In this document: positions 1 through 60,607 of the stretch, piece after piece
How the letters are laid out: every line of letters begins with the position of its first letter
Numbering within the stretch: position 1 is the first letter of the stretch
Origin: Clostridia bacterium
GTDB taxonomy: Bacteria; Bacillota; Clostridia; Oscillospirales; RGIG577
Reading direction: 5' to 3'
NCBI GenBank assembly: GCA_017513095.1
Contig: JAFWDJ010000015.1
Coordinates: 1 to 60,607, forward strand
Length of the DNA stretch: 60,607 nt
The notes under the pieces: generated by a model
What the model was told of the DNA's origin: nothing
The model's input: only the letters and a program-made list of their open reading frames with translations
The model's database searches: none
Translations under genes and position numbers: made by a program

Positions 1-32
1 AAAGCGTTTTTGTGCATTGAGTTATCAATCGT

Positions 33-120
33 CGCCCGTAGGGAGGCATGCCTTCATGCCTCCGTGAAAACACGGCTAAGACATGCGGAGGCGTCTGGGG
101 ACGCCTCCCTACGAAGGGCG
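33..120. repeat. Long imperfect palindrome (cruciform-forming intergenic repeat module)
   Basis: An outer stem pairs GTAGGGAGGC (38-47) with GCCTCCCTAC (103-112), extended outward by CGCCC (33-37) and GGGCG (116-120) across a three-base bulge. Inner palindromes include GGCATGCC-like and CGTG/CACG stems. No coding sequence fits. It adjoins the 178-243 repeat, so the two probably belong to one composite intergenic element. The function is unknown; such modules are common between genes in GC-rich gut Clostridia. Confidence 0.6.
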
Positions 121-139
121 GGGGCAACGACTCCCTCAG

Positions 140-243
140 TCTGCTTCGCAGACAGCTCCCTCGGGGAGGGAGCCAAGAGACGCACGCGCCGATGGCGCTG
201 CCCCTCATTCGGCCGCGCGGCGGCCGCCTTCCCCCGTGAGGCA
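140..243 (+). repeat. Palindromic intergenic repeat, member of a dispersed family
   Basis: This stretch carries AGCTCCCTCGGGGAGGGA (154-171) followed by a unit starting GACGCACGCGCCGATGGCGC. The unit contains consecutive short hairpins: GCGCC-GAT-GGCGC, GGCCG/CGGCC and a CCTTCCCCC/GAGG-type arm. The same order of hairpins recurs at 7055-7133 and 7134-7205, and in inverted, shortened form at 6111-6165. This resembles REP-like elements. No protein is supported here. Confidence 0.7.
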
Positions 244-257
244 GGCTTAATATCGCT

Positions 258-286
258 AAAAAAGCTCCCTTTCGGGAGCTTTTTTT
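258..286. terminator. Bidirectional intrinsic terminator
   Basis: AGCTCCC (263-269), loop TTTC, GGGAGCT (274-280), flanked by an A run on the left and a T run on the right. It therefore works in both directions. On the minus strand it lies just after the stop of the cation efflux gene and closes the aconitase-to-efflux gene set. Confidence 0.85.
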
Positions 287-293
287 CATCATC

Positions 294-1460
294 TTACGTA
301 TACGAATACTCCGCGTGGACGCGGGCGAAGCAGGCGGGGTCCTTATCCTTCACGGCGTTTTCTATTGCCTCCTCGAGCTTGCGCGGCGGCGTTTTATAGC
401 CGTAGGGCATAACGACGTCGAAAATGAGGGCCGTATACGCCGTCGTCCTTACGACCCTGAAATCGTGTATCGAAAGCTTTTCGTCAATGTCTGAAACTAT
501 GGCGCGCACAAGCTCCCGCTTCTCGTTTGCGAAGGCGTCGTTCGTGACTATCGGGTCCATATGAATCGTTGCCACAGCGCCGTAGCGCTCCCGAAGTATG
601 AATTCGAGCGCGTCTATGACCTCGTGAAGGCGTATCATATCGCCGTCGCACGCGACCTCGGCGTGAAACGATATCATAAGATGACCCGGCCCGTAATTAT
701 GCACGACGAGATCGTGGACGCCGAGTATCTCGGGAAACGCCGCGGCCTGCTTTTTTACCTCCTCGACGAAGCCCTCGTCGGGCGGCGTGCCGATGATCGA
801 GCTTATATTCTCGCGCGCCGTATTGACGCCCGTGAAGAGAATGAACGCCGCGACCGCCATACCGAGCCAGCCGTCGACGGGCGCCGACGTATTTTGTCCG
901 ATTATAAGGCCCACGAGCACCGCGGCCGTCGCCGCGGCGTCGGAGAGCGCGTCCGCGGACGCCGTTTTCATCGCGCCGCTGCCGATGCGCGCGCCGAGCT
1001 TTCTGTTGAACGCGAACATCCACAGCTTGAGCGCGACGGATACGGCGAGAATAACGGCCGTCGCCGTGCCGAACGTCACGCTTTCGGGGTTCATTATCCG
1101 CTCCCACGACGTTTTTACGAACTCAACGCCCAATAGCATGATAAGCAGCGAGATTATAAAGCCGGTCACGTATTCGATGCGCCCGTGGCCGAACGGATGC
1201 TGCCTGTCGGCGGGCGCGCCCGACAGCTTAAAGCCCACGAGCATAACGACGGACGAGCCCGCGTCGGACAGATTGTTGAACGCGTCCGCGATTATTGCGA
1301 CGGACGACGAGATAATGCCGATAATGAGCTTCGCCGCGAACAGCAGGACATTTAAAACAATGCCGCACGTTCCCGAAAGCGCGCCGTATTTTGCGCGCAC
1401 GGCCGGGTCGTTTGCGTCGCCCGCATTCTTTATGAACGCTTTTATGAGTAAGTCGGTCAT
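294..1460 (-). CDS. Cation diffusion facilitator, Mn2+-efflux type
   Basis: A 388-residue membrane transporter of the CDF family that exports divalent metal in exchange for protons. The six-helix domain fills about residues 30-215 and is followed by a long cytoplasmic part. Metal-site residues fit the manganese subgroup: Asn62-x3-Asp66 in NNLSD of helix 2 and Asp170-x3-Asp174 in DALSD of helix 5, as in Bacillus MneP/MneS, rather than the His/Asp pair of zinc exporters. A longer frame begins at 1472, but GGAGG lies inside that extension six bases before the ATG at 1460, which decides the start. It is the last gene of the minus-strand set led by aconitase and lies 79 bp after rex. Mn specificity is inferred from motif only. 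Confidence 0.85.
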   Translation of the reverse strand: MTDLLIKAFIKNAGDANDPAVRAKYGALSGTCGIVLNVLLFAAKLIIGIISSSVAIIADAFNNLSDAGSSVVMLVGFKLSGAPADRQHPFGHGRIEYVTGFIISLLIMLLGVEFVKTSWERIMNPESVTFGTATAVILAVSVALKLWMFAFNRKLGARIGSGAMKTASADALSDAAATAAVLVGLIIGQNTSAPVDGWLGMAVAAFILFTGVNTARENISSIIGTPPDEGFVEEVKKQAAAFPEILGVHDLVVHNYGPGHLMISFHAEVACDGDMIRLHEVIDALEFILRERYGAVATIHMDPIVTNDAFANEKRELVRAIVSDIDEKLSIHDFRVVRTTAYTALIFDVVMPYGYKTPPRKLEEAIENAVKDKDPACFARVHAEYSYT

Positions 1461-1539
1461 GACCGCCTCCATAGGAAAGGCGACGCGGTAAACTCCGCGC
1501 CGCCCGACTTTATTATATATTATTTCCCTAAAGCCCGTT

Positions 1540-2178
1540 TTATTCTTCCGGTTTCTTGCTGTCCGCCACGCGGTACGAAAGCGTCATAAGGCTGTCGCTT
1601 AAGTGCACGTTCTCAACTATCATGCCGGGCACCTCGATATCCTCGTTTGAAAAATTCCATATTGCCTTAACGCCGAGACCGTCGAGCTTTTCAATCATCG
1701 GAGAGGTCGCCGCCTTCGGCAGAGTGAGTATGGCCACGTCGATATTCACCGACTTTGCGAATTCGTCGAGCGTATCGATATGAAAGACCTCCACGTTGCC
1801 GATAGTCTGCCCCACTATCTTCGGGTTTATATCGAAAATGCGGACGAGATTGAAGCCGAGCGGCTTCATGTCCATATTCGCGCCCAGGGCGTGGCCCAGG
1901 TTGCCCGCGCCGATCATAACGGCGTTCTTCGCAACGTCCAGCCCTAAAATGGAGCCTATCTTGTCATGAAGCAAAACGACGTTGTAACCGTAGCCCTGCT
2001 GACCGAAGCCGCCGAAGCAGTTTAAGTCCTGGCGAATCTGAGACGCCGTAGTGCCCATGCGCCGTCCCAGCTCGGTTGATGAAATTTTAGTAACGCCCTT
2101 CTGCATAAGCTCCTCAAGATATCTGTAATATCTGGGAAGTCGTCTTATTACAAGCGTAGAAATCGGTCTTTTTTCCAC
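1540..2178 (-). CDS. rex: Redox-sensing transcriptional repressor Rex
   Basis: A 212-residue protein with an N-terminal winged-helix DNA-binding domain (about 1-80, with the RRLPRYYRYL start typical of Rex) and a Rossmann domain carrying the NAD(H)-binding GAGNLG motif near residue 90. Rex dimers leave DNA when the NADH/NAD ratio rises, derepressing fermentative genes. The start is GTG at 2178 behind AGAGGTGAT. It follows the isocitrate dehydrogenase stop by 31 bp and is probably cotranscribed with aconitase and that enzyme. No full inverted Rex operator was found near the aconitase promoter, only an isolated TTGTTAA half-site near 5388. Confidence 0.95.
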   Translation of the reverse strand: MEKRPISTLVIRRLPRYYRYLEELMQKGVTKISSTELGRRMGTTASQIRQDLNCFGGFGQQGYGYNVVLLHDKIGSILGLDVAKNAVMIGAGNLGHALGANMDMKPLGFNLVRIFDINPKIVGQTIGNVEVFHIDTLDEFAKSVNIDVAILTLPKAATSPMIEKLDGLGVKAIWNFSNEDIEVPGMIVENVHLSDSLMTLSYRVADSKKPEE

Positions 2179-2209
2179 TTACATCACCTCTTTTTGATTG
2201 AAAAAGGGT

Positions 2210-3373
2210 TTACACTCTGTTTACTGTTTCCATTACGTAGTCGGAGAATTCCTCGCAGGTCGCGCCCGTGTCGCGTCCCGTCATAACAAGCTTCTTTTCC
2301 TCGTACATGCATATGTCGAGCGCGCGCTCGAGACGCGCGGCCCTGTCGTTATAGCCGATGTGGTTTAAGAGCATTACCGCCGCACGCAAAACGGAGCAGG
2401 GATCGGCGTATTTCTCGCGTCCCTCCTTGACCATGCGCGGAGCCGAGCCGTGTATCGCCTCGAACATCGCATATCTCTTGCCTATGTTCGCGCTTCCCGC
2501 CGTGCCTACGCCGCCCTGGAATTCCGCCGCTTCGTCGGTGATGATGTCGCCGTAAAGGTTGGGCAGTATGAACACCCTGAAATCGCGGCGGCGCTTCTCG
2601 TCGACGAGCTTTGCCGTCATTATGTCGATATACCAGTCGTCGGTCTCTATCTCGGGATAGTCGCTCGCTACCTTGCGGCAGAGGTCTAAGAACTTGCCGT
2701 CGGTCGTCTTTATTACGTTGGCCTTAGTAACGATGGAAACGCGCGATTTGTTGTTCTTTTTTGCGAACTCATACGCGAGGCGGGCTATTCTTTCGGTGCC
2801 CTCGGTCGTCGTTACAACGAAGTCTATCGCCAGATCGTCGTTTACGTGAACGCCCTTCGAGCCCACGGCGTACGCGCCCTCGGTATTCTCTCTGAAGAAC
2901 GTCCAGTCGATGCCCTGCGAGGGCACCTTGACGGGGCGCACGTTAGCGAAAAGGTCGAGCGCCTTTCTCATGGCGACGTTCGCGCTTTCTATATTGGGCC
3001 ACTCGTCACCCTTTCGCGGGGTAGTGGTCGGGCCCTTTAAGATCACGTGGCACTTTTTGAGCTCTGAAAGCACCTCGTCGGGCAGCGCCTGATTTTTCGC
3101 CGCGCGGTTCTCTATGGTGCAGCCCTCTATATCGCGTATCTCAATTTTGCCGGAGGCTATTTCGTCCTTTAAAAGGTACTCCAAAACGCGGCGCGCCTGA
3201 TGCGTTATCGCGGGGCCTATGCCGTCGCCGCCCACAACGCCTATAATGAGCGTATCGAGCGACGCGTAATCGAGAAAATCGCCCGCGTTGTTTATCTCGT
3301 CAACGCGCTTTAGCTGTTCTCTTAAAAGCGCCTCGAATTTTTCGGCCGCCGCCTTGATCTGTTGATTTGTCAT
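2210..3373 (-). CDS. icd: Isocitrate dehydrogenase (NAD-dependent type), isocitrate/isopropylmalate dehydrogenase family
   Basis: A 387-residue enzyme that oxidatively decarboxylates isocitrate to 2-oxoglutarate. The N-terminal GGDGIGP, the substrate loop around FFRENTEGAYA and the C-terminal IHGSAP nucleotide-binding motif place it in the beta-decarboxylating dehydrogenase family. Position next to aconitase favours isocitrate over isopropylmalate. The ATG at 3373 follows GGGAGAG; an upstream in-frame extension into the aconitase gene lacks a ribosome site. It starts 29 bp after the aconitase stop. No citrate synthase is present in the window. NAD preference is inferred from family resemblance. 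Confidence 0.88.
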   Translation of the reverse strand: MTNQQIKAAAEKFEALLREQLKRVDEINNAGDFLDYASLDTLIIGVVGGDGIGPAITHQARRVLEYLLKDEIASGKIEIRDIEGCTIENRAAKNQALPDEVLSELKKCHVILKGPTTTPRKGDEWPNIESANVAMRKALDLFANVRPVKVPSQGIDWTFFRENTEGAYAVGSKGVHVNDDLAIDFVVTTTEGTERIARLAYEFAKKNNKSRVSIVTKANVIKTTDGKFLDLCRKVASDYPEIETDDWYIDIMTAKLVDEKRRRDFRVFILPNLYGDIITDEAAEFQGGVGTAGSANIGKRYAMFEAIHGSAPRMVKEGREKYADPCSVLRAAVMLLNHIGYNDRAARLERALDICMYEEKKLVMTGRDTGATCEEFSDYVMETVNRV

Positions 3374-3402
3374 TGTATCTCTCCCGGTCTGTATTTTCGT
3401 TT

Positions 3403-5349
3403 TTACTGCTGCTTTGCGTAGTTGAGCGCGCCGCCCGCAAGTATCATCGCGCGCTGACGCTCGGAAAGCTCGCATTCCGCGGTGAACTCGAACGCCTGTG
3501 TCTCGTTGATAACGGTTATCGGTTCGCCGTTTTCGATCTCGTAACGCACGTTCGGCATGGAAAGCGTGTCCTCTTCGTTAATTTTATCATAAACTTCGGG
3601 GTTTGTAAACGTCAAAGGAAGTATGCCCGAATTTATTAAGTTTGCACAATGGATGCGTGCGAAGCTCTTCGCTATGACGGCCTTTACGCCGAGATAGAGC
3701 GGCACGAGCGCCGCATGCTCGCGCGAGGAGCCCTGGCCGTAGTTTACGCCGCCTAAAACAAAGCCGCCGCCCGCGTTTTTCGCCCTTGCGGAGAACGTGG
3801 GGTCTATCACTTCAAAGCAGAAGCGGCTCAGATACGGTATATTCGAGCGGTACGGCAGAATTTTCGCGCCCGCGGGCATGATGTGGTCGGTCGTTATGTT
3901 GTCGCCCGTCTTTAAGAGCACCTCGCCGTCTATGGCTTCGGGGAGCGCGCAGTTCAAGGGGAACGGCTTTATGTTGGGGCCTAAGATTACCTCGACCTCG
4001 CCTGCCTCATCCTCGCTTGCGGGCGGAATTATCATATTGTCGTTTACGGTGAATTTATCGGGCATATCGACGCCGCGCATGGAAACGTCCTTCGCCATAT
4101 CCCTCGGGTCGCATAAGTAGCCCATGAGCGCCGTTGCCGCCGCCGTTTCGGGGCTTACGAGATACACCTGGGCGTCCTTCGTGCCGCTTCTGCCCTCGAA
4201 ATTGCGGTTGAACGTGCGCACGGATACGCCGCCGGAGTTGGGCGAGAAGCCCATGCCGATGCAGGGCCCGCACGCGCATTCGAGAACGCGCGCGCCCGCG
4301 TCGATGATATCGGAAAGCGCGCCGTTCTTTGCAAGCATATTAAGCACCTGCTTAGAGCCGGGCGATACGGAAAGCGAGATGTTCGGCGCAATCGTGCGTC
4401 CCTTGAGCATACGCGCGACCGTCATGAGGTCGGTAAACGATGAGTTCGTGCACGAGCCTATGCACACCTGATCGACGTGAATTTTTCCTATCTCCGTTAT
4501 GCTCCTTACAGCGTCGGGGCTGTGGGGCATTGCCGCCTGCGGCACTATGTCCGAAAGGTTTATGTCTATTATTTCGTCGTATTCGGCGTCGGGGTCGGGG
4601 AAAAGCGGGATGTAGTCCGCCTCGCGTCCCTGCGCCTTTAAGAACTGGCGCGTCGATTCGTCGCTTGGGAATATCGAGGTCGTTGCTCCGAGCTCCGCGC
4701 CCATATTCGTTATCGTCGCTCTCTGCGGCACGGTGAGCGTGCGCGAGCCGGGTCCGCCGTATTCTATGATCTTGCCCACGCCGCCCTTAACGGAAAGGCG
4801 CTTTAAGACTTCTAAAATTACGTCCTTCGCGCTTACGAACTTGCGAAGCTCGCCGCTGAGTCTTATTAAAACTATCTCGGGCATCGTGATGTAATACGCG
4901 CCGCCCGCCATTGCAACGGCCACGTCGAGGCCGCCCGCGCCCATCGCGAGCATTCCTATGCCGCCGCCCGTGGGGGTGTGCGAGTCGCTGCCTAAAAGCG
5001 TCTTTCCCGGCTTTCCGAAGCGCTCGAGGTGCACCTGATGGCATATGCCGTTGCCGGGGCGCGAGAAGTATATGCCGTGCTTTTTCGTCACGGACTGCAT
5101 GTATCTGTGGTCGTCGGCGTTCTCAAAGCCCGACTGCAGGGTGTTGTGGTCTATATACGCGACCGAAAGCTCGGTCTTTACGCGGGGCGTGTCCATAGCC
5201 TGAAACTGCAGGTAAGCCATGGTGCCCGTAGCGTCCTGTGTAAGCGTCTGATCTATTTTCAGGGCGATCTGTTCGCCGGGTATCATTTCACCCGACACGA
5301 GATGTGCCGATATTATCTTTTCGGCTAAGTTTTGCGGTCTTTCTGCCAT
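3403..5349 (-). CDS. acn: Aconitate hydratase
   Basis: A 648-residue aconitase that interconverts citrate and isocitrate with a [4Fe-4S] cluster. Cluster cysteines lie in IGSCTNSSFTD and in CACGPCIGMGF; substrate-binding DSHTPTGGG is near residue 120, and the swivel domain has the catalytic serine motif GSSREHAA. The length is that of the compact bacterial type, shorter than the 890-residue AcnA. ATG at 5349 is preferred over GTG at 5358 because GGAGGG sits eight bases before it. It is first in a probable operon with isocitrate dehydrogenase and rex, behind a near-consensus promoter at 5399-5427. Confidence 0.95.
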   Translation of the reverse strand: MAERPQNLAEKIISAHLVSGEMIPGEQIALKIDQTLTQDATGTMAYLQFQAMDTPRVKTELSVAYIDHNTLQSGFENADDHRYMQSVTKKHGIYFSRPGNGICHQVHLERFGKPGKTLLGSDSHTPTGGGIGMLAMGAGGLDVAVAMAGGAYYITMPEIVLIRLSGELRKFVSAKDVILEVLKRLSVKGGVGKIIEYGGPGSRTLTVPQRATITNMGAELGATTSIFPSDESTRQFLKAQGREADYIPLFPDPDAEYDEIIDINLSDIVPQAAMPHSPDAVRSITEIGKIHVDQVCIGSCTNSSFTDLMTVARMLKGRTIAPNISLSVSPGSKQVLNMLAKNGALSDIIDAGARVLECACGPCIGMGFSPNSGGVSVRTFNRNFEGRSGTKDAQVYLVSPETAAATALMGYLCDPRDMAKDVSMRGVDMPDKFTVNDNMIIPPASEDEAGEVEVILGPNIKPFPLNCALPEAIDGEVLLKTGDNITTDHIMPAGAKILPYRSNIPYLSRFCFEVIDPTFSARAKNAGGGFVLGGVNYGQGSSREHAALVPLYLGVKAVIAKSFARIHCANLINSGILPLTFTNPEVYDKINEEDTLSMPNVRYEIENGEPITVINETQAFEFTAECELSERQRAMILAGGALNYAKQQ

Positions 5350-5398
5350 ATTTTGCACCCTCCGTTCCTATGTCTTTGTTAAAAGTCTGCTTATTATT

Positions 5399-5427
5399 AT
5401 TGTATAGTTATTCACGCGATATGTCAA
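5399..5427 (-). promoter_or_regulatory. Sigma-A promoter of the aconitase operon
   Basis: On the minus strand TTGACA (5422-5427) and TACAAT (5399-5404) are separated by exactly 17 bp. The -35 box overlaps the end of the flavin reductase gene, so the promoter lies at the gene junction. A TTGTTAA half-site lies downstream, but no complete Rex-type inverted repeat is visible. Confidence 0.8.
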
Positions 5428-6020
5428 CGGGCGCGGCCGCGCGCTTTCGTATCTTTTTTTCGCACGCTGAAGCCGAACGAGCCGCATTTTGCGCCGAGCG
5501 CGAAGTATTCGCCGTGCGAATACGCCATAAGGCCCATGCTCTCCATGTGAAGCCTGCCTTTTTTGTCGATAAATTCCTCCTTTACGTTGACAGCCTCGAT
5601 GCGGGCGATGAACATGTCGTGGCTGCCGAGCGGCTCGATTTTCACGACGCGGCATTCGAGCGCGAGCGGGCTTTCGGATATGACGGGGCATTCTATCGAG
5701 AGGGCAGGCTCCGTATGAAGGCCCGCTTCCTTTAATTTGTCGCCGTCGCGCCCGCTCTTTACGCCGCACAGGTCCACGGCGCGCGCCATCCTCGCGGTCG
5801 TAAGATTGACGGCGAATACGCCCGAGTCCGTGATAAGGCCGTGGGAATAGCGCTCGGGGCGCACGGAGATATACGTCATGGCGGGGTCGGAGCAGATTAT
5901 GCCCGTCCAGCCGACGGTGAGCGCGTTGGGGCGGGAGAGGGGGCCGCATGAGACGAGCGCGGCCGGCACCGGGGCTAAAAGCGTGCCCGCGCGCCATAAT
6001 ACTCTTTTATTCTCGCTCAA
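5424..6020 (-). CDS. Flavin reductase family protein (FMN-binding split barrel)
   Basis: A protein of about 198 residues resembling the flavin reductase-like FMN-binding family. Typical features are the early PVPAALVSC and NALTVGWTGIICSDPAM segments and a FAVNLTT stretch, which form the FMN-binding split barrel. The probable role is NAD(P)H-linked flavin reduction or an accessory flavoprotein; the partner is unknown. The start is taken as TTG at 6020 because AAGGAGG lies nine bases upstream; the nearby ATG at 6029 directly abuts the Shine-Dalgarno sequence and is too close. It stands alone ahead of a gene-free repeat region. Confidence 0.8.
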   Translation of the reverse strand: MSENKRVLWRAGTLLAPVPAALVSCGPLSRPNALTVGWTGIICSDPAMTYISVRPERYSHGLITDSGVFAVNLTTARMARAVDLCGVKSGRDGDKLKEAGLHTEPALSIECPVISESPLALECRVVKIEPLGSHDMFIARIEAVNVKEEFIDKKGRLHMESMGLMAYSHGEYFALGAKCGSFGFSVRKKDTKARGRAR

Positions 6021-6110
6021 AAGGATCATCCTCCTTTTATTCAGAAGCATATTTATATTATAATACAATATCGCGCATTTGCGCGATATTTTTTCGCCGC
6101 GTGCGTATTT

Positions 6111-6165
6111 TTGATCCCTCCCCGAGGGAGCTGGCGGCGCCATCGGCGCTGAATGAGGGAGTGTC
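6111..6165 (-). repeat. Short inverted member of the palindromic repeat family
   Basis: Read on the minus strand, this piece has GCGCCGATGGCGCC and AGCTCCCTCGGGGAGGGA, the same blocks found at 154-200 but in a different order. This indicates a mosaic family of small hairpin modules rather than a single fixed unit. Confidence 0.55.
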
Positions 6166-6202
6166 GGCACACTATATCATTGTATACAAAAGGCTAATTG
6201 GA

Positions 6203-6490
6203 AAGCTTCACTTTAAAGTCTTTAACCTATCTTTCGCCTGACTTAAAACATAGCACTCTACTTCAACATTTTATCTTTTTTTTAGAGCTTTGCTCTAAAG
6301 ACTCAAATCGCCTCCCGCGGGGGTTCTTTTGGAAACAAAAGAACCAAAATTTCCGGGTGAAATCGGCTGAGGCTCGCGGGGCTTCTTCTAAATGCAAGCT
6401 CACATCAGCGCTTAGCGCCGATTTCCCCCCGTCCCCCATGTTTTTTGCCGCCGTCGGCAGCATTCATCATCGGAAGATGGCGCAATCAAA
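6203..6490 (+). repeat. Diverged inverted repeat, copy A (structured element)
   Basis: Copy A shares blocks with copy B in the order TTTAACCTATCTT, TTCAACAT, TTTAGA-hairpin-CTAAAGAC, TTTTGGAAACAAAAG, CAAAATTTCCG, then ATGGCGCAAT. Its two clear hairpins are TTTAGAGC/GCTCTAAA (6281-6299) and GGTTCTTTTG-GAAA-CAAAAGAACC (6322-6345). In copy B the same stems carry compensatory base changes. There is no coding potential beyond chance frames. It may be a MITE-like or RNA element. Confidence 0.6.
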
Positions 6491-6649
6491 ATCAGACGGG
6501 CGCACGATGCGCCCGACACGGCTTGGCCGATGGAGTTGCGTTCAGCGGGAGCCAAAGACTTGGAGCGGCTCGGCCGCGGAATTAAATTGAACGCGAAGAT
6601 ATCTCGAATGATGTTTCATACCGAGACAACTATGAGTAAAAGCGTAAAT

Positions 6650-6928
6650 TGCGCCATTCTGCCGTGGGAGAAGGTAAAATCTATTGCGAAGTAACGCCGA
6701 GCGGAGAGGCCCGCTCGCGAGGCCGGGAGCGAGGAGCGGAGAGACGGAGAGGCTGCGGCCTCTCGGAAATTTTGCTACTTTTGTTTCCAAAAGTAGGCCC
6801 CTCCGGCAGGAGACAAAAGTCTTTAGAACAGAGTTCTAAAAAAGAATTATGTTGAAGCAGGATGCGACGCTGTAAATTAGCCGTAAGATAGGTTAAATAC
6901 TTGAAAGTCAAGCTTATTATAAGCTTTG
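6650..6928 (-). repeat. Diverged inverted repeat, copy B (structured element)
   Basis: This is the minus-strand counterpart of copy A. Its hairpins read TTTAGAAC/GTTCTAAA and CTACTTTTG-GAAA-CAAAAGTAG. Relative to copy A, a G:C pair became A:T in the first stem and a T:A pair became A:T in the second, so pairing is kept while sequence changes. The two copies face each other across about 160 bp. Confidence 0.6.
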
Positions 6929-7054
6929 AGTATAAAACAGAGCAGTGTGGAGACAATCCCTCAGTCGGCTGCGCCGACAGCTCCCACTGGGGTCCCCGAA
7001 AAATACGCTCGCGGATTTTTTGGGGTGGATTGAACAAGGGAGCTAAGACGGGGG

Positions 7055-7205
7055 GACGCACGCGCCGTTGGCGCTACCCCTCATCCGGCCGCACGGCGGC
7101 CACCTTCCCCCCGAGGGGAAGGCAAGACGAGGAGACGCACGCGCCGTTGGCGCTACCCCTCATCCGGCCGCACGGCGGCCACCTTCCCCTCGAAGGGGAA
7201 GGCAA
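7055..7205 (+). repeat. Two tandem palindromic units, 79-bp period
   Basis: Two almost identical units (7055-7133 and 7134-7205) each hold three successive hairpins: GCGCC-GTT-GGCGC, GGCCG/CGGCC and CCTTCCCC/GGGGAAGG. The last stem differs as CCGA versus TCGAA in its loop region. They match the unit at 178-243. A hairpin CCCCGAAAAAT/ATTTTTTGGGG lies just upstream at 6998-7025. Confidence 0.8.
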
Positions 7206-7454
7206 TGCGGGGGGACGACTCCCTCGCGCGCCTTGCGGAATCAAAAAACTTATGTTTTTTTCTGAATCCCCCACTTTCGGGTGATGCGCATACATAGTAT
7301 TGAGTATATGATTTAATTAACCGGTATTGCGGACAAACGCAAAGAGTGACGGATTGCGGCGTGTACGGCGCTCAGGGACGCAATATCGGATATGTGAATA
7401 TTGTCTGAATAATATGTGACCGTTTTGTGCAATGAGTAAAAACATTCAAAACCC

Positions 7455-7492
7455 TTGCATTTTAATGGACAATAAAGTAATATTGATAATAT
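7455..7492 (+). promoter_or_regulatory. marR promoter with overlapping palindromic operator candidate
   Basis: TTGCAT (7455-7460), 17-bp spacer, TAATAT (7478-7483). The palindrome ATATT-GAT-AATAT (7480-7492) covers the -10 box and the start region, a usual position for autorepression by MarR-type regulators. Binding is inferred. Confidence 0.6.
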
Positions 7493-7531
7493 ATAAAAGT
7501 GTACTATTTTTCGGAAAGGGCGGGAAATGAA

Positions 7532-8035
7532 TTGGCAGAGTTTACAACCAGCGACGTCATAATCGAGCAGTTCGCGGAGTGTTTTCAGCTCTTCACGCGC
7601 GGAATAATGAAGCCGATAGAGAAGCAGTTCCGCGGAGAAGTGCCGAATTCGGGGCTGCACGTCATGTCGAACATATACTTTAAGGGTCCCGCTACGATGA
7701 GCGATATCACGGGCATCTTAAAATGCTCAAAGCAGCAGACGACGCAGACGGTAGACAAGCTCATAAAGTCGGGGTTTGCCCTGCGCGAGAGCGACGAGAC
7801 CGACAGGCGAAAGGTCTGGATAATGCTTACGAATGAGGGTAAGGCTTACGTAGAGAAAATGCTTAAAACGGCCTCTCAGCAGTTGGCTCAGCGTCTTGAG
7901 AAGCTGGACGTCGATGAAAGCCAAAGCCTCGTTGAATCCCTGAAAGTTCTTAACAGGCTTTTAAACAAAATGGCGGATTCGGAAATTGAAAAAGTAGATA
8001 TAATGAAAATCATAAAGCAGGAGGACAAATTATGA
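7532..8035 (+). CDS. MarR family transcriptional regulator
   Basis: A 167-residue winged-helix regulator. The recognition region reads SDITGILKCSKQQTTQTVDK followed by the wing with SDETDRRKVWIMLT, which are typical MarR features. Such proteins repress neighbouring efflux genes and release DNA on binding small hydrophobic compounds. TTG at 7532, behind AAGGGCGGG, is the likeliest start; a GTG at 7499 in the same frame has no ribosome site and would overlap the predicted transcript start. The stop overlaps the adaptor gene start by four bases (ATGA), so the regulator heads the efflux operon. Confidence 0.88.
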   Translation: MAEFTTSDVIIEQFAECFQLFTRGIMKPIEKQFRGEVPNSGLHVMSNIYFKGPATMSDITGILKCSKQQTTQTVDKLIKSGFALRESDETDRRKVWIMLTNEGKAYVEKMLKTASQQLAQRLEKLDVDESQSLVESLKVLNRLLNKMADSEIEKVDIMKIIKQEDKL

Positions 8036-9408
8036 GCGATATCAGGGAACCCGAAAACCAGGAGCTTGAAGGTTTGAGCGGGCAGGAAAAAAGCGCAGAA
8101 GCGCCCGGGAATGCCGCCGAAGTAAAAACCAAGAAGCCCAAAAGAAGAAAGACGGGCCGCATCGTGGCGATAATAATAATCGTCGCGCTCGTTGCTCTGG
8201 CAATTTTCAGAGTAACAAGCTCTGGCAGAAGAGTAATGATGCCCCCGGCTGAGCTTGCGATAAACGTAAGCACCGTTACGGTCGAGGAAGGAACGCTCGA
8301 TTCCTACGTTACCTTATCGGGCACGATAGCGCCCAAGAGCGAGATATACGTTGTGCCGAGAGTATCAGGCAAGGTTACGGCTGTATACGTGGAGCTCGGT
8401 CAGTGGGTAAACAAGGGCCAGACGCTTTTCTCGATAGACAAGACAGACGTACAGGCCCAGCTTTCGTCGGCGTCCGCCGCGCTTGAATCGGCAAGAGCCG
8501 CATATGAGCGCACCGTGGGCGGCACCGCGGAGCAGACGATAGCGCAGCTTAACGCGGCCGTGGAAACGTCGCGCATAAGCTACGAGCAGGCGCAGAACGC
8601 GCTTGAGAGAACGGAGGCGCTTTATCAGGCGGGCGGCGCGACCCAGCAGGCTTACGAGCAGGCGAAGTCCGCGTGCGACCTTGCAAATCAGCAGTATCAG
8701 CTTGCGCAGACGAATTACGACCTTACGGTAAACAAGATACTCGGCGAGAACGAAAAGAGCGCGCGCGCCGCATTGACTCAGGCGCAGGCGGCTTATCAGA
8801 CGGCCCAGAACGCGTATAACGACACCGAGGTCAAGGCCGAGGTATCGGGCTATATCGGCATGAGCACCGTCGCCGTAGGCGGCATGGTATCGCAGGCTTC
8901 GCCTCCGATGAGCATCGTCGATATAAGCGAGGTATACGCTGAGGTAGGCCTTCCCGAGACGGTCATAAACAGCATAGACGGCACCCAGACCGTAACCGTT
9001 GAAGTTGCAAGTATGCCCGGCGAGGTATTCACCGGCACGATAGCGGGCATAAGCCCCCAGACGAGCGCCGGCACACAGACCTACCTTGCAAAGATAGCTA
9101 TCCCCAACGAGTCGGGCGAATTAAAGGGCGGTATGTTCGCGTCGGTAAAATTCAGAACGGACAGCGCGAAAGGCGTGCTTTATCTGCCGGTATCCGCCGT
9201 TAAGGATTCCATGAGCGAAACTTACGTATACGTTGTGGGCGACGACAAGCGCGCTCACAAGCAGACCGTCACGGAGGGCCTTGCAAATGACGAATACGTT
9301 GAGATAACCTCGGGACTCAAGGTTGGCGATGAGGTAGTTGTAAGAGGTCAGGACTTCCTTGAGGACGGAACGCTCGTCGAGGTAGTTGACGACACCGAAG
9401 CTTCCTAA
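8032..9408 (+). CDS. RND efflux adaptor (HlyD/AcrA-type membrane fusion protein)
   Basis: A 458-residue protein that links the RND pump to a partner outside the membrane. It has a basic N-terminus, one transmembrane helix at about 43-62, a split lipoyl-like domain (GTIAPKSEIYVVPRVSGKV and later VKAEVSGYIGMS), a long alpha-helical hairpin between about residues 140 and 260 rich in Ala, Gln and Glu, then beta-barrel and membrane-proximal domains with GMFASVKF. The start overlaps marR by four bases. It lies 48 bp before the pump gene. Confidence 0.93.
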   Translation: MSDIREPENQELEGLSGQEKSAEAPGNAAEVKTKKPKRRKTGRIVAIIIIVALVALAIFRVTSSGRRVMMPPAELAINVSTVTVEEGTLDSYVTLSGTIAPKSEIYVVPRVSGKVTAVYVELGQWVNKGQTLFSIDKTDVQAQLSSASAALESARAAYERTVGGTAEQTIAQLNAAVETSRISYEQAQNALERTEALYQAGGATQQAYEQAKSACDLANQQYQLAQTNYDLTVNKILGENEKSARAALTQAQAAYQTAQNAYNDTEVKAEVSGYIGMSTVAVGGMVSQASPPMSIVDISEVYAEVGLPETVINSIDGTQTVTVEVASMPGEVFTGTIAGISPQTSAGTQTYLAKIAIPNESGELKGGMFASVKFRTDSAKGVLYLPVSAVKDSMSETYVYVVGDDKRAHKQTVTEGLANDEYVEITSGLKVGDEVVVRGQDFLEDGTLVEVVDDTEAS

Positions 9409-9456
9409 GCTTACGTAAAGGCTTATGTAAGTGAGATTTTAAAGGAGGCTTTGTAA

Positions 9457-12400
9457 ATGGGTTTGATCAAATTAGCGATAAGACGTCCCGTAACGATACT
9501 TATGGTCGTGCTTATCATACTTATATTCGGTTTCGTGTCGTTTACGAATATACCGATCGACATGATGCCGAAAATGGACCTCCCGTACGTCATCGTCATG
9601 ACGACGTACAGCGGCGCGGGTCCCTATGAGGTCGAAAGTCTTGTCACCAAGCCCATAGAGGGCGCGGTGGCCGCCGTATCGGGCATTGAAAACATATCAT
9701 CAACATCATCGGAGGGAAGCTCGCTTGTAATAATCGAGTTTTCCGACGGCGTGGATCTTGATTTTTCATCCATAGAGGTCCGAGAAAAGATAGACCTTAT
9801 ATCGCGCGCGCTGCCGAGCGATATAAGCTCTCCGATGATAATCAAGATGAACCCCAATATCATGCCGATAGCGGCCGTTGCCGTGACTGACAGCGAGCGC
9901 AACGCATATGAGCTTACGGATCTCGTTGACGACACGATAGTTCCGAACCTCGAGCGTATCGTGGGCGTGGCTTCGGTAAGCGCGTACGGCAAGTCGGAGC
10001 AGGAAGTCAAGGTCGTAATGAACCCCGACAAGATGCTCGGCTACGGCATAAACTCGGCGACTATAATGAGCCTTCTCGCGTCGGAAAACATTAACTCGGT
10101 CGGCGGCACGGTCGAGTACGGCGACAGAGAATTAAACGTCCGCTCAATGGGCGAGATAAAGGACGTTAGCGAGATTAAGTCGCTTCCGATACCGCTTGCG
10201 ACGGGCGGATATATAAGGCTTTCGGACGTTGCCGACGTTTATATGGGCGACGTACAGAGAACGTCGTATTCGCGCATAAACGGCCACAGCTCGGTAATGC
10301 TCTCGATACAGAAGCAGACGGACGGCAATACCGTTGAGGTCGCAAAGCGCGTTAAGGCGGAGCTTGATTCATTGAAGATGCAGTATCCCACGACGAACTT
10401 TACGTTCTCTTACGACTCGTCGGAGAGCATAGAGAAGTCCATCGCAAGCGTTGCGCACAGCGCCGTGACGGGCGCAATACTCGCGGTATTCGTGCTTCTC
10501 ATTTTCTTAAAGCGAATAAAGTCCTCGCTTGTTATCGCCGTTTCGATACCGATTTCGGTAATAACGACGTTCATACTCATATACTTCTCGGGCACTACGA
10601 TAAACATGATCTCTCTGGGCGGTCTCTCGCTCGGCGTCGGAATGCTTGTCGACAACTCAATTGTCGTGCTCGAGAACATAACGCGTCACTTCGGCATGGG
10701 CTACAGCTCAAAGGAGGCGGCCGAGAGGGGCGCGGGACAGGTTATACAGGCAATCGTGGCCTCAACGCTTACGACCATCATCGTATTTGTGCCCATAGTA
10801 TTCGTAAAGGGCATAGCGGGACAGATTTTCAGGGATATGTCGCTTACGGTCGCGTTCTCGCTTGCGGCTTCGCTTCTCGTGGCGCTTTCCATAGTTCCCA
10901 TGATGTTCGCAAAGCTATTCAAAAGGAAAAAGGAAGAGCAGGCCTCCGAGGTTGTGGAGATATCCGAGCTCGAACAGCATGAAATGCTGCTCGACGAATA
11001 CAGAAACAAGACGTATACGAAGGTAAAGTTCCTAAATGCCATTGTAAAGGCATGGGATAAGCTCATGCTGAAGATTTACGACGTATACGACAGGGCGCTT
11101 TCGTATGCGCTCAGGAAAAAGAAGCGTACCGTTATCATTTCCGTACTCCTGCTCATTGCAAGTCTTGCCTCCGTTGCCGTATCAGGCTTTGAGCTCTATC
11201 CGGCTTCGGACGAGGGCAGCATATCCATATCGATAGAAACGCCCAAGGACGCGCAGCTTGAAGAGATAAACGACGTTACCATGCAGGTCGAAAAGATCGC
11301 CATGGCGATACCCGAGGCCGACAGAGTATCGGCTTCGACGGGCGGCTATTCCGCGATGGGCTCGTCGGGCAACGCGTCGGTCACGCTGCTTTTGGTTGAC
11401 GTAAACGAAAGAGAGCGCTCGACCACCGAGGTGGCCGAGGAAGTGCGCGGCCTCGTAAAGGGCATAACGGGCGCAAACATTACCGTAAGCGAGGGCTCCT
11501 CCTATTCGATGGGAGGCGGCGGCTCGGGCAACGCGGTAAATATAAACATTAAGGGCCCCGACGACGCGGTGCTTGAGGGCATCGCCGAGCAGGTGGTATA
11601 TCAGATATCGTCCATCCAGGGCATAAGAAATCCCAGCTCGTCCGCATCGAGCGGCAAGCCCGAGGCGAGAGTTTACATAGACCGCCAGAAGGCGATGAGC
11701 TACGGACTTTCCGGCTCTCAGGTAGCGTCGAGCGTAAGGCTTGCGCTCACCGGTACGGTGGCAACGACGATAAAGAATAACGGTACGGAGATAGACGTTC
11801 GTCTTATGTACCCCGAAAACGTAAACGCTACGCTCGATCAGCTCAAATACGTAAATATCCGCACGGCGCGCGGCGAGGTAATACCGCTCGAAAGCGTTGC
11901 GGACATCGTAGAGGGCACGGGCCCCACCACGGTATCCCGTCAGAATCAGCAGAGATACATCTCCGTTACGGCTCAGAGCTACGGACGCGACACGGGCAGC
12001 ATAAACCGCGAGGTAATGATGAAGCTTGCCGGAATGAAGCTTCCCGACGGATACTCGTTCGATACGGGCGGCGGCACGTACGCAAACATGATGGATTCGT
12101 TCTCACAGCTCGGCAAGGCGCTGCTTTTGGCAGTCGTGCTCGTATACATGATAATGGCGGCGCAGTTCGAATCGCTGCTTTACCCCTTCGTCGTAATATT
12201 CTCGATACCGTTCGCGGGCATAGGCGCGTTCCTTCTTAACTTCTTCGCGGGACAGTCTATAAACATGGTTACGATGATAGGCTTTATCATGCTTGCCGGC
12301 ATTGTCGTAAACAACGCGATAGTGCTTGTTGACTACGTAAATCAGCTGCGGCGACAAAAGGGAATGAGCATAGAAGACGCCCTTAAAGCCGCGGGACCGA

Positions 12401-12699
12401 TAAGACTCAGGCCTATACTTATGACGGCGCTTACCACCATACTCGGCCTTCTGCCGATGGCGCTTGCGCTTGACGAAAGCGGCGCGATGATGCAGCCGCT
12501 GGCGCTCACCGTTATAGGCGGCCTTATAACGTCCACGATATCGACTCTCGTTATCGTGCCGATAGTTTACAGCACACTCGCACAGATATCCACCCGAGAG
12601 GGCCGCGCGGAGCGCCGCCGTCAGAAGGAGGAAAAATGGGAGAAGAAGCAGGCGCGCAAATCGGCAAAGCGCGCGATGAAGAGACGCGCCAAGGCGTGA
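9457..12699 (+). CDS. RND family efflux transporter, AcrB/SwrC-like
   Basis: A 1080-residue proton-driven exporter with the duplicated RND layout: a helix at the N-terminus, a large external loop to about residue 330, six helices, then a second half beginning near residue 545. The N-terminal RRPVTILMVV and the helix-4 motif GVGMLVDNSIVVLENI are diagnostic. At the position of the AcrB proton-relay Asp407-Asp408 pair this protein has Asp399-Asn400, so one acidic residue is missing. A charged linker (about 490-530) and a very basic tail (RRAERRR-like) face the cytoplasm. Substrates are unknown; drugs, bile acids or lipopeptides are plausible. ATG follows AAAGGAGG. Confidence 0.93.
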   Translation: MGLIKLAIRRPVTILMVVLIILIFGFVSFTNIPIDMMPKMDLPYVIVMTTYSGAGPYEVESLVTKPIEGAVAAVSGIENISSTSSEGSSLVIIEFSDGVDLDFSSIEVREKIDLISRALPSDISSPMIIKMNPNIMPIAAVAVTDSERNAYELTDLVDDTIVPNLERIVGVASVSAYGKSEQEVKVVMNPDKMLGYGINSATIMSLLASENINSVGGTVEYGDRELNVRSMGEIKDVSEIKSLPIPLATGGYIRLSDVADVYMGDVQRTSYSRINGHSSVMLSIQKQTDGNTVEVAKRVKAELDSLKMQYPTTNFTFSYDSSESIEKSIASVAHSAVTGAILAVFVLLIFLKRIKSSLVIAVSIPISVITTFILIYFSGTTINMISLGGLSLGVGMLVDNSIVVLENITRHFGMGYSSKEAAERGAGQVIQAIVASTLTTIIVFVPIVFVKGIAGQIFRDMSLTVAFSLAASLLVALSIVPMMFAKLFKRKKEEQASEVVEISELEQHEMLLDEYRNKTYTKVKFLNAIVKAWDKLMLKIYDVYDRALSYALRKKKRTVIISVLLLIASLASVAVSGFELYPASDEGSISISIETPKDAQLEEINDVTMQVEKIAMAIPEADRVSASTGGYSAMGSSGNASVTLLLVDVNERERSTTEVAEEVRGLVKGITGANITVSEGSSYSMGGGGSGNAVNINIKGPDDAVLEGIAEQVVYQISSIQGIRNPSSSASSGKPEARVYIDRQKAMSYGLSGSQVASSVRLALTGTVATTIKNNGTEIDVRLMYPENVNATLDQLKYVNIRTARGEVIPLESVADIVEGTGPTTVSRQNQQRYISVTAQSYGRDTGSINREVMMKLAGMKLPDGYSFDTGGGTYANMMDSFSQLGKALLLAVVLVYMIMAAQFESLLYPFVVIFSIPFAGIGAFLLNFFAGQSINMVTMIGFIMLAGIVVNNAIVLVDYVNQLRRQKGMSIEDALKAAGPIRLRPILMTALTTILGLLPMALALDESGAMMQPLALTVIGGLITSTISTLVIVPIVYSTLAQISTREGRAERRRQKEEKWEKKQARKSAKRAMKRRAKA

Positions 12700-12718
12700 A
12701 TTGGGAGGTGTTTCACAC

Positions 12719-13729
12719 ATGAAAAAAAGGATAGTTGCACTCTGTCTTTCTGTTGTACTGCTCGTCTGCGTTTCGTGCGTGGGCGCATTTGCAAAGGATA
12801 ACGTGGTTGAGGTCTCGGTTGACAATATTTATAAGCTCACCTACGACAACAACCCAAACATAGTCGTTTTGAGCAACAACATTTTCGTTCTGGGCATGGC
12901 GGGACTCTCTACCGCGGAGGTCTCGGCCAACGCTTCGACGATAACCTCGCTTACCGTGTCGAAAAAACAGATAGCCTACGGCGCTCAGCAGCTTTTACTT
13001 TCCTACTACAAGCTGCTGAACTCAAAAGATACGTTAAAGATCAACCTTTCGTATCTCGAGGAGAGCTTAAAGGTTTCAAAGGTAATGTACGACATGGGCA
13101 TGATGACGTATATAGACTACATCGCGCTTGTAAACTCGAAGACGGAGCTTCAGTCGAGCCTCGTAACGCTTGAAAGCAATATCTCTCAGGTGGAGACGAG
13201 CCTTAAAACGATGATAAACCTCTCCGAGGACGAGCAGATGAAGATAGCGCCGTTTTCTCCGGTAGATGCGGGCATTATAGACACGCTCGACCGCGAGGCG
13301 TGCTACGCTCAGGCGGTGCAGAACAGCTATACTCTGCGCGGCAGCTTTGAAACGCTCTACGACGCCGACATGAATTATTACAACATGGAAAGCGACCTTA
13401 CGGAAAAGCAGCGCGACAACGCCGTTATTTCCTACCGTACCGCCAAGACGACCGTTTCCAATACGTTCGACAAGCAGTGGACGGCGCTGTCGTTAAAGCG
13501 CGACGCTCTGAAGATCGCTCAGACGAAACTGGAGCTTGCAAAGACGACGTATGAGCTTGACCGCGTCCGCAAGGAGACGGGCACCATATCCAATATAGAC
13601 CTTATCAAGTCCGAAAACTCCTACAAATCGGCGCAGATAGAACTCGAGAACGCTCAGATCGACTTTGAAATGACGTATAAGACGTTCGAGGCGCTGCTCG
13701 CCGGAGTTGAGCTTTCGTCCGCGGGCTAA
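12719..13729 (+). CDS. Short TolC-like helical protein of the RND operon
   Basis: A 336-residue exported protein. A signal peptide (about 1-26, ending near AFA) is followed by two long coiled-coil hairpins with the TolC repeat signatures YKLLNSKDTLKINLSYLEESL and, late, LKIAQTKLELAKTTYELDRV. TolC channels usually exceed 400 residues because beta-barrel strands are inserted in each half; here the sequence between the hairpins is too short for them. It starts at the ATG at 12719 behind GGGAGGTG, 19 bp after the pump stop. The protein may bridge adaptor and cell wall rather than form an outer-membrane pore. Confidence 0.75.
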   Translation: MKKRIVALCLSVVLLVCVSCVGAFAKDNVVEVSVDNIYKLTYDNNPNIVVLSNNIFVLGMAGLSTAEVSANASTITSLTVSKKQIAYGAQQLLLSYYKLLNSKDTLKINLSYLEESLKVSKVMYDMGMMTYIDYIALVNSKTELQSSLVTLESNISQVETSLKTMINLSEDEQMKIAPFSPVDAGIIDTLDREACYAQAVQNSYTLRGSFETLYDADMNYYNMESDLTEKQRDNAVISYRTAKTTVSNTFDKQWTALSLKRDALKIAQTKLELAKTTYELDRVRKETGTISNIDLIKSENSYKSAQIELENAQIDFEMTYKTFEALLAGVELSSAG

Positions 13730-13890
13730 GCCCAAAAGAGCGAAAAGCAGAGGAATATAAACGAAAAGGCGCAAAGCGCCGCCATGAACACGCCCCCCGG
13801 GGCGTGTTTGTTTTTTATGCACCATACGGCGTAGGATACGCCCTTGATTAAAGCTGCGGCCGCAACGGCCGTTGTTATAATATAAAGCAT
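13726..13890 (-). CDS. Small two-helix membrane protein in the gerA operon (candidate germinant-receptor D subunit)
   Basis: A 54-residue frame read on the minus strand from ATG at 13890 to TAG at 13726. It begins MLYIITTAVAAAALIKG and ends in FSFIFLCFSLFWA, giving two hydrophobic helices joined by a short loop with Lys, Asn and His. GGAAAGG lies upstream and the gap after the gerAC stop is about 20 bp. Some gerA-type operons in spore formers carry a fourth gene for a small two-helix D subunit that modulates receptor activity, and this ORF fits in place, size and topology. Its stop overlaps the convergent TolC-like stop. The assignment is inference. Confidence 0.6.
   Translation of the reverse strand: MLYIITTAVAAAALIKGVSYAVWCIKNKHAPGGVFMAALCAFSFIFLCFSLFWA
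13788..13816 (+). terminator. Terminator of the RND efflux operon
   Basis: ACACGCCCC (13788-13796) pairs with GGGGCGTGT (13799-13807), followed by a T-rich run interrupted by one G. It lies about 60 bases after the TolC-like stop. The opposite strand is inside the small gerA-operon ORF, so DNA is shared between the two. Confidence 0.65.
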
Positions 13891-13909
13891 TTTCGCCGCC
13901 TTTCCACGG

Positions 13910-14992
13910 TCACGCCTTCGCGCCGCAAAAGTCCGTATCGCCCGGGGAGAGCTTTACCGTAACGCGAAAGACCGAGCCCCTGTATTTTTCGTAAAAGCCG
14001 TATGCGTCGAGCGCGCCGAGCGTCGGGAATTTTGGGGCGATGCGTTCATAAATACCCAAAACGTCGGCGTTATATTCGCGCGCGGTGCGGTATAAAAACC
14101 CGCCGATGCGCCTCTCTAAAAGCCGTTCAAGCTCCGCGGCGATGAGCCGTTCATCTCCGCCGTCGGGAGGGCATATTATGCGGCAGTCAAAGGAGAGCCG
14201 CACGGATATTTCGGGTGCGCTGCCGGTAACGTCAACGTCAATTTCGGGGGAGCGGCGCGGCTTTAAATATACGCCGAAGCCTTTGCCGCCCGCAACCTCG
14301 TCTGCGCACGTATATTCATCGGGGAGAAGCCCCGCGGCGGCGGCAAACAAAAAGGCATCCTCCTCGCCCAAAAAGGCCGCGCCCGTAAGGTCCTTTATTA
14401 TCGCCATGCCCCACTTAGGGGTATCGCCGCCCGAAAAATACGGCAGTACGGCGGCGCGCGCACCGCTTTCAAACTGCGGATAAAGGTGATAAAACGACGA
14501 GAGGCGGGGGAATACGCGGCTGTTCTTTTCGGTGAACGCCGAAAGAAATCCGGGAAGGCTCTGCGCGCCCGCGCGGTCAGCGGCACGAAGAGAGTCAAGG
14601 GCGCGGCCGTCCGTTACGGCCGCGCATACGAGCGGGCGGACGCCGCGATTTGAAAGGGCGGCCGTAATGGGAGCAAGTCCGCGTAAGGCTGCCTCGCGTG
14701 AGAAAAGAATGAGATACGCATGATCGACGTTTACCTTTCTGTTAAGGTATGATCCGGCCGCCGCCTCGGCGCGGCCGAAGCTTTCGGCGGACACGCTTAT
14801 CAGCGTATTCGCGGCGTCTGAGTCGCCGTTATGGCTTTCACCGGGGGCGAGGAAGGAAAAAACGTATCCGCCGCCGTCGTCCGCGTCAACGCCTATCGCA
14901 AGCACGTGCATTTGATCCCCGGGCTCGCCCGGGACGAACGACGCGCCCGCGCCAATTAGGAGCGCCGCCGCAATGATAAGCACCTTTTTCAC
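13910..14992 (-). CDS. gerAC: GerAC-type germinant receptor C subunit
   Basis: A 360-residue Ger(x)C family protein, the outer-face subunit of the spore germinant receptor. It has an N-terminal hydrophobic stretch, the LAIGVDADDGG beginning of the family domain and a conserved C-terminal domain with RIAPKFPTLGALD near residue 315. Family members are normally lipoproteins with a cysteine closing the signal peptide; here the first 30 residues contain no cysteine and the usual CWD start is missing. The start overlaps gerAB by four bases. Confidence 0.88.
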   Translation of the reverse strand: MKKVLIIAAALLIGAGASFVPGEPGDQMHVLAIGVDADDGGGYVFSFLAPGESHNGDSDAANTLISVSAESFGRAEAAAGSYLNRKVNVDHAYLILFSREAALRGLAPITAALSNRGVRPLVCAAVTDGRALDSLRAADRAGAQSLPGFLSAFTEKNSRVFPRLSSFYHLYPQFESGARAAVLPYFSGGDTPKWGMAIIKDLTGAAFLGEEDAFLFAAAAGLLPDEYTCADEVAGGKGFGVYLKPRRSPEIDVDVTGSAPEISVRLSFDCRIICPPDGGDERLIAAELERLLERRIGGFLYRTAREYNADVLGIYERIAPKFPTLGALDAYGFYEKYRGSVFRVTVKLSPGDTDFCGAKA

Positions 14993-16074
14993 GTCCTCTC
15001 ACCTCGTTTCGCCTTAAAATGAATGATAAAAAGAAGCATGAGCGGCAAAAGAAAGCCCGCCGCCCAGCATAATACAGGGGAGTACATATACATACGGCCG
15101 ATAAAGGCGTTTTCCCCCGAAAGAAGGCCCGAGGCGAAGAAAAACACGGCCGAGGGCAGCGTTATCGGGCGGCAGTCGGGCAGTCGGGCAAGCTTTCCCG
15201 TGCATCTCGCGAAGAAAAACAGCGCGCACGAGGTGTATAAAAGCGCGGCTATGCTTCGGATGATAATAAGATATATGTCGAGGCGCGACGCGCGTCCGAA
15301 AATACGCGCCGTCTGCACGAGAAAGAGCGCCGGAGAGGCAATGCCGCGCCTTGCGGCGGCCGACACGGCGGCGCAGTAAAGCACGCTTATGAGCGCGGTA
15401 AGAATTGCGCTTATGATAAACGCCGCGCGCGCCGACGAGCGAAGCAGCCGCTTTTTTCTTATATGGGGAAAAAGCATGAGAACGACGAACCATTCGGCAA
15501 AGCACGAAAGGCCCGAAAAAGCGTCGCGCGCGACAGCCTCTGCGCCTCTACCGAATACGGGGAAAAGATGATATACGCTGCCGTTCGGCGCGGCCGCCGA
15601 AAAAAGCACGGCCGACGCAGCCGCGCACACAGGCACGAAGAGCGCGTGAAGGCGCGACACCGTCTCAACGCCCATGTACGCTGCGGCCGCGGCGGCGGTC
15701 CAGAGCGCGGCGCCAATTAACGCGGCGGACAAAAGCCCGCCGCTTTCGTCGGATATAAAGCCCGCGTATATGCGCGGCTGCGTTGTGAGTACTGTGAATA
15801 AAAGCGCTGCGCCCGAAAGGGCGGCGACGGCGCCTCCGGCGCGGCCCAGATGCTTTTCGGCAAGGTCTATGATATCAAGCTCCTCGTCGGGCATGAGCCG
15901 AAAAAAGAGAAATACTATAAGTCCCGCGGCCGCAAAGTCGCAAAGCAGCACCGCGAATACGGCGGTGAGCGAATTATATAAAAACAGGCGCGGCGCCGTG
16001 AATAAAAGCTTTGCGCATATCAGGTTTATCATCATGCACGCGCATTCAAAACGGCCGAATATGAGCTTATCCAT
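14989..16074 (-). CDS. gerAB: GerAB-type germinant receptor B subunit (amino-acid permease-like)
   Basis: A 361-residue integral membrane protein with about ten helices, belonging to the spore germination GerAB family in the APC superfamily. It is the subunit that binds the germinant in the inner spore membrane. Family signs are the opening FECACMMINLICAKLLF, the cytoplasmic loop LMPDEELDIIDLAEKHLG and the long run of helices to the C-terminus. It overlaps gerAA by eight bases and gerAC by four, so the three are translationally coupled. The germinant cannot be predicted. Confidence 0.9.
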   Translation of the reverse strand: MDKLIFGRFECACMMINLICAKLLFTAPRLFLYNSLTAVFAVLLCDFAAAGLIVFLFFRLMPDEELDIIDLAEKHLGRAGGAVAALSGAALLFTVLTTQPRIYAGFISDESGGLLSAALIGAALWTAAAAAAYMGVETVSRLHALFVPVCAAASAVLFSAAAPNGSVYHLFPVFGRGAEAVARDAFSGLSCFAEWFVVLMLFPHIRKKRLLRSSARAAFIISAILTALISVLYCAAVSAAARRGIASPALFLVQTARIFGRASRLDIYLIIIRSIAALLYTSCALFFFARCTGKLARLPDCRPITLPSAVFFFASGLLSGENAFIGRMYMYSPVLCWAAGFLLPLMLLFIIHFKAKRGERT

Positions 16075-17686
16075 TGCGCTTCGGCCTCTTTTTATACTTT
16101 TTCTCGGGGCTTACGGCGTCGGTGCGCACGAAATCGTCTTCAATGCGTCCTCTTTTAAAGCCCGACAAAAAGCTCATTTTTGTTCGCGGCGCGGCGGGCG
16201 AAAAATACGGCACGCCGAATGATTTAAGGCTCACGAGAAGCGCAGCCGCCATAATCGCGGCAAAACAGAGGCAGGGAAGCCCTCCGAGCGCGCCCGCCAG
16301 GATAAAAAGATAGCGTAGTATGCGAAGATGGATGTTCTGCATATAGCTGGGGTTTGCGAACGTGGAAAGCACGCTCATGGCGGTGCAGATTATGGCGACG
16401 GGGCTTACGATATTCGCGCCGATGAGCGAATTTCCGATAACGAGCGCGCCCGTGATGCCTATAACGGCGCCAATATGGCGCGGCATTCTTATGGCGGCCT
16501 CGTGAAGTATCTCGAACAAAAGCTCCAAAAACAGAAGCTGCAAAAACGTGGGCATTGCAACGCCGCGGCTCGACTGCTGTATGGAGAGCAGCGTTTCAAC
16601 AGGCAGAAACTCCTCGTGGAAGGAGACGACGGAAATGAAAATGCCCGAGAGGAACACCGAAAGAAAGCCCGCCGCGATCCTTACGGTGCGAAGAAGCGCC
16701 GCGTACGGCGCGCGGACATAGCGGTCCTCGACGGAGTAGAGAAAATCGGTAAAAAGCGCCGGAAGTATGAGCGCGTAAGGGCTGCCGCCGACGAGCAGCA
16801 CAATGCGCCCGTCGCAGAGCGCCTGACACGCGCGGTCGGGGCGCTCTGTCGCGCGAAGCTGCGGCGCGGGAATGCGGCCGCTGTCCTCAATTAACTGCTC
16901 AAGCTCGCCGCTGTCGAGGCAGAAATCGGCGTCGATGCTCTGAAGCCTGCGCTTCAAATGGGAAAGAAGCGCGGGATTTACCACGTCGCATAGATATGCT
17001 ATAACTACGGGCGTGCGGCTTCGCCGTCCTACACTTGTCATCTCCATCACAAGGCTTCGGTCGGTAAGAGTCTTTCGTATAAGCGCGGTGTTCATGCGCA
17101 GCGTTTCGCAAAAAGCTTCCTGAGGGCCGCGTATCACGTTCTCCGAAAGCGGCGCGCCCACGCCGCGGTGCTCCCAAGACTTTACGTCGCAAAGAAAGGC
17201 CGCGCCGACGCCGTCGGCAAAGAGCGCGCAGCCGCCCGAATTCACTCCGGATACCGCGTCCCCGATTTTGGTATGGACGCTCACCTGATTCTGCGTAAGC
17301 AGCGCTTCGAGAATATAATCCGAAAGCTCTGAATCAAGAGAAGAAAGCCCGCGCGACTTTATCATAAGCGGCTCAAGTATGTTTTCGTTTATCAACGCGT
17401 TTCCCGATATGCCGTCGATGAAGACGATAAAGGCGCGCCGCGTCCCGCCGTTATACGAAAACGAAAACTCGCGAAGCGTAACGTCATGGTTTAAAGGCAC
17501 GCGGTAAAGGCGCTTTATCGCGCCGAGGTTTTCCGAAAGCCTCTCTGATACCGCGGGAAGCGGCGTATCGTCCCGGGGCTCGCGGTACGCGTACGAATCG
17601 GTGAGGTTCTCTTTAAGAATAAAGCCCTCCTCTTTTTCGGGCTCGTATTTTAAAGCCTTTAAAATATCCGTCAAAGCCCTGTCCAA
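16067..17686 (-). CDS. gerAA: GerAA-type germinant receptor A subunit
   Basis: A 539-residue GerA family protein. The soluble N-terminal half includes DVTLREFSFSYNGG and a segment with GISGNALINENILEPLM. The C-terminal membrane part, from about residue 340 on, includes helices such as AAGFLSVFLSGIFISVVSF and a conserved AVIGITGALVIGNSLIGA region. The A subunit oligomerises into the ligand-gated channel. TTG at 17686 is chosen because GGAGGG stands six bases ahead; the longer frame from ATG at 17749 has no ribosome site. The gene is divergent from yicC. A sigma-G promoter would be expected but was not identified. Confidence 0.9.
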   Translation of the reverse strand: MDRALTDILKALKYEPEKEEGFILKENLTDSYAYREPRDDTPLPAVSERLSENLGAIKRLYRVPLNHDVTLREFSFSYNGGTRRAFIVFIDGISGNALINENILEPLMIKSRGLSSLDSELSDYILEALLTQNQVSVHTKIGDAVSGVNSGGCALFADGVGAAFLCDVKSWEHRGVGAPLSENVIRGPQEAFCETLRMNTALIRKTLTDRSLVMEMTSVGRRSRTPVVIAYLCDVVNPALLSHLKRRLQSIDADFCLDSGELEQLIEDSGRIPAPQLRATERPDRACQALCDGRIVLLVGGSPYALILPALFTDFLYSVEDRYVRAPYAALLRTVRIAAGFLSVFLSGIFISVVSFHEEFLPVETLLSIQQSSRGVAMPTFLQLLFLELLFEILHEAAIRMPRHIGAVIGITGALVIGNSLIGANIVSPVAIICTAMSVLSTFANPSYMQNIHLRILRYLFILAGALGGLPCLCFAAIMAAALLVSLKSFGVPYFSPAAPRTKMSFLSGFKRGRIEDDFVRTDAVSPEKKYKKRPKRNG

Positions 17687-17768
17687 AATCGACCCTCCGT
17701 GCATTTTTATTTGTTCATATTGTTTTCCCGAAGCGGGGATATCATTCATAAAATTTATTATCGCGGCA

Positions 17769-17797
17769 TTGAAAGAAACGAAAAAGAGTGGTATTAT
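17769..17797 (+). promoter_or_regulatory. Sigma-A promoter of the yicC housekeeping cluster
   Basis: TTGAAA (17769-17774) and TATTAT (17792-17797) with a 17-bp spacer, 41 bp before the yicC start. It lies in the divergent interval shared with gerAA. Confidence 0.7.
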
Positions 17798-17837
17798 TAT
17801 AATGTATACGTATCTCTAAATAAACGGAGGAACAGCA

Positions 17838-18716
17838 ATGCCAAACAGCATGACGGGTTACGCAAAGGCGCAGACGCAGCACAATGGTATGGATATTACC
17901 GTTGAAATTCGTTCGGTGAACCACAAGGGCTTCGAGTATTCGTGCCGCGCGCCGAGAATACTTGCATTTTTGGAGGATAAGGTAAAGGCGGAGGTGCAGA
18001 AGCGCGCCGCCCGCGGAAAGATAGACGTTTTTTTAAGCATTGACTTGGGCGAAAGCGAAAATATCGATTTAAGGCTCAATAAATCGGTGCTGGAGGCGTA
18101 TCTTGCGATGCTTAAAACACTGCGCGACGATTACGGCTTAAAGGACGATATAAGCGTTATGAGCGTGGCGCGTTTTTCGGACGTATTTGATTTAAAGAAG
18201 GCCGAGCAGGACCAACAGGTAATCTGGGAGGGCGTCTGCGAGTGCTTAAATGAGGCGCTTGAAAGCTTTATAGAGATGAGGCGAAAAGAGGGCGAGAGCC
18301 TGTGCGCTGACCTCGAACAGCGAAAGGAGCACGTTCTTGCGCTCGTATCGGCGATAGAGGAGCGCGCGCCGAAGCTTGAGGAGGAATACAGGGAGAAGCT
18401 GGGGGCACGTATGCGCGAGCTTCTTGGCGACGCTGGCATAGACGAGCAGCGTATTCTTACCGAGGCGGCCGTATATGCCGACAAGGTATCGATAGCAGAG
18501 GAGATAGTAAGACTGAAGTCTCATATGGAGCAGTTCGGGCAGATGCTTAAGTCCGGGGAGCCCATAGGCAGGAAGATGAATTTCCTGTCTCAGGAGATGA
18601 ACAGAGAGGCAAACACCATCGCCTCAAAGGTGGGCGACGTTCAGATAGTGCGCATGGTAGTCGAGCTTAAAAGCGAGATAGAGAACATACGCGAACAGAT
18701 ACAAAACATCGAATAA
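17838..18716 (+). CDS. yicC: YicC/YloC family endoribonuclease
   Basis: A 292-residue protein of the YicC/YloC family, endoribonucleases involved in RNA turnover. The N-terminal MTGYAKAQ and [17 protein letters not shown] segments and the C-terminal [16 protein letters not shown] motif are family hallmarks. ATG follows GGAGG by seven bases. It opens the standard Firmicutes run yicC-remA-gmk-rpoZ and lies behind the promoter at 17769-17797. Confidence 0.93.
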
Positions 18717-18739
18717 GCATACAAAAAAGGAGCAGCGAC

Positions 18740-19012
18740 ATGAAACTTATAAATATAGGCTTCGGCAATATGGTATTCGCAAACAGGCTTATCGCAATAG
18801 TAAGCCCCGAGTCGGCGCCTATTAAAAGAATAATAACGGAGGCAAGGGAGCGCGGCTCTCTTATCGACGCGACGTACGGCCGCCGCACGCGGGCCGTGCT
18901 CATAACCGATTCCGATCACGTTATCCTTTCGGCCATACAGCCCGAGACCGTGGCGCACAGGCTGAACGGACGCGCCGAGGACGCAGACGAGGAGTTAGAG
19001 GACGATGAGTAA
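18740..19012 (+). CDS. remA: RemA family regulator (DUF370)
   Basis: A 90-residue protein beginning [19 protein letters not shown] with the conserved [20 protein letters not shown] region. RemA proteins form oligomeric DNA-binding assemblies and in Bacillus activate matrix and osmoprotection genes; the role here may differ. The last ten residues are strongly acidic. The stop overlaps the gmk start by eight bases, so translation is coupled. Confidence 0.92.
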
Positions 19013-19568
19013 AGGCAGACTTATAGTTTGGTCGGGCCCGTCGGGCTCGGGAAAGGGCACGGTGCTTTCAGAGGCGCTGAAAAAGGACGAAAACCTTAAG
19101 GTATCCGTTTCCGCAACGACGAGAAAGCCCCGCACCGGCGATATAGACGGCGTACATTATCACTTCATATCGCGCGAGGATTTTTTAGACCGCATAGAGC
19201 GCGGCGAGTTTCTTGAATACGCAAGCTACGTCGGCAACTTCTACGGCACGCTTGAAAAATCGGTGGACGAGATGCTCGAACGCGGCTACGACGTCATTTT
19301 GGAGATAGAGGTAGTGGGCGCGATGAAGGTGAAAGAGAAACGCCCCGACGCGCTGCTCGTTTTCGTAAAGCCGCCCAGTATGGAGGAATTAAGAAGACGC
19401 CTTTCGGGGCGCGGCACCGAGAGCGCGGATGAGGTGGAGCGGCGCATAGCCGAGGCCGAGCGCGAGCTTTCGTGCGCGAAGGATTACGACCGCGTTATAA
19501 TAAACGACGACGCTTCCCGCGCCGCCGATGAGCTTATAAAGATAATAAAAGAACATAAAAAGGCATAA
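19005..19568 (+). CDS. gmk: Guanylate kinase
   Basis: A 187-residue enzyme that phosphorylates GMP to GDP with ATP. The P-loop GPSGSGKGT is at residues 11-19, followed by the GMP-binding [19 protein letters not shown] region and the lid with RLSGRGTES. Length is normal for the family. It overlaps remA and is followed after 16 bp by rpoZ. Confidence 0.96.
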
Positions 19569-19584
19569 AAGAGGAGATGTAATA

Positions 19585-19902
19585 ATGTTATACCCTTCCA
19601 TGGATAAGCTGATGGAGTCCGTTGACAGCCGCTATTCGCTCGTTATCGCCGTTGCGAAGCACGCGCGGCAGATATCGGAGGAGGCGGAGAAGAACCACAA
19701 CGTGCTCGACGAAAAGCCCGTTAAGCTCTCTATAAACGATATAGCCGACAAGAAAGTGAAAATAATCATGCACAAGCCCGACGAAGAGTGGGAAGAAGAG
19801 AAGAGCGAGCCTGACGACGCCGTGACTGACGAAGCCGCACCCGCGGAAGAGCCCGAAGGCGAAGACGCGGCCGGGGACGCAGACGAGAGCGGGGAAGAAT
19901 AA
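19585..19902 (+). CDS. rpoZ: RNA polymerase omega subunit with acidic tail
   Basis: A 105-residue omega subunit that helps assemble RNA polymerase. The core MLYPSMDKLMESVDSRYSLV and AKHARQISEE segments match RpoZ. Beyond about residue 65 the chain is almost entirely Glu, Asp, Ala and Pro, a tail of about 40 residues that the roughly 65-70-residue Bacillus protein lacks. AGAGGAGATG precedes the start. The usual coaBC gene is absent downstream; a terminator follows instead. Confidence 0.92.
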   Translation: MLYPSMDKLMESVDSRYSLVIAVAKHARQISEEAEKNHNVLDEKPVKLSINDIADKKVKIIMHKPDEEWEEEKSEPDDAVTDEAAPAEEPEGEDAAGDADESGEE

Positions 19903-19914
19903 AAATATACGGTT

Positions 19915-19942
19915 AAAAATCTCTGCGGACGCAGGGATTTTT
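19915..19942 (+). terminator. Terminator after rpoZ
   Basis: AAAAATCTCTGC (19915-19926), loop GGAC, GCAGGGATTTTT (19931-19942), with one G-T pair and a terminal T run. It separates the yicC-rpoZ unit from priA. Confidence 0.8.
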
Positions 19943-19979
19943 ATATCACGACACCATGCCGCGAAAGGAGGACGCGCGT

Positions 19980-22391
19980 TTGATAGCCGAGGTATACGTT
20001 AATATCGACGAGACTTCCATAGACAAGCCCTACAGCTATTTGGTGCCGTCCGCCATAGGCGCGCGCATCGAGAGAGGGCGGCGCGTCATCGTTCCCTTCG
20101 GAAAGGGGAACAAAAAGAAGGAAGGCGTTGTCGTATCGGTACGCGGGGGAAAGGCGTCAAGGCGCTTAAAGCCGATATCGTACGTTCCCGACTGGGAGCT
20201 TGTAGGCGAATACGAGCTTACGTTGGCGGAGTTCATGCGCGACAGATACTTCTGTACTTTTTTCGACGCGCTTCGTGTCCAGTTTCGGCCGGGGAGCAAT
20301 ATGCGCTTTTTTGAAAAGATATACATAGACCGCGATGCGGACCTTTCCGAATGCGACGAGAGCGACCTTGAGGTATATCTATACGTGGGCGAACACGACG
20401 GCGTGACGCTGGCTTCGCTTGAAGCGGCATATAAGAACAGGAAAAAAAGCATAGCTTCGCTTATCGAGCGCGGTATTTTAAGAGCCGAGATCGCGTTCGA
20501 GGGCGGTACCGCGGGCAGCACCGTAAGATACGCACAGGCCGTGCCCGATGCCGCGGCGGGAATAAAGAAGGAGCAGCATAAAAAAGCCTACGATATACTG
20601 CTTTCGGAGGGCACGATGTCCTTAAAGGAGCTTTCGTATGCCGCGGGCGTAAGTCCGGCGGTCATCTCGACGATGAAGCGAAACGGCTATATAAACGTGT
20701 TCGACGCGCCCGTAAGCAGAAGCTTTTACAAGGATCTAAAGCCGGGCGAAAGGAAGGAAATAACGCTTACGCCGATGCAGAGCGAGGCGTTCGACGCGCT
20801 TTCGCGCCTTATGGATGAGGACGGGCCGCGCGCCGCGCTTTTATACGGCGTTACGGGCTCCGGAAAGACTCAGGTTTACATAAAAATTATAGAACGCGCG
20901 ATAAGCGCGGGACGCACGGCGCTCGTGCTTCTGCCCGAAATAGGGCTTTCGCCTCAGGTCTTCGGAATATTTCGAAGCTATTTCGGAGATACGGTGGGGC
21001 TTATGCACTCTAAGATGTCGCAGGGCGAGCGCCGCGACGAATATATGCGCATAAAGCGCGGCGAGGTAAAGATAGTCGTGGGCACGCGCATGGCGGTATT
21101 CTCGAATCTTCGGAATTTAGGCGTTATAATCATCGACGAGGAGCAGGAGCATACGTATATCTCCGAGATGCCGCCGAAGTATCACGCCGCGGATATCGCG
21201 AAATACCGCTGTAAGCAAGACGGCGCGCTTCTTGTATTGGGAAGCGCCACACCGTCGGTCGAAAGCTTCTATTACGCCGATACGGGCAGATACAGCCTGA
21301 TAAAGCTTACAGAGCGCTACGGCGGGATCAAGCTTCCCGAGGCTCTGCTTTCCGATATGATGGAGGAGCTTGCGCGCGGCAACCGCACACAGCTCGGCGC
21401 GCCGCTCTTATCGGAGCTTTCAAAAAATTTGGAGCGCGGCGAGCAGTCGATACTCTTTTTAAACAGGCGCGGATACTCCACGTCGGTGTCGTGTCCGCAG
21501 TGCGGATACGTGATAAAGTGCCAGAACTGCTCCGTGCCGCTCAAATACCATAAGAAGAACGACCGCATGATATGCCACATATGCGGCTACTCCGAGGAAA
21601 AGCCGCAAAAGTGCCCCGAATGCGGCAATGATATGATAGCCTTTTCGGGCGCGGGCACGCAGAAGGTGGAGGATGAGCTCTCGGCGCTTCTGCCCGAGGC
21701 GCGCGTGATAAGAATGGACGCGGACACGACGATGGGACGGCGCGCGCACGACGAGCTTATATCGTCCTTCGCCGCGGGAAAGGCGGACATACTGCTCGGT
21801 ACGCAGATGGTATCAAAGGGGCTCGATTTCGATAACGTAACGCTCGTTGGCGTTTTGAATGCCGACGCGCCGATGTATTCCGACGATTTTCGCGGCGCGG
21901 AGCGGACGTTCTCGCAGGTCACTCAGGTCACGGGACGCGCCGGAAGGCGCGGCGTGCGCGGACGCGCGATTATACAGACGTACTCGCCGCACAGTCAGAT
22001 AATGGCGCAGTGCTTAAAGGGCGATTACGAGGAGTTCTATCGAAGCGAAATTGAGCTTCGGCGTGCTTTAATATATCCGCCGTTTTGCGACCTTGCGCGC
22101 CTTACGGTATCGAGCGCGCTCGAGGAGACGGCAAACGCCGCGGCGGAGCTTCTTGATAAGATTATAAAGCGAAAGCTTTGTGAAAATACTGATATAAAAG
22201 TGATAATACTCGGCCCGGCGCCGCCGTCGGTCGCGAAGGTCAACAACAAATACCGCATGAGAATTATTTTAAAATGCCGCAGTACGAAAAAGCTGCGCGA
22301 TTTTCTGCGTGATGTGTCGGCGGCGTTCGCGAGGGAGAAAAAGGGCGCTAAGGCCGCTTTGAGCGTCGAGATAAATCCGGCGAATATATAA
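19980..22391 (+). CDS. priA: Primosomal protein N' (replication restart helicase PriA)
   Basis: An 803-residue superfamily 2 helicase that reloads the replisome at collapsed forks. It has an N-terminal DNA-binding domain, Walker A GVTGSGKT near residue 296, a Walker B region IIIDEEQEHTY (family members usually read DEEH; here Gln), a cysteine-rich zinc region with CPQCGYVIKCQNC and CHICGY and CPECG, and helicase motif VTGRAGRRGVRG. TTG at 19980 follows AAAGGAGG with correct spacing; the ATG at 19956 has no ribosome site. It begins the priA-def-fmt set. Confidence 0.95.
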   Translation: MIAEVYVNIDETSIDKPYSYLVPSAIGARIERGRRVIVPFGKGNKKKEGVVVSVRGGKASRRLKPISYVPDWELVGEYELTLAEFMRDRYFCTFFDALRVQFRPGSNMRFFEKIYIDRDADLSECDESDLEVYLYVGEHDGVTLASLEAAYKNRKKSIASLIERGILRAEIAFEGGTAGSTVRYAQAVPDAAAGIKKEQHKKAYDILLSEGTMSLKELSYAAGVSPAVISTMKRNGYINVFDAPVSRSFYKDLKPGERKEITLTPMQSEAFDALSRLMDEDGPRAALLYGVTGSGKTQVYIKIIERAISAGRTALVLLPEIGLSPQVFGIFRSYFGDTVGLMHSKMSQGERRDEYMRIKRGEVKIVVGTRMAVFSNLRNLGVIIIDEEQEHTYISEMPPKYHAADIAKYRCKQDGALLVLGSATPSVESFYYADTGRYSLIKLTERYGGIKLPEALLSDMMEELARGNRTQLGAPLLSELSKNLERGEQSILFLNRRGYSTSVSCPQCGYVIKCQNCSVPLKYHKKNDRMICHICGYSEEKPQKCPECGNDMIAFSGAGTQKVEDELSALLPEARVIRMDADTTMGRRAHDELISSFAAGKADILLGTQMVSKGLDFDNVTLVGVLNADAPMYSDDFRGAERTFSQVTQVTGRAGRRGVRGRAIIQTYSPHSQIMAQCLKGDYEEFYRSEIELRRALIYPPFCDLARLTVSSALEETANAAAELLDKIIKRKLCENTDIKVIILGPAPPSVAKVNNKYRMRIILKCRSTKKLRDFLRDVSAAFAREKKGAKAALSVEINPANI

Positions 22392-22414
22392 CAGATCATT
22401 TGGGAGGAATATTT

Positions 22415-22960
22415 ATGGCACTGAGGAACATGAGATTTATAGGAGACGATATATTAAGAAAGAACACCCGCACGGTCGAGAAGTTCGACGAACGCCTGTG
22501 GGAGCTTTTGGACGATATGAAGGAGACCCTCGTTTCGCAAAACGGCGCTGGTCTTGCCGCGCCTCAGGTGGGTATACTTAAAAAGGTCGCGATAGTGTCG
22601 TTCGATGACATACACATAGAGCTTATAAATCCCGAGATAACTTTTACGGAGGGCGAGGTGTCCGACGTGGAGGGCTGCCTTTCGATACCGAATAAGACGG
22701 GCTACGTTACGCGCCCGAGCAAGGTGCGTGTACACGCGCAGAACAGAGAGGGCGAGTGGTTCGACGTTGAGGCCGAGGGCTTCGTTGCGCGCGCGCTGTG
22801 CCATGAGATAGACCATTTGAGCGGCGTGCTCTACGCCGACAAGGTGACAAGATGGGTCGACAACGACGAGCTTGAAAGAATGCGCGAAAAGGCGAAGAAG
22901 AACAGAAGCAAGCAGCCCCAGCGGGTGACCTTCATCGAGCCGAAGAATAATAAGGAGTGA
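22415..22960 (+). CDS. def: Peptide deformylase
   Basis: A 181-residue metalloenzyme that removes the formyl group from nascent proteins. The three catalytic motifs are GAGLAAPQVG (near residue 44), EGCLS and HEIDHLSGV, which supply the Cys and two His metal ligands. A basic tail KKNRSKQPQR follows. ATG at 22415 is preceded by GGGAGGAAT. It lies six bases before fmt. Confidence 0.96.
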   Translation: MALRNMRFIGDDILRKNTRTVEKFDERLWELLDDMKETLVSQNGAGLAAPQVGILKKVAIVSFDDIHIELINPEITFTEGEVSDVEGCLSIPNKTGYVTRPSKVRVHAQNREGEWFDVEAEGFVARALCHEIDHLSGVLYADKVTRWVDNDELERMREKAKKNRSKQPQRVTFIEPKNNKE

Positions 22961-22966
22961 CGCCGC

Positions 22967-23896
22967 GTGAGGACAGTATTTATGGGCACGCCCGATTTCG
23001 CAGCCGAATGCCTTCGCGCGCTGTGCGAGAGCGGCCGCGAGATTGCGGGCGTATTTTCCCAGCCCGACAAGCCGAAGGGAAGAAAGCAAGTACTGACCGC
23101 GCCGCCCGTAAAGGAGCTTGCGCAGAGTCTCGGTCTTTCGGTCTATCAGCCGAAGTCGCTTCGCGACGGGGAAGCCTTAAAAATCATAGAAGACTTAAAT
23201 CCCGACATAATAGTCGTAGTGGCCTACGGCAGGATTCTGCCGAAGGAGCTGCTTTCGTTTCCGAAATACGGCTGCATAAATATACACGCGTCGCTTCTGC
23301 CGCATCTTCGCGGCGCGGCGCCGATAAACTTTGCGATAATAGGCGGCGACAAAACGACGGGCATAACGTCGATGTATATGGACGAGGGGCTTGACACGGG
23401 CGATATGCTCATTCGCCGCGAAACGGATATAGGGCCCGACATGACGGCGGGCGAGCTGTTTTCAAAGCTTTCAAAGATGGGCGCCGAGGTGCTTTTAGAG
23501 ACGCTTGACGCGATAGAGGCCGGCACGGCCGTTCGCACGCCGCAGGACGAAAGCAAGGCGACGTACGCGCCCGTTATGACGAAGGAAACGGGCAGAATAG
23601 ATTTTTCGCTCCCCGCGCAGCGCGTCCATGATCTTGTGCGCGGCACCGACCCGTGGCCCGGCGCGTACTGCATATGGGAGGACAAAACGCTTAAAATATG
23701 CAAAACGAAGGTAAGGGACACAAATTCAGATAAAGACGGCGGCACGGTGCTGTCCTCGGGTAAGAACGGCATAGTCGTATCCTGCGGAAGCGGCGCCGTG
23801 GAGATTATGGAGCTTCAGCTTCAGGGCAAAAAGCGCATGACGGCGCGCGATTTTCTAAACGGCAATAAGCTTGCCGCGGGCACAAAACTTATATAA
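22967..23896 (+). CDS. fmt: Methionyl-tRNA formyltransferase
   Basis: A 309-residue enzyme that formylates initiator Met-tRNA using 10-formyltetrahydrofolate. The N-terminal FMGTPDFAAECL, the catalytic region INIHASLLPHLRGAAPIN and the GLDTGDM motif are clear, with a C-terminal domain using the KICKTKV segment. The start is GTG at 22967 behind AAGGAGTGA, which overlaps the def stop region. The def-fmt pair is the usual arrangement. Confidence 0.96.
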   Translation: MRTVFMGTPDFAAECLRALCESGREIAGVFSQPDKPKGRKQVLTAPPVKELAQSLGLSVYQPKSLRDGEALKIIEDLNPDIIVVVAYGRILPKELLSFPKYGCINIHASLLPHLRGAAPINFAIIGGDKTTGITSMYMDEGLDTGDMLIRRETDIGPDMTAGELFSKLSKMGAEVLLETLDAIEAGTAVRTPQDESKATYAPVMTKETGRIDFSLPAQRVHDLVRGTDPWPGAYCIWEDKTLKICKTKVRDTNSDKDGGTVLSSGKNGIVVSCGSGAVEIMELQLQGKKRMTARDFLNGNKLAAGTKLI

Positions 23897-23921
23897 ACCT
23901 AAAAGCTTGTGAGGTGTTCAT

Positions 23922-24635
23922 ATGTACGATATGAGCGGACTTTATTACTATTACGATATCGGTTCGTATCTCATTTTTGTCGTACCGGCGATAATACTTT
24001 CGGTAATAGCGCAGGTGATGGTGTCAAACGCGTTCAACAAATACTCGAGGGTATTGAGCCGACGCGCGATCACGGGAGGTGACGCCGCCCGCATGATCCT
24101 TTCGGACGCGGGCATTCGCGACGTTTCGCTAAAGCCGATAACGGGCGACCTTACGGACCACTACGACCCAAGTAACCGCATAATCGCGCTGTCGCAGAAC
24201 GTATATCACTCAACGTCGATCGCGGCGATAGGCGTTGCCGCCCATGAGGCGGGGCACGCCGTACAGCATCACACGGGCTACGCGGCGCTGAAGCTGCGAA
24301 ACGCGATAATCCCCGTGACGAAGTGGGCCTCGACGCTTGCGCTGCCGCTTATAATCATCGGATTTTTACTTAATTTTTCGCCCATTGTGTGGATAGGCAT
24401 AATCTTTTTCGCGGGCGCGGTGGTATTTCAGATAATAACGCTGCCCGTGGAGTTCAACGCCTCGAGGCGGGCGATACGCTGCCTTGAAAGCGAGGGAATA
24501 CTTGCGCCCGACGAGCTTGAGGGCGCAAAGAAGGTGCTTCGCGCCGCCGCGCTTACCTATGTTGCGGCGATGCTCGTTTCGCTTATGCAGATGCTCAGAT
24601 TCATCGTGCTCGCGGGCGGGCGAAGAAGGAGTTAG
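23922..24635 (+). CDS. Neutral zinc metallopeptidase, YugP family
   Basis: A 237-residue membrane metallopeptidase. Zinc ligands lie in HEAGHAVQH (near residue 108), with the preceding SIAAIGVAAHEAGH typical of the family. Hydrophobic segments occur at the N-terminus (about 10-30), at about 135-175 and at the C-terminus. The family often sits between fmt and rsmB in Clostridia, as here. Substrates are unknown. ATG follows GAGGTG. Confidence 0.88.
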   Translation: MYDMSGLYYYYDIGSYLIFVVPAIILSVIAQVMVSNAFNKYSRVLSRRAITGGDAARMILSDAGIRDVSLKPITGDLTDHYDPSNRIIALSQNVYHSTSIAAIGVAAHEAGHAVQHHTGYAALKLRNAIIPVTKWASTLALPLIIIGFLLNFSPIVWIGIIFFAGAVVFQIITLPVEFNASRRAIRCLESEGILAPDELEGAKKVLRAAALTYVAAMLVSLMQMLRFIVLAGGRRRS

Positions 24636-24638
24636 GAC

Positions 24639-25988
24639 ATGAAGGGCAAGAAAAACGCAAGAGACATAGCCCAGAGCGCGCTTTATTCCGTATTCTGCGA
24701 GGGCGCGTATTCGAATCTCGGGCTTCGGGCTCTTTTAAATAAATACGACCCGGCGCCGGACGACCGCGCGCTCGCGTCGGAGCTTGTATACGGCGTGATA
24801 CAGAATTACCGCCTTTTGGACGCGTACATCGCGGCGTTCTCGAAAACGCCGCCCGAAAAGCTGCAGCGGCGCGCGCTTATTATATTGAGAATCGCGTTCT
24901 ATCAGCTTCTTTTCCTTGATAGGATACCCGAGAGCGCCGCGGTAAACGAAGCCGTGAAGTCGGCGCGAAGGACATTAAACGCGGGCGCGGCGGGTTATGT
25001 AAACGCAGTCCTTCGGGCGTACCTTCGCGATAAGAGCTTTAAGCCCAACCTTCCGGACGACACGACAGAGAGGCTTGCGCTCGAATATTCGCTGCCCGAA
25101 TGGATGGCGCGGCATTTCATAAAAAGCTACGGGGATGATGCGGGCGCGCGCATCATTCGCGCCGTAAACGACCGCCCGAAAATATACATAAGGCGAAACG
25201 CTTATCGTGCGTCGGAGGAGGAGCTTTCGCGCGCGCTTTCGGACGAGGGCGCCTCTATTGAGGCGTCGCCCGCTCTCAATGGGGCATACGTATTTTCGGG
25301 AAAGGGCGACCCGACGCGGTATCGCGCATTTTCCCGCGGCATGTTTTTCTTTCAGGACATAACCTCGCAGCTTGCGGCCCACGCCGCGGGCGCGCGCGAG
25401 GGAGGCACTGTAATTGATATGTGCGCCGCGCCGGGCGCGAAAAGCTTCGCGGCGGCGCAGTATATGAACAACAAAGGCACGATTTTCGCCTTCGATATCC
25501 ACGAGAACCGCGTGGGGCTCATAAAAGACGCCGCCGAAAGGCTCGGCATTGATATAATAAAGCCCGCGCCGCGCGACGCGGCCGAGTTCGACGCCGAGCT
25601 TTGCGAAACCGCCGACGCAGTTATAGCCGACGTGCCGTGCTCGGGACTTGGGACGATAGCGAAAAAGCCCGATATAAGGCTAAAAAGCGAAAAAGAACTT
25701 TTTTCTCTGCCCGAAACGCAGAACAAAATACTTAAAAATGCGTCAAAATACGTAAAACCGGGCGGAACGCTTGTTTACAGCACGTGCACCTTAAATCCCG
25801 CGGAAAACGAGGACGTCGTATCCGCGTTCTTAAGGGAGCACAAGGATTTTTCGGCCGTAAGCCCCGAATTTCCGGGCGTGCCGAAGGAATTAACGATAAG
25901 GCGCGGCGGTACGGTCACGTTTCTGCCCGACGGGAATTTCGGGGACGGATTTTTTATCGCTAAGCTTGTAAAGGATAAAAAAGTATGA
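24639..25988 (+). CDS. rsmB: 16S rRNA (cytosine-967-C5)-methyltransferase RsmB
   Basis: A 449-residue protein with an N-terminal NusB-like RNA-binding domain (about 1-140) and a SAM-dependent methyltransferase domain. SAM-binding MCAAPGAKSFAAAQ, the catalytic-site ADVPCSGLGTIAKKPDIR and the second active cysteine in VYSTCTLNPAENE are all present. It follows yugP by three bases and overlaps rlmN by four. Confidence 0.95.
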   Translation: MKGKKNARDIAQSALYSVFCEGAYSNLGLRALLNKYDPAPDDRALASELVYGVIQNYRLLDAYIAAFSKTPPEKLQRRALIILRIAFYQLLFLDRIPESAAVNEAVKSARRTLNAGAAGYVNAVLRAYLRDKSFKPNLPDDTTERLALEYSLPEWMARHFIKSYGDDAGARIIRAVNDRPKIYIRRNAYRASEEELSRALSDEGASIEASPALNGAYVFSGKGDPTRYRAFSRGMFFFQDITSQLAAHAAGAREGGTVIDMCAAPGAKSFAAAQYMNNKGTIFAFDIHENRVGLIKDAAERLGIDIIKPAPRDAAEFDAELCETADAVIADVPCSGLGTIAKKPDIRLKSEKELFSLPETQNKILKNASKYVKPGGTLVYSTCTLNPAENEDVVSAFLREHKDFSAVSPEFPGVPKELTIRRGGTVTFLPDGNFGDGFFIAKLVKDKKV

Positions 25989-27025
25989 TAAAAGACATAT
26001 CGTCGATGTATCTTGATGAAATAAAGGAGCTTATTTCCGCGACGGGCGAGCCCGCGTACAGGGCGGGGCAGGTGTTCACGGGAGCAGTGCGCGGCGCGCG
26101 CAGCTTTGACGAAATTACGAACATCCCGAAGAGCCTGCGCGAGCGCCTTTCCAAAGAGACGTATATCGCGTCGGCCGAGATTAAAAAGAAGCTCGTATCG
26201 CGCGACGGCACGATAAAGTATTTATTTAAGCTTCGGGACGGCCAGCTTATTGAGTCCGTGATACTTCGGTATAAGCACGGCAATTCGATATGCGTATCGT
26301 CGCAGGCGGGCTGCGCGATGGGGTGCCGCTTCTGCGCCTCCACCGTGGGCGGCAAGATACGCGACCTTACGGCGGGCGAAATTCTTTCGCAGGTGCGCGA
26401 GGCCTCGCGGGATATGGGCGAGCGCATATCGAACGTCGTTATGATGGGCATAGGCGAGCCGCTTGACAATCTCGACAATACGGTGCGCTTTATACGCCTT
26501 GCGGGCGAAAAGGACGGCCTTTCTATCGGCGCGCGCCATATATCCGTTTCAACGTGCGGCCTTGTGCCGAAAATTGACGAGCTGTCAGAGCTTTCGCTGG
26601 GCGTTACGCTTTCCGTTTCGCTTCACGCGCCGAACGACGATATAAGAAGCCGCATAATGCCGGTAAACCGTTTATACGGTATTGATTGTCTTATAAAATC
26701 CTGTCATAATTATATAAAAAAGACGGGCAGGCGCATTTCTTTCGAGTACGCCATGATAGAGGGACTAAACGACACGCCGCAGTGCGCGGACGAACTCGCC
26801 TCCCTCCTTCGCGGCATGATATGCCATGTGAATCTCATACCGATAAACGACGCGCGGGAGGGCTTTCGCCCGAGCTCAAAGGGCACGGTCGCGGCGTTTT
26901 CCGGGCGTCTTTCGGACCGCGGCATAAACGTTACCGTAAGGCGGAAGCTCGGCGACGATATACAGGGCTCCTGCGGACAGCTGAGACTTGGCAGCCGAAG
27001 GGACGAAACGCGCAAAATATTATAA
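25985..27025 (+). CDS. rlmN: Dual-specificity 23S rRNA A2503 / tRNA A37 methyltransferase RlmN
   Basis: A 346-residue radical SAM enzyme. The cluster motif CAMGCRFCAS is near residue 111, MGIGEPLDN binds SAM, and the methyl-accepting C-terminal cysteine lies in DIQGSCGQLR. It modifies A2503 of 23S rRNA, a site that affects antibiotic binding. It is translationally coupled to rsmB through a four-base overlap. Confidence 0.96.
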   Translation: MIKDISSMYLDEIKELISATGEPAYRAGQVFTGAVRGARSFDEITNIPKSLRERLSKETYIASAEIKKKLVSRDGTIKYLFKLRDGQLIESVILRYKHGNSICVSSQAGCAMGCRFCASTVGGKIRDLTAGEILSQVREASRDMGERISNVVMMGIGEPLDNLDNTVRFIRLAGEKDGLSIGARHISVSTCGLVPKIDELSELSLGVTLSVSLHAPNDDIRSRIMPVNRLYGIDCLIKSCHNYIKKTGRRISFEYAMIEGLNDTPQCADELASLLRGMICHVNLIPINDAREGFRPSSKGTVAAFSGRLSDRGINVTVRRKLGDDIQGSCGQLRLGSRRDETRKIL

Positions 27026-27058
27026 AAACCTAAGTATTCGACATGGGGGTGATCTCAG

Positions 27059-27817
27059 TTGAAAATATCAGGTCTTTCCGACCGCGGAATGGTGCGGAAG
27101 AACAATCAGGATTCCTATGCTTTCAATGAAACGGACAGCTTCGTTTTAGGCGTCGTATGCGACGGCATGGGCGGAGCCGCCGCCGGAAACAAGGCAAGCG
27201 CGCTTGCCATAAGAAAGATAACCGAAAAGGCGATGAGCGAGCTTAAGGACGATCTTTCGTCCAACGATATAAAGAGCATTTTAAGAAGCGTGATCCGCGC
27301 CGCGAACAAGCATATCTACGACACGGCGCAGAATAACCGCGCCTATCTCGGCATGGGCACGACCGCGGTGGCCTTTGTATACATGAAGGAGAAAAAGAAG
27401 GCCATATTCGTAAACGTAGGCGATTCGCGCGCATATATAATGCGCGGCGGCGAGCTTATTCAGATAACCGAGGATCACTCGCTCGTGTTTGAAATGCTTC
27501 AGAAGGGACAGATAACGAAGGACGAGGCGCGCAGCCATCCGAACCGCAATATAATCACGCGCGCCATAGGCACCGACGAGCAGATACACCCCGACACGTT
27601 TGAAACTGAGATATCCGACAAGGACAAAATACTGCTCTGCAGCGACGGCCTTACGAATATGCTCACCGACGATGAGATACTTTCAATACTCAAGTCGGGC
27701 ACAGACGCCGAAAAGACGGCGGCCGAGCTTGTGAACAGGGCCAATATCGCGGGAGGAGCCGACAACGTGACGGTGCTTATCGCCGATTTTGACGACGAAG
27801 GGAGCGATTCCCTATGA
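27059..27817 (+). CDS. prpC: PP2C-type serine/threonine phosphatase
   Basis: A 252-residue metal-dependent phosphatase that reverses PrkC phosphorylation. Metal ligands lie in CDGMGGAAAGN, in LLCSDGLTNML and in the C-terminal GGADNVTVLI. The start is TTG at 27059 behind GGGGGTGAT. The stop overlaps prkC by four bases, as expected for a phosphatase-kinase pair. Confidence 0.95.
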   Translation: MKISGLSDRGMVRKNNQDSYAFNETDSFVLGVVCDGMGGAAAGNKASALAIRKITEKAMSELKDDLSSNDIKSILRSVIRAANKHIYDTAQNNRAYLGMGTTAVAFVYMKEKKKAIFVNVGDSRAYIMRGGELIQITEDHSLVFEMLQKGQITKDEARSHPNRNIITRAIGTDEQIHPDTFETEISDKDKILLCSDGLTNMLTDDEILSILKSGTDAEKTAAELVNRANIAGGADNVTVLIADFDDEGSDSL

Positions 27818-29829
27818 AGGACCTGACGGGTCAGCTGCTTTCAAACAGATACAGCGTTATTGAAAAAATAGGTGTCGGCGGCATGGCCGAGGTATACAAG
27901 GCCTACTGCAACACCTTAAACCGCTTTGTTGCGGTAAAGATAATAAAGGACGAGCTAAAGAACGAGGAGGACTCCGTAAAGCGCTTCAAAACGGAGTCGC
28001 GCGCCGTTGCGATACTCAATCATCCCAATATAGTAAGCGTCTACGACGTGGGCGTTTTCGACGGCCGCCCGTTTATCGTCATGGAGCTTATCGAGGGCAT
28101 AACCTTAAAGGAATATATGTCCCAAAAGGGCATAATAGACTACAAAGAGGCCATATTCTTAATTGCCCAGGTGCTTCGGGCGCTTGAGCACGCGCACAAC
28201 AGAAAGATAATTCACCGCGACATAAAGCCGCAGAATATAATGCTTCTAAAGGACGGCGTTATCAAGGTGGCCGACTTCGGCATCGCGCGATTTGCCGCGT
28301 CGAATACGCTCACAATGACCGATTCCGCCATAGGCACGGCACATTATCTTTCGCCCGAGCAGGCGCGCGGCACGATAACCGACGAAAAGAGCGACATATA
28401 CTCCGTGGGAGTTATGCTCTACGAGATGACGACGGGACGAGTGCCGTTCGATTCTGACAATCCCGTGTCCGTTGCGCTCATGCACCTTTCGGCAACTCCG
28501 GCGCGTCCGAGGGAGATAAATCCGAATATCCCCGAGGGCTTTGAGGAGATAATCCTAAAAGCCATGTCGCGCGACCCGAAGAACCGCTACGCGAACGTTG
28601 AGGAAATGATGGAGGACTTCGAGCTCGTCCGCGAGGAGCCGTCGGTCACGTTCGATTACGTTTACAACGCCGAGGAGGAAAGCGAAGACGCGGGAATGCC
28701 GACGCAGAAGATAGAAATAGGCGACAGCCTGCGCGACATACAGAAGAAAGAAAAGAAGCCCGAGCCCGAAGAGGACGACGACGAATACGAGCCCGCGCCC
28801 ATAACGTCCGAGCGAAATAGGCAGAAGCCGCAGAGAACGGGAAAAACGGGGAAATCGGGAAAAACGGGCAAGGGAGGCCGCACGAAGCGCCCGTCCTATC
28901 TTAAGAACGTGGCGATAGCCGCGGTCGGCGTCGTTGTACTCGTCGCAATCCTTATGAACGTGGTATTCCCCGCGATATTCGGCGAGGACCGCGAAAACAG
29001 CGTGACCGTTCCGATGCTTGAGGGAAAGACCGTTGAGGAGGTCGAAAACGACTTCTACGGCGAATACAAGGACTTTGAAATAAGCGTCGTTCAGCGCATA
29101 AACGACCCCATGATACCCGAGGGCGTTATAATCTCGCAGTCGCCGAAGCCCGACAGCGTAAGAAAGAAGGGCTCGCGCATCGAGCTTATCGTAAGCGCCG
29201 GCGAACGCACTGAGACCGTGCCCGCGATCGAGGGCATGGAATACCGCTACGCGAAGGTGGAGCTTGAAAACAAGGGCTTTACCGTAACGCGCGTGGACGC
29301 GTACAGCGAGAGCGTGCCGTCCGACAGCGTAATATCGGCACAGCCCGCGGGATACACCGTGGCGCCCTACGGAAGCGAGGTCATATTGAACGTAAGCATA
29401 GGCAAGGAGAGCGTAAAGGTTCAGGTGCCGCTTATCGTGGGCATGAGCCAGGATTCCGCGAAGAGCGCGATACTCGCGTCGGGACTTAGCATAGGCGAGA
29501 TAAAGCAGGAGATATCAGAGGAGCCGCGCGGCGAGGTAATAAGTCAGACGCTCACCTACGGCTCGACGGTGGACGAGCTTACCCCGATGGGCTTTACGGT
29601 AAGCTTGGGCGAGGAGTTCAGGCAGGAGCTTGAAATAGTGCTTCCCGAAGAGCCCGAGACGCAGGTTGTCCGCGTGACGCAGAACGGCACGACGATATAC
29701 GAGGAGATGCACCGCGCCGAGGACGGCCGCATAACTTTAGAGCTTTCGGGCACGGGCACCGCAATGATAAGCATTTATATAAACGGCGGGCTGTACTACG
29801 AAAAGGTAGTGCGCTTTGAACAGGAATAA
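27814..29829 (+). CDS. prkC: PASTA-domain serine/threonine kinase PrkC
   Basis: A 671-residue membrane kinase. The kinase domain spans about residues 12-270 with VAVKII, catalytic HRDIKPQNIM and VADFGIARF. An acidic and Lys-rich juxtamembrane stretch follows, then one transmembrane helix at about 365-388 and three external PASTA repeats beginning VTVPMLEGKTVEEV, that bind muropeptides. A further 80-residue external domain ends the protein. In spore formers PrkC can trigger germination from peptidoglycan fragments, which is notable given the gerA operon nearby. Confidence 0.95.
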   Translation: MKDLTGQLLSNRYSVIEKIGVGGMAEVYKAYCNTLNRFVAVKIIKDELKNEEDSVKRFKTESRAVAILNHPNIVSVYDVGVFDGRPFIVMELIEGITLKEYMSQKGIIDYKEAIFLIAQVLRALEHAHNRKIIHRDIKPQNIMLLKDGVIKVADFGIARFAASNTLTMTDSAIGTAHYLSPEQARGTITDEKSDIYSVGVMLYEMTTGRVPFDSDNPVSVALMHLSATPARPREINPNIPEGFEEIILKAMSRDPKNRYANVEEMMEDFELVREEPSVTFDYVYNAEEESEDAGMPTQKIEIGDSLRDIQKKEKKPEPEEDDDEYEPAPITSERNRQKPQRTGKTGKSGKTGKGGRTKRPSYLKNVAIAAVGVVVLVAILMNVVFPAIFGEDRENSVTVPMLEGKTVEEVENDFYGEYKDFEISVVQRINDPMIPEGVIISQSPKPDSVRKKGSRIELIVSAGERTETVPAIEGMEYRYAKVELENKGFTVTRVDAYSESVPSDSVISAQPAGYTVAPYGSEVILNVSIGKESVKVQVPLIVGMSQDSAKSAILASGLSIGEIKQEISEEPRGEVISQTLTYGSTVDELTPMGFTVSLGEEFRQELEIVLPEEPETQVVRVTQNGTTIYEEMHRAEDGRITLELSGTGTAMISIYINGGLYYEKVVRFEQE

Positions 29830-29835
29830 TCTCAT

Positions 29836-30705
29836 ATGGAAGGTTTGATTTTAAAGGGAATAGGCGGGTTTTATTACGTTAAAACGGACGGCGGCGTAGT
29901 CGAATGCCGCGCGAGGGGCCGTTTCCGAAAGGACAATATAAAGCCCGCGGTGGGCGACCGCGTTACGATATCCGTGCAGGACGACGGCACGGGATACCTT
30001 CTTGAGATACTTGACAGGAAGAATTATATGATAAGGCCGCCGCTTGCGAATATAGACCGTATGTTCATCGTGGCGGCGGCGGCAAGCCCCGAGCCGAATC
30101 TTCTTTTCGTCGACAAGATAGCCGCGATTTGCGAGCTTAAGGGCATAGACCCCGTCATAGTGATAAATAAGATTGACCTTTTCCCGGGCACCCCGCTTCC
30201 GGGCATTTACGCTCGCGCGGGCTTTGAGACTATCGCGCTCTCGGCCGAGCGCGACGACGCGGCGCCGCTCTTTTCGCCCTACATAAAGAACGGCGTTTCG
30301 GCGTTCACGGGCGCATCGGGCGTGGGCAAGTCGAGTATAATAAACAGGCTGGGGCTCGGGGCCGAGCTTTTGGTGGGCGGCGTTTCAAAGCGCATAGAGC
30401 GCGGCAGGCATACGACGCGCCACGTTGAGCTTATCGAGGCTTACGGCGGATACGTTGCCGATACGCCGGGCTTTTCCTCATACGACATCGAGCGCCTTTC
30501 GGTAATCGACAAAGAGGAGCTGTGCCGCGGCTTCCGCGATTTTCTTCCGTATATCGACGACTGCCGCTTTACGGGCTGCTCACACACGAAGGAGAAGGGC
30601 TGCGCCGTCATTGCGGCGGTAAATGAAGGCAAAATAGAAAAAACACGGCATTCGTCCTACTGCTCGCTTTACGAGCAGATCAAGGATATAAAGCCGTGGG
30701 ACTAA
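29836..30705 (+). CDS. rsgA: Ribosome small-subunit GTPase RsgA
   Basis: A 289-residue circularly permuted GTPase that assists 30S maturation. The order G4 (INKIDL), G1 (GASGVGKSS) and G3 (DTPGFSSYD) is the permuted pattern of the family. The N-terminal OB-fold contains VGDRVTI, and the C-terminal zinc finger has CRFTGCSHTKEKGC. It starts six bases after prkC. The usual rpe gene is missing between rsgA and thiN. Confidence 0.96.
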   Translation: MEGLILKGIGGFYYVKTDGGVVECRARGRFRKDNIKPAVGDRVTISVQDDGTGYLLEILDRKNYMIRPPLANIDRMFIVAAAASPEPNLLFVDKIAAICELKGIDPVIVINKIDLFPGTPLPGIYARAGFETIALSAERDDAAPLFSPYIKNGVSAFTGASGVGKSSIINRLGLGAELLVGGVSKRIERGRHTTRHVELIEAYGGYVADTPGFSSYDIERLSVIDKEELCRGFRDFLPYIDDCRFTGCSHTKEKGCAVIAAVNEGKIEKTRHSSYCSLYEQIKDIKPWD

Positions 30706-30722
30706 AAAAGGAGTGTGCTTTT

Positions 30723-31355
30723 ATGACGTGCCATATAATCTGCTCCGCGCCCGACGCGAGCATCGAGCCGATAAGGAATATGAAAAAATCCGCGGGCGAT
30801 ATCGTTATATGCGCCGACGGCGGATATGAATACGCGCGCGCGGCGGGGATAAAGCCGGATATCGTCGTGGGCGACTTCGACTCCGCGAAGGACGGCGTGC
30901 CGAAGGGCGACTTCGAGCTTTTCACGTTCGACGTCCACAAGGACGACACCGACACGATGATAGCCGTAAAGGAGGGCATCGCGCGCGGCTGCACGGAGTT
31001 TATCTTCTACGCCGCGACGGGCGGCCGCTTCGACCATATGTTCGCGAACGTGCTGCTTCTTTTATGGATAGAAAAGCGCGGATATCACGCGATGATGATT
31101 GACCACGAGGCGCGCTATTTCTTCATCGGCCAAAAATACGATTTCCCGAACGAGGGAAGGCGCACCGTGTCGCTTTTTGCGATAGATAAGCCCGTCACGG
31201 GCATAACCCTTCACGGCTTTGAGTATCCCTTAAACGGCTACGACATGGCGACCGACGTTTCGCTCGGCATAAGCAACGTCATAGTCGAAGACGGCGCAGG
31301 CATCGAAACGACGGGCGGACGCCTGTTCGTTGTGGAATTCTTTAAGAAGCAATAA
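30723..31355 (+). CDS. thiN: Thiamine pyrophosphokinase
   Basis: A 210-residue enzyme that makes thiamine diphosphate from thiamine and ATP. Motifs are DGGYEYARAAGIKPDIVVGD, FDSAKD, KDDTDTMIAV and the ATGGRFDHMFAN loop, with a C-terminal thiamine-binding domain. ATG at 30723 follows AAAGGAGTG; the longer frame overlapping rsgA is not needed. It sits in its usual place downstream of rsgA. Confidence 0.93.
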   Translation: MTCHIICSAPDASIEPIRNMKKSAGDIVICADGGYEYARAAGIKPDIVVGDFDSAKDGVPKGDFELFTFDVHKDDTDTMIAVKEGIARGCTEFIFYAATGGRFDHMFANVLLLLWIEKRGYHAMMIDHEARYFFIGQKYDFPNEGRRTVSLFAIDKPVTGITLHGFEYPLNGYDMATDVSLGISNVIVEDGAGIETTGGRLFVVEFFKKQ

Positions 31356-31381
31356 AAACACCCCCGAGAAGGAGGAACGGC

Positions 31382-33217
31382 ATGAAAAAAGGAATGATAA
31401 TCCTAAAGGCTCTGATTGCGACGGTGATTTTCGGCGCGCTCTACTTTTACGCCGTGTTCCCGCCGATAAACCTTCAGGACGAGGGCTTTTACTTTTTCCT
31501 CGTCGTACTTGTGATAGTATTCTTTATCGCGTACGTCATATTCTCGTTCGGCAGGCGGCGCGCGGCCGACGTAATATTCGACCGCAGCACGTATAAAACG
31601 ATGTCCGTGGTAAAGCCCCTGGGCGTTATAATCGCCGTTATCGTTGTCGTGTTCATCATCGGAACGATAGTGAGCGTGCCCATTTTCCGCGCGGCCTCAT
31701 ACCGCGATTTAATAAAAGTCGAAACGGGCAGCTTCACGGATGACGTGGCGGAGATAACGTACAATCAGATTCCGCTGCTTGACAAGGCCTCGGCGCAGAA
31801 GCTGGGCGACAGAAAGCTAGGCGAGCTTGCCGACATGGTATCGCAGTTCGAGGTCTCGGGCGAGTATTCGCAGATAAACTTCCGTAACCGTCCCTACCGC
31901 GTGACCTCGCTTTATTACGGCGACGTCTGGAAGTGGATAAACAATACGAAAAAGGGCCTCCCCGCGTATATGCGCCTTGATATGATAACGCAGGAGGTCG
32001 AGGTCGTGCGCCTTGAGGACGAGTTCGGCGCGTGCATGAAGGTCTCGCCCTACGAGCATTTCAACGAGCTTCTCGAACGCTTTCTTCGCTTCAGGTATCC
32101 GACGTACATCTTCGCGGACACCACGTTCGAGATAGACGACGCGGGGCGCCCCTACTGGATAGCGCCGCATATCAAAAAGACGATAGGTCTTTTCGGCGGC
32201 CGCGACGTCGTGGGCATCGTGCTCGTCGACGCGATAACGGCGGAATGCAAATATTACACGGTCGACGAGATACCGCAGTGGATAGACGGCGTATTTCCGG
32301 CCCCGCTCATCGTTGAGCAGTATAATTATCACGGCCTCTATATAAAGGGCTTCATAAATTCCATCTTCGGTCAGAAGGACGTAACGCAGACGACGGCGGG
32401 CTACAATTACCTCGCGTTAAACGACGACATATACGTTTACACGGGCATAACCTCGTCCGGCGGCGACGACTCCAACATCGGATTTATGCTCTGCAACCAG
32501 CGCACGAAGGAAGCGCGCTATTATTCGGTGCCCGGCGCGGCCGAATATTCGGCAATGCGCTCCGCCGAGGGCGTGGTGCAGCACTTAAAATATGAGGCGA
32601 CATTCCCGCTGCTTTTAAACGTGGCGGGCCAGCCGACGTATTTCATCGCGCTAAAGGACAACGCGCAGCTCGTAAAGCAGTACGCGATGGTAAACGTCGA
32701 GCGCTATCAGATAGTCGCGACGGGCGCGTCCGTCGCGGAGTGCGAAAAGAATTATATCAGGCTGCTTCGCAACCACGGCGACGACGTTGACGTAAGCGGC
32801 GGCGACGTGAACGAGAGCACGGGAATTATCGCGGAGATACGAAGCGCGGTCATCGAGGGCAACACGTATTTCTATATACGCCTCGAGGGAGAGGGACGCT
32901 TCTACCGCACGTCGGCCGCGGCGGACGAGTTCGTTATCACCTTAAATCCCGGCGACGCGGTGATTATTTCGTACGTGCCGTCCGACACGGGCATATACGC
33001 GATACAGATGATAGAGCGCGCACAGAACGATATCGTCGACGAAAGCGAGCTTTCGGGCATGCTTACGGATCTGGACGCCGAGGAAGCGGCGGCGAATGAT
33101 TATCCGTTGCCCGACGCGGGCGCGGGCGAGCCGCAGACCGTTACCGTGGTGCCCGGCGGCTCCGAAGACGGCGGCAGCGACGATTGGTACACCTTTGAGG
33201 ACGACCAGGCGGGCTGA
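31382..33217 (+). CDS. Membrane protein of unknown function with large external domain
   Basis: A 611-residue protein that was not recognised. Three hydrophobic segments lie near residues 5-25, 38-58 and 77-100. The long remainder (from about residue 105) has many Tyr and Trp residues and segments such as TTAGYNYLALNDDIYVYTG and GFMLCNQRTKEARYYSV. The distal part (about 480-545) resembles a small OB-like beta domain, and the last 60 residues are acidic. A strong AGGAGG precedes the ATG. It lies 26 bp after thiN, so it may be cotranscribed with the prkC-rsgA-thiN set, which could suggest an envelope role. Confidence 0.75.
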   Translation: MKKGMIILKALIATVIFGALYFYAVFPPINLQDEGFYFFLVVLVIVFFIAYVIFSFGRRRAADVIFDRSTYKTMSVVKPLGVIIAVIVVVFIIGTIVSVPIFRAASYRDLIKVETGSFTDDVAEITYNQIPLLDKASAQKLGDRKLGELADMVSQFEVSGEYSQINFRNRPYRVTSLYYGDVWKWINNTKKGLPAYMRLDMITQEVEVVRLEDEFGACMKVSPYEHFNELLERFLRFRYPTYIFADTTFEIDDAGRPYWIAPHIKKTIGLFGGRDVVGIVLVDAITAECKYYTVDEIPQWIDGVFPAPLIVEQYNYHGLYIKGFINSIFGQKDVTQTTAGYNYLALNDDIYVYTGITSSGGDDSNIGFMLCNQRTKEARYYSVPGAAEYSAMRSAEGVVQHLKYEATFPLLLNVAGQPTYFIALKDNAQLVKQYAMVNVERYQIVATGASVAECEKNYIRLLRNHGDDVDVSGGDVNESTGIIAEIRSAVIEGNTYFYIRLEGEGRFYRTSAAADEFVITLNPGDAVIISYVPSDTGIYAIQMIERAQNDIVDESELSGMLTDLDAEEAAANDYPLPDAGAGEPQTVTVVPGGSEDGGSDDWYTFEDDQAG

Positions 33218-33232
33218 CGATTAAAAATATTT

Positions 33233-33261
33233 CATTAAGGGAGCAGACAGCTCCCTTAATG
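33233..33261 (+). promoter_or_regulatory. Perfect 12-bp hairpin ahead of the MATE gene
   Basis: CATTAAGGGAGC, loop AGACA, GCTCCCTTAATG. No T run follows, and GGAGG of the MATE gene starts six bases later. It may be a weak terminator for the upstream gene or a structure that affects MATE translation. Confidence 0.6.
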
Positions 33262-33276
33262 ATTATGGAGGAGTTT

Positions 33277-34632
33277 ATGTTAAAAAGAATGGCCGCGGAT
33301 CCATTCAATAAGACTCTCATAACGCTTGCGATACCGATAATGCTTCAGTACCTTATAAATTCCTCGCTGAACCTTGTCGATACCGTTATGATAGGCTCGA
33401 TGGGCGAGGCGTCCATCGCGGCCGTGGGATTCTGCAACGTCATATATTTTCTCATAATCATAGCGCTTTTCGGCATTGCGAGCGGCTCGCAGGTGTTCAT
33501 GGCGCAGTATTGGGGCGCGAAGGACATAAAGAGCATAAAGCACGTGCAGGGCGTGGGCCTTTCGGCGGGACTTATCATTTCGGTCATTGTCGCGTGCGCG
33601 GCGATGGCGTTTCCGGACAGGCTCATGCACATATTCACGAGCGACCCGGAGCCTATCGCGCTCGGCTCGGATTATCTTCGCATAGTAGGCATAAGCTACG
33701 TCGCGACGGCGATATCGCTTTCGTATACGGCGGTGCTTCGCAGCATGGAGAACGTGATACTGCCCACGGTATCGAGCTTTATCGCGCTGAGTTTAAATAC
33801 GTTCTTAAACTGGGTGCTTATCTTCGGCCAGTTCGGCCTTGAGCCGATGGGCGTTCGCGGCGCGGCGATAGCCACGCTCATCTCGCGCCTAACGGAGGCC
33901 GCGATAATCCTTATCGCGGTATATTCAAAGAAGCTTTACGCCGCGTCGACGCCGCGCGAGATGTTCTCGTTTACGCGCGCGTTCGTAAAGAAGGTCGCAA
34001 AAACGGCGCTGCCCGTATTTTTCAACGAATGCCTGTGGTCCCTGGGCACGTCTATGTATACGGTCGTCTACGGACACATCGGCACTAACGTGGCGGCGGC
34101 CGTTAATATAAGCGGCACGGTCGAGCGCATGGCGTGGATCGCGGTGTTCGGCCTCGGCAGCTCCGCGTCAATAATGATAGGCAAAAAGATAGGCGAGGGC
34201 GAGCCCGATACGGCCTACGCCTACGGCAGGCGCATAATGCAGTATACGACGGTCGTCGCGCTTATTATAAGCGCCATTCTTTTTATGATAAATCCGCAGG
34301 TTTTAAAGCTTTTCAATCTGATGCCCGAAAGCGTCGATACAGCGCTTCTTCTTATGAATATATTCGCGGGCTTCTTTACGCTGCGCGCGCTTTCGTACAC
34401 GTCGTGCATCGGCGTGCTGCGTTCGGGCGGCGACTCGCGCTTCTGCCTGCTTGTCGACCTCATTGGCATATGGGGCTTCGGCGTGCCGCTCGCGGCGTTT
34501 TTAGGCCTCGTTTTAAAGCTGCCCGTGTGGGTCGTTTTCATCACGGTCAACGCGGAGGACACGCTGAAATTCATCCCGTACATATTACGCTACCGCTCGA
34601 AGCGGTGGATAAGAAATTTAACGAAGACGTAA
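33277..34632 (+). CDS. MATE family efflux transporter
   Basis: A 451-residue, 12-helix exporter of the MATE family, using a Na+ or H+ gradient to expel cationic compounds. The beginning FNKTLITLAIPIMLQYLINSS and the pseudo-repeat after residue 235 (AKTALPVFFNECLWSLGT) fit the family. ATG at 33277 follows GGAGGAG; an earlier ATG at 33259 overlaps the hairpin and lacks a site. A terminator follows. The substrate is unknown. Confidence 0.92.
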   Translation: MLKRMAADPFNKTLITLAIPIMLQYLINSSLNLVDTVMIGSMGEASIAAVGFCNVIYFLIIIALFGIASGSQVFMAQYWGAKDIKSIKHVQGVGLSAGLIISVIVACAAMAFPDRLMHIFTSDPEPIALGSDYLRIVGISYVATAISLSYTAVLRSMENVILPTVSSFIALSLNTFLNWVLIFGQFGLEPMGVRGAAIATLISRLTEAAIILIAVYSKKLYAASTPREMFSFTRAFVKKVAKTALPVFFNECLWSLGTSMYTVVYGHIGTNVAAAVNISGTVERMAWIAVFGLGSSASIMIGKKIGEGEPDTAYAYGRRIMQYTTVVALIISAILFMINPQVLKLFNLMPESVDTALLLMNIFAGFFTLRALSYTSCIGVLRSGGDSRFCLLVDLIGIWGFGVPLAAFLGLVLKLPVWVVFITVNAEDTLKFIPYILRYRSKRWIRNLTKT

Positions 34633-34633
34633 A

Positions 34634-34663
34634 GGGGCCGACGATACCGTCGGCTCTTTTTTT
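34634..34663 (+). terminator. Terminator of the MATE gene
   Basis: GGGCCGACG pairs with CGTCGGCTC across loop ATAC (34644-34647), followed by seven T residues. Confidence 0.88.
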
Positions 34664-34675
34664 CGAGAAAAATCG

Positions 34676-34704
34676 TTGTATTTTGAAGTTGGAAGGAGTA
34701 TAAT
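34676..34704 (+). promoter_or_regulatory. Sigma-A promoter of an intergenic small RNA
   Basis: TTGTAT (34676-34681), 17-bp spacer, consensus TATAAT (34699-34704). Transcription would begin near 34711 and meets a terminator about 68 bases later, with no reading frame between. Confidence 0.75.
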
Positions 34705-34710
34705 ATTTAT

Positions 34711-34779
34711 AGACCGTTTGCCGTCCTCATTGTCCCGATATTACTTCGGTTGACCGGACAGATAGACGGTCTTTTTTTT
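34711..34779 (+). ncRNA. Free-standing small RNA with own promoter and terminator
   Basis: The predicted 5' end AGACCGT (34711-34717) pairs with ACGGTCT (34766-34772) directly before a T run of eight. An inner stem pairs TTGTCC with GGACAG. The next gene is on the opposite strand, so this is not a leader for a downstream gene. It matches no riboswitch or RNA class that could be recalled. It may be a trans-acting regulator or be antisense to the crotonase transcript end. Confidence 0.55.
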
Positions 34780-34814
34780 CGAGGGAAGCCGAGCCTAGGG
34801 ACATCTTCAAACGA

Positions 34815-34848
34815 ACGGCCTTCCGCATGCACTGCGGAAGGCCGTTTT
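34815..34848. terminator. Terminator at the end of the CoA-transferase/crotonase operon
   Basis: ACGGCCTTCCGCA (34815-34827) pairs perfectly with TGCGGAAGGCCGT (34833-34845). It lies 16 bases beyond the crotonase stop on the minus strand; T-rich tails on either side are short. Confidence 0.7.
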
Positions 34849-34860
34849 ATGTGTCAACTT

Positions 34861-35640
34861 CTACTTATTCTTAAATTCCGGCGTTCTTCTCTCCAAAAAG
34901 GCGCGCATGCCTTCCTTCGCGTCGTCGGAGGAGTATGCGATGGCGAGGGCCGAAGCCTGCATCTGCGCGGCCGCCGCCTGACCCGTCGTTGCGTCGGAGA
35001 GCATTACCTGCTTTGCAAGGCCCATCGCGATGGGCGCGTTCTTTGAAAGAAGCTCGGCCTCCTCAAGCGCGCGTTCGAGCACCTTATCGGCGGGCGCGAG
35101 GTAATTTACAAGCCCGATGCGCTCCGCCTCGGCCGCATCAACGTTTCGGCCCGTGAGAAGTATCTCCTTCGCGCGGCCGAAGCCCACGAGACGCGAAAGC
35201 CGCTGCGTGCCGCCGTAGCCGGGGATTATGCCGACCTTCGTTTCGGGCAGGCCCATTATAGCCTTCTCGGACGCGATGCGGATATCGCACGCCATCGCAA
35301 GCTCAAGCCCGCCGCCGAAGGCGTAGCCGTTTAACGCGCAGATGTAGACCTTCTGCGAGTTCTCGATGGCGCGGCATACCTCAATGCCGAACGCGGAGCA
35401 TTCGCGCTCCTCGATTACGGAGAAGCTTAGAAGCATATTGAGGTCGGCTCCCGCGGCGAAGGCCTTTCCCGTCGCCGTGATTATTACCGCGCGAAGCTCG
35501 CGGTCGTCCTCAAGCTCGGAAACTATCGAGCCGAGCTCCGCCATGACCTCATTGGTTATCTGATTTCGCACCTCGGGGCGGCAGAACGTGATTATCGCGG
35601 TCCGCCCGCGCTTTTCAAGCGTCATGTATTCGTATGCCAT
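34861..35640 (-). CDS. Enoyl-CoA hydratase / crotonase
   Basis: A 259-residue crotonase-fold enzyme that hydrates trans-2-enoyl-CoA. The oxyanion-hole segment AFAAGADL and both catalytic glutamates, in GGGLELAMACDIR and LPETKVGIIPGYGGTQRL, are present, which supports true hydratase activity. ATG follows AAGGACG. It is last in a minus-strand operon with CoA-transferase subunits, so a role in short-chain fatty acid metabolism, such as crotonyl-CoA to 3-hydroxybutyryl-CoA, is likely. Confidence 0.92.
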   Translation of the reverse strand: MAYEYMTLEKRGRTAIITFCRPEVRNQITNEVMAELGSIVSELEDDRELRAVIITATGKAFAAGADLNMLLSFSVIEERECSAFGIEVCRAIENSQKVYICALNGYAFGGGLELAMACDIRIASEKAIMGLPETKVGIIPGYGGTQRLSRLVGFGRAKEILLTGRNVDAAEAERIGLVNYLAPADKVLERALEEAELLSKNAPIAMGLAKQVMLSDATTGQAAAAQMQASALAIAYSSDDAKEGMRAFLERRTPEFKNK

Positions 35641-35669
35641 TTTTTCGTCCTTCTTTCTATGATATTTTT

Positions 35670-36164
35670 TTAAATTTCAAGCTCCATTATATAGTCGTCC
35701 ATGTAAAAGCCGCCGCCGATGTCGGTCTTTACGCTGTCTATCGTCTTAAAGCCGAGCGTCGTATATACGTCCTTCGCGAAGTTGTACTTGTTGACCGTAA
35801 GATAAATCGCGCGAAGCCCCTTTTCGCGGCAGATGCCCGTATATTTTTCGATTGCCGCGCGCGATATCTTATTGCCGCGCGCCGACTTTTTAACGTAAAG
35901 CTTGCTTAAAAAGAGCCTGTCGCCGTGAACGGCTATGCCCGAGTAGCCCACGTATTCGCCGTCGAGCTTAAATAAATAATACGTGTAGCCCTCGCTTTCG
36001 CGCTGACGCTTCATCGCGTCGAACGACTGGAATTTATCGAGCATATATAAGACCTGCTCGCGGCCGATTATCGGCGTAAAATGCTCGTGCCATATCTCCT
36101 CGGCAAGCAAAGACACGATTTTAAGCTTTTCGTCGCTTGTAACTTCTTCTATTATCAGGTTCAT
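35670..36164 (-). CDS. GNAT family N-acetyltransferase
   Basis: A 164-residue acetyltransferase. The acetyl-CoA binding region is FLSKLYVKKSARGNKISRAA, and the late YTTLGFKTIDSV matches motif B of the family. The acceptor substrate is unknown. It lies between ctfB and the crotonase gene with short spacers, and AAGGGGG precedes the ATG. Acetylation of a metabolic enzyme or a small molecule is possible. Confidence 0.87.
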   Translation of the reverse strand: MNLIIEEVTSDEKLKIVSLLAEEIWHEHFTPIIGREQVLYMLDKFQSFDAMKRQRESEGYTYYLFKLDGEYVGYSGIAVHGDRLFLSKLYVKKSARGNKISRAAIEKYTGICREKGLRAIYLTVNKYNFAKDVYTTLGFKTIDSVKTDIGGGFYMDDYIMELEI

Positions 36165-36179
36165 TTTAAGTGTTCCCCC

Positions 36180-36836
36180 TTACATGAGCTCCATCGTTTT
36201 AAGGTCGGGCGAAACCTTAAACGGCACCTCGGTTGCGGCGCGCACCTCGTCCACCGTAACGCCGGGCGCAAGCTCCGTAAGCGTGAGCCCCTTTTCGTGA
36301 TCGACCTCGATGACGCAAAGCTCGGTGATTATCATATCGACCTCGCGCGCCGCCGTGAGGGGGAGCGTGCATTTCTTTAAAATTTTCGGCTTTCCCTTTA
36401 CGGTGTGCTCCATAGCGACTATTATGCGCTTCGCGCCGACTACAAGGTCCATCGCGCCGCCCATGCCGTTTACGCTCTTTTTGGGGATCATCCAGTTCGC
36501 GATGCTTCCGAACTCGTCCACCTCGAGCGCGCCCAAAACGGCGGTCTTTACCCTGCCCGAGCGTATCACGGCGAACGACATGGTGTTGTCGAACACCGAC
36601 GCGCCGGGTATCGCCGTGATGAGCGCGCCGCCCGCGTTCGTGTACGTGTCGTCCGTGCTGCCCGGCTCGCGCGCGGGGCCGATGCCGAGCATCCCGTTTT
36701 CCGACTGGAATATTACCGTCACGCCCTCGGGCACGTAATTTGCCGCAAGCGTGGGGGTGCCTATGCCTAAGTTTACGACGTCGCCGTTTTTAAGCTCCTT
36801 TGCGACGCGTCTTGCTATTATTTCTTTTTTATCCAT
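36180..36836 (-). CDS. ctfB: 3-oxoacid/butyrate-acetoacetate CoA-transferase subunit B
   Basis: A 218-residue class I CoA-transferase subunit. The catalytic glutamate lies in SENGMLG (near residue 46), preceded by VNLGIGTPTL and followed by NAGGALITAIPGASVFD. It moves CoA between acyl donors such as acetoacetyl-CoA and acetate or butyrate. ATG at 36836 is preferred over GTG at 36845 because GAGGTGAG stands just ahead. It is 16 bp after ctfA. Confidence 0.92.
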   Translation of the reverse strand: MDKKEIIARRVAKELKNGDVVNLGIGTPTLAANYVPEGVTVIFQSENGMLGIGPAREPGSTDDTYTNAGGALITAIPGASVFDNTMSFAVIRSGRVKTAVLGALEVDEFGSIANWMIPKKSVNGMGGAMDLVVGAKRIIVAMEHTVKGKPKILKKCTLPLTAAREVDMIITELCVIEVDHEKGLTLTELAPGVTVDEVRAATEVPFKVSPDLKTMELM

Positions 36837-36852
36837 TTCGCTCACCTCGTTT

Positions 36853-37503
36853 TTATACCTTTACAACAGCGTCTACGAATATCCCGGGCACGACGACGTC
36901 GTCGGGCGATATCTCGCCGGCTTTTACGACGTGCTCCGCCTCGGCTATGACGAAATCGGCCGAATACGGCATTACGGCGTTGAAATTGCGCTTCGTGCCG
37001 CGGAATACGAGGTTGCCCATCTCGTCCGCCATATACGCGTGGACTATCGCAAAGTCGGCGCGTATCGGAAGCTCCAAAAGATAGTCGCGCCCGTCGATGT
37101 TGATCTTCTGCTTTCCCTCCTCAACGAGCGTGCCCACGCCCACGGCCGTGAGTATGCCGCCGAGTCCCGTGCCGCCCGCGCGGATGCGCTCCGTAAGCGT
37201 GCCCATGGGAAGAAGCGTCACGCTTTTCGGGTCCTTTAGTATCATTTGTATGCTCACGGGGTTAAAGCGGATGTACGAGGCTATTACCTTTGAGACCTGC
37301 CCCTGCGTAAATACGCGGTAAAGCTCGCTTTTTTCGGTGCCCGTGCACATCGAAATTATCGTAAGATCGCGCGCCCCAATGTCGGCAAGCTTCCGTTCGA
37401 GCGTGTCGGGACGTCCCGAATCAAGAAAGCCGCCTACCATAATTGAAGAGCCGTCGCGTATGTCCTTCATCGCTTCGTCAAGCGTTGTCACTTTATTTAT
37501 CAT
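36853..37503 (-). CDS. ctfA: 3-oxoacid/butyrate-acetoacetate CoA-transferase subunit A
   Basis: A 216-residue partner of subunit B. The motif IMVGGFLDSGRPDTL near residue 21, the GTGLGGILTAVGVGT segment and AIVHAYMADEMGNL are typical. ATG at 37503 follows AGGAGG. It heads the operon ctfA-ctfB-GNAT-crotonase behind a consensus promoter and is divergent from the pyr leader. Confidence 0.92.
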   Translation of the reverse strand: MINKVTTLDEAMKDIRDGSSIMVGGFLDSGRPDTLERKLADIGARDLTIISMCTGTEKSELYRVFTQGQVSKVIASYIRFNPVSIQMILKDPKSVTLLPMGTLTERIRAGGTGLGGILTAVGVGTLVEEGKQKINIDGRDYLLELPIRADFAIVHAYMADEMGNLVFRGTKRNFNAVMPYSADFVIAEAEHVVKAGEISPDDVVVPGIFVDAVVKV

Positions 37504-37559
37504 TTATTTAAGACCTCCTGTCTTTGATGATTCACGTTAAATATGGTAATGCGCTTATA

Positions 37560-37588
37560 ATTATACAGAAGTCACGCGGCGTTTTCAA
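37560..37588 (-). promoter_or_regulatory. Sigma-A promoter of the ctfA operon
   Basis: On the minus strand TTGAAA (37583-37588), 17-bp spacer, TATAAT (37560-37565). Confidence 0.8.
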
Positions 37589-37615
37589 TTATTATAATTA
37601 TTTTTTTAAAATCGC

Positions 37616-37644
37616 TTTACTTTAAATCGAATTGGGTGTATCAT
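37616..37644 (+). promoter_or_regulatory. Promoter of the pyr operon
   Basis: TTTACT (37616-37621), 17-bp spacer, TATCAT (37639-37644), followed by the PyrR-type leader. The -35 box is weak. Confidence 0.55.
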
Positions 37645-37649
37645 TAAAA

Positions 37650-37762
37650 AAAATCTTTAAATCGGTCCCGTGAGGCCGATAAGGTTGTTATACAAACGCT
37701 TCTGTGCGTATCTCTGCGGATGTTTAACCCCCTTGTTCCTTGCGGACGAGGGGTATTTTTTT
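37650..37762 (+). promoter_or_regulatory. PyrR-type attenuator leader of the pyr operon
   Basis: A stem-loop ATCGG-TCCCGTGAGG-CCGAT (37661-37680) presents the UCC-G-GAGG loop known to bind PyrR as anti-antiterminator. About 50 bases later a terminator runs from 37727 to 37762: ACCCCCTTGTTCC pairs with GGACGAGGGGT with a single-base bulge and is followed by seven T. By analogy with Bacillus, PyrR-UMP binding would favour termination. The competing antiterminator was not resolved by eye. Confidence 0.85.
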
Positions 37763-37779
37763 ATGCGGGAGGCGAGGGT

Positions 37780-38307
37780 ATGGACGCGAAAGTACTTATG
37801 GACGCGCAGGCGATAGACCGCGCCGTAACAAGAATTTCATATCAGATAATAGAGAAGAACCGCGGCGCCGACGGCCTTTGTCTTATAGGAATTTACAGCG
37901 GAGGCGTGGCGCTGGCGCGGATGCTGGCCGAAAAGATATCAAAAAGCGAGAACGCGCAGGTGATGGTGGGCACGATTGACACCGCGATGTACCGCGACGA
38001 TATGCGCGGGCGCGACGTGCCGAAATCGACAAATACCGACATCACCTTCGACATCGACGACAAGACCGTGATTTTAGTTGACGACGTGCTTTCTACGGGG
38101 CGCACCGTGCGCGCGGCCATCGACGCGGTGATGCATATAGGGCGGCCGCGCCTTACGCAGCTTGCCGCGCTTATCGACAGAGGGCACCGCGAGCTTCCGA
38201 TACGCGCCGATTTTGTCGGCAAGAACGTGCCCACGTCGGCGTCGGAGGATATTAGGGTATATCTTTCGAAGGCGGGCGAGGAAAACAGAGTGGAGCTTAA
38301 ATCATGA
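37780..38307 (+). CDS. pyrR: Bifunctional pyr operon regulator / uracil phosphoribosyltransferase PyrR
   Basis: A 175-residue RNA-binding attenuation regulator with residual uracil phosphoribosyltransferase activity. The PRPP-binding loop VILVDDVLSTGRTVRAA is near residue 95, and the basic RDDMRGRDVP loop is typical. ATG at 37780 follows GGGAGG. It lies directly behind its own target leader, so it is autoregulated, and begins the pyrR-pyrC-pyrF-carA-carB operon. Confidence 0.96.
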   Translation: MDAKVLMDAQAIDRAVTRISYQIIEKNRGADGLCLIGIYSGGVALARMLAEKISKSENAQVMVGTIDTAMYRDDMRGRDVPKSTNTDITFDIDDKTVILVDDVLSTGRTVRAAIDAVMHIGRPRLTQLAALIDRGHRELPIRADFVGKNVPTSASEDIRVYLSKAGEENRVELKS

Positions 38308-38326
38308 ACGCGAAGGAGGGCTTTGT

Positions 38327-39601
38327 TTGACGATACTCATAAAAAAAGCGCGGGTCATAGACCCCACACAGAAGCTTGACAAGATCTCCGACATACTCAT
38401 AGAGGACGGAAGGATAAAGAAGCTTGCGACAGGGATAAACGAAAGGGCCGATAAGGTGATAGACGCGACCGACTGCATAGCGGCGCCCGGCTTTATCGAT
38501 ATGCACGTTCATCTTAGGGATCCCGGATTTGAGTATAAAGAGGACATAATCTCGGGCACTCAGGCGGCGCTTCGCGGCGGCTTTACCTCGGTCGTATGCA
38601 TGGCCAATACGAAGCCCGTTATAGATACGCCCGAGCTTGTAAGGTATATAAAGGAGAAGGCCGAGGGCACGCACGTAAACGTATATCCCGCGGCTGCGAT
38701 GACGAAGGGGCTTTTAGGCGCGGAGCCGACCGATATAAAGGCCTTGAAGGCCGCGGGCGCTATCGCCGTGTCGGACGACGGCCGCCCCGTTGAGAACGCA
38801 AAGCTCATGCTCGACGTCATTCGCACGGCCGACGCTTATCATATGCTGCCGATATCGCACAGCGAGGACTTAAATCTCGTGGACGGCGGCGTTATAAACG
38901 AGGGCGCGGTGTCATACGAGTTCGGCCTTCGCGGTATGTCCCGCATGGCGGAGTATATGGCGATCATGCGCGACGTTATGCTTTCGCTGCCGAAGAGGAA
39001 CCGCATACATATAGCGCACGTAAGCTGCAAGGAGTCGGTCGACGCGATACGCTGGGGCAAGAGACTTAATCCCAACATAACGAGCGAGACCGCGCCGCAC
39101 TACGTTTCGCTTACGGAGCGCTCCGTAATGGGACTCGGCGTGAACGCGAAGATGAATCCGCCGCTTCGCACCGAGGAGGACGTGGACGCGGTAATAGAGG
39201 GACTGCGCGACGGCACGATAGACGTTATCGCAACGGATCACGCGCCGCATTCCGCGGAGGACAAGGGCACGATAGAGAAGGGCGCGTTCGGCATTGTGGG
39301 CCTTGAGACGGCGCTTGCCGTAAGCTATACGTATCTCGTCGCGGCGGGCAAGATGAGCATAAGAAAGCTCATCCGCCTTATGAGCACGAATCCGGCGGCC
39401 ATATTGGGCGTAGAGGGCGGAAGCCTTATAACGGGCAGCCGCGCCGACGTCGTTATCTTCGATACGGAGGAGTTCAGGGTAAACAAGTCGGATTTCGCCT
39501 CGAAGTCGAAAAATACGCCGTTCGACGGCATGACGCTTCGCGGCCGCGTGCTCTGCACCATATCGAACGGCGAGCTCGTATACAAGAGCGATTTTATATA
39601 A
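38327..39601 (+). CDS. pyrC: Dihydroorotase
   Basis: A 424-residue class I dihydroorotase that cyclises carbamoyl-aspartate. Metal ligands lie in DMHVHLRDPGFEYKEDI (near residue 58), ISHSED, RIHIAHVS and VIATDHAPHS. The ANTKPV motif is conserved. TTG at 38327 follows GAAGGAGGG; the in-frame extension back into pyrR is not credible. Confidence 0.95.
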   Translation: MTILIKKARVIDPTQKLDKISDILIEDGRIKKLATGINERADKVIDATDCIAAPGFIDMHVHLRDPGFEYKEDIISGTQAALRGGFTSVVCMANTKPVIDTPELVRYIKEKAEGTHVNVYPAAAMTKGLLGAEPTDIKALKAAGAIAVSDDGRPVENAKLMLDVIRTADAYHMLPISHSEDLNLVDGGVINEGAVSYEFGLRGMSRMAEYMAIMRDVMLSLPKRNRIHIAHVSCKESVDAIRWGKRLNPNITSETAPHYVSLTERSVMGLGVNAKMNPPLRTEEDVDAVIEGLRDGTIDVIATDHAPHSAEDKGTIEKGAFGIVGLETALAVSYTYLVAAGKMSIRKLIRLMSTNPAAILGVEGGSLITGSRADVVIFDTEEFRVNKSDFASKSKNTPFDGMTLRGRVLCTISNGELVYKSDFI

Positions 39602-39637
39602 GGACCCGAAAAAAGCTATATGAAAATGGGAGGCAAT

Positions 39638-40552
39638 ATGTCTGTTGATATTCTGATAAAAAAGATAAAGGAGAAGAATAATCCCACGGTTGCGGGACTC
39701 GATCCGCTTCTGTCATACGTGCCGGAGCATATAATAAACGAATGCTTCGAGGAGCACGGGAAGAACCTTTCGGGCGCGGCGGCGGCGATATACAAATTCA
39801 ACGCCGCGCTTATCGACGAGCTTTCCGACGTGGTGGCGGCTGTAAAGCTTCAGTCGGCGTACTATGAGCTTTACGGCTGGCGCGGAGTCCGCGTGCTTGA
39901 CGAAACGATACGCTACGCCAAAGAAAAGGGGCTTTACGTCATAGCCGACGTAAAGAGAAACGACATAGGCTCGACCGCGAAGGCATACGCGGGCGCGTAC
40001 CTTTCGGGCGCGGACGTAGGCGGCGAGGTCACGCCCGCCTTCGACGCGGATTCTGTAACGGTAAACGGTTACCTCGGCACCGACGGAATTGCGCCCTTCG
40101 TTGAGGCCTGCCGCGAGCATAAAAAGAGCATCTTCGTGCTCGTAAAGACGTCGAATCCCTCGTCGGGCGAGCTTCAGGACAAAAAGATAGGCGGCGACGC
40201 CGTATACGAGGTCATGGCCGACATGGTAAACGGCTGGGGAGAAGGGCTTATCGGAGAGAGCGGCTATTCCTCTGTCGGCGCGGTTGTCGGCGCGACTTAT
40301 CCCGAGATGCAGAAGATTTTAAGAGCGCGCATGCCGCGGGCGTACTTCCTCGTACCGGGCTACGGCGCGCAGGGCGCGGGTGCGGCCGATATAGTGAACG
40401 CTTTCAATAAGGACGGGCTCGGCGCGGTGATAAATTCGTCGCGCGCGATAATGTGCGCCTACAAAAAGACGGGCGACGCCGCAAACTTCGCGAAGGCGGC
40501 GCGCGCGGAGGCAGAACGAATGAGAGACGAAATAACGGCGGCGATAGGCTGA
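39638..40552 (+). CDS. pyrF: Orotidine-5'-phosphate decarboxylase, type 2
   Basis: A 304-residue decarboxylase giving UMP, of the longer type 2 subfamily. The catalytic Asp-Lys-Asp cluster lies in VIADVKRNDIGSTAKAY, and the C-terminal phosphate-binding PGYGAQG and NSSRAIM segments are present. ATG at 39638 follows GGGAGGCAAT. Confidence 0.95.
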   Translation: MSVDILIKKIKEKNNPTVAGLDPLLSYVPEHIINECFEEHGKNLSGAAAAIYKFNAALIDELSDVVAAVKLQSAYYELYGWRGVRVLDETIRYAKEKGLYVIADVKRNDIGSTAKAYAGAYLSGADVGGEVTPAFDADSVTVNGYLGTDGIAPFVEACREHKKSIFVLVKTSNPSSGELQDKKIGGDAVYEVMADMVNGWGEGLIGESGYSSVGAVVGATYPEMQKILRARMPRAYFLVPGYGAQGAGAADIVNAFNKDGLGAVINSSRAIMCAYKKTGDAANFAKAARAEAERMRDEITAAIG

Positions 40553-40603
40553 AACGAGCCCGCCGGTGATCCATTATAAAAGATACAAAGGAGTGTAAAC
40601 AGT

Positions 40604-41677
40604 ATGCAGGCAGTTTTAGTGCTTGAAAGCGGGGAAAAGTTCTTCGGCCGTTCGTTCGGAGCCGAGTCAAACGCGGCGGGCGAGCTTGTGTTCTATTCCG
40701 CTATGGCAGGTTATCAGGAGGTTTTGTGCGACCCCGCGCATCAGAATAAGCTTGTGATAATGACGTACCCCATAATCGGAAGCTACGGCATAAACGAGCT
40801 TGACGGCATGGATTTTCAGGCTACGGCCCTTATCGTAAAGGAATATATGGATGATCCGAGCAACTTCCGTTCGGAGGGCACGCTCTCGGATCTCTTGAAA
40901 GAGAAGGGCATCGTGGGCATATCGGGCATAGATACGCGCGCGCTCGTAAAGAGACTCCGCGGCGGCGACCGCATCCGCGCGGCCGTACTCGCCACGGACG
41001 AAAAGATAGATTACGAGGACGTGGGCTTCGTGCTCGAATGTACGCCGCTCGATTTCGGCGTGCTGGGCGTTACGGGAATGTATCCCGAGACTTATCGGCC
41101 CGATGGCGAGACGAAATACCGCATCGCGCTTTACGATTTCGGCACGAAAAAGAGCGTGATTAACGCCTTCACGAAGGCGGGCGCCGAGGTGACCGTTTTC
41201 CCGCCGAGAAGCGACGTTTCCTATATCGCGGACATGAACTTCGACGCGCTTATAATCGCGGGTGCGGGCGGCGAGCTTGACGAGAACATAAAGAAGTACA
41301 CCGAAAGAGTAAAGACGCTTCTTGATATGGGCCTTCCCACGCTCGGCATAGATATGGGACATCTCATGACAGCGAGCGCGCTCGGCGGAAAGATAATAAA
41401 GATGCAAAAGCCGCACAGAAGCGCGTCCTGCACCGTGCGCGATATGGAAATAGGCCGCGTTTATCCCACGCAGCAGAGCCACATCTTCGCGGTAAGCCCC
41501 GACGCGCTGCCCGAGGGCGCGCGCGTCTCGTTCATCTGTCAGAACGACGGCACCGTGGAGGGACTCTGCTACCCCGATAAGAATATAAAGACCGTGCAGT
41601 TCTATCCCGACGAATATCCGAAGGAATACGGCACCGGTTACGTTTACAGCGAGTTTTTAGACGCGCTCAAAGGTTAG
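40604..41677 (+). CDS. carA: Carbamoyl-phosphate synthase small subunit with a degenerate glutaminase site
   Basis: A 357-residue homologue of CarA, which normally hydrolyses glutamine and feeds ammonia to CarB. The N-terminal domain (about 1-165) is intact, with GYQEVL and VGISGIDTRALVKRLR. In the class I amidotransferase domain the nucleophile elbow reads LGIDMGHLM where the family has GICLGHQ, so the catalytic Cys is Asp250. The C-terminal motif reads VQFYPDE instead of VQFHPE, giving Tyr334 and Asp336 for the catalytic His and Glu. The spacings 84 and 86 equal those of E. coli Cys269-His353-Glu355. The GPGDP loop is also lost (IAGAGGELDEN). It follows AAGGAG and lies 12 bp before carB. 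It probably acts structurally or in ammonia-dependent synthesis. Confidence 0.9.
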   Translation: MQAVLVLESGEKFFGRSFGAESNAAGELVFYSAMAGYQEVLCDPAHQNKLVIMTYPIIGSYGINELDGMDFQATALIVKEYMDDPSNFRSEGTLSDLLKEKGIVGISGIDTRALVKRLRGGDRIRAAVLATDEKIDYEDVGFVLECTPLDFGVLGVTGMYPETYRPDGETKYRIALYDFGTKKSVINAFTKAGAEVTVFPPRSDVSYIADMNFDALIIAGAGGELDENIKKYTERVKTLLDMGLPTLGIDMGHLMTASALGGKIIKMQKPHRSASCTVRDMEIGRVYPTQQSHIFAVSPDALPEGARVSFICQNDGTVEGLCYPDKNIKTVQFYPDEYPKEYGTGYVYSEFLDALKG

Positions 41678-41689
41678 GAGGAAAGAGAA

Positions 41690-44600
41690 ATGCCACTTCG
41701 TAAGGAACTTAAAAAGGTGCTTGTTATCGGCTCCGGCCCGATAATCATAGGCCAGGCGGCGGAATTCGACTATGCCGGCACTCAGGCGTGCAAGGCATTA
41801 AAAGAGGACGGCATCTGCGTTGTCTTGGTAAATTCCAATCCGGCTACGATAATGACGGACAAGCACATGGCGGACAAAATTTACCTTGAGCCGCTCAATA
41901 TAGACGTTTTAAAGCGCATAATCGAAATAGAGCGCCCCGACGCCGTGCTTTCGAACTTAGGAGGCCAGATGGGACTTAACTTAAGCATTGAGCTTGCCGA
42001 AAGCGGATTTTTAGACAAGTTCGGCGTAAAGCTTCTCGGCGCCAAGGTCGACACGATAAGAAAGGCGGAGGACCGCCAGGCGTTCAAGGATACGATGGAG
42101 GAGATAGGCGAGCCGTGCATCGCGTCGAAGGTCGTAACGACCATAGAGGACGCGGTCGACTTCGCGCGCGAGATTGATTATCCCGTTATCGTGCGCCCCG
42201 CGTATACGATGGGCGGCACGGGCGGAGGACGTGCGAACGACGAAGCGCAGCTTCGCGAGATATCCGAGGTGGGCATCCGTTCGAGCCGCGTAGGTCAGAT
42301 ACTCATAGAAAAGTGCGTGGCGGGCTGGAAGGAGATCGAGTACGAGGTAATGCGCGACAGCGCGGGAAACGCCATCTCCATATGCAACATGGAGAACGTG
42401 GACCCCGTAGGTGTGCATACGGGCGACAGCATCGTAGTCGCTCCCACTCAGACGCTTTCCGCAGTGGAATGCGCGCGCCTTCGCGCGTCGGCTCTTAAAA
42501 TAGTCTGCGCGCTCGGCGTTGAGGGTGGCTGCAACGTGCAGTTCGCCGTAAATCCCGACAGCTTCGATTACGCCGTAATCGAGGTAAATCCGCGCGTATC
42601 GCGTTCGAGCGCGCTCGCGTCGAAGGCGACGGGCTATCCCATCGCGCGCGTAGCGTCGAAGATAGCGATAGGCTATAACCTTGACGAAATAAAGAACTCC
42701 GTAACGGGTACGACGTTCGCGTCGAGCGAGCCTTCGATAGACTACATCGTTTTGAAATTCCCCAAGTGGCCGTTCGACAAATTCGTATACGGCGACAGAA
42801 CGCTCGGCACGCAGATGAAGGCGACGGGCGAGGTAATGTGCATATCCGACAGCTTCGAATCGGCGCTTATGAAGGCCGTTCGCTGCATAGAATTAAAGCT
42901 CGACCGCATGTATATGCCGCGCATAGAGGCATTAGAGCTCGACGAGATAATTGCCGGCATCAAAAAGTGCGACGACGAGCGCATCTTCTACATCTGCGCG
43001 GCATTAAGACGCGGCGTGCGCATCGACGAGATATTCGAGATGACGAAGATTGACCGCTGGTTCTTATATAAGCTCAGCGTGCTCATAAATACCGAGCTTA
43101 TGCTCGAGGAGGAGCTTTTAACGCCCGCCGTTTACCGCGAGGCAAAGAAGATGGGCTTTTTAGACAGCACGATAGAGGAGCTGTCGGGCGAAAAGATAAA
43201 GGAGCCCATAAAGCCCGTATATAAGATGGTCGACACGTGCGCGGGCGAGATAGAGGCGAAAACGCCGTACTATTACTCCACCTACGACGAGGACAACGAG
43301 GCGCGCCCCTCCGATAAGAAAAAGGTGCTCGTTTTCGGCTCCGGCCCGATAAGAATAGGCCAGGGCATAGAGTTCGACTACTGCTCCGTTCACTGCGTAT
43401 GGGCGCTTAAAAATCTGGGATACGAAACGATAATCGCGAACAACAATCCCGAGACCGTATCGACCGACTTTGACACCTCCGACAGGCTCTATTTCGAGCC
43501 GCTCACGCGCGAGGACGTTATAAACATAATCGAGACGGAGAAGCCCGACGGCGCCATAGTACAGTTCGGCGGCCAGACGGCGATAAACCTCGTATCGCAC
43601 ATACAGGACACGGGCATAAAGATTCTCGGCACACAGCCCGACATGATAGACGCGGCCGAGGACAGAGAGATATTCGACGGCGTGCTTGAAAGATGCGGCA
43701 TACCGAGACCGAAGAGCGCAAGCGTATATAAGCTCGACGAGGCGCTTGCGGCCGCAAACGAGATAGGCTATCCCGTGCTCGTTCGTCCCTCGTACGTTTT
43801 GGGCGGCAAGGGCATGGTTATAGCCTATAACGACGACGACGTAAAGGAGTTCATGGGCATAATAAACCGCGAGGTACAGGAGCATCCGATACTCATCGAC
43901 AAGTACATGATGGGCAAGGAGGTCGAGGTCGACGCGATAAGCGACGGCGAGGACATCCTCATCCCCGGCATAATGGAGCATCTCGAACGCGCGGGCGTTC
44001 ACTCGGGCGACTCCATATCGGTATATCCGGCGTACAGCCTCTCCGACGAGACGAAGAAGACGATAGTTGAATATACCGCGAAGCTTGCGAAGGAGCTCAA
44101 GGTAGTCGGCCTTATAAACATCCAGTACGTCGTATACGACGGCGAGGTATACGTAATCGAGGTAAACCCGCGCTCGTCGCGCACGGTGCCCTACATCTCG
44201 AAGGTAACTAACGTTCCGATGATAGAGCTTGCAACGCGCTGCATCCTGGGCGAGCCGCTTAAGAGCCTCGGATTCGGCACGGGCATATACAAGGAGAGCG
44301 ACTACGTTGCCGTAAAGGTGCCGGTCTTCTCGTTTGAAAAGCTCCACGACGTTGATACGCAGCTCGGCCCCGAGATGAAGTCGACGGGCGAGGTTCTGGG
44401 CCTTGCGCGCACCTTCGACGAGGCGCTTTTAAAGGGCCTTACCGCAAGCGGATATAAGCTTAACAGAAGCGGCGGCGTTCTCTTCTCGATAAGGGATCAG
44501 GACAAGCCCGAGCTTCCCGAGCTTGCGCGCAAATTCGTTGATATGGGCTTCTCCATTTACGGCACGGGCGGTACGGCAAGATACCTTCGTCAGAACGGCA

Positions 44601-44866
44601 TCGACGCTACGAGCGTAAAGAAGATAAGCGAGGACAAAAACGACAACGTCTTAAACTTCATCGAGAGCGGCAAGGTAAATTACGTTATCAGCACCTCCAC
44701 CCACGGCAGACAGCCGCAGAGAGAGGGCGTGCGCATCCGCCGCAAGTCGGTTGAGCGCGGCGTTGTTTGCCTCACGTCGTTCGACACGGCCAACGCCGTA
44801 GTCGAGTGCTTAAAGCTCGACAAGAAGGCGCACGAGCTTGAAATGGTGAATATAGCGGATATATAA
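41690..44866 (+). CDS. carB: Carbamoyl-phosphate synthase large subunit
   Basis: A 1058-residue enzyme with two ATP-grasp halves. The first half begins [20 protein letters not shown] and the second, near residue 550, [20 protein letters not shown]. Conserved [11 protein letters not shown] and [10 protein letters not shown] loops bind ATP, and a methylglyoxal-synthase-like regulatory domain ends the chain ([14 protein letters not shown]). All synthetase motifs look intact, in contrast to its small subunit. A terminator follows. Confidence 0.97.
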   Translation: [1058 protein letters not shown]

Positions 44867-44881
44867 GGTGAGACATGAAGG

Positions 44882-44917
44882 CTCCCCGAACGGGTTTTCC
44901 CGTTCGGGGAGTTTTTT
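44882..44917 (+). terminator. Terminator of the pyrR-carB operon
   Basis: CTCCCCGAACGGG (44882-44894), loop TTTT, CCCGTTCGGGGAG (44899-44911), followed by six T. It ends the operon before the repeat-protein gene. Confidence 0.95.
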
Positions 44918-45113
44918 GTTTGCAGTAAGCTTTTGGTGGGGGGAGTTATATTTTTTCCTCGTCCTGTATTGCACAAATTATGGCAGCGTGATAAACTTTA
45001 TCTTATAATACCGCGTGAAAATGACACAAATTCTCAAGTGGTACGTAAAGTATAGTTTTTTCTCCGATTTTCGGTCGAAATACAGGGAAAAGAGCACGGA
45101 AAGGACGGTTTTT

Positions 45114-48100
45114 ATGAAAAAGAAGGTTTTAAGCCTCATTGTGGCCATTGTAATGGTGCTTACGATGCTCCCCGTGATGGGTCTGGCGACGGATACGCCG
45201 CCGGCGGTCACCATCACGTCGATTAGCTATGCCGACGGCGCTGTGAGCCTTGCATGGCAGGCGCAGGACGGCGTTGACGGCTACCGAGTGTACCGCAAAA
45301 CGGGCTCGGGCAAATGGACGACTGTTTTATCCTCCACGACGGGCACATCGTACACCGATACCACAGTGACAGAGGGCAAGACTTACAGCTATACCCTGCG
45401 CTCTAACGTGGGCAGCGCATGGAGCACGGGATACAATGACACGGCGAAGACTATAACGGTGAAAGCAACGGTCGAGCCGCAGCCCGTGACGATAACGTCG
45501 ATAAGCTACGCGGACGGCGCGGTCAGCCTCGCATGGCAGGGGCAGGACAGCGTGGACGGCTACCGCATATACAGAAAGACAGGCTCGGGCAAATGGATTA
45601 CGATTGTTGCATCGACGACGGACACGAGCTACACTGATACGACCGTGACTGAGGGCAAGACTTACAGCTATACCCTTCGCTCTAACGTGGGCAGCGCATG
45701 GAGCACGGGATACAATGACACGGCGAAGACTATAACGGCGAAAGCCGCGGTCGAGCCGCAGCCCGTGACGATTACTACGATTGACTACGCAGACGGTGCT
45801 GTCAGCCTTGCGTGGCAGGGGCAGGACGGCGTGGAAGGCTACCGCATATACAGAAAGACAGGCTCGGGCAAATGGATTACGATTGTTGCATCGACGACGG
45901 ACACGAGTTTCACTGATACGACCGTGACCGAGGGTAAGACTTACAGCTATACCCTGCGCTCTAACGTGGGAAGCGCATGGAGCACGGGCTACAACGACAC
46001 GGCGAAGACTATAACGGCGAAAGCCGCGGTCGAGCCGCAGCCCGTGACGATAACCTCAATAAGCTACGTAGACGGCGCGGTCAGCCTCGCATGGCAGGGG
46101 CAGGACGGCGTGGACGGCTACCGCATATACAGAAAGACAGGCTCGGGCAAATGGACCACGATTGTTGCATCGACGACGGACACGAGTTTCACTGATACGA
46201 CCGTGACCGAGGGTAAGACTTACAGCTATACCCTGCGCTCTAACGTGGGCAGCACATGGAGTACGGGCTATAACGACACGGCGAAGACTATAAAGGTACC
46301 TTCCGCAGTTCCCGACGACGTGAATATAAGCATGATAACGCAGAGCACCGAGGGTGGAATCATAGTGTCGTGGGATGCGGTTCCCAGCGCAGACGGATAC
46401 CGTGTATACAGAAAAACGGCCAATGCGAGTTGGAAGACGGTTCTTTCTAACACGACCGATACAACCTTTACCGATACAAACGCAAACGTGGGAGTGACGT
46501 ACTACTACACGATACGCTCGGTAAAAAACGGAGTGTGGAGTACAGGCTACAACGATACGGTGAAAAGCTTTGCTGCTGGTACCGCGGGCCTTGGCTTTAA
46601 TCAATATACGGGCATGATATCGTGCGCTGATGAGGATATAAGGGAAATATATATTCCCGCCGTGATAAACGGAGTAAAGGTAAAGGGCATAGAGGCCAAC
46701 GGCTTTTCGGGCTGCAAGAATCTTACGACCGTGACGGTGCTTAGTGGTACACAAGATTTATCTATAGGCGCTTACGCCTTTGAGAATTGCACGGCGCTTT
46801 CAAAGGTCGATTTTCGGGACGTAATAACGTCCATAGGCGAATATGCATTTAAAAACTGCACCGCTCTTAATTCTGTAGATTTGCCTACGAGCCTTAAAAA
46901 TATAAGTAAAAAAGCCTTTTCAGGCTGCGTTATAGAAAAGCTTGTTGTGACCGGAAACGGATCGTTTGGAATAAAACTAAATAGTATAGGATTGTCTTCC
47001 ATAAAAGAGCTGGAAATAAAAAAAGGCGTGACGGGCATAGGATATGGTGCATTCAGAGGATGCGACAGCCTCACATCTGTTACGATACCTGAAAGCGTTA
47101 TGAGCATTGGCAAAAATGCGTTCATGGGCTGCAGCGGTCTTAAATCAGTGACGATACCGCCCAGCGTGACAAAAATCAGCGACTATGCATTCTCCGGCTG
47201 CAGCGGACTTACGTCTGTGACTATACCCGCGGAAGTGACGACGATAGATACCGGCGTTTTTCAAGACTGCAGCGGACTTGCGTCTGTTATTGTTCCCGAA
47301 GGTATTACGAGCTTAGGCGAACGTGCGTTCTATGGCTGCACCGGACTAACGTTAGTGACAATACCGTCGAGCGTAACGAGTATAGGCGCATATGCGTTTG
47401 GAAATTGCACAAGCCTTCCAATTGTGACGATCCCCGAAGGTGTGACGAGCATAGGAACCGGTGCGTTCTCGAACTGCAGCAGTCTTACATCGGTGACGAT
47501 ACCGTCGAGCGTGACAAGTATTGGCAAATATATCTTCAGCGGTTGCAGCGCGCTTAATTCTGTAATAATACCCGAAGGTGTGATAAGCATTGGCAACCAT
47601 GCCTTTGATGGCTGCGGCGGCCTAACAGAGGTGACGATTCCGTCAAGCGTTGCAAAAATAGGCGACTATGCTTTCAACGGCTGCAGCAGACTTGTGCGAG
47701 TCAACATAAGCGATCTTGCCGCGTGGTGCTGTATAACGATTGGTGATATATCGTATTATCCTGATTTGGATCGTATGGATGTTGATTATGCTTCTAATCC
47801 TTTATCTTATGCCCATCACTTATATATCGATGGGAAAGAAGTGACAAACCTAATAATCCCTGAGGGCGTGTACAGCATAAACTACAATACATTTAGTGGC
47901 TGCAGCGGGCTGACATCTTTAACTCTTTCATCGAGCGTGACGAGCATAGGCGATAAGGCGTTTTACGATTGCAGTGGTATTACTTCTCTGACAATACCCG
48001 CAAGCGTAACGAGCATAGGGAAAAATGCGTTTGTCGGCATCAAAAACATTGAAACGATTTCCATCCCCAAGGACGTGAACAGTGATATAGTTTCGCTTGT

Positions 48101-48908
48101 CAACGGATGCACGAAGCTTACGGATATATACTACGGTGGCAGTAAGGCACAATGGGCAAACATACGAAGTAAATTCAAAGATAGTGTGATTGATAACGCA
48201 AGACTTCATTACGCCGAAGCATATCCCGTAACGGGTGGAAATATTTATTTCGATAAAGCGGCTGGCGCAATCACATATTATGAAGGGAATATAACATCCC
48301 TCGTTATACCAGAAAAGATAGACGGCGTGGCAGTTTGTTCCATTGATCGCTTGGTATTCAAAGGCTGCGGCAGTCTTATGTCCGTGACGATACCCGCAAG
48401 CGTGACGAGCATAGGGACGGATGCATTCTATGGCTGTAGCAAACTTGAGACAATAAACGTAAACGGCAAAAACCCGGTTTTTGCTTCGTATGACGGCGTT
48501 TTATTTACAAAAAACAAAAAAGAGATGCTACTGTGTCCTAATGCCAGAAGCGGCTCATATACGGTACCCAAGGGTGTGACGAACATAGGAGAGGCATTTA
48601 GGAATTGCAAGAGTCTTACTTCGGTGATTATCCCCGAGGGAGTAAATAGTATAGCCATTTATGCGTTTCGCGGTTGCTGGGCTCTTACATCAGTGACGAT
48701 ACCTAAGAGCGTGATGAACATTGGCGCCAATGCATTCTTGGACTGTAAAAAAATAACCAACGTGTACTATGGTGGAGACGAATCGGGATGGGATCGAATA
48801 AAAGAAAATCTGGAAGAATGGGTGGACACTGAAACGGGAGAACGCGGACAGTATGATTACGGAGAGCATTTGCCAAACGCAACAATCCACTATAACAGCG
48901 CAAACTAA
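45114..48908 (+). CDS. Secreted FN3 / BspA-like leucine-rich-repeat protein 1
   Basis: A 1264-residue exported protein. The signal peptide MKKKVLSLIVAIVMVL ends near residue 27. Five fibronectin type III-like repeats follow at about 33-488, the first four nearly identical, with VDGYRVYRKTGSGKW in each. From about residue 500 to the end run BspA-type (LRR_5) repeats of the form LTSVTIPSSVTSIG. No LPXTG, SLH or C-terminal helix is present, so it is probably released or weakly attached. Such proteins often bind host or microbial surfaces. The ATG at 45114 follows GGAAAGGACGG; an upstream in-frame start lacks a site. It interrupts the pyr cluster. Confidence 0.9.
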   Translation: MKKKVLSLIVAIVMVLTMLPVMGLATDTPPAVTITSISYADGAVSLAWQAQDGVDGYRVYRKTGSGKWTTVLSSTTGTSYTDTTVTEGKTYSYTLRSNVGSAWSTGYNDTAKTITVKATVEPQPVTITSISYADGAVSLAWQGQDSVDGYRIYRKTGSGKWITIVASTTDTSYTDTTVTEGKTYSYTLRSNVGSAWSTGYNDTAKTITAKAAVEPQPVTITTIDYADGAVSLAWQGQDGVEGYRIYRKTGSGKWITIVASTTDTSFTDTTVTEGKTYSYTLRSNVGSAWSTGYNDTAKTITAKAAVEPQPVTITSISYVDGAVSLAWQGQDGVDGYRIYRKTGSGKWTTIVASTTDTSFTDTTVTEGKTYSYTLRSNVGSTWSTGYNDTAKTIKVPSAVPDDVNISMITQSTEGGIIVSWDAVPSADGYRVYRKTANASWKTVLSNTTDTTFTDTNANVGVTYYYTIRSVKNGVWSTGYNDTVKSFAAGTAGLGFNQYTGMISCADEDIREIYIPAVINGVKVKGIEANGFSGCKNLTTVTVLSGTQDLSIGAYAFENCTALSKVDFRDVITSIGEYAFKNCTALNSVDLPTSLKNISKKAFSGCVIEKLVVTGNGSFGIKLNSIGLSSIKELEIKKGVTGIGYGAFRGCDSLTSVTIPESVMSIGKNAFMGCSGLKSVTIPPSVTKISDYAFSGCSGLTSVTIPAEVTTIDTGVFQDCSGLASVIVPEGITSLGERAFYGCTGLTLVTIPSSVTSIGAYAFGNCTSLPIVTIPEGVTSIGTGAFSNCSSLTSVTIPSSVTSIGKYIFSGCSALNSVIIPEGVISIGNHAFDGCGGLTEVTIPSSVAKIGDYAFNGCSRLVRVNISDLAAWCCITIGDISYYPDLDRMDVDYASNPLSYAHHLYIDGKEVTNLIIPEGVYSINYNTFSGCSGLTSLTLSSSVTSIGDKAFYDCSGITSLTIPASVTSIGKNAFVGIKNIETISIPKDVNSDIVSLVNGCTKLTDIYYGGSKAQWANIRSKFKDSVIDNARLHYAEAYPVTGGNIYFDKAAGAITYYEGNITSLVIPEKIDGVAVCSIDRLVFKGCGSLMSVTIPASVTSIGTDAFYGCSKLETINVNGKNPVFASYDGVLFTKNKKEMLLCPNARSGSYTVPKGVTNIGEAFRNCKSLTSVIIPEGVNSIAIYAFRGCWALTSVTIPKSVMNIGANAFLDCKKITNVYYGGDESGWDRIKENLEEWVDTETGERGQYDYGEHLPNATIHYNSAN
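45202..46294 (+). repeat. Four tandem near-identical FN3-coding repeats, 279-bp period
   Basis: The string AGCCCGTGAC recurs at 45481, 45760 and 46039, exactly 279 bp (93 codons) apart, and long blocks between are almost identical at DNA level. Such identity suggests recent duplication or gene conversion and would allow repeat number to change by slippage or recombination. Confidence 0.85.
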
Positions 48909-48923
48909 ACTACACCCCCCACG

Positions 48924-48954
48924 ACACAGCGGAGCCGCGCTCCGCTGTGTTTTT
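48924..48954 (+). terminator. Terminator of FN3/LRR gene 1
   Basis: ACACAGCGGAGC (48924-48935), loop CGC, GCTCCGCTGTGT (48939-48950), then four T, 15 bases beyond the stop. Confidence 0.9.
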
Positions 48955-49054
48955 ATATTCCCCCGCATAACTTCCCGCATAAAAACGTACGTATTAAAAA
49001 CCCTGGCGCCCGCACACTATATTTTGTGCGTTTTGCCAAAAAGAGCGGAACTTA

Positions 49055-49083
49055 TTGCAAACGGGCGGGCTTAATGATATGCT
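49055..49083 (+). promoter_or_regulatory. Independent promoter of pyrKD
   Basis: TTGCAA (49055-49060), 17-bp spacer, TATGCT (49078-49083). The short leader contains a weak AAAAGAG/CTCTTTT hairpin but no UCC-G-GAGG PyrR loop and no strong terminator. Confidence 0.65.
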
Positions 49084-49141
49084 TAATTGAGGTAAAAGAG
49101 CAATTGTAAAACTCTTTTAAACGAAGGGAGTTATCCGTTTA

Positions 49142-49903
49142 ATGTCAAAAGCAACATATAACGCAGAGATCGCCGCGAAGCGGTGGCATGCGGGAAACAT
49201 CTACGAGATAATCATAGAATGCGAACAGCTTGCGCACGACTGCCGCCCGGGTCAGTTCTTACAGGTGGACTGCGGCGACGGCACTTTTTTAAGACGCCCC
49301 ATAAGCATATACAACGTTGACGGCGCGCGCGTGAGCATGATATTCGAAGTGCGCGGACGCGGCACGAGATACCTTTCGCAGCTTAAGGCGGGCGAGTATT
49401 TGAACGTGCTGGGACCTTTGGGCAACGGCTTTGATACGGATATTGACGGCGATATACTTGTAATCGGCGGAGGACTCGGCGTTTTCCCGCTTTACATGGT
49501 TGCAAAATCAAAGGGCAAGTCGTGCGACGCCGTTTTGGGATATAAGACGGAGCGCGTGCTCGTGAGCCACGACAGATTTGCCGACGTGTGCCGCGAGGTA
49601 GTGATAACCACCGACGACGGCTCCTACGGCGTTCAGGGCACGGCGGTCGCGGCGGCGCACAGCCTCGTTGTAAATCATCACTACAAGGCCATATTCGCCT
49701 GCGGGCCGCTTCCGATGCTCAAGGCCGTGCACGCGCTCGCGTGCAAGTACAACATACCGGCGTGGGTATCGCTTGAGGAGCGCATGGCCTGCGGCTTCGG
49801 CGTGTGCCTCGCGTGCGCCGTAAAGTCGAGGGAGAACGAGGAGGAATACCTGCACGTGTGCAAGCACGGCCCCGTATTCAATTCAAAGGAGGTCATGCTG
49901 TGA
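49142..49903 (+). CDS. pyrK: Dihydroorotate dehydrogenase electron-transfer subunit
   Basis: A 253-residue FAD and [2Fe-2S] protein that passes electrons from PyrD to NAD. The FAD-binding RRPISIYNV and the NAD-binding IGGGLGVFPLY motifs are followed by cluster cysteines in ACGFGVCLACAVKS and HVCKHGPVF. ATG at 49142 follows AAGGGAG. The stop overlaps pyrD by four bases, coupling the two subunits. Confidence 0.95.
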   Translation: MSKATYNAEIAAKRWHAGNIYEIIIECEQLAHDCRPGQFLQVDCGDGTFLRRPISIYNVDGARVSMIFEVRGRGTRYLSQLKAGEYLNVLGPLGNGFDTDIDGDILVIGGGLGVFPLYMVAKSKGKSCDAVLGYKTERVLVSHDRFADVCREVVITTDDGSYGVQGTAVAAAHSLVVNHHYKAIFACGPLPMLKAVHALACKYNIPAWVSLEERMACGFGVCLACAVKSRENEEEYLHVCKHGPVFNSKEVML

Positions 49904-50817
49904 GCAAGTTAAATACGGCCGTAAACATAGCGGGCGTTGAGTTTAAAAACCCGATAGTCACGGCCTCGGGCACGTTCGGCTTCGGACGCGAATTTTCCGA
50001 ATTTTTCGACCTTTCGCAGCTCGGCGCCGTATCGGTAAAGGGCCTTACCTTAAAGCCGAAGGCGGGCAATCCGCCTCCGCGCGCGGCGGAATCCGCCTCG
50101 GGCATGCTCAATTCCGTAGGGCTTCAGAATCCGGGCGTTGAAAGCTTCATAAAAGACGAGCTTCCGTTCCTTCGCGGCTTCGATACGAAGATAATCGCCA
50201 ATATGGCGGGCAATACCGTCGAGGATTACGTTGAAATGGCGCGCATCCTCTCTGACAGCGACGTAGATATGCTTGAGGTCAACATCTCCTGCCCCAACGT
50301 AAAGGAGGGCGGCGTTGCCTTCGGCGTGGACGAAAGGTCGGTTTATGAGGTGACGAAAAGCGTGAAGGCCGTCGCAAAGAAGCCGGTTATAATCAAGCTT
50401 TCGCCCAACGTGACGGACATAAAGAAAATGGCGCGCGCGGCAGAGAGCGGCGGCGCGGACGCGCTTTCGCTCATCAATACGCTGCTCGGCATGAGAATAG
50501 ACATAAAGACGCGCCGACCCATACTCAAAAACAACACCGGCGGCCTTTCGGGCCCCGCGGTGTTCCCGATAGCCGTGCGCATGGTGCACGACGTATACGA
50601 GACCGTGAACATTCCGATCATCGGAATGGGGGGAGTTGCGCGCGGCGAGGACGCAGTTGAGCTTATGATGGCGGGAGCCTCGGCCGTTGCCGTGGGCAGC
50701 GCGGCGCTCGTAAATCCTTTGGCGCCCATCGAGATAAAGCGCGGCCTTGAAAAGTTCATGGAAGAAAACGACGTTTGCGACGTGACCGCTCTTACGGGCG
50801 CGGCGCGGATGTGGTAA
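49900..50817 (+). CDS. pyrD: Dihydroorotate dehydrogenase, class 1B catalytic subunit
   Basis: A 305-residue FMN enzyme that oxidises dihydroorotate to orotate. SGTFGFGREF near the N-terminus, the catalytic cysteine in NISCPNVKEGG and the FMN-binding GMGGVARGEDAVELM motif are present. The start is GTG at 49900 behind AAAGGAGG, giving the GTGA overlap with pyrK. The heterotetramer with PyrK is the NAD-linked type. Confidence 0.96.
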   Translation: MSKLNTAVNIAGVEFKNPIVTASGTFGFGREFSEFFDLSQLGAVSVKGLTLKPKAGNPPPRAAESASGMLNSVGLQNPGVESFIKDELPFLRGFDTKIIANMAGNTVEDYVEMARILSDSDVDMLEVNISCPNVKEGGVAFGVDERSVYEVTKSVKAVAKKPVIIKLSPNVTDIKKMARAAESGGADALSLINTLLGMRIDIKTRRPILKNNTGGLSGPAVFPIAVRMVHDVYETVNIPIIGMGGVARGEDAVELMMAGASAVAVGSAALVNPLAPIEIKRGLEKFMEENDVCDVTALTGAARMW

Positions 50818-50829
50818 AGGGTTTTTACT

Positions 50830-51450
50830 ATGACGAGAGTATATCTTATACGCCATGCGGAGGCGGCAGGCAATGCCGAGCCGCGCTTCCACGGCCATTA
50901 CGACAGCGAGCTTACCGAAAAGGGACGGCTTCAGCTTAAAAGACTTCGCGGCCGCTTTGAGGGCGTCGTGCTCGATGCGATCTATTCCTCCGACCTTAAG
51001 CGCGCGTACGAGACTGCAAAGGCCGTCGCGGGCGACAGGGATATCGAGGTCATACGCGCTCCGGAGCTTCGTGAATTAAACGGCGGCGAATGGGAGAACC
51101 TTGAGTGGAGAGAAATACTTGAGAATTGGAAAGAGGAGTTCGACCGGTTCAACGCCGAGCCCGACATTACGAGCACTCCGGGCGGCGAGAGCATCGAGGA
51201 CCTTCAGCTGCGCGTGAGGAATAAAATTTTCGAGATAGTTAAGATCAGTCCCGACTCGTCCGTGTGCATCGTAAGCCACGCCATAGCGATAAAGGCGTTT
51301 TTATGCTACGTGCACCATGTACCGATAAAGAATATGGACCTGCGCGTGTGGTGCCAAAACACCGGCGTCACAGCGTTTGACGTCTCCGACGACGGCCGCA
51401 TACGCATTCTTTTCGAGAACGATACGCGCCATCTTAACGGTATGGAATAA
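50830..51450 (+). CDS. Histidine phosphatase family protein
   Basis: A 206-residue protein of the phosphoglycerate-mutase-like superfamily. The phosphohistidine motif is RHAEAAGN near residue 9; the second active histidine is in VSHAIAIKAF. GGEWENLEW and TPGGES are typical of the cobalamin or sugar phosphatase subgroups, but the substrate cannot be assigned. It follows pyrD by 12 bp and may be cotranscribed. Confidence 0.88.
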   Translation: MTRVYLIRHAEAAGNAEPRFHGHYDSELTEKGRLQLKRLRGRFEGVVLDAIYSSDLKRAYETAKAVAGDRDIEVIRAPELRELNGGEWENLEWREILENWKEEFDRFNAEPDITSTPGGESIEDLQLRVRNKIFEIVKISPDSSVCIVSHAIAIKAFLCYVHHVPIKNMDLRVWCQNTGVTAFDVSDDGRIRILFENDTRHLNGME

Positions 51451-51490
51451 AGAATTTTCGGGCAGGTTGTACATTTTATTGAAAATCGAG

Positions 51491-51519
51491 TTGACGCATT
51501 TGTCACTTTGTAGTAAGAT
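51491..51519 (+). promoter_or_regulatory. Sigma-A promoter of the DUF1292 gene
   Basis: TTGACG (51491-51496), 17-bp spacer, TAAGAT (51514-51519), about 50 bases before the start codon. Transcripts could read into the 6S RNA region. Confidence 0.7.
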
Positions 51520-51570
51520 GTGATTGAAGGCAGAAGATACATAAGCCGTTTTTGGAGGAGGTTTGGAATA

Positions 51571-51885
51571 ATGAGCGACGATTACGGGAATGATTTTATT
51601 ACGCTGATAGACGAAAACGGCGACGAGGCTGAGTATGAGCTTTTGGATACGCTTGAGCTTAACGACAACATGTATTTTGCCCTCGTTAAGGCCGACCTTA
51701 ACGAAGACGACGTGCTTGAGGAGGAGGATCTGCTCATCGTTTTAAAGCTCATCATCGACGAGAACGGCGATGAGATTCTCGCCACCATAGAGGACGACGA
51801 CGAATACGAAGAGGTGCTCGGACTTTTCGAGGAAAATCTGGCCGATTACTATGAGCTCGAGGATCATTACGATATTGAGCATTAA
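51571..51885 (+). CDS. DUF1292 family acidic protein (YrzB-like)
   Basis: A 104-residue, very acidic protein with the DUF1292 pattern FITLIDENGDEAEYELLDTL and YFALVKADL. Family members are common in Firmicutes and of unknown function. ATG at 51571 follows GGAGGAGG. It lies just ahead of the 6S RNA. Confidence 0.88.
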   Translation: MSDDYGNDFITLIDENGDEAEYELLDTLELNDNMYFALVKADLNEDDVLEEEDLLIVLKLIIDENGDEILATIEDDDEYEEVLGLFEENLADYYELEDHYDIEH

Positions 51886-51892
51886 AACTTAA

Positions 51893-52092
51893 AAGATATC
51901 CCTGCCTGGCGCGTGATAATCGTCATATTTTTGAACCTACACTTCAAAAATACGGGATCCCGGCTCTCTTGGGAAGATGTAGACCTCCCGCACTCGTGCG
52001 GACGAAGGGAACGTGACAACCGGAGGAGGAAACCCACCTGCAATTAGCAGGGTCAAAGAAATGATGATTACACGGCATGGCGGGGGTTAATC
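51893..52092 (+). ncRNA. ssrS: 6S RNA
   Basis: About 200 bases forming a long irregular hairpin. The closing stem CCCTGCC (51900-51906) pairs with GGCGGGG (52079-52085) allowing one G-U. Next, TAATCGTCAT pairs with ATGATGATTA further in. The arms TTTTTGAACCTACA and CCTCCCGCACTCGTGCGG recall Firmicutes 6S RNAs. 6S RNA mimics open promoter DNA and sequesters housekeeping RNA polymerase. The exact ends are estimated, and assignment rests on pattern memory and folding by eye. Confidence 0.78.
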
Positions 52093-52100
52093 TGCGAATA

Positions 52101-52130
52101 AGCGGTGAAGCAACAGCTTCACCGCTTTCA
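52101..52130 (+). terminator. Hairpin following 6S RNA
   Basis: AGCGGTGAAGC (52101-52111), loop AACA, GCTTCACCGCT (52116-52126). The stem is perfect; the T-rich tail is short, so termination may be partial. Confidence 0.7.
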
Positions 52131-52186
52131 GTCTGTCAAAAAAGGGCCGGACCGCCGAAAAAGGAAATAATAATGAATCAAGGACT

Positions 52187-52273
52187 GTGTGCATGAAGTT
52201 TGCAATGCAAAAACGTTATGCACACCGTTTCAAATCAGCTTTTGCGCCGTAACCTTTGGGTTACGGCGTTTTT
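52187..52273 (+). other. Structured intergenic RNA candidate ending in a terminator
   Basis: GTGTGCAT (52187-52194) pairs with ATGCACAC (52218-52225). A strong terminator follows: CGCCGTAACC (52245-52254), loop TTTG, GGTTACGGCG (52259-52268) and five T. A seven-codon frame MNQGLCA (52173-52196) behind AAGGAAAT overlaps the first stem. This may be a small RNA or a leader-peptide attenuator. Confidence 0.5.
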
Positions 52274-52284
52274 CGGCTATATGC

Positions 52285-52416
52285 CGATTGCCGCGTCGGG
52301 GCTCCAAAAAAATGAATACATTTTTTGGGGTGGTTCAACCGTATAACATACGCCGACGTTCGGCAATCGACAATTCCGACCTCTTTTTTGGCACCCTGAC
52401 GGCCGTCCAAAACAGG
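52285..52416. repeat. Nested inverted repeats
   Basis: CGATTGCCG-CGTCGG (52285-52299) pairs with CCGACG (52353-52358), two-base bulge, CGGCAATCG (52361-52369). Inside lies CCAAAAAAATG / CATTTTTTGG. Beyond it, TTTTGG/CCAAAA flanks 52387-52416. No gene is present. The TTTTTTGGGGTGG block also occurs near 7016, suggesting a shared repeat module. Confidence 0.55.
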
Positions 52417-52455
52417 GCGAACCTACATCTTTTATACTCCGCCGTGATTTTAACG

Positions 52456-52484
52456 TTTAAAAATCCATAAATCGGTGGTACAAT
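52456..52484 (+). promoter_or_regulatory. Promoter of the second MATE gene
   Basis: TTTAAA (52456-52461), 17-bp spacer, TACAAT (52479-52484). Between it and the start codon lies an AGCGC/GCGCT hairpin followed by five T, a possible attenuator. Confidence 0.6.
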
Positions 52485-52565
52485 ATATTATCATAAAAGA
52501 AATCAACGGTTCGGGGGCGCGCGTAGCGCATCTTTCGGCCGCGCTCTTTTTGGAGTGTTTTATAG

Positions 52566-53975
52566 ATGATGAAAAAAACTTCGGTAAGCAAACAGGAGCT
52601 CTTTGCGAAGACGCCCGTGCCGAAGGCGCTGTTTACGATGGCGATACCGACGATCATAAGCCAGGTCATATACCTTGTCTATAATATCGTGGACACCTTC
52701 TTTATCGGCAGGACGGGCAATTCGTATATGATAGCCGCGACGACCGTAACGCTTACAATGCTCATGATGAGCGTTGCGCTGTCGAACCTTTTCGGCATAG
52801 GCGGCGGAAGTCAGGTGGCGCGCCTTATGGGAAAGGGCGACATTGTGCGGGCGCGAAAGGTCAGCGCCTTCGCCGTGTACGGCGCCATAGCCATAGCTCT
52901 TACATATTCGCTTCTTATTCTTGCGTTCATGGACCCGATCCTTACGTTTCTGGGCGCATCCGACGCGACGATAGAATATTCGCGAAGCTATGCGCTTATA
53001 GTCATCGTTATAGGCGGCGTTCCCGGGATACTGTCGCTTACGCTCGCGCATCTTCTCAGGAACGCGGGCTTTTCGGCGCAGGCGAGCATCGGATTCAGCG
53101 CGGGCAGCATACTTAACGTGGCGCTCGACCCGCTTTTTATGTTCGTGCTGCTGCCCAAAGGGCAGGAGGTCACGGGCGCCGCGCTTGCAACGGCCATCTC
53201 GGGCGTGATATCGTGCGCTTATCTTCTCGCGGCATACGTAAAGGCGGGACGCGAGGCCCCGCTTGGGCTCAGCTTAAAGGGCGCGCTGACGCTTGAACGG
53301 GAACAGATAAACGCCGTATTTGCCGTAGGCGTGCCGTCAGCGATACTTACGGGGCTTTTCGATCTTGCCAACATCTGCGTAAATATCCTGTCGGCGGCGC
53401 ACAACGATTTCGTGCTCGCGGGCATGGGCATCGTAATGAAGGTAGAGAGGATACCCAATGCGATAAATATCGGCCTGTGTCAGGGAATGCTGCCGATTGT
53501 AGCGTACAACTACGCCTCCGGCGACCATGAACGTATGCGCGACGTTATAAAAACGGCGAGAAAAACGGGACTTATCGTGTCGTTTATCTGCATCGCGTTT
53601 TTTGAGATTTTCGCGGAGCCGTCATCGCAGCTCTTTTTGAGCACGAGCGCCGGAGACGTGGAGTCGGCGGTGTTCACCGTGTCGCTTGCAACGCTCTTTC
53701 TTAGGATACGCTGTATCGCGTCACCGGTGCAGTTCTTAAATTACCACACCTCGTTCTGTATGCAGGCCATGGGCAACGGCAAATACACGATGCTCCACGC
53801 CTTCGTAAGAGAGCTTGTGTTCTATATCCCGTTCATGTTCATTTTGGACGGCCTTTTCGGCGAGGCGGGGCTTGCGTCCGCGCTGCCCGTGGGCGAGGCG
53901 TGCGGCGCCGCGTTCGCGCTGTATCTTCTTCACCGTATGCTTACGGGGAAGTATAAAAAGCGGGGAAGCGTTTAA
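52566..53975 (+). CDS. MATE family efflux transporter
   Basis: A 469-residue, 12-helix MATE exporter. FTMAIPTIISQVIYLVYNIVDTFFIGR near the N-terminus (first helix) and GGGSQVARLMGKGD are family hallmarks. It differs in sequence from the 33277 exporter, so the two are not recent duplicates. Either ATG at 52566 or 52569 may be used. It is 31 bp ahead of plsY. The substrate is unknown. Confidence 0.91.
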   Translation: MMKKTSVSKQELFAKTPVPKALFTMAIPTIISQVIYLVYNIVDTFFIGRTGNSYMIAATTVTLTMLMMSVALSNLFGIGGGSQVARLMGKGDIVRARKVSAFAVYGAIAIALTYSLLILAFMDPILTFLGASDATIEYSRSYALIVIVIGGVPGILSLTLAHLLRNAGFSAQASIGFSAGSILNVALDPLFMFVLLPKGQEVTGAALATAISGVISCAYLLAAYVKAGREAPLGLSLKGALTLEREQINAVFAVGVPSAILTGLFDLANICVNILSAAHNDFVLAGMGIVMKVERIPNAINIGLCQGMLPIVAYNYASGDHERMRDVIKTARKTGLIVSFICIAFFEIFAEPSSQLFLSTSAGDVESAVFTVSLATLFLRIRCIASPVQFLNYHTSFCMQAMGNGKYTMLHAFVRELVFYIPFMFILDGLFGEAGLASALPVGEACGAAFALYLLHRMLTGKYKKRGSV

Positions 53976-54006
53976 GCTTTCGGCGCTGTGTGATACGGAG
54001 GAAACA

Positions 54007-54636
54007 ATGACTGAAAGGGTTTTAAGCCTTGTCATAGGCTATCTTTTCGGCTGCATACTTACGGCCGACATTGTATCAAAGATTTATACGGGCAAAAACG
54101 CCTCCGAGCTCGGCGGAAGCGGCAATCCCGGCATGGCGAATATGACGAGAGCCCTGGGACTGAAGGCGGGCATGATAACGCTCGCGGGCGACCTCTTAAA
54201 GTGCGTGCTTTCGGGCGCGCTGTCGTATCGGCTTTTTTGTGAGGCGGGCGCGATAGTTGCGCTTTACGCGGGGCTCGGCTGCACTTTGGGGCACGATTTC
54301 CCGTTCTGGCGCAGATTTCGCGGGGGAAAGGGCGTTGCGACAACGTCGATGGCCGTTGCGCTGTTTTCTTTTCCGCTTGGCGTACTTGCGAATCTGGCGG
54401 GAATGATAACCGTATTTTTTACGAAGTATCTCTGCATCGGAGGGCCCGTCATCCCCGCGGCGTTCGCCTTTTTCATGCTGCTTTGCGGCGAATATGAGGC
54501 CGCGGTTCTTTCGGCGGCGCTTACGGTTCTGTCGCTTTTAAAGCACGGGCCCGACATCGCGGGCATAAAGCGCGGCGAGACGAAAAAGACGGACGTTTTA
54601 GGTGCCATAATCGGGAAATTCGGGGGAAAAAGATAA
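54007..54636 (+). CDS. plsY: Glycerol-3-phosphate acyltransferase PlsY
   Basis: A 209-residue integral membrane enzyme that transfers acyl groups from acyl-phosphate to glycerol-3-phosphate, the first step of phospholipid synthesis. The three conserved motifs are GGSGNPGMANMTR, LGHDFPFWRRFRGGKGVATT and the C-terminal region before LLKHGPDIAGIKRGETK. ATG at 54007 follows GGAGG; the longer frame overlapping the MATE gene is not supported. Confidence 0.93.
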   Translation: MTERVLSLVIGYLFGCILTADIVSKIYTGKNASELGGSGNPGMANMTRALGLKAGMITLAGDLLKCVLSGALSYRLFCEAGAIVALYAGLGCTLGHDFPFWRRFRGGKGVATTSMAVALFSFPLGVLANLAGMITVFFTKYLCIGGPVIPAAFAFFMLLCGEYEAAVLSAALTVLSLLKHGPDIAGIKRGETKKTDVLGAIIGKFGGKR

Positions 54637-54679
54637 ATGATACGTTCGCCCGCCTGCGCGGGCGTGAAAGGAAGCGGCC

Positions 54680-55258
54680 ATGGATAAAAAACGCATACTC
54701 TGCCTCGGCGCGTCGAACACCTTCGGATACGATCCGCGCTCTTACTTCGGCGGACGCTACCCGAAGGACGTGCGGTGGACGGGAATACTGTCGAACGCGG
54801 GCTATGAGGTGATAAATTACGGCCATAACGGCCTTATGATACCGCCGGAGCGCAGTTTTTCGGGCTGTTCCGAGCTGATAAAGAGCCGCATGCCGCTCGA
54901 CTTCGTAACGGTGATGCTCGGAAGCAACGACCTGCTTCAGGGACTTTCGGCCGAAGAGACGGCCGCGCGCATGGAACGCTTTCTTCGATTCGTCATGGAT
55001 ACGGCGGCGGGCGCGCGCGTGATACTTATCGCAACGCCGCCGATGATAAGAGGCGAGTGGGTTGAAAGCGACGCGCTTATAGAGGAGTCCGCGCGCGTTT
55101 CGCCGCTTTACCGCGGGCTTGCCGCGCGTCTCGGCGCGGATTATCTCGACGCGGGCGAATGGGGCGTTGAGCTTGCCTATGACGGCGTGCATTTTTCGGA
55201 GAGCGGCCACGCCGCTTTTGCGCGCGGCCTCGGTGAATTTTTAGAGAGCTGCAAGTAA
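54680..55258 (+). CDS. SGNH/GDSL hydrolase
   Basis: A 192-residue esterase-like protein with no signal peptide, so probably cytoplasmic. Block I has the nucleophile serine in CLGASNTFG, block III has LGSNDLL and block V has DGVHFSESGH with the catalytic Asp and His. It may be a lysophospholipase or acetyl-esterase; the place after plsY would fit lipid turnover, but this is weak evidence. Confidence 0.88.
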   Translation: MDKKRILCLGASNTFGYDPRSYFGGRYPKDVRWTGILSNAGYEVINYGHNGLMIPPERSFSGCSELIKSRMPLDFVTVMLGSNDLLQGLSAEETAARMERFLRFVMDTAAGARVILIATPPMIRGEWVESDALIEESARVSPLYRGLAARLGADYLDAGEWGVELAYDGVHFSESGHAAFARGLGEFLESCK

Positions 55259-55324
55259 TAAGGCACATGGCATAAGCGCAAACCTACTTTTATTATAAAT
55301 AGAAATACTAAGGGGGCAAAAACT

Positions 55325-58300
55325 GTGAAAAAGAAAGTTTTATGCCTGATCGTGGCGATAGTCATGGTCTTGACCATGCTTCCCGTGATGGGCCTGGCGA
55401 CGGATACTCCGCCTGCGGTGGAGATAACGTCGGTTGACTATGCCGACGGCGCGGTCAGCCTTGAATGGCAGGGGCAGGACGGCGTTGACGGCTACCGCGT
55501 ATACCGCAAAACGGGCACCGGCAAGTGGACGAGCATCTTATCCTCCACGACGGAAACGTCGTACACCGACAACACCGTGACCGAGGGCAAGACGTATTCG
55601 TATACTGTCCGCTCATACGTCGGCAAGACGTGGAGCGCGGGCTACAACGATACGGCGGTGACGATTACGGCGAAAGCCGCAGTAGAGCCGCAGCCCATAA
55701 CGATAACGTCGATTGACTGCGCAAGCGGCGCTGTAAGCCTTGCATGGCAGGGGCAGAACGGCGTCGACGGCTACCGCGTATACCGCAAGACGGGCACGGG
55801 CAAGTGGACGAGCATTCTTTCCTCCACGACGGACACATCGTACACCGACAACACCGTGACCGAGGGCAAAACGTATTCGTATACTGTCCGCTCGTATGTC
55901 GGCAGCGCATGGAGCACCGGATATAATGATACGGCTGTCACGATAACGGTGAAAGCCGCAGTAGAGCCTGCGCCCGTAACGATAACGTCGATTGGCTACA
56001 CAAACGGCACGGTCAGCCTCGCATGGCAGGGGCAGGACGGCGTTGACGGCTACCGCGTATACAGAAAGACCGGCACGGGCAAGTGGACGAGCATCTTATC
56101 CTCCACGACGGACACATCGTACAGCGACGCGACCGTGACGGAAGGCAAAAAGTATTCTTATACTGTCCGCTCGTATGTCGGCAGCGCATGGAGCACGGGA
56201 TATAACGATACGGCTGCAACGATTACGGCGAAGACCGTAGAGCCGCTGCCCGTAACGATAACGTCGATCGACGGCGAAAACGGTGAGGTCGGCCTCGCTT
56301 GGCAGGCACAGGACGGCGTCGACGGCTACCGCGTATACCGTAAGACGGGCACGGGCAAGTGGACGACCGTTTTATCCTCCACGACGGAAACGTCGTACAC
56401 CGACACGGCCGTGACCGCGGGCACGACGTATACCTATACGGTCCGCTCATTCGTGGGCAGCACGTACAGCACCGGCTACGCCGACACGGCGAAGTCGGTA
56501 AAGGTCTCGCCCGCCGCACCGCCCGCCGCCGTGAATATAAACATGATAACGCAGAGCAGCACGGGCGGCATAAAAATAGCCTGGGACGCCCGGGACAACG
56601 TCGACGGCTGCCGCGTATACAGAAAGTCGGGCAGCGGAAGCTGGAAGACGGTACTCGCCCATACAACGGACACGACGTTCACCGATCCCGACGTAACGCC
56701 CGGAGTGACGTATTATTATACGGTACGCGCCGTGAAGAACGGCGTGTGGAGCACGGGATATGCCGACACGGCAAAGAGCTTCAGGGCGGGCACGCCGACG
56801 CTTACTTTTAACAACGGAGAAGTGACCGGCATTTCAAATAAGCGTATAACCAATCTTGTCATCCCGCGGTCGATAGACGGTATTGAGGTCACGGACATAG
56901 GCAGAAATGCGTTCAATTACTGCACCGGCCTTGAATCGGTGACAATCCCGTCCACCGTGACGCGCATGGCTTACGGCGCGTTTCAAAGCTGCAATGCTCT
57001 TGCTTCGGTGAATATAAGCGATATCGAAGCATGGTGCAATATAAGCTTCGTCACTTTTGATGCTAATCCTCTGTATTTCGCACATCATCTGTATCTTAAC
57101 GGTAAAGAGGTGACAAGGCTTGTAATTCCCGAGGGCGTGACGAGCATCGGCGTTCGTGCATTCCAAAACTGCGACGGTCTTACATCGGTGACTATACCGT
57201 CGAGCATGACGAGCATAGGAAACAATGCGTTCTACAACTGCTCCGCGCTTACCTCTATAAATGTTGACGCGGACAATACGGCGTATACTTCTGTTGACGG
57301 CGTTTTATTCACAAAGGATAAGAAAACTCTCGTGATGTATCCGGCGGGCAAAAGCGGAGCTTACACCGTCCCGTCGGGCGTGACGAGCATACGCGACAAT
57401 GCATTCGCGTGCTGCCGCGGTCTTACGTCCGTAATAATCCCCGAGGGCGTGGCGCGCGTAGGATCATCTGCATTTGAGAACTGCAGTGGGCTTACCTCGG
57501 TGAGTATACCGTCGAGCGTGACGAACATAGAGGGCACCCCGTTTTACAAGTGCGAAGCTCTTAAGTCTATAAACGCTGCACCTGAAAATACTGCGTACAC
57601 TTCGGTTGACGGCGTTTTGTTTACGAAAGATATGAAAACTCTAATAGCGTATCCGACGGGCAAAAGCGGAGAATACACCGTTCCGTCGGGCGTGACGGGC
57701 ATAAGCGCGTATGCGTTTGCGTATTGCAGCGGCCTTACTTCGGTAACGATACCGTCCGGTGTGACGGACATAGATCGGTATACGTTTGCTTATTGCAGCA
57801 GCCTTGAGTCCGTGATGATACCCGAGGGCGTAACGAGCATAGGCGGGTATGCGTTTGAGTATTGCAGCAGGCTTACTTCAGTGACGATACCCGTGAGCGT
57901 AACGAGCATAGGATCGTATGCGTTCGACGGATGTGATCGCCTGAGAGACGTATACTATAACGGAAACGATAAAGAGTGGCGCAGCATAAGCATTGGGAGC
58001 GGTAATTACGCGCTGAGTTTCGCCGAGCTCCATTGCAGCGGGGAGTATGACCCCGGCTTCAAATTCGAAGACGGTACCATATCAGGCGTTGAAGACTACG
58101 GTGTTATGAATCTCGTTATACCGGAATCCATTAACGGTGAAAAGGTTAAATCTATCGGGGCTCAGGCGTTCGTGTTCTGCGAAAATCTTGCCTCGGTAAC
58201 TATAGCGCAGGGCGTAGAGGAGATAGGCGACGAGGCGTTCTCAAACTGTGACCGGCTTACATCCGTAACTATCCCGTCAAGCGTGAAAGTAATAGGCAGC

Positions 58301-58909
58301 AGGGCGTTCGCGTACTGCTGGAGCCTTGATTCGATAACTATCCCGCAGGGCGTGGAAAAGATAGGCGACGAGGCGTTCGCGTACTGCTGGAGTCTTATTT
58401 CGATAAATATTCCGTCAAGCGTGACGAGCATAGGACAGGATGCGTTTTTGGGATGCTATTTAATTTCAATAAATGTTGATGCGGGCAATACGGAATATGA
58501 GTCGGCAGACGACGTTTTGTTTACAAAGGACAAGAATGTTCTCCTTCTGTATCCGTGCGCCAAAGAAGCAGCGTCATACGATATCCCGTCGGGCGTGACT
58601 GTCATAGGCAGGAATGCTTTCTATAACAGCCTGATCCTTACGTCCGTCACTATACCGCCGACCGTAACGAGTATAGAGACAGGCGCATTCGGAGGCAGCG
58701 GCGTCACGACGCTTACGATACCGTTAAGCGTGACATTTATTGCCTATAATGCACTCGGCGAACACAGCAGCAGTTATTACGGCCATAATACGAAGCTTAC
58801 GGATGTTTATTACTCCGGCAGTGAAGAACAGTGGAAAAGTATTTATTACGGAACCTCCGGGGATATGCCGTTCACGCTCCACTGCGCGGACACGGGCGAT
58901 CAGGGGTAA
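55325..58909 (+). CDS. Secreted FN3 / BspA-like leucine-rich-repeat protein 2
   Basis: A 1194-residue paralogue of the protein at 45114, with an almost identical signal peptide. Five FN3-like repeats occupy about residues 33-487 at a 93-residue period (92 between the third and fourth). BspA-type repeats follow and include DGVLFTKDKKTL units repeated several times. No wall anchor is visible. The start is GTG at 55325 behind AGGGGGC. The preceding 45 bp and the first 20 codons match those of the third paralogue, so the duplication included the translation start region. Confidence 0.9.
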   Translation: MKKKVLCLIVAIVMVLTMLPVMGLATDTPPAVEITSVDYADGAVSLEWQGQDGVDGYRVYRKTGTGKWTSILSSTTETSYTDNTVTEGKTYSYTVRSYVGKTWSAGYNDTAVTITAKAAVEPQPITITSIDCASGAVSLAWQGQNGVDGYRVYRKTGTGKWTSILSSTTDTSYTDNTVTEGKTYSYTVRSYVGSAWSTGYNDTAVTITVKAAVEPAPVTITSIGYTNGTVSLAWQGQDGVDGYRVYRKTGTGKWTSILSSTTDTSYSDATVTEGKKYSYTVRSYVGSAWSTGYNDTAATITAKTVEPLPVTITSIDGENGEVGLAWQAQDGVDGYRVYRKTGTGKWTTVLSSTTETSYTDTAVTAGTTYTYTVRSFVGSTYSTGYADTAKSVKVSPAAPPAAVNINMITQSSTGGIKIAWDARDNVDGCRVYRKSGSGSWKTVLAHTTDTTFTDPDVTPGVTYYYTVRAVKNGVWSTGYADTAKSFRAGTPTLTFNNGEVTGISNKRITNLVIPRSIDGIEVTDIGRNAFNYCTGLESVTIPSTVTRMAYGAFQSCNALASVNISDIEAWCNISFVTFDANPLYFAHHLYLNGKEVTRLVIPEGVTSIGVRAFQNCDGLTSVTIPSSMTSIGNNAFYNCSALTSINVDADNTAYTSVDGVLFTKDKKTLVMYPAGKSGAYTVPSGVTSIRDNAFACCRGLTSVIIPEGVARVGSSAFENCSGLTSVSIPSSVTNIEGTPFYKCEALKSINAAPENTAYTSVDGVLFTKDMKTLIAYPTGKSGEYTVPSGVTGISAYAFAYCSGLTSVTIPSGVTDIDRYTFAYCSSLESVMIPEGVTSIGGYAFEYCSRLTSVTIPVSVTSIGSYAFDGCDRLRDVYYNGNDKEWRSISIGSGNYALSFAELHCSGEYDPGFKFEDGTISGVEDYGVMNLVIPESINGEKVKSIGAQAFVFCENLASVTIAQGVEEIGDEAFSNCDRLTSVTIPSSVKVIGSRAFAYCWSLDSITIPQGVEKIGDEAFAYCWSLISINIPSSVTSIGQDAFLGCYLISINVDAGNTEYESADDVLFTKDKNVLLLYPCAKEAASYDIPSGVTVIGRNAFYNSLILTSVTIPPTVTSIETGAFGGSGVTTLTIPLSVTFIAYNALGEHSSSYYGHNTKLTDVYYSGSEEQWKSIYYGTSGDMPFTLHCADTGDQG

Positions 58910-58983
58910 GCACCCTTTTGAAGCCGGCAGCAAAAACGACTGTGTTTTGCGATATGTATGCCGAAAGTGCGGTAAGTCGATAA

Positions 58984-59733
<750 letters not shown>

Positions 59734-59760
59734 GGCGTGGAAAAGTATAAAAATATTTTC

Positions 59761-59805
59761 CAGAAGGTATACCTTTTGACATAAAATATCTATTAGTATT
59801 AATAT
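59761..59805 (+). promoter_or_regulatory. Palindrome-promoter unit 1
   Basis: AAGGTATACCTT (59764-59775) abuts TTGACA (59776-59781). A TAATAT box follows at 18 bp (59800-59805), or TTAATA at 17 bp. The 18-base block AAGGTATACCTTTTGACA is repeated exactly at 59890. It could be a recombinase site, an operator, or both. Confidence 0.6.
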
Positions 59806-59887
59806 ATCATATGCCACACATTTTTTCAACAATATTTAGTAAAATAAACAAGTTAAAATCCAATTTTTTCATTATTCCTGTTCATTT

Positions 59888-59931
59888 AAAAGGTATACCT
59901 TTTGACAATCCGTGTTACTCCCTGCTTAATA
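59888..59931 (+). promoter_or_regulatory. Palindrome-promoter unit 2
   Basis: The perfect 16-base palindrome AAAAGGTATACCTTTT (59888-59903) leads into TTGACA (59902-59907), with TTAATA 18 bp further. The unit is a direct copy of the one 126 bp upstream. It points toward the third FN3 gene. Confidence 0.55.
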
Positions 59932-59951
59932 CCTGAAAAACTCAGCGGCAA

Positions 59952-59973
59952 CGGGCAGCAGTGCCCGATTTTT
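59952..59973 (+). terminator. Terminator or attenuator just ahead of FN3 gene 3
   Basis: CGGGCA (59952-59957), loop GCAG, TGCCCG (59962-59967), A, then five T. It lies between the palindrome-promoter units and the GTG start, so transcripts starting there must pass it. Confidence 0.7.
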
Positions 59974-60015
59974 CCGTTTTTATTATAAAAAATAATACTA
60001 AGGAGGCAAAAAACA

Positions 60016-60607
60016 GTGAAAAAGAAAGTTTTAAGCCTGATCGTGGCGATAGTCATGGTATTGACCATGCTTCCCGTGATGGGTCTTGCGACGAATACTC
60101 CGCCTGCGGTAACGATAAACTCGATTACGAGCGCGGACGGCAAGGTAATGCTGTCGTGGAACGCGGCAGCGGGCGTGGACGGCTACCGCGTACATCGCAA
60201 GACGGGCTCGGGCAAGTGGACGACGGTAGTCGCGTCGACGAAGTCGACGAGCTATACGGATACTAATGTGACCGTTGGTACGACGTACACGTACGCTATA
60301 CGCTCGTATATAGGCGACACGTACAGCACGGGCTACAACGAAACGGCGAAGTCGATAAAGGTGGTATCGGGATCGGCGGCGGAGCCCAAGCCGGTAACGA
60401 TAAGCTCGATTACGAGCGCAAACGGCAAGGTAACGCTGTCGTGGAACGCAGTGCCGGGCGTGGACGGCTACCGGGTACACCGAAAGACGGGCTCGGGCAA
60501 GTGGACGACGGTAGTCGCGTCGACGAAGTCGACGAGCTATACGGATACTAATGTGACCGTTGGTACGACGTACACGTATGCGATACGCTCGTATATAGGC
60601 GACACGT
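60016..60607 (+). CDS. Secreted FN3-repeat protein 3, cut by window end
   Basis: Partial gene beginning with GTG at 60016 behind AGGAGG. The first 197 codons give the same signal peptide as the two paralogues and two FN3-like repeats at a 95-residue (285-bp) period. The repeats are nearly identical to each other but differ from those of paralogues 1 and 2, for example VHRKTGSGKWTTVVASTKST. Whether it continues into leucine-rich repeats cannot be seen. Confidence 0.88.
   Translation, partial: MKKKVLSLIVAIVMVLTMLPVMGLATNTPPAVTINSITSADGKVMLSWNAAAGVDGYRVHRKTGSGKWTTVVASTKSTSYTDTNVTVGTTYTYAIRSYIGDTYSTGYNETAKSIKVVSGSAAEPKPVTISSITSANGKVTLSWNAVPGVDGYRVHRKTGSGKWTTVVASTKSTSYTDTNVTVGTTYTYAIRSYIGDT

Follow-up and report, generated by a model that had tools for sequence, protein, structure and literature searches.

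What does the small subunit of a carbamoyl phosphate synthase (CPS) contribute once its catalytic triad for glutamine hydrolysis is gone? The question is raised by a gene, here called carA*, in a pyrimidine operon of the window, by which we mean the whole 60,607-nucleotide stretch of DNA that was analysed (contig JAFWDJ010000015.1 of a Clostridia bacterium, assembly GCA_017513095.1). The operon runs from a PyrR-binding leader with a terminator through pyrR-pyrC-pyrF-carA*-carB to a terminator-like hairpin, with the following features:

37650..37762, + strand: PyrR-binding leader RF00515 (Rfam, 57 bits vs a gathering threshold of 54) with an intrinsic terminator (stem 37729-37753; terminator scan)
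37780..38307, + strand: pyrR (NF003549, 219.8 bits; longest ORF from 37720, ATG at 37780 inferred from homologues)
38327..39601, + strand: pyrC, dihydroorotase (TIGR00857, 380.9 bits; longest ORF from 38162, start at ~38327 inferred from homologues)
39620..40552, + strand: pyrF, orotidine-5'-phosphate decarboxylase (TIGR02127, 256.8 bits)
40604..41677, + strand: carA*, triad-dead CPS small subunit (ORF, domain profiles, E. coli alignment, model, dN/dS)
40736..40738, + strand: A45, at the glutamine contact Ser47 (alignment, column counts)
41258..41278, + strand: degraded oxyanion loop A219-G-A-G-G-E-L225, NGPGDP in E. coli (alignment, column counts)
41351..41353, + strand: D250, at the position of the nucleophile Cys269 (E. 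coli alignment; elbow of strand 246-250 and helix 251-259 in the model)
41603..41605, + strand: Y334, at the His353 position (E. coli alignment)
41609..41611, + strand: D336, at the Glu355 position (E. coli alignment)
41690..44866, + strand: carB, CPS large subunit, normal (TIGR01369, 1457 bits; E. coli CarB, 1007 bits)
44896..44911, + strand: terminator-like hairpin 3' of carB (terminator scan)

The leader and its terminator probably form a pyrimidine-controlled attenuator, and the CPS encoded downstream is therefore probably under pyrimidine control. The window CarB aligns end to end with its E. coli counterpart, being of full length with both ATP-grasp halves and their catalytic motifs preserved. 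Downstream of carB (45015-48908) lies a gene for a large surface-type protein in which repeated Fn3-like units precede leucine-rich repeats of the BspA type.

The carA* frame is intact over 357 codons and lies immediately 5' of carB. Its product matches both CPSase_sm_chain and GATase (Pfam) and scores above the cut-off of NF009475 ('carbamoyl phosphate synthase small subunit'), and it falls under that of TIGR01368 ('glutamine-hydrolyzing'; 269.5 vs 307.35 bits). Based on an alignment to E. coli CarA (PDB 1c30/1t36), the positions of Cys269, His353 and Glu355 are occupied by D250, Y334 and D336 at the matching spacings of 84 and 86 residues, and the GPGDP loop has become A-G-G-E-L. The glutamine pocket is altered as well: Ser47, Gln273, Asn311 and Gly313, the residues of E. 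coli CarA that contact glutamine, correspond to A45, L254, S292 and I294, and M251 stands at Leu270. Of the attributes of a CPS II small subunit, CarA* thus has the domains and the adjacent carB, and lacks the Cys-His-Glu triad and all four glutamine contacts. An AlphaFold2 model (mean pLDDT 89.6) preserves the full CarA fold, with TM-scores of 0.86-0.90 to E. coli CarA and 0.83-0.85 to human CPS1, and places D250 at the strand-helix nucleophile elbow. The GATase domain is diverging faster, as it retains 46% of the conserved columns vs 72% in the N-terminal domain. We also considered whether the tunnel is blocked, as it is in human CPS1 by a Gln at the position of E. coli Gly293; the window protein has Ala there, which is common in intact CarAs too, so that this position is uninformative. 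Taken together, the altered triad and pocket point to a glutaminase pseudoenzyme that would be unable to hydrolyse glutamine.

Each of the three species available for the genus has the same D-Y-D combination. Within the genus, carA* is under purifying selection, with a dN/dS of 0.11-0.17 (0.08-0.12 in the N-terminal domain, 0.12-0.20 in the GATase domain), compared with 0.08-0.11 for the intact carA described below and 0.04-0.06 for carB. Ten further sets of closely related dead CarAs gave values of 0.04-0.31, with dS saturated in the lowest and some others. Since the replacements are shared by three species and the gene is under purifying selection, carA* is neither a sequencing error nor a pseudogene. 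The first-pass annotation of this DNA had described the loss of the triad at this spacing, the degraded loop, an intact frame and N-terminal domain next to a normal CarB, and had argued against sequencing error; all of this holds, the loss is fixed in the genus, and its conclusion that the enzyme should be unable to use glutamine is supported.

Does the organism depend on this enzyme? The genome (1.99 Mb, 97.7% complete) also encodes an intact CarA (GICLGHQ, HPE), hereafter CarA2, and a second CarB elsewhere (G000:C44), in a cluster with glutamate-synthase-like genes, glnA, an ANTAR response regulator, purF, carA, a carB-diaminopimelate-epimerase fusion, nadE and an aminotransferase gene. This cluster is arranged identically in a congener (G001), and the second, intact carA-carB is present in 3/3 species of the genus; the two CarA proteins are ~34% identical. 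Consequently, carA*B is not the sole CPS, and glutamine-dependent synthesis of carbamoyl phosphate is still possible for the organism. The first-pass annotation had set a second intact carA against its own reading: the gene exists, and with it a whole-cell dependence on ammonia is refuted, while the claim made for the window enzyme itself is untouched. CarB fusions of this kind recur, as L046:7998-12047 and many other loci carry a carB of ~1340-1350 codons with a C-terminal diaminopimelate epimerase domain, often beside nadE and an LL-DAP-aminotransferase-like gene.

To see how far dead CarAs extend, we ran TIGR01368 against 396 genomes of the order, repeated the search for those with weak or multiple copies, and typed the triad from ~110 loci. 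Only dead or truncated CarA was found in 47/396 genomes, and another 23 hold a dead or truncated copy plus an intact one. The 127 CarA rows typed (one locus doubly counted) comprise 48 C-H-E, 66 dead, 7 divergent orphans without adjacent carB, 5 truncated and 1 C-H-D, a tally that gives no prevalence because the choice of rows was biased to low scorers. All 66 dead CarAs belong to carA-carB pairs (for two of them carB lies beyond, or is unseen at, a contig edge); they fall into at least 15 families, with 32 in pyr settings, 15 in arg settings and the rest elsewhere. The Cys is lost in 65/66 (to Gly in 48, Asp in 8 and Ser in 6), the His in 60/66 and the Glu in 39/66, in a nested order with Cys first: Cys alone in 5, Cys and His in 21, all three in 38. 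The neighbours that form the elbow and oxyanion site are retained (G271 in 65/66, H272 in 59/66, G241 and H312 in 63/66 each). On a CarB tree (128 rows), no fewer than 23 changes are required to explain the dead state; well-supported branches force at least 9 of these, and the window genus represents a separate event; the tree cannot separate gain from loss, and we took the direction to be loss because regain of the triad is far less likely. Judged from these sequences, predicted glutaminase loss has arisen independently many times in gut Clostridia and their relatives.

Two groups of this dataset stand apart. In family f2 (L043, L044, L111, L112, L113, L115, L116), a very divergent CarA-like protein, mostly with Gly-Leu-Cys at the triad, is encoded after pyrF in the pyr operon with no neighbouring carB and is retained in several species. 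The CarB-like proteins of L095, L098, L101, L163 and L165 sit on very long branches, some being ~990-1000 aa long, and may differ functionally.

Dead CarAs are also found beyond the order. Among 393 genomes of the class they occur in other orders, with G-Q-E in G427 and G-D-F in the only CarA of a single-contig, closed genome (G479), and they recur in other classes of the phylum, where closed, single-contig G1005 has only a dead G-Q-D CarA. A general loss of glutaminases in such genomes is ruled out: other class I amidotransferases (GuaA, PyrG, HisH) keep their Cys in 14/15 checked, and the loss is thus aimed at CarA. A PyrG with Ser as nucleophile (GLSLGMN) was found in G348 (L257), whose only CarA is likewise dead.

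In some relatives the small subunit is reduced further. At L117:4492-4914 and L118:4459-4896, upstream of carB, CarA consists of the N-terminal domain only (140-145 aa; CPSase_sm_chain is the sole Pfam match at L117), and at L045, L119 and L120 this domain is fused to CarB (1502-1511 aa). CarB is kept in 14/20 sampled CarA-less genomes of the order and in 8/20 from the 393 genomes of the class. The 14 of the order mostly have clean pyrC-carB-pyrK-pyrD operons, with pyrC adjoining carB. That the N-terminal domain is retained alone suggests a role separate from glutamine hydrolysis.

We consider it likely that CarA*B uses free ammonia to supply pyrimidine synthesis with carbamoyl phosphate, with CarA* as a folded, CarB-paired subunit devoid of glutaminase activity. 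We infer that CarA* would not hydrolyse glutamine: it would keep its fold, pair with CarB and retain a structural or gating role, chiefly through its N-terminal domain, while the complex would convert free ammonia, bicarbonate and two ATP to carbamoyl phosphate. For the window enzyme, ammonia use is the simplest reading of its residues, and the repeated loss of the glutaminase site in gut Clostridia and relatives makes it very probable that such enzymes take free ammonia. Both Cys269 and His353 of E. coli CarA are essential for glutamine use (PMC6245113), and E. coli CarB alone makes carbamoyl phosphate from NH3 (as cited in PMC6245113). E. coli CPS requires very high, probably unphysiological, ammonia (PMC6245113), so the CarBs paired with dead CarAs would depend on either an improved ammonia site or abundant ammonia. 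For this organism, a gut niche rich in ammonia is plausible, as the nearest named record is a MAG from dairy-cattle duodenum. The two copies may divide labour by nitrogen supply, the pyrimidine-controlled CPS using ammonia and the intact CPS, beside glutamine synthetase, pieces of glutamate synthase, the ANTAR regulator and purF, using glutamine when ammonia is scarce. In the dual genomes of the order the intact copy does have the C-H-E triad and adjoins purF or glnA in most (e.g. L214-L216, L218-L223, L227, L232, L233), which suggests a similar split between ammonia-fed and glutamine-fed copies. The relatives would then form an erosion series from dead CarA to N-domain-only CarA, N-domain-CarB fusion and finally CarB alone. 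With somewhat less assurance, we favour the wider proposal that ammonia-specific CPSs are common in gut Clostridia, and occur in other classes as well, having evolved repeatedly as CarA became non-catalytic (Cys usually to Gly), was cut down to its N-terminal domain and was dropped, with coexisting copies split between ammonia (pyr or arg) and glutamine (glnA or purF).

The intact copy also offers the most serious alternative, namely that CarA* is merely structural or regulatory and that CarA2, which might conceivably associate with the pyr CarB, feeds it glutamine-derived ammonia, so that the cell stays glutamine-dependent. The second carA-carB of each species of the genus and the 23 dual genomes of the order fit this; yet 47 genomes are without an intact CarA, 14 sampled ones have CarB but no CarA, and CarA* retains its N-terminal domain, immediately precedes its own carB and resembles CarA2 at just ~34% identity. 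We regard this reading as unlikely. A glutaminase acting in trans on the dead complex is more doubtful still, and we give it very little weight: PyrG, GuaA and HisH are available in each genome, but these have partners of their own, the dead-CarA and CarA-less operons showed no candidate gene, and the pocket of the window CarA is changed beyond the nucleophile. Nor need another amidotransferase be invoked, which the first-pass annotation had offered as its alternative: many other genomes have only a dead CarA, or CarB and no CarA.

It could also be argued that carA* is a mere relic, either neutral or decaying as a pseudogene, and that the operon works with CarB alone. Pyr operons without CarA do exist and the GATase domain has drifted faster than the N-terminal one, but the frame is open in three species at the low dN/dS given above, purifying selection extends to other dead clades, and the predicted fold is of high confidence; a relic is thus improbable. 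Because the genome that holds the window, like most of its relatives, is a draft assembly, we also weighed an artefact of assembly, sequencing or binning, whose probability is negligible given the same three replacements in an unbroken frame in each of three species, and the dead CarAs of the closed genomes G479 and G1005.

If the repeated loss is real, it amounts to a replicated evolutionary experiment in turning an amidotransferase into an enzyme that runs on ammonia, in parallel with the emergence of CPS1. For gut bacteria, metabolic models would change, as annotation still labels dead CarAs as CPS small subunits; free ammonia would be pointed to as the nitrogen source for pyrimidines and arginine in such bacteria, and inhibitors directed at the glutaminase site would spare such enzymes. 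We found no prior report of a bacterial CPS without glutaminase in the open-access literature searched.

Among known systems, E. coli CarAB (TIGR01368/TIGR01369) shares with the window enzyme its domain architecture, operon position, CarB catalytic motifs and CarA fold, and differs in the triad, the glutamine contacts and the profile score. Its Cys269 mutants, like CarB alone, are reported to be ammonia-only (Rubino et al., 1986, 1987, as cited in PMC6245113), but they were engineered, whereas the dead CarAs are natural, fixed and conserved. The Pyrococcus carbamate-kinase-like CPS supports ammonia-dependent synthesis (PMC6022934, PMC6245113) with an unrelated amino-acid-kinase fold, in contrast to the ordinary ATP-grasp CarB employed here. 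All bacterial CPSases have been held to use glutamine as their physiological donor (review PMC6245113), a rule that the dead-CarA set contradicts at the level of sequence, and CPS1 has been held to be the sole CPS not using glutamine (PMC4655335). In human CPS1 (5DOT/5DOU) the catalytic Cys is lost (Ser294) and ammonia is the nitrogen donor (PMC4655335); human and frog CPS1 thus resemble CarA* in keeping the CarA fold with the Cys replaced (Asp250 in the window). CPS1 is, however, a vertebrate, N-acetylglutamate-requiring enzyme of the urea cycle fused into a single chain, whereas carA* and carB are separate genes (only the N-terminal domain is fused, at L045, L119 and L120) and the bacterial forms lie in pyr and arg operons, mostly carry Gly for Cys and have many independent origins. 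The best reading is that these putative ammonia-using bacterial synthases are convergent with vertebrate CPS1.
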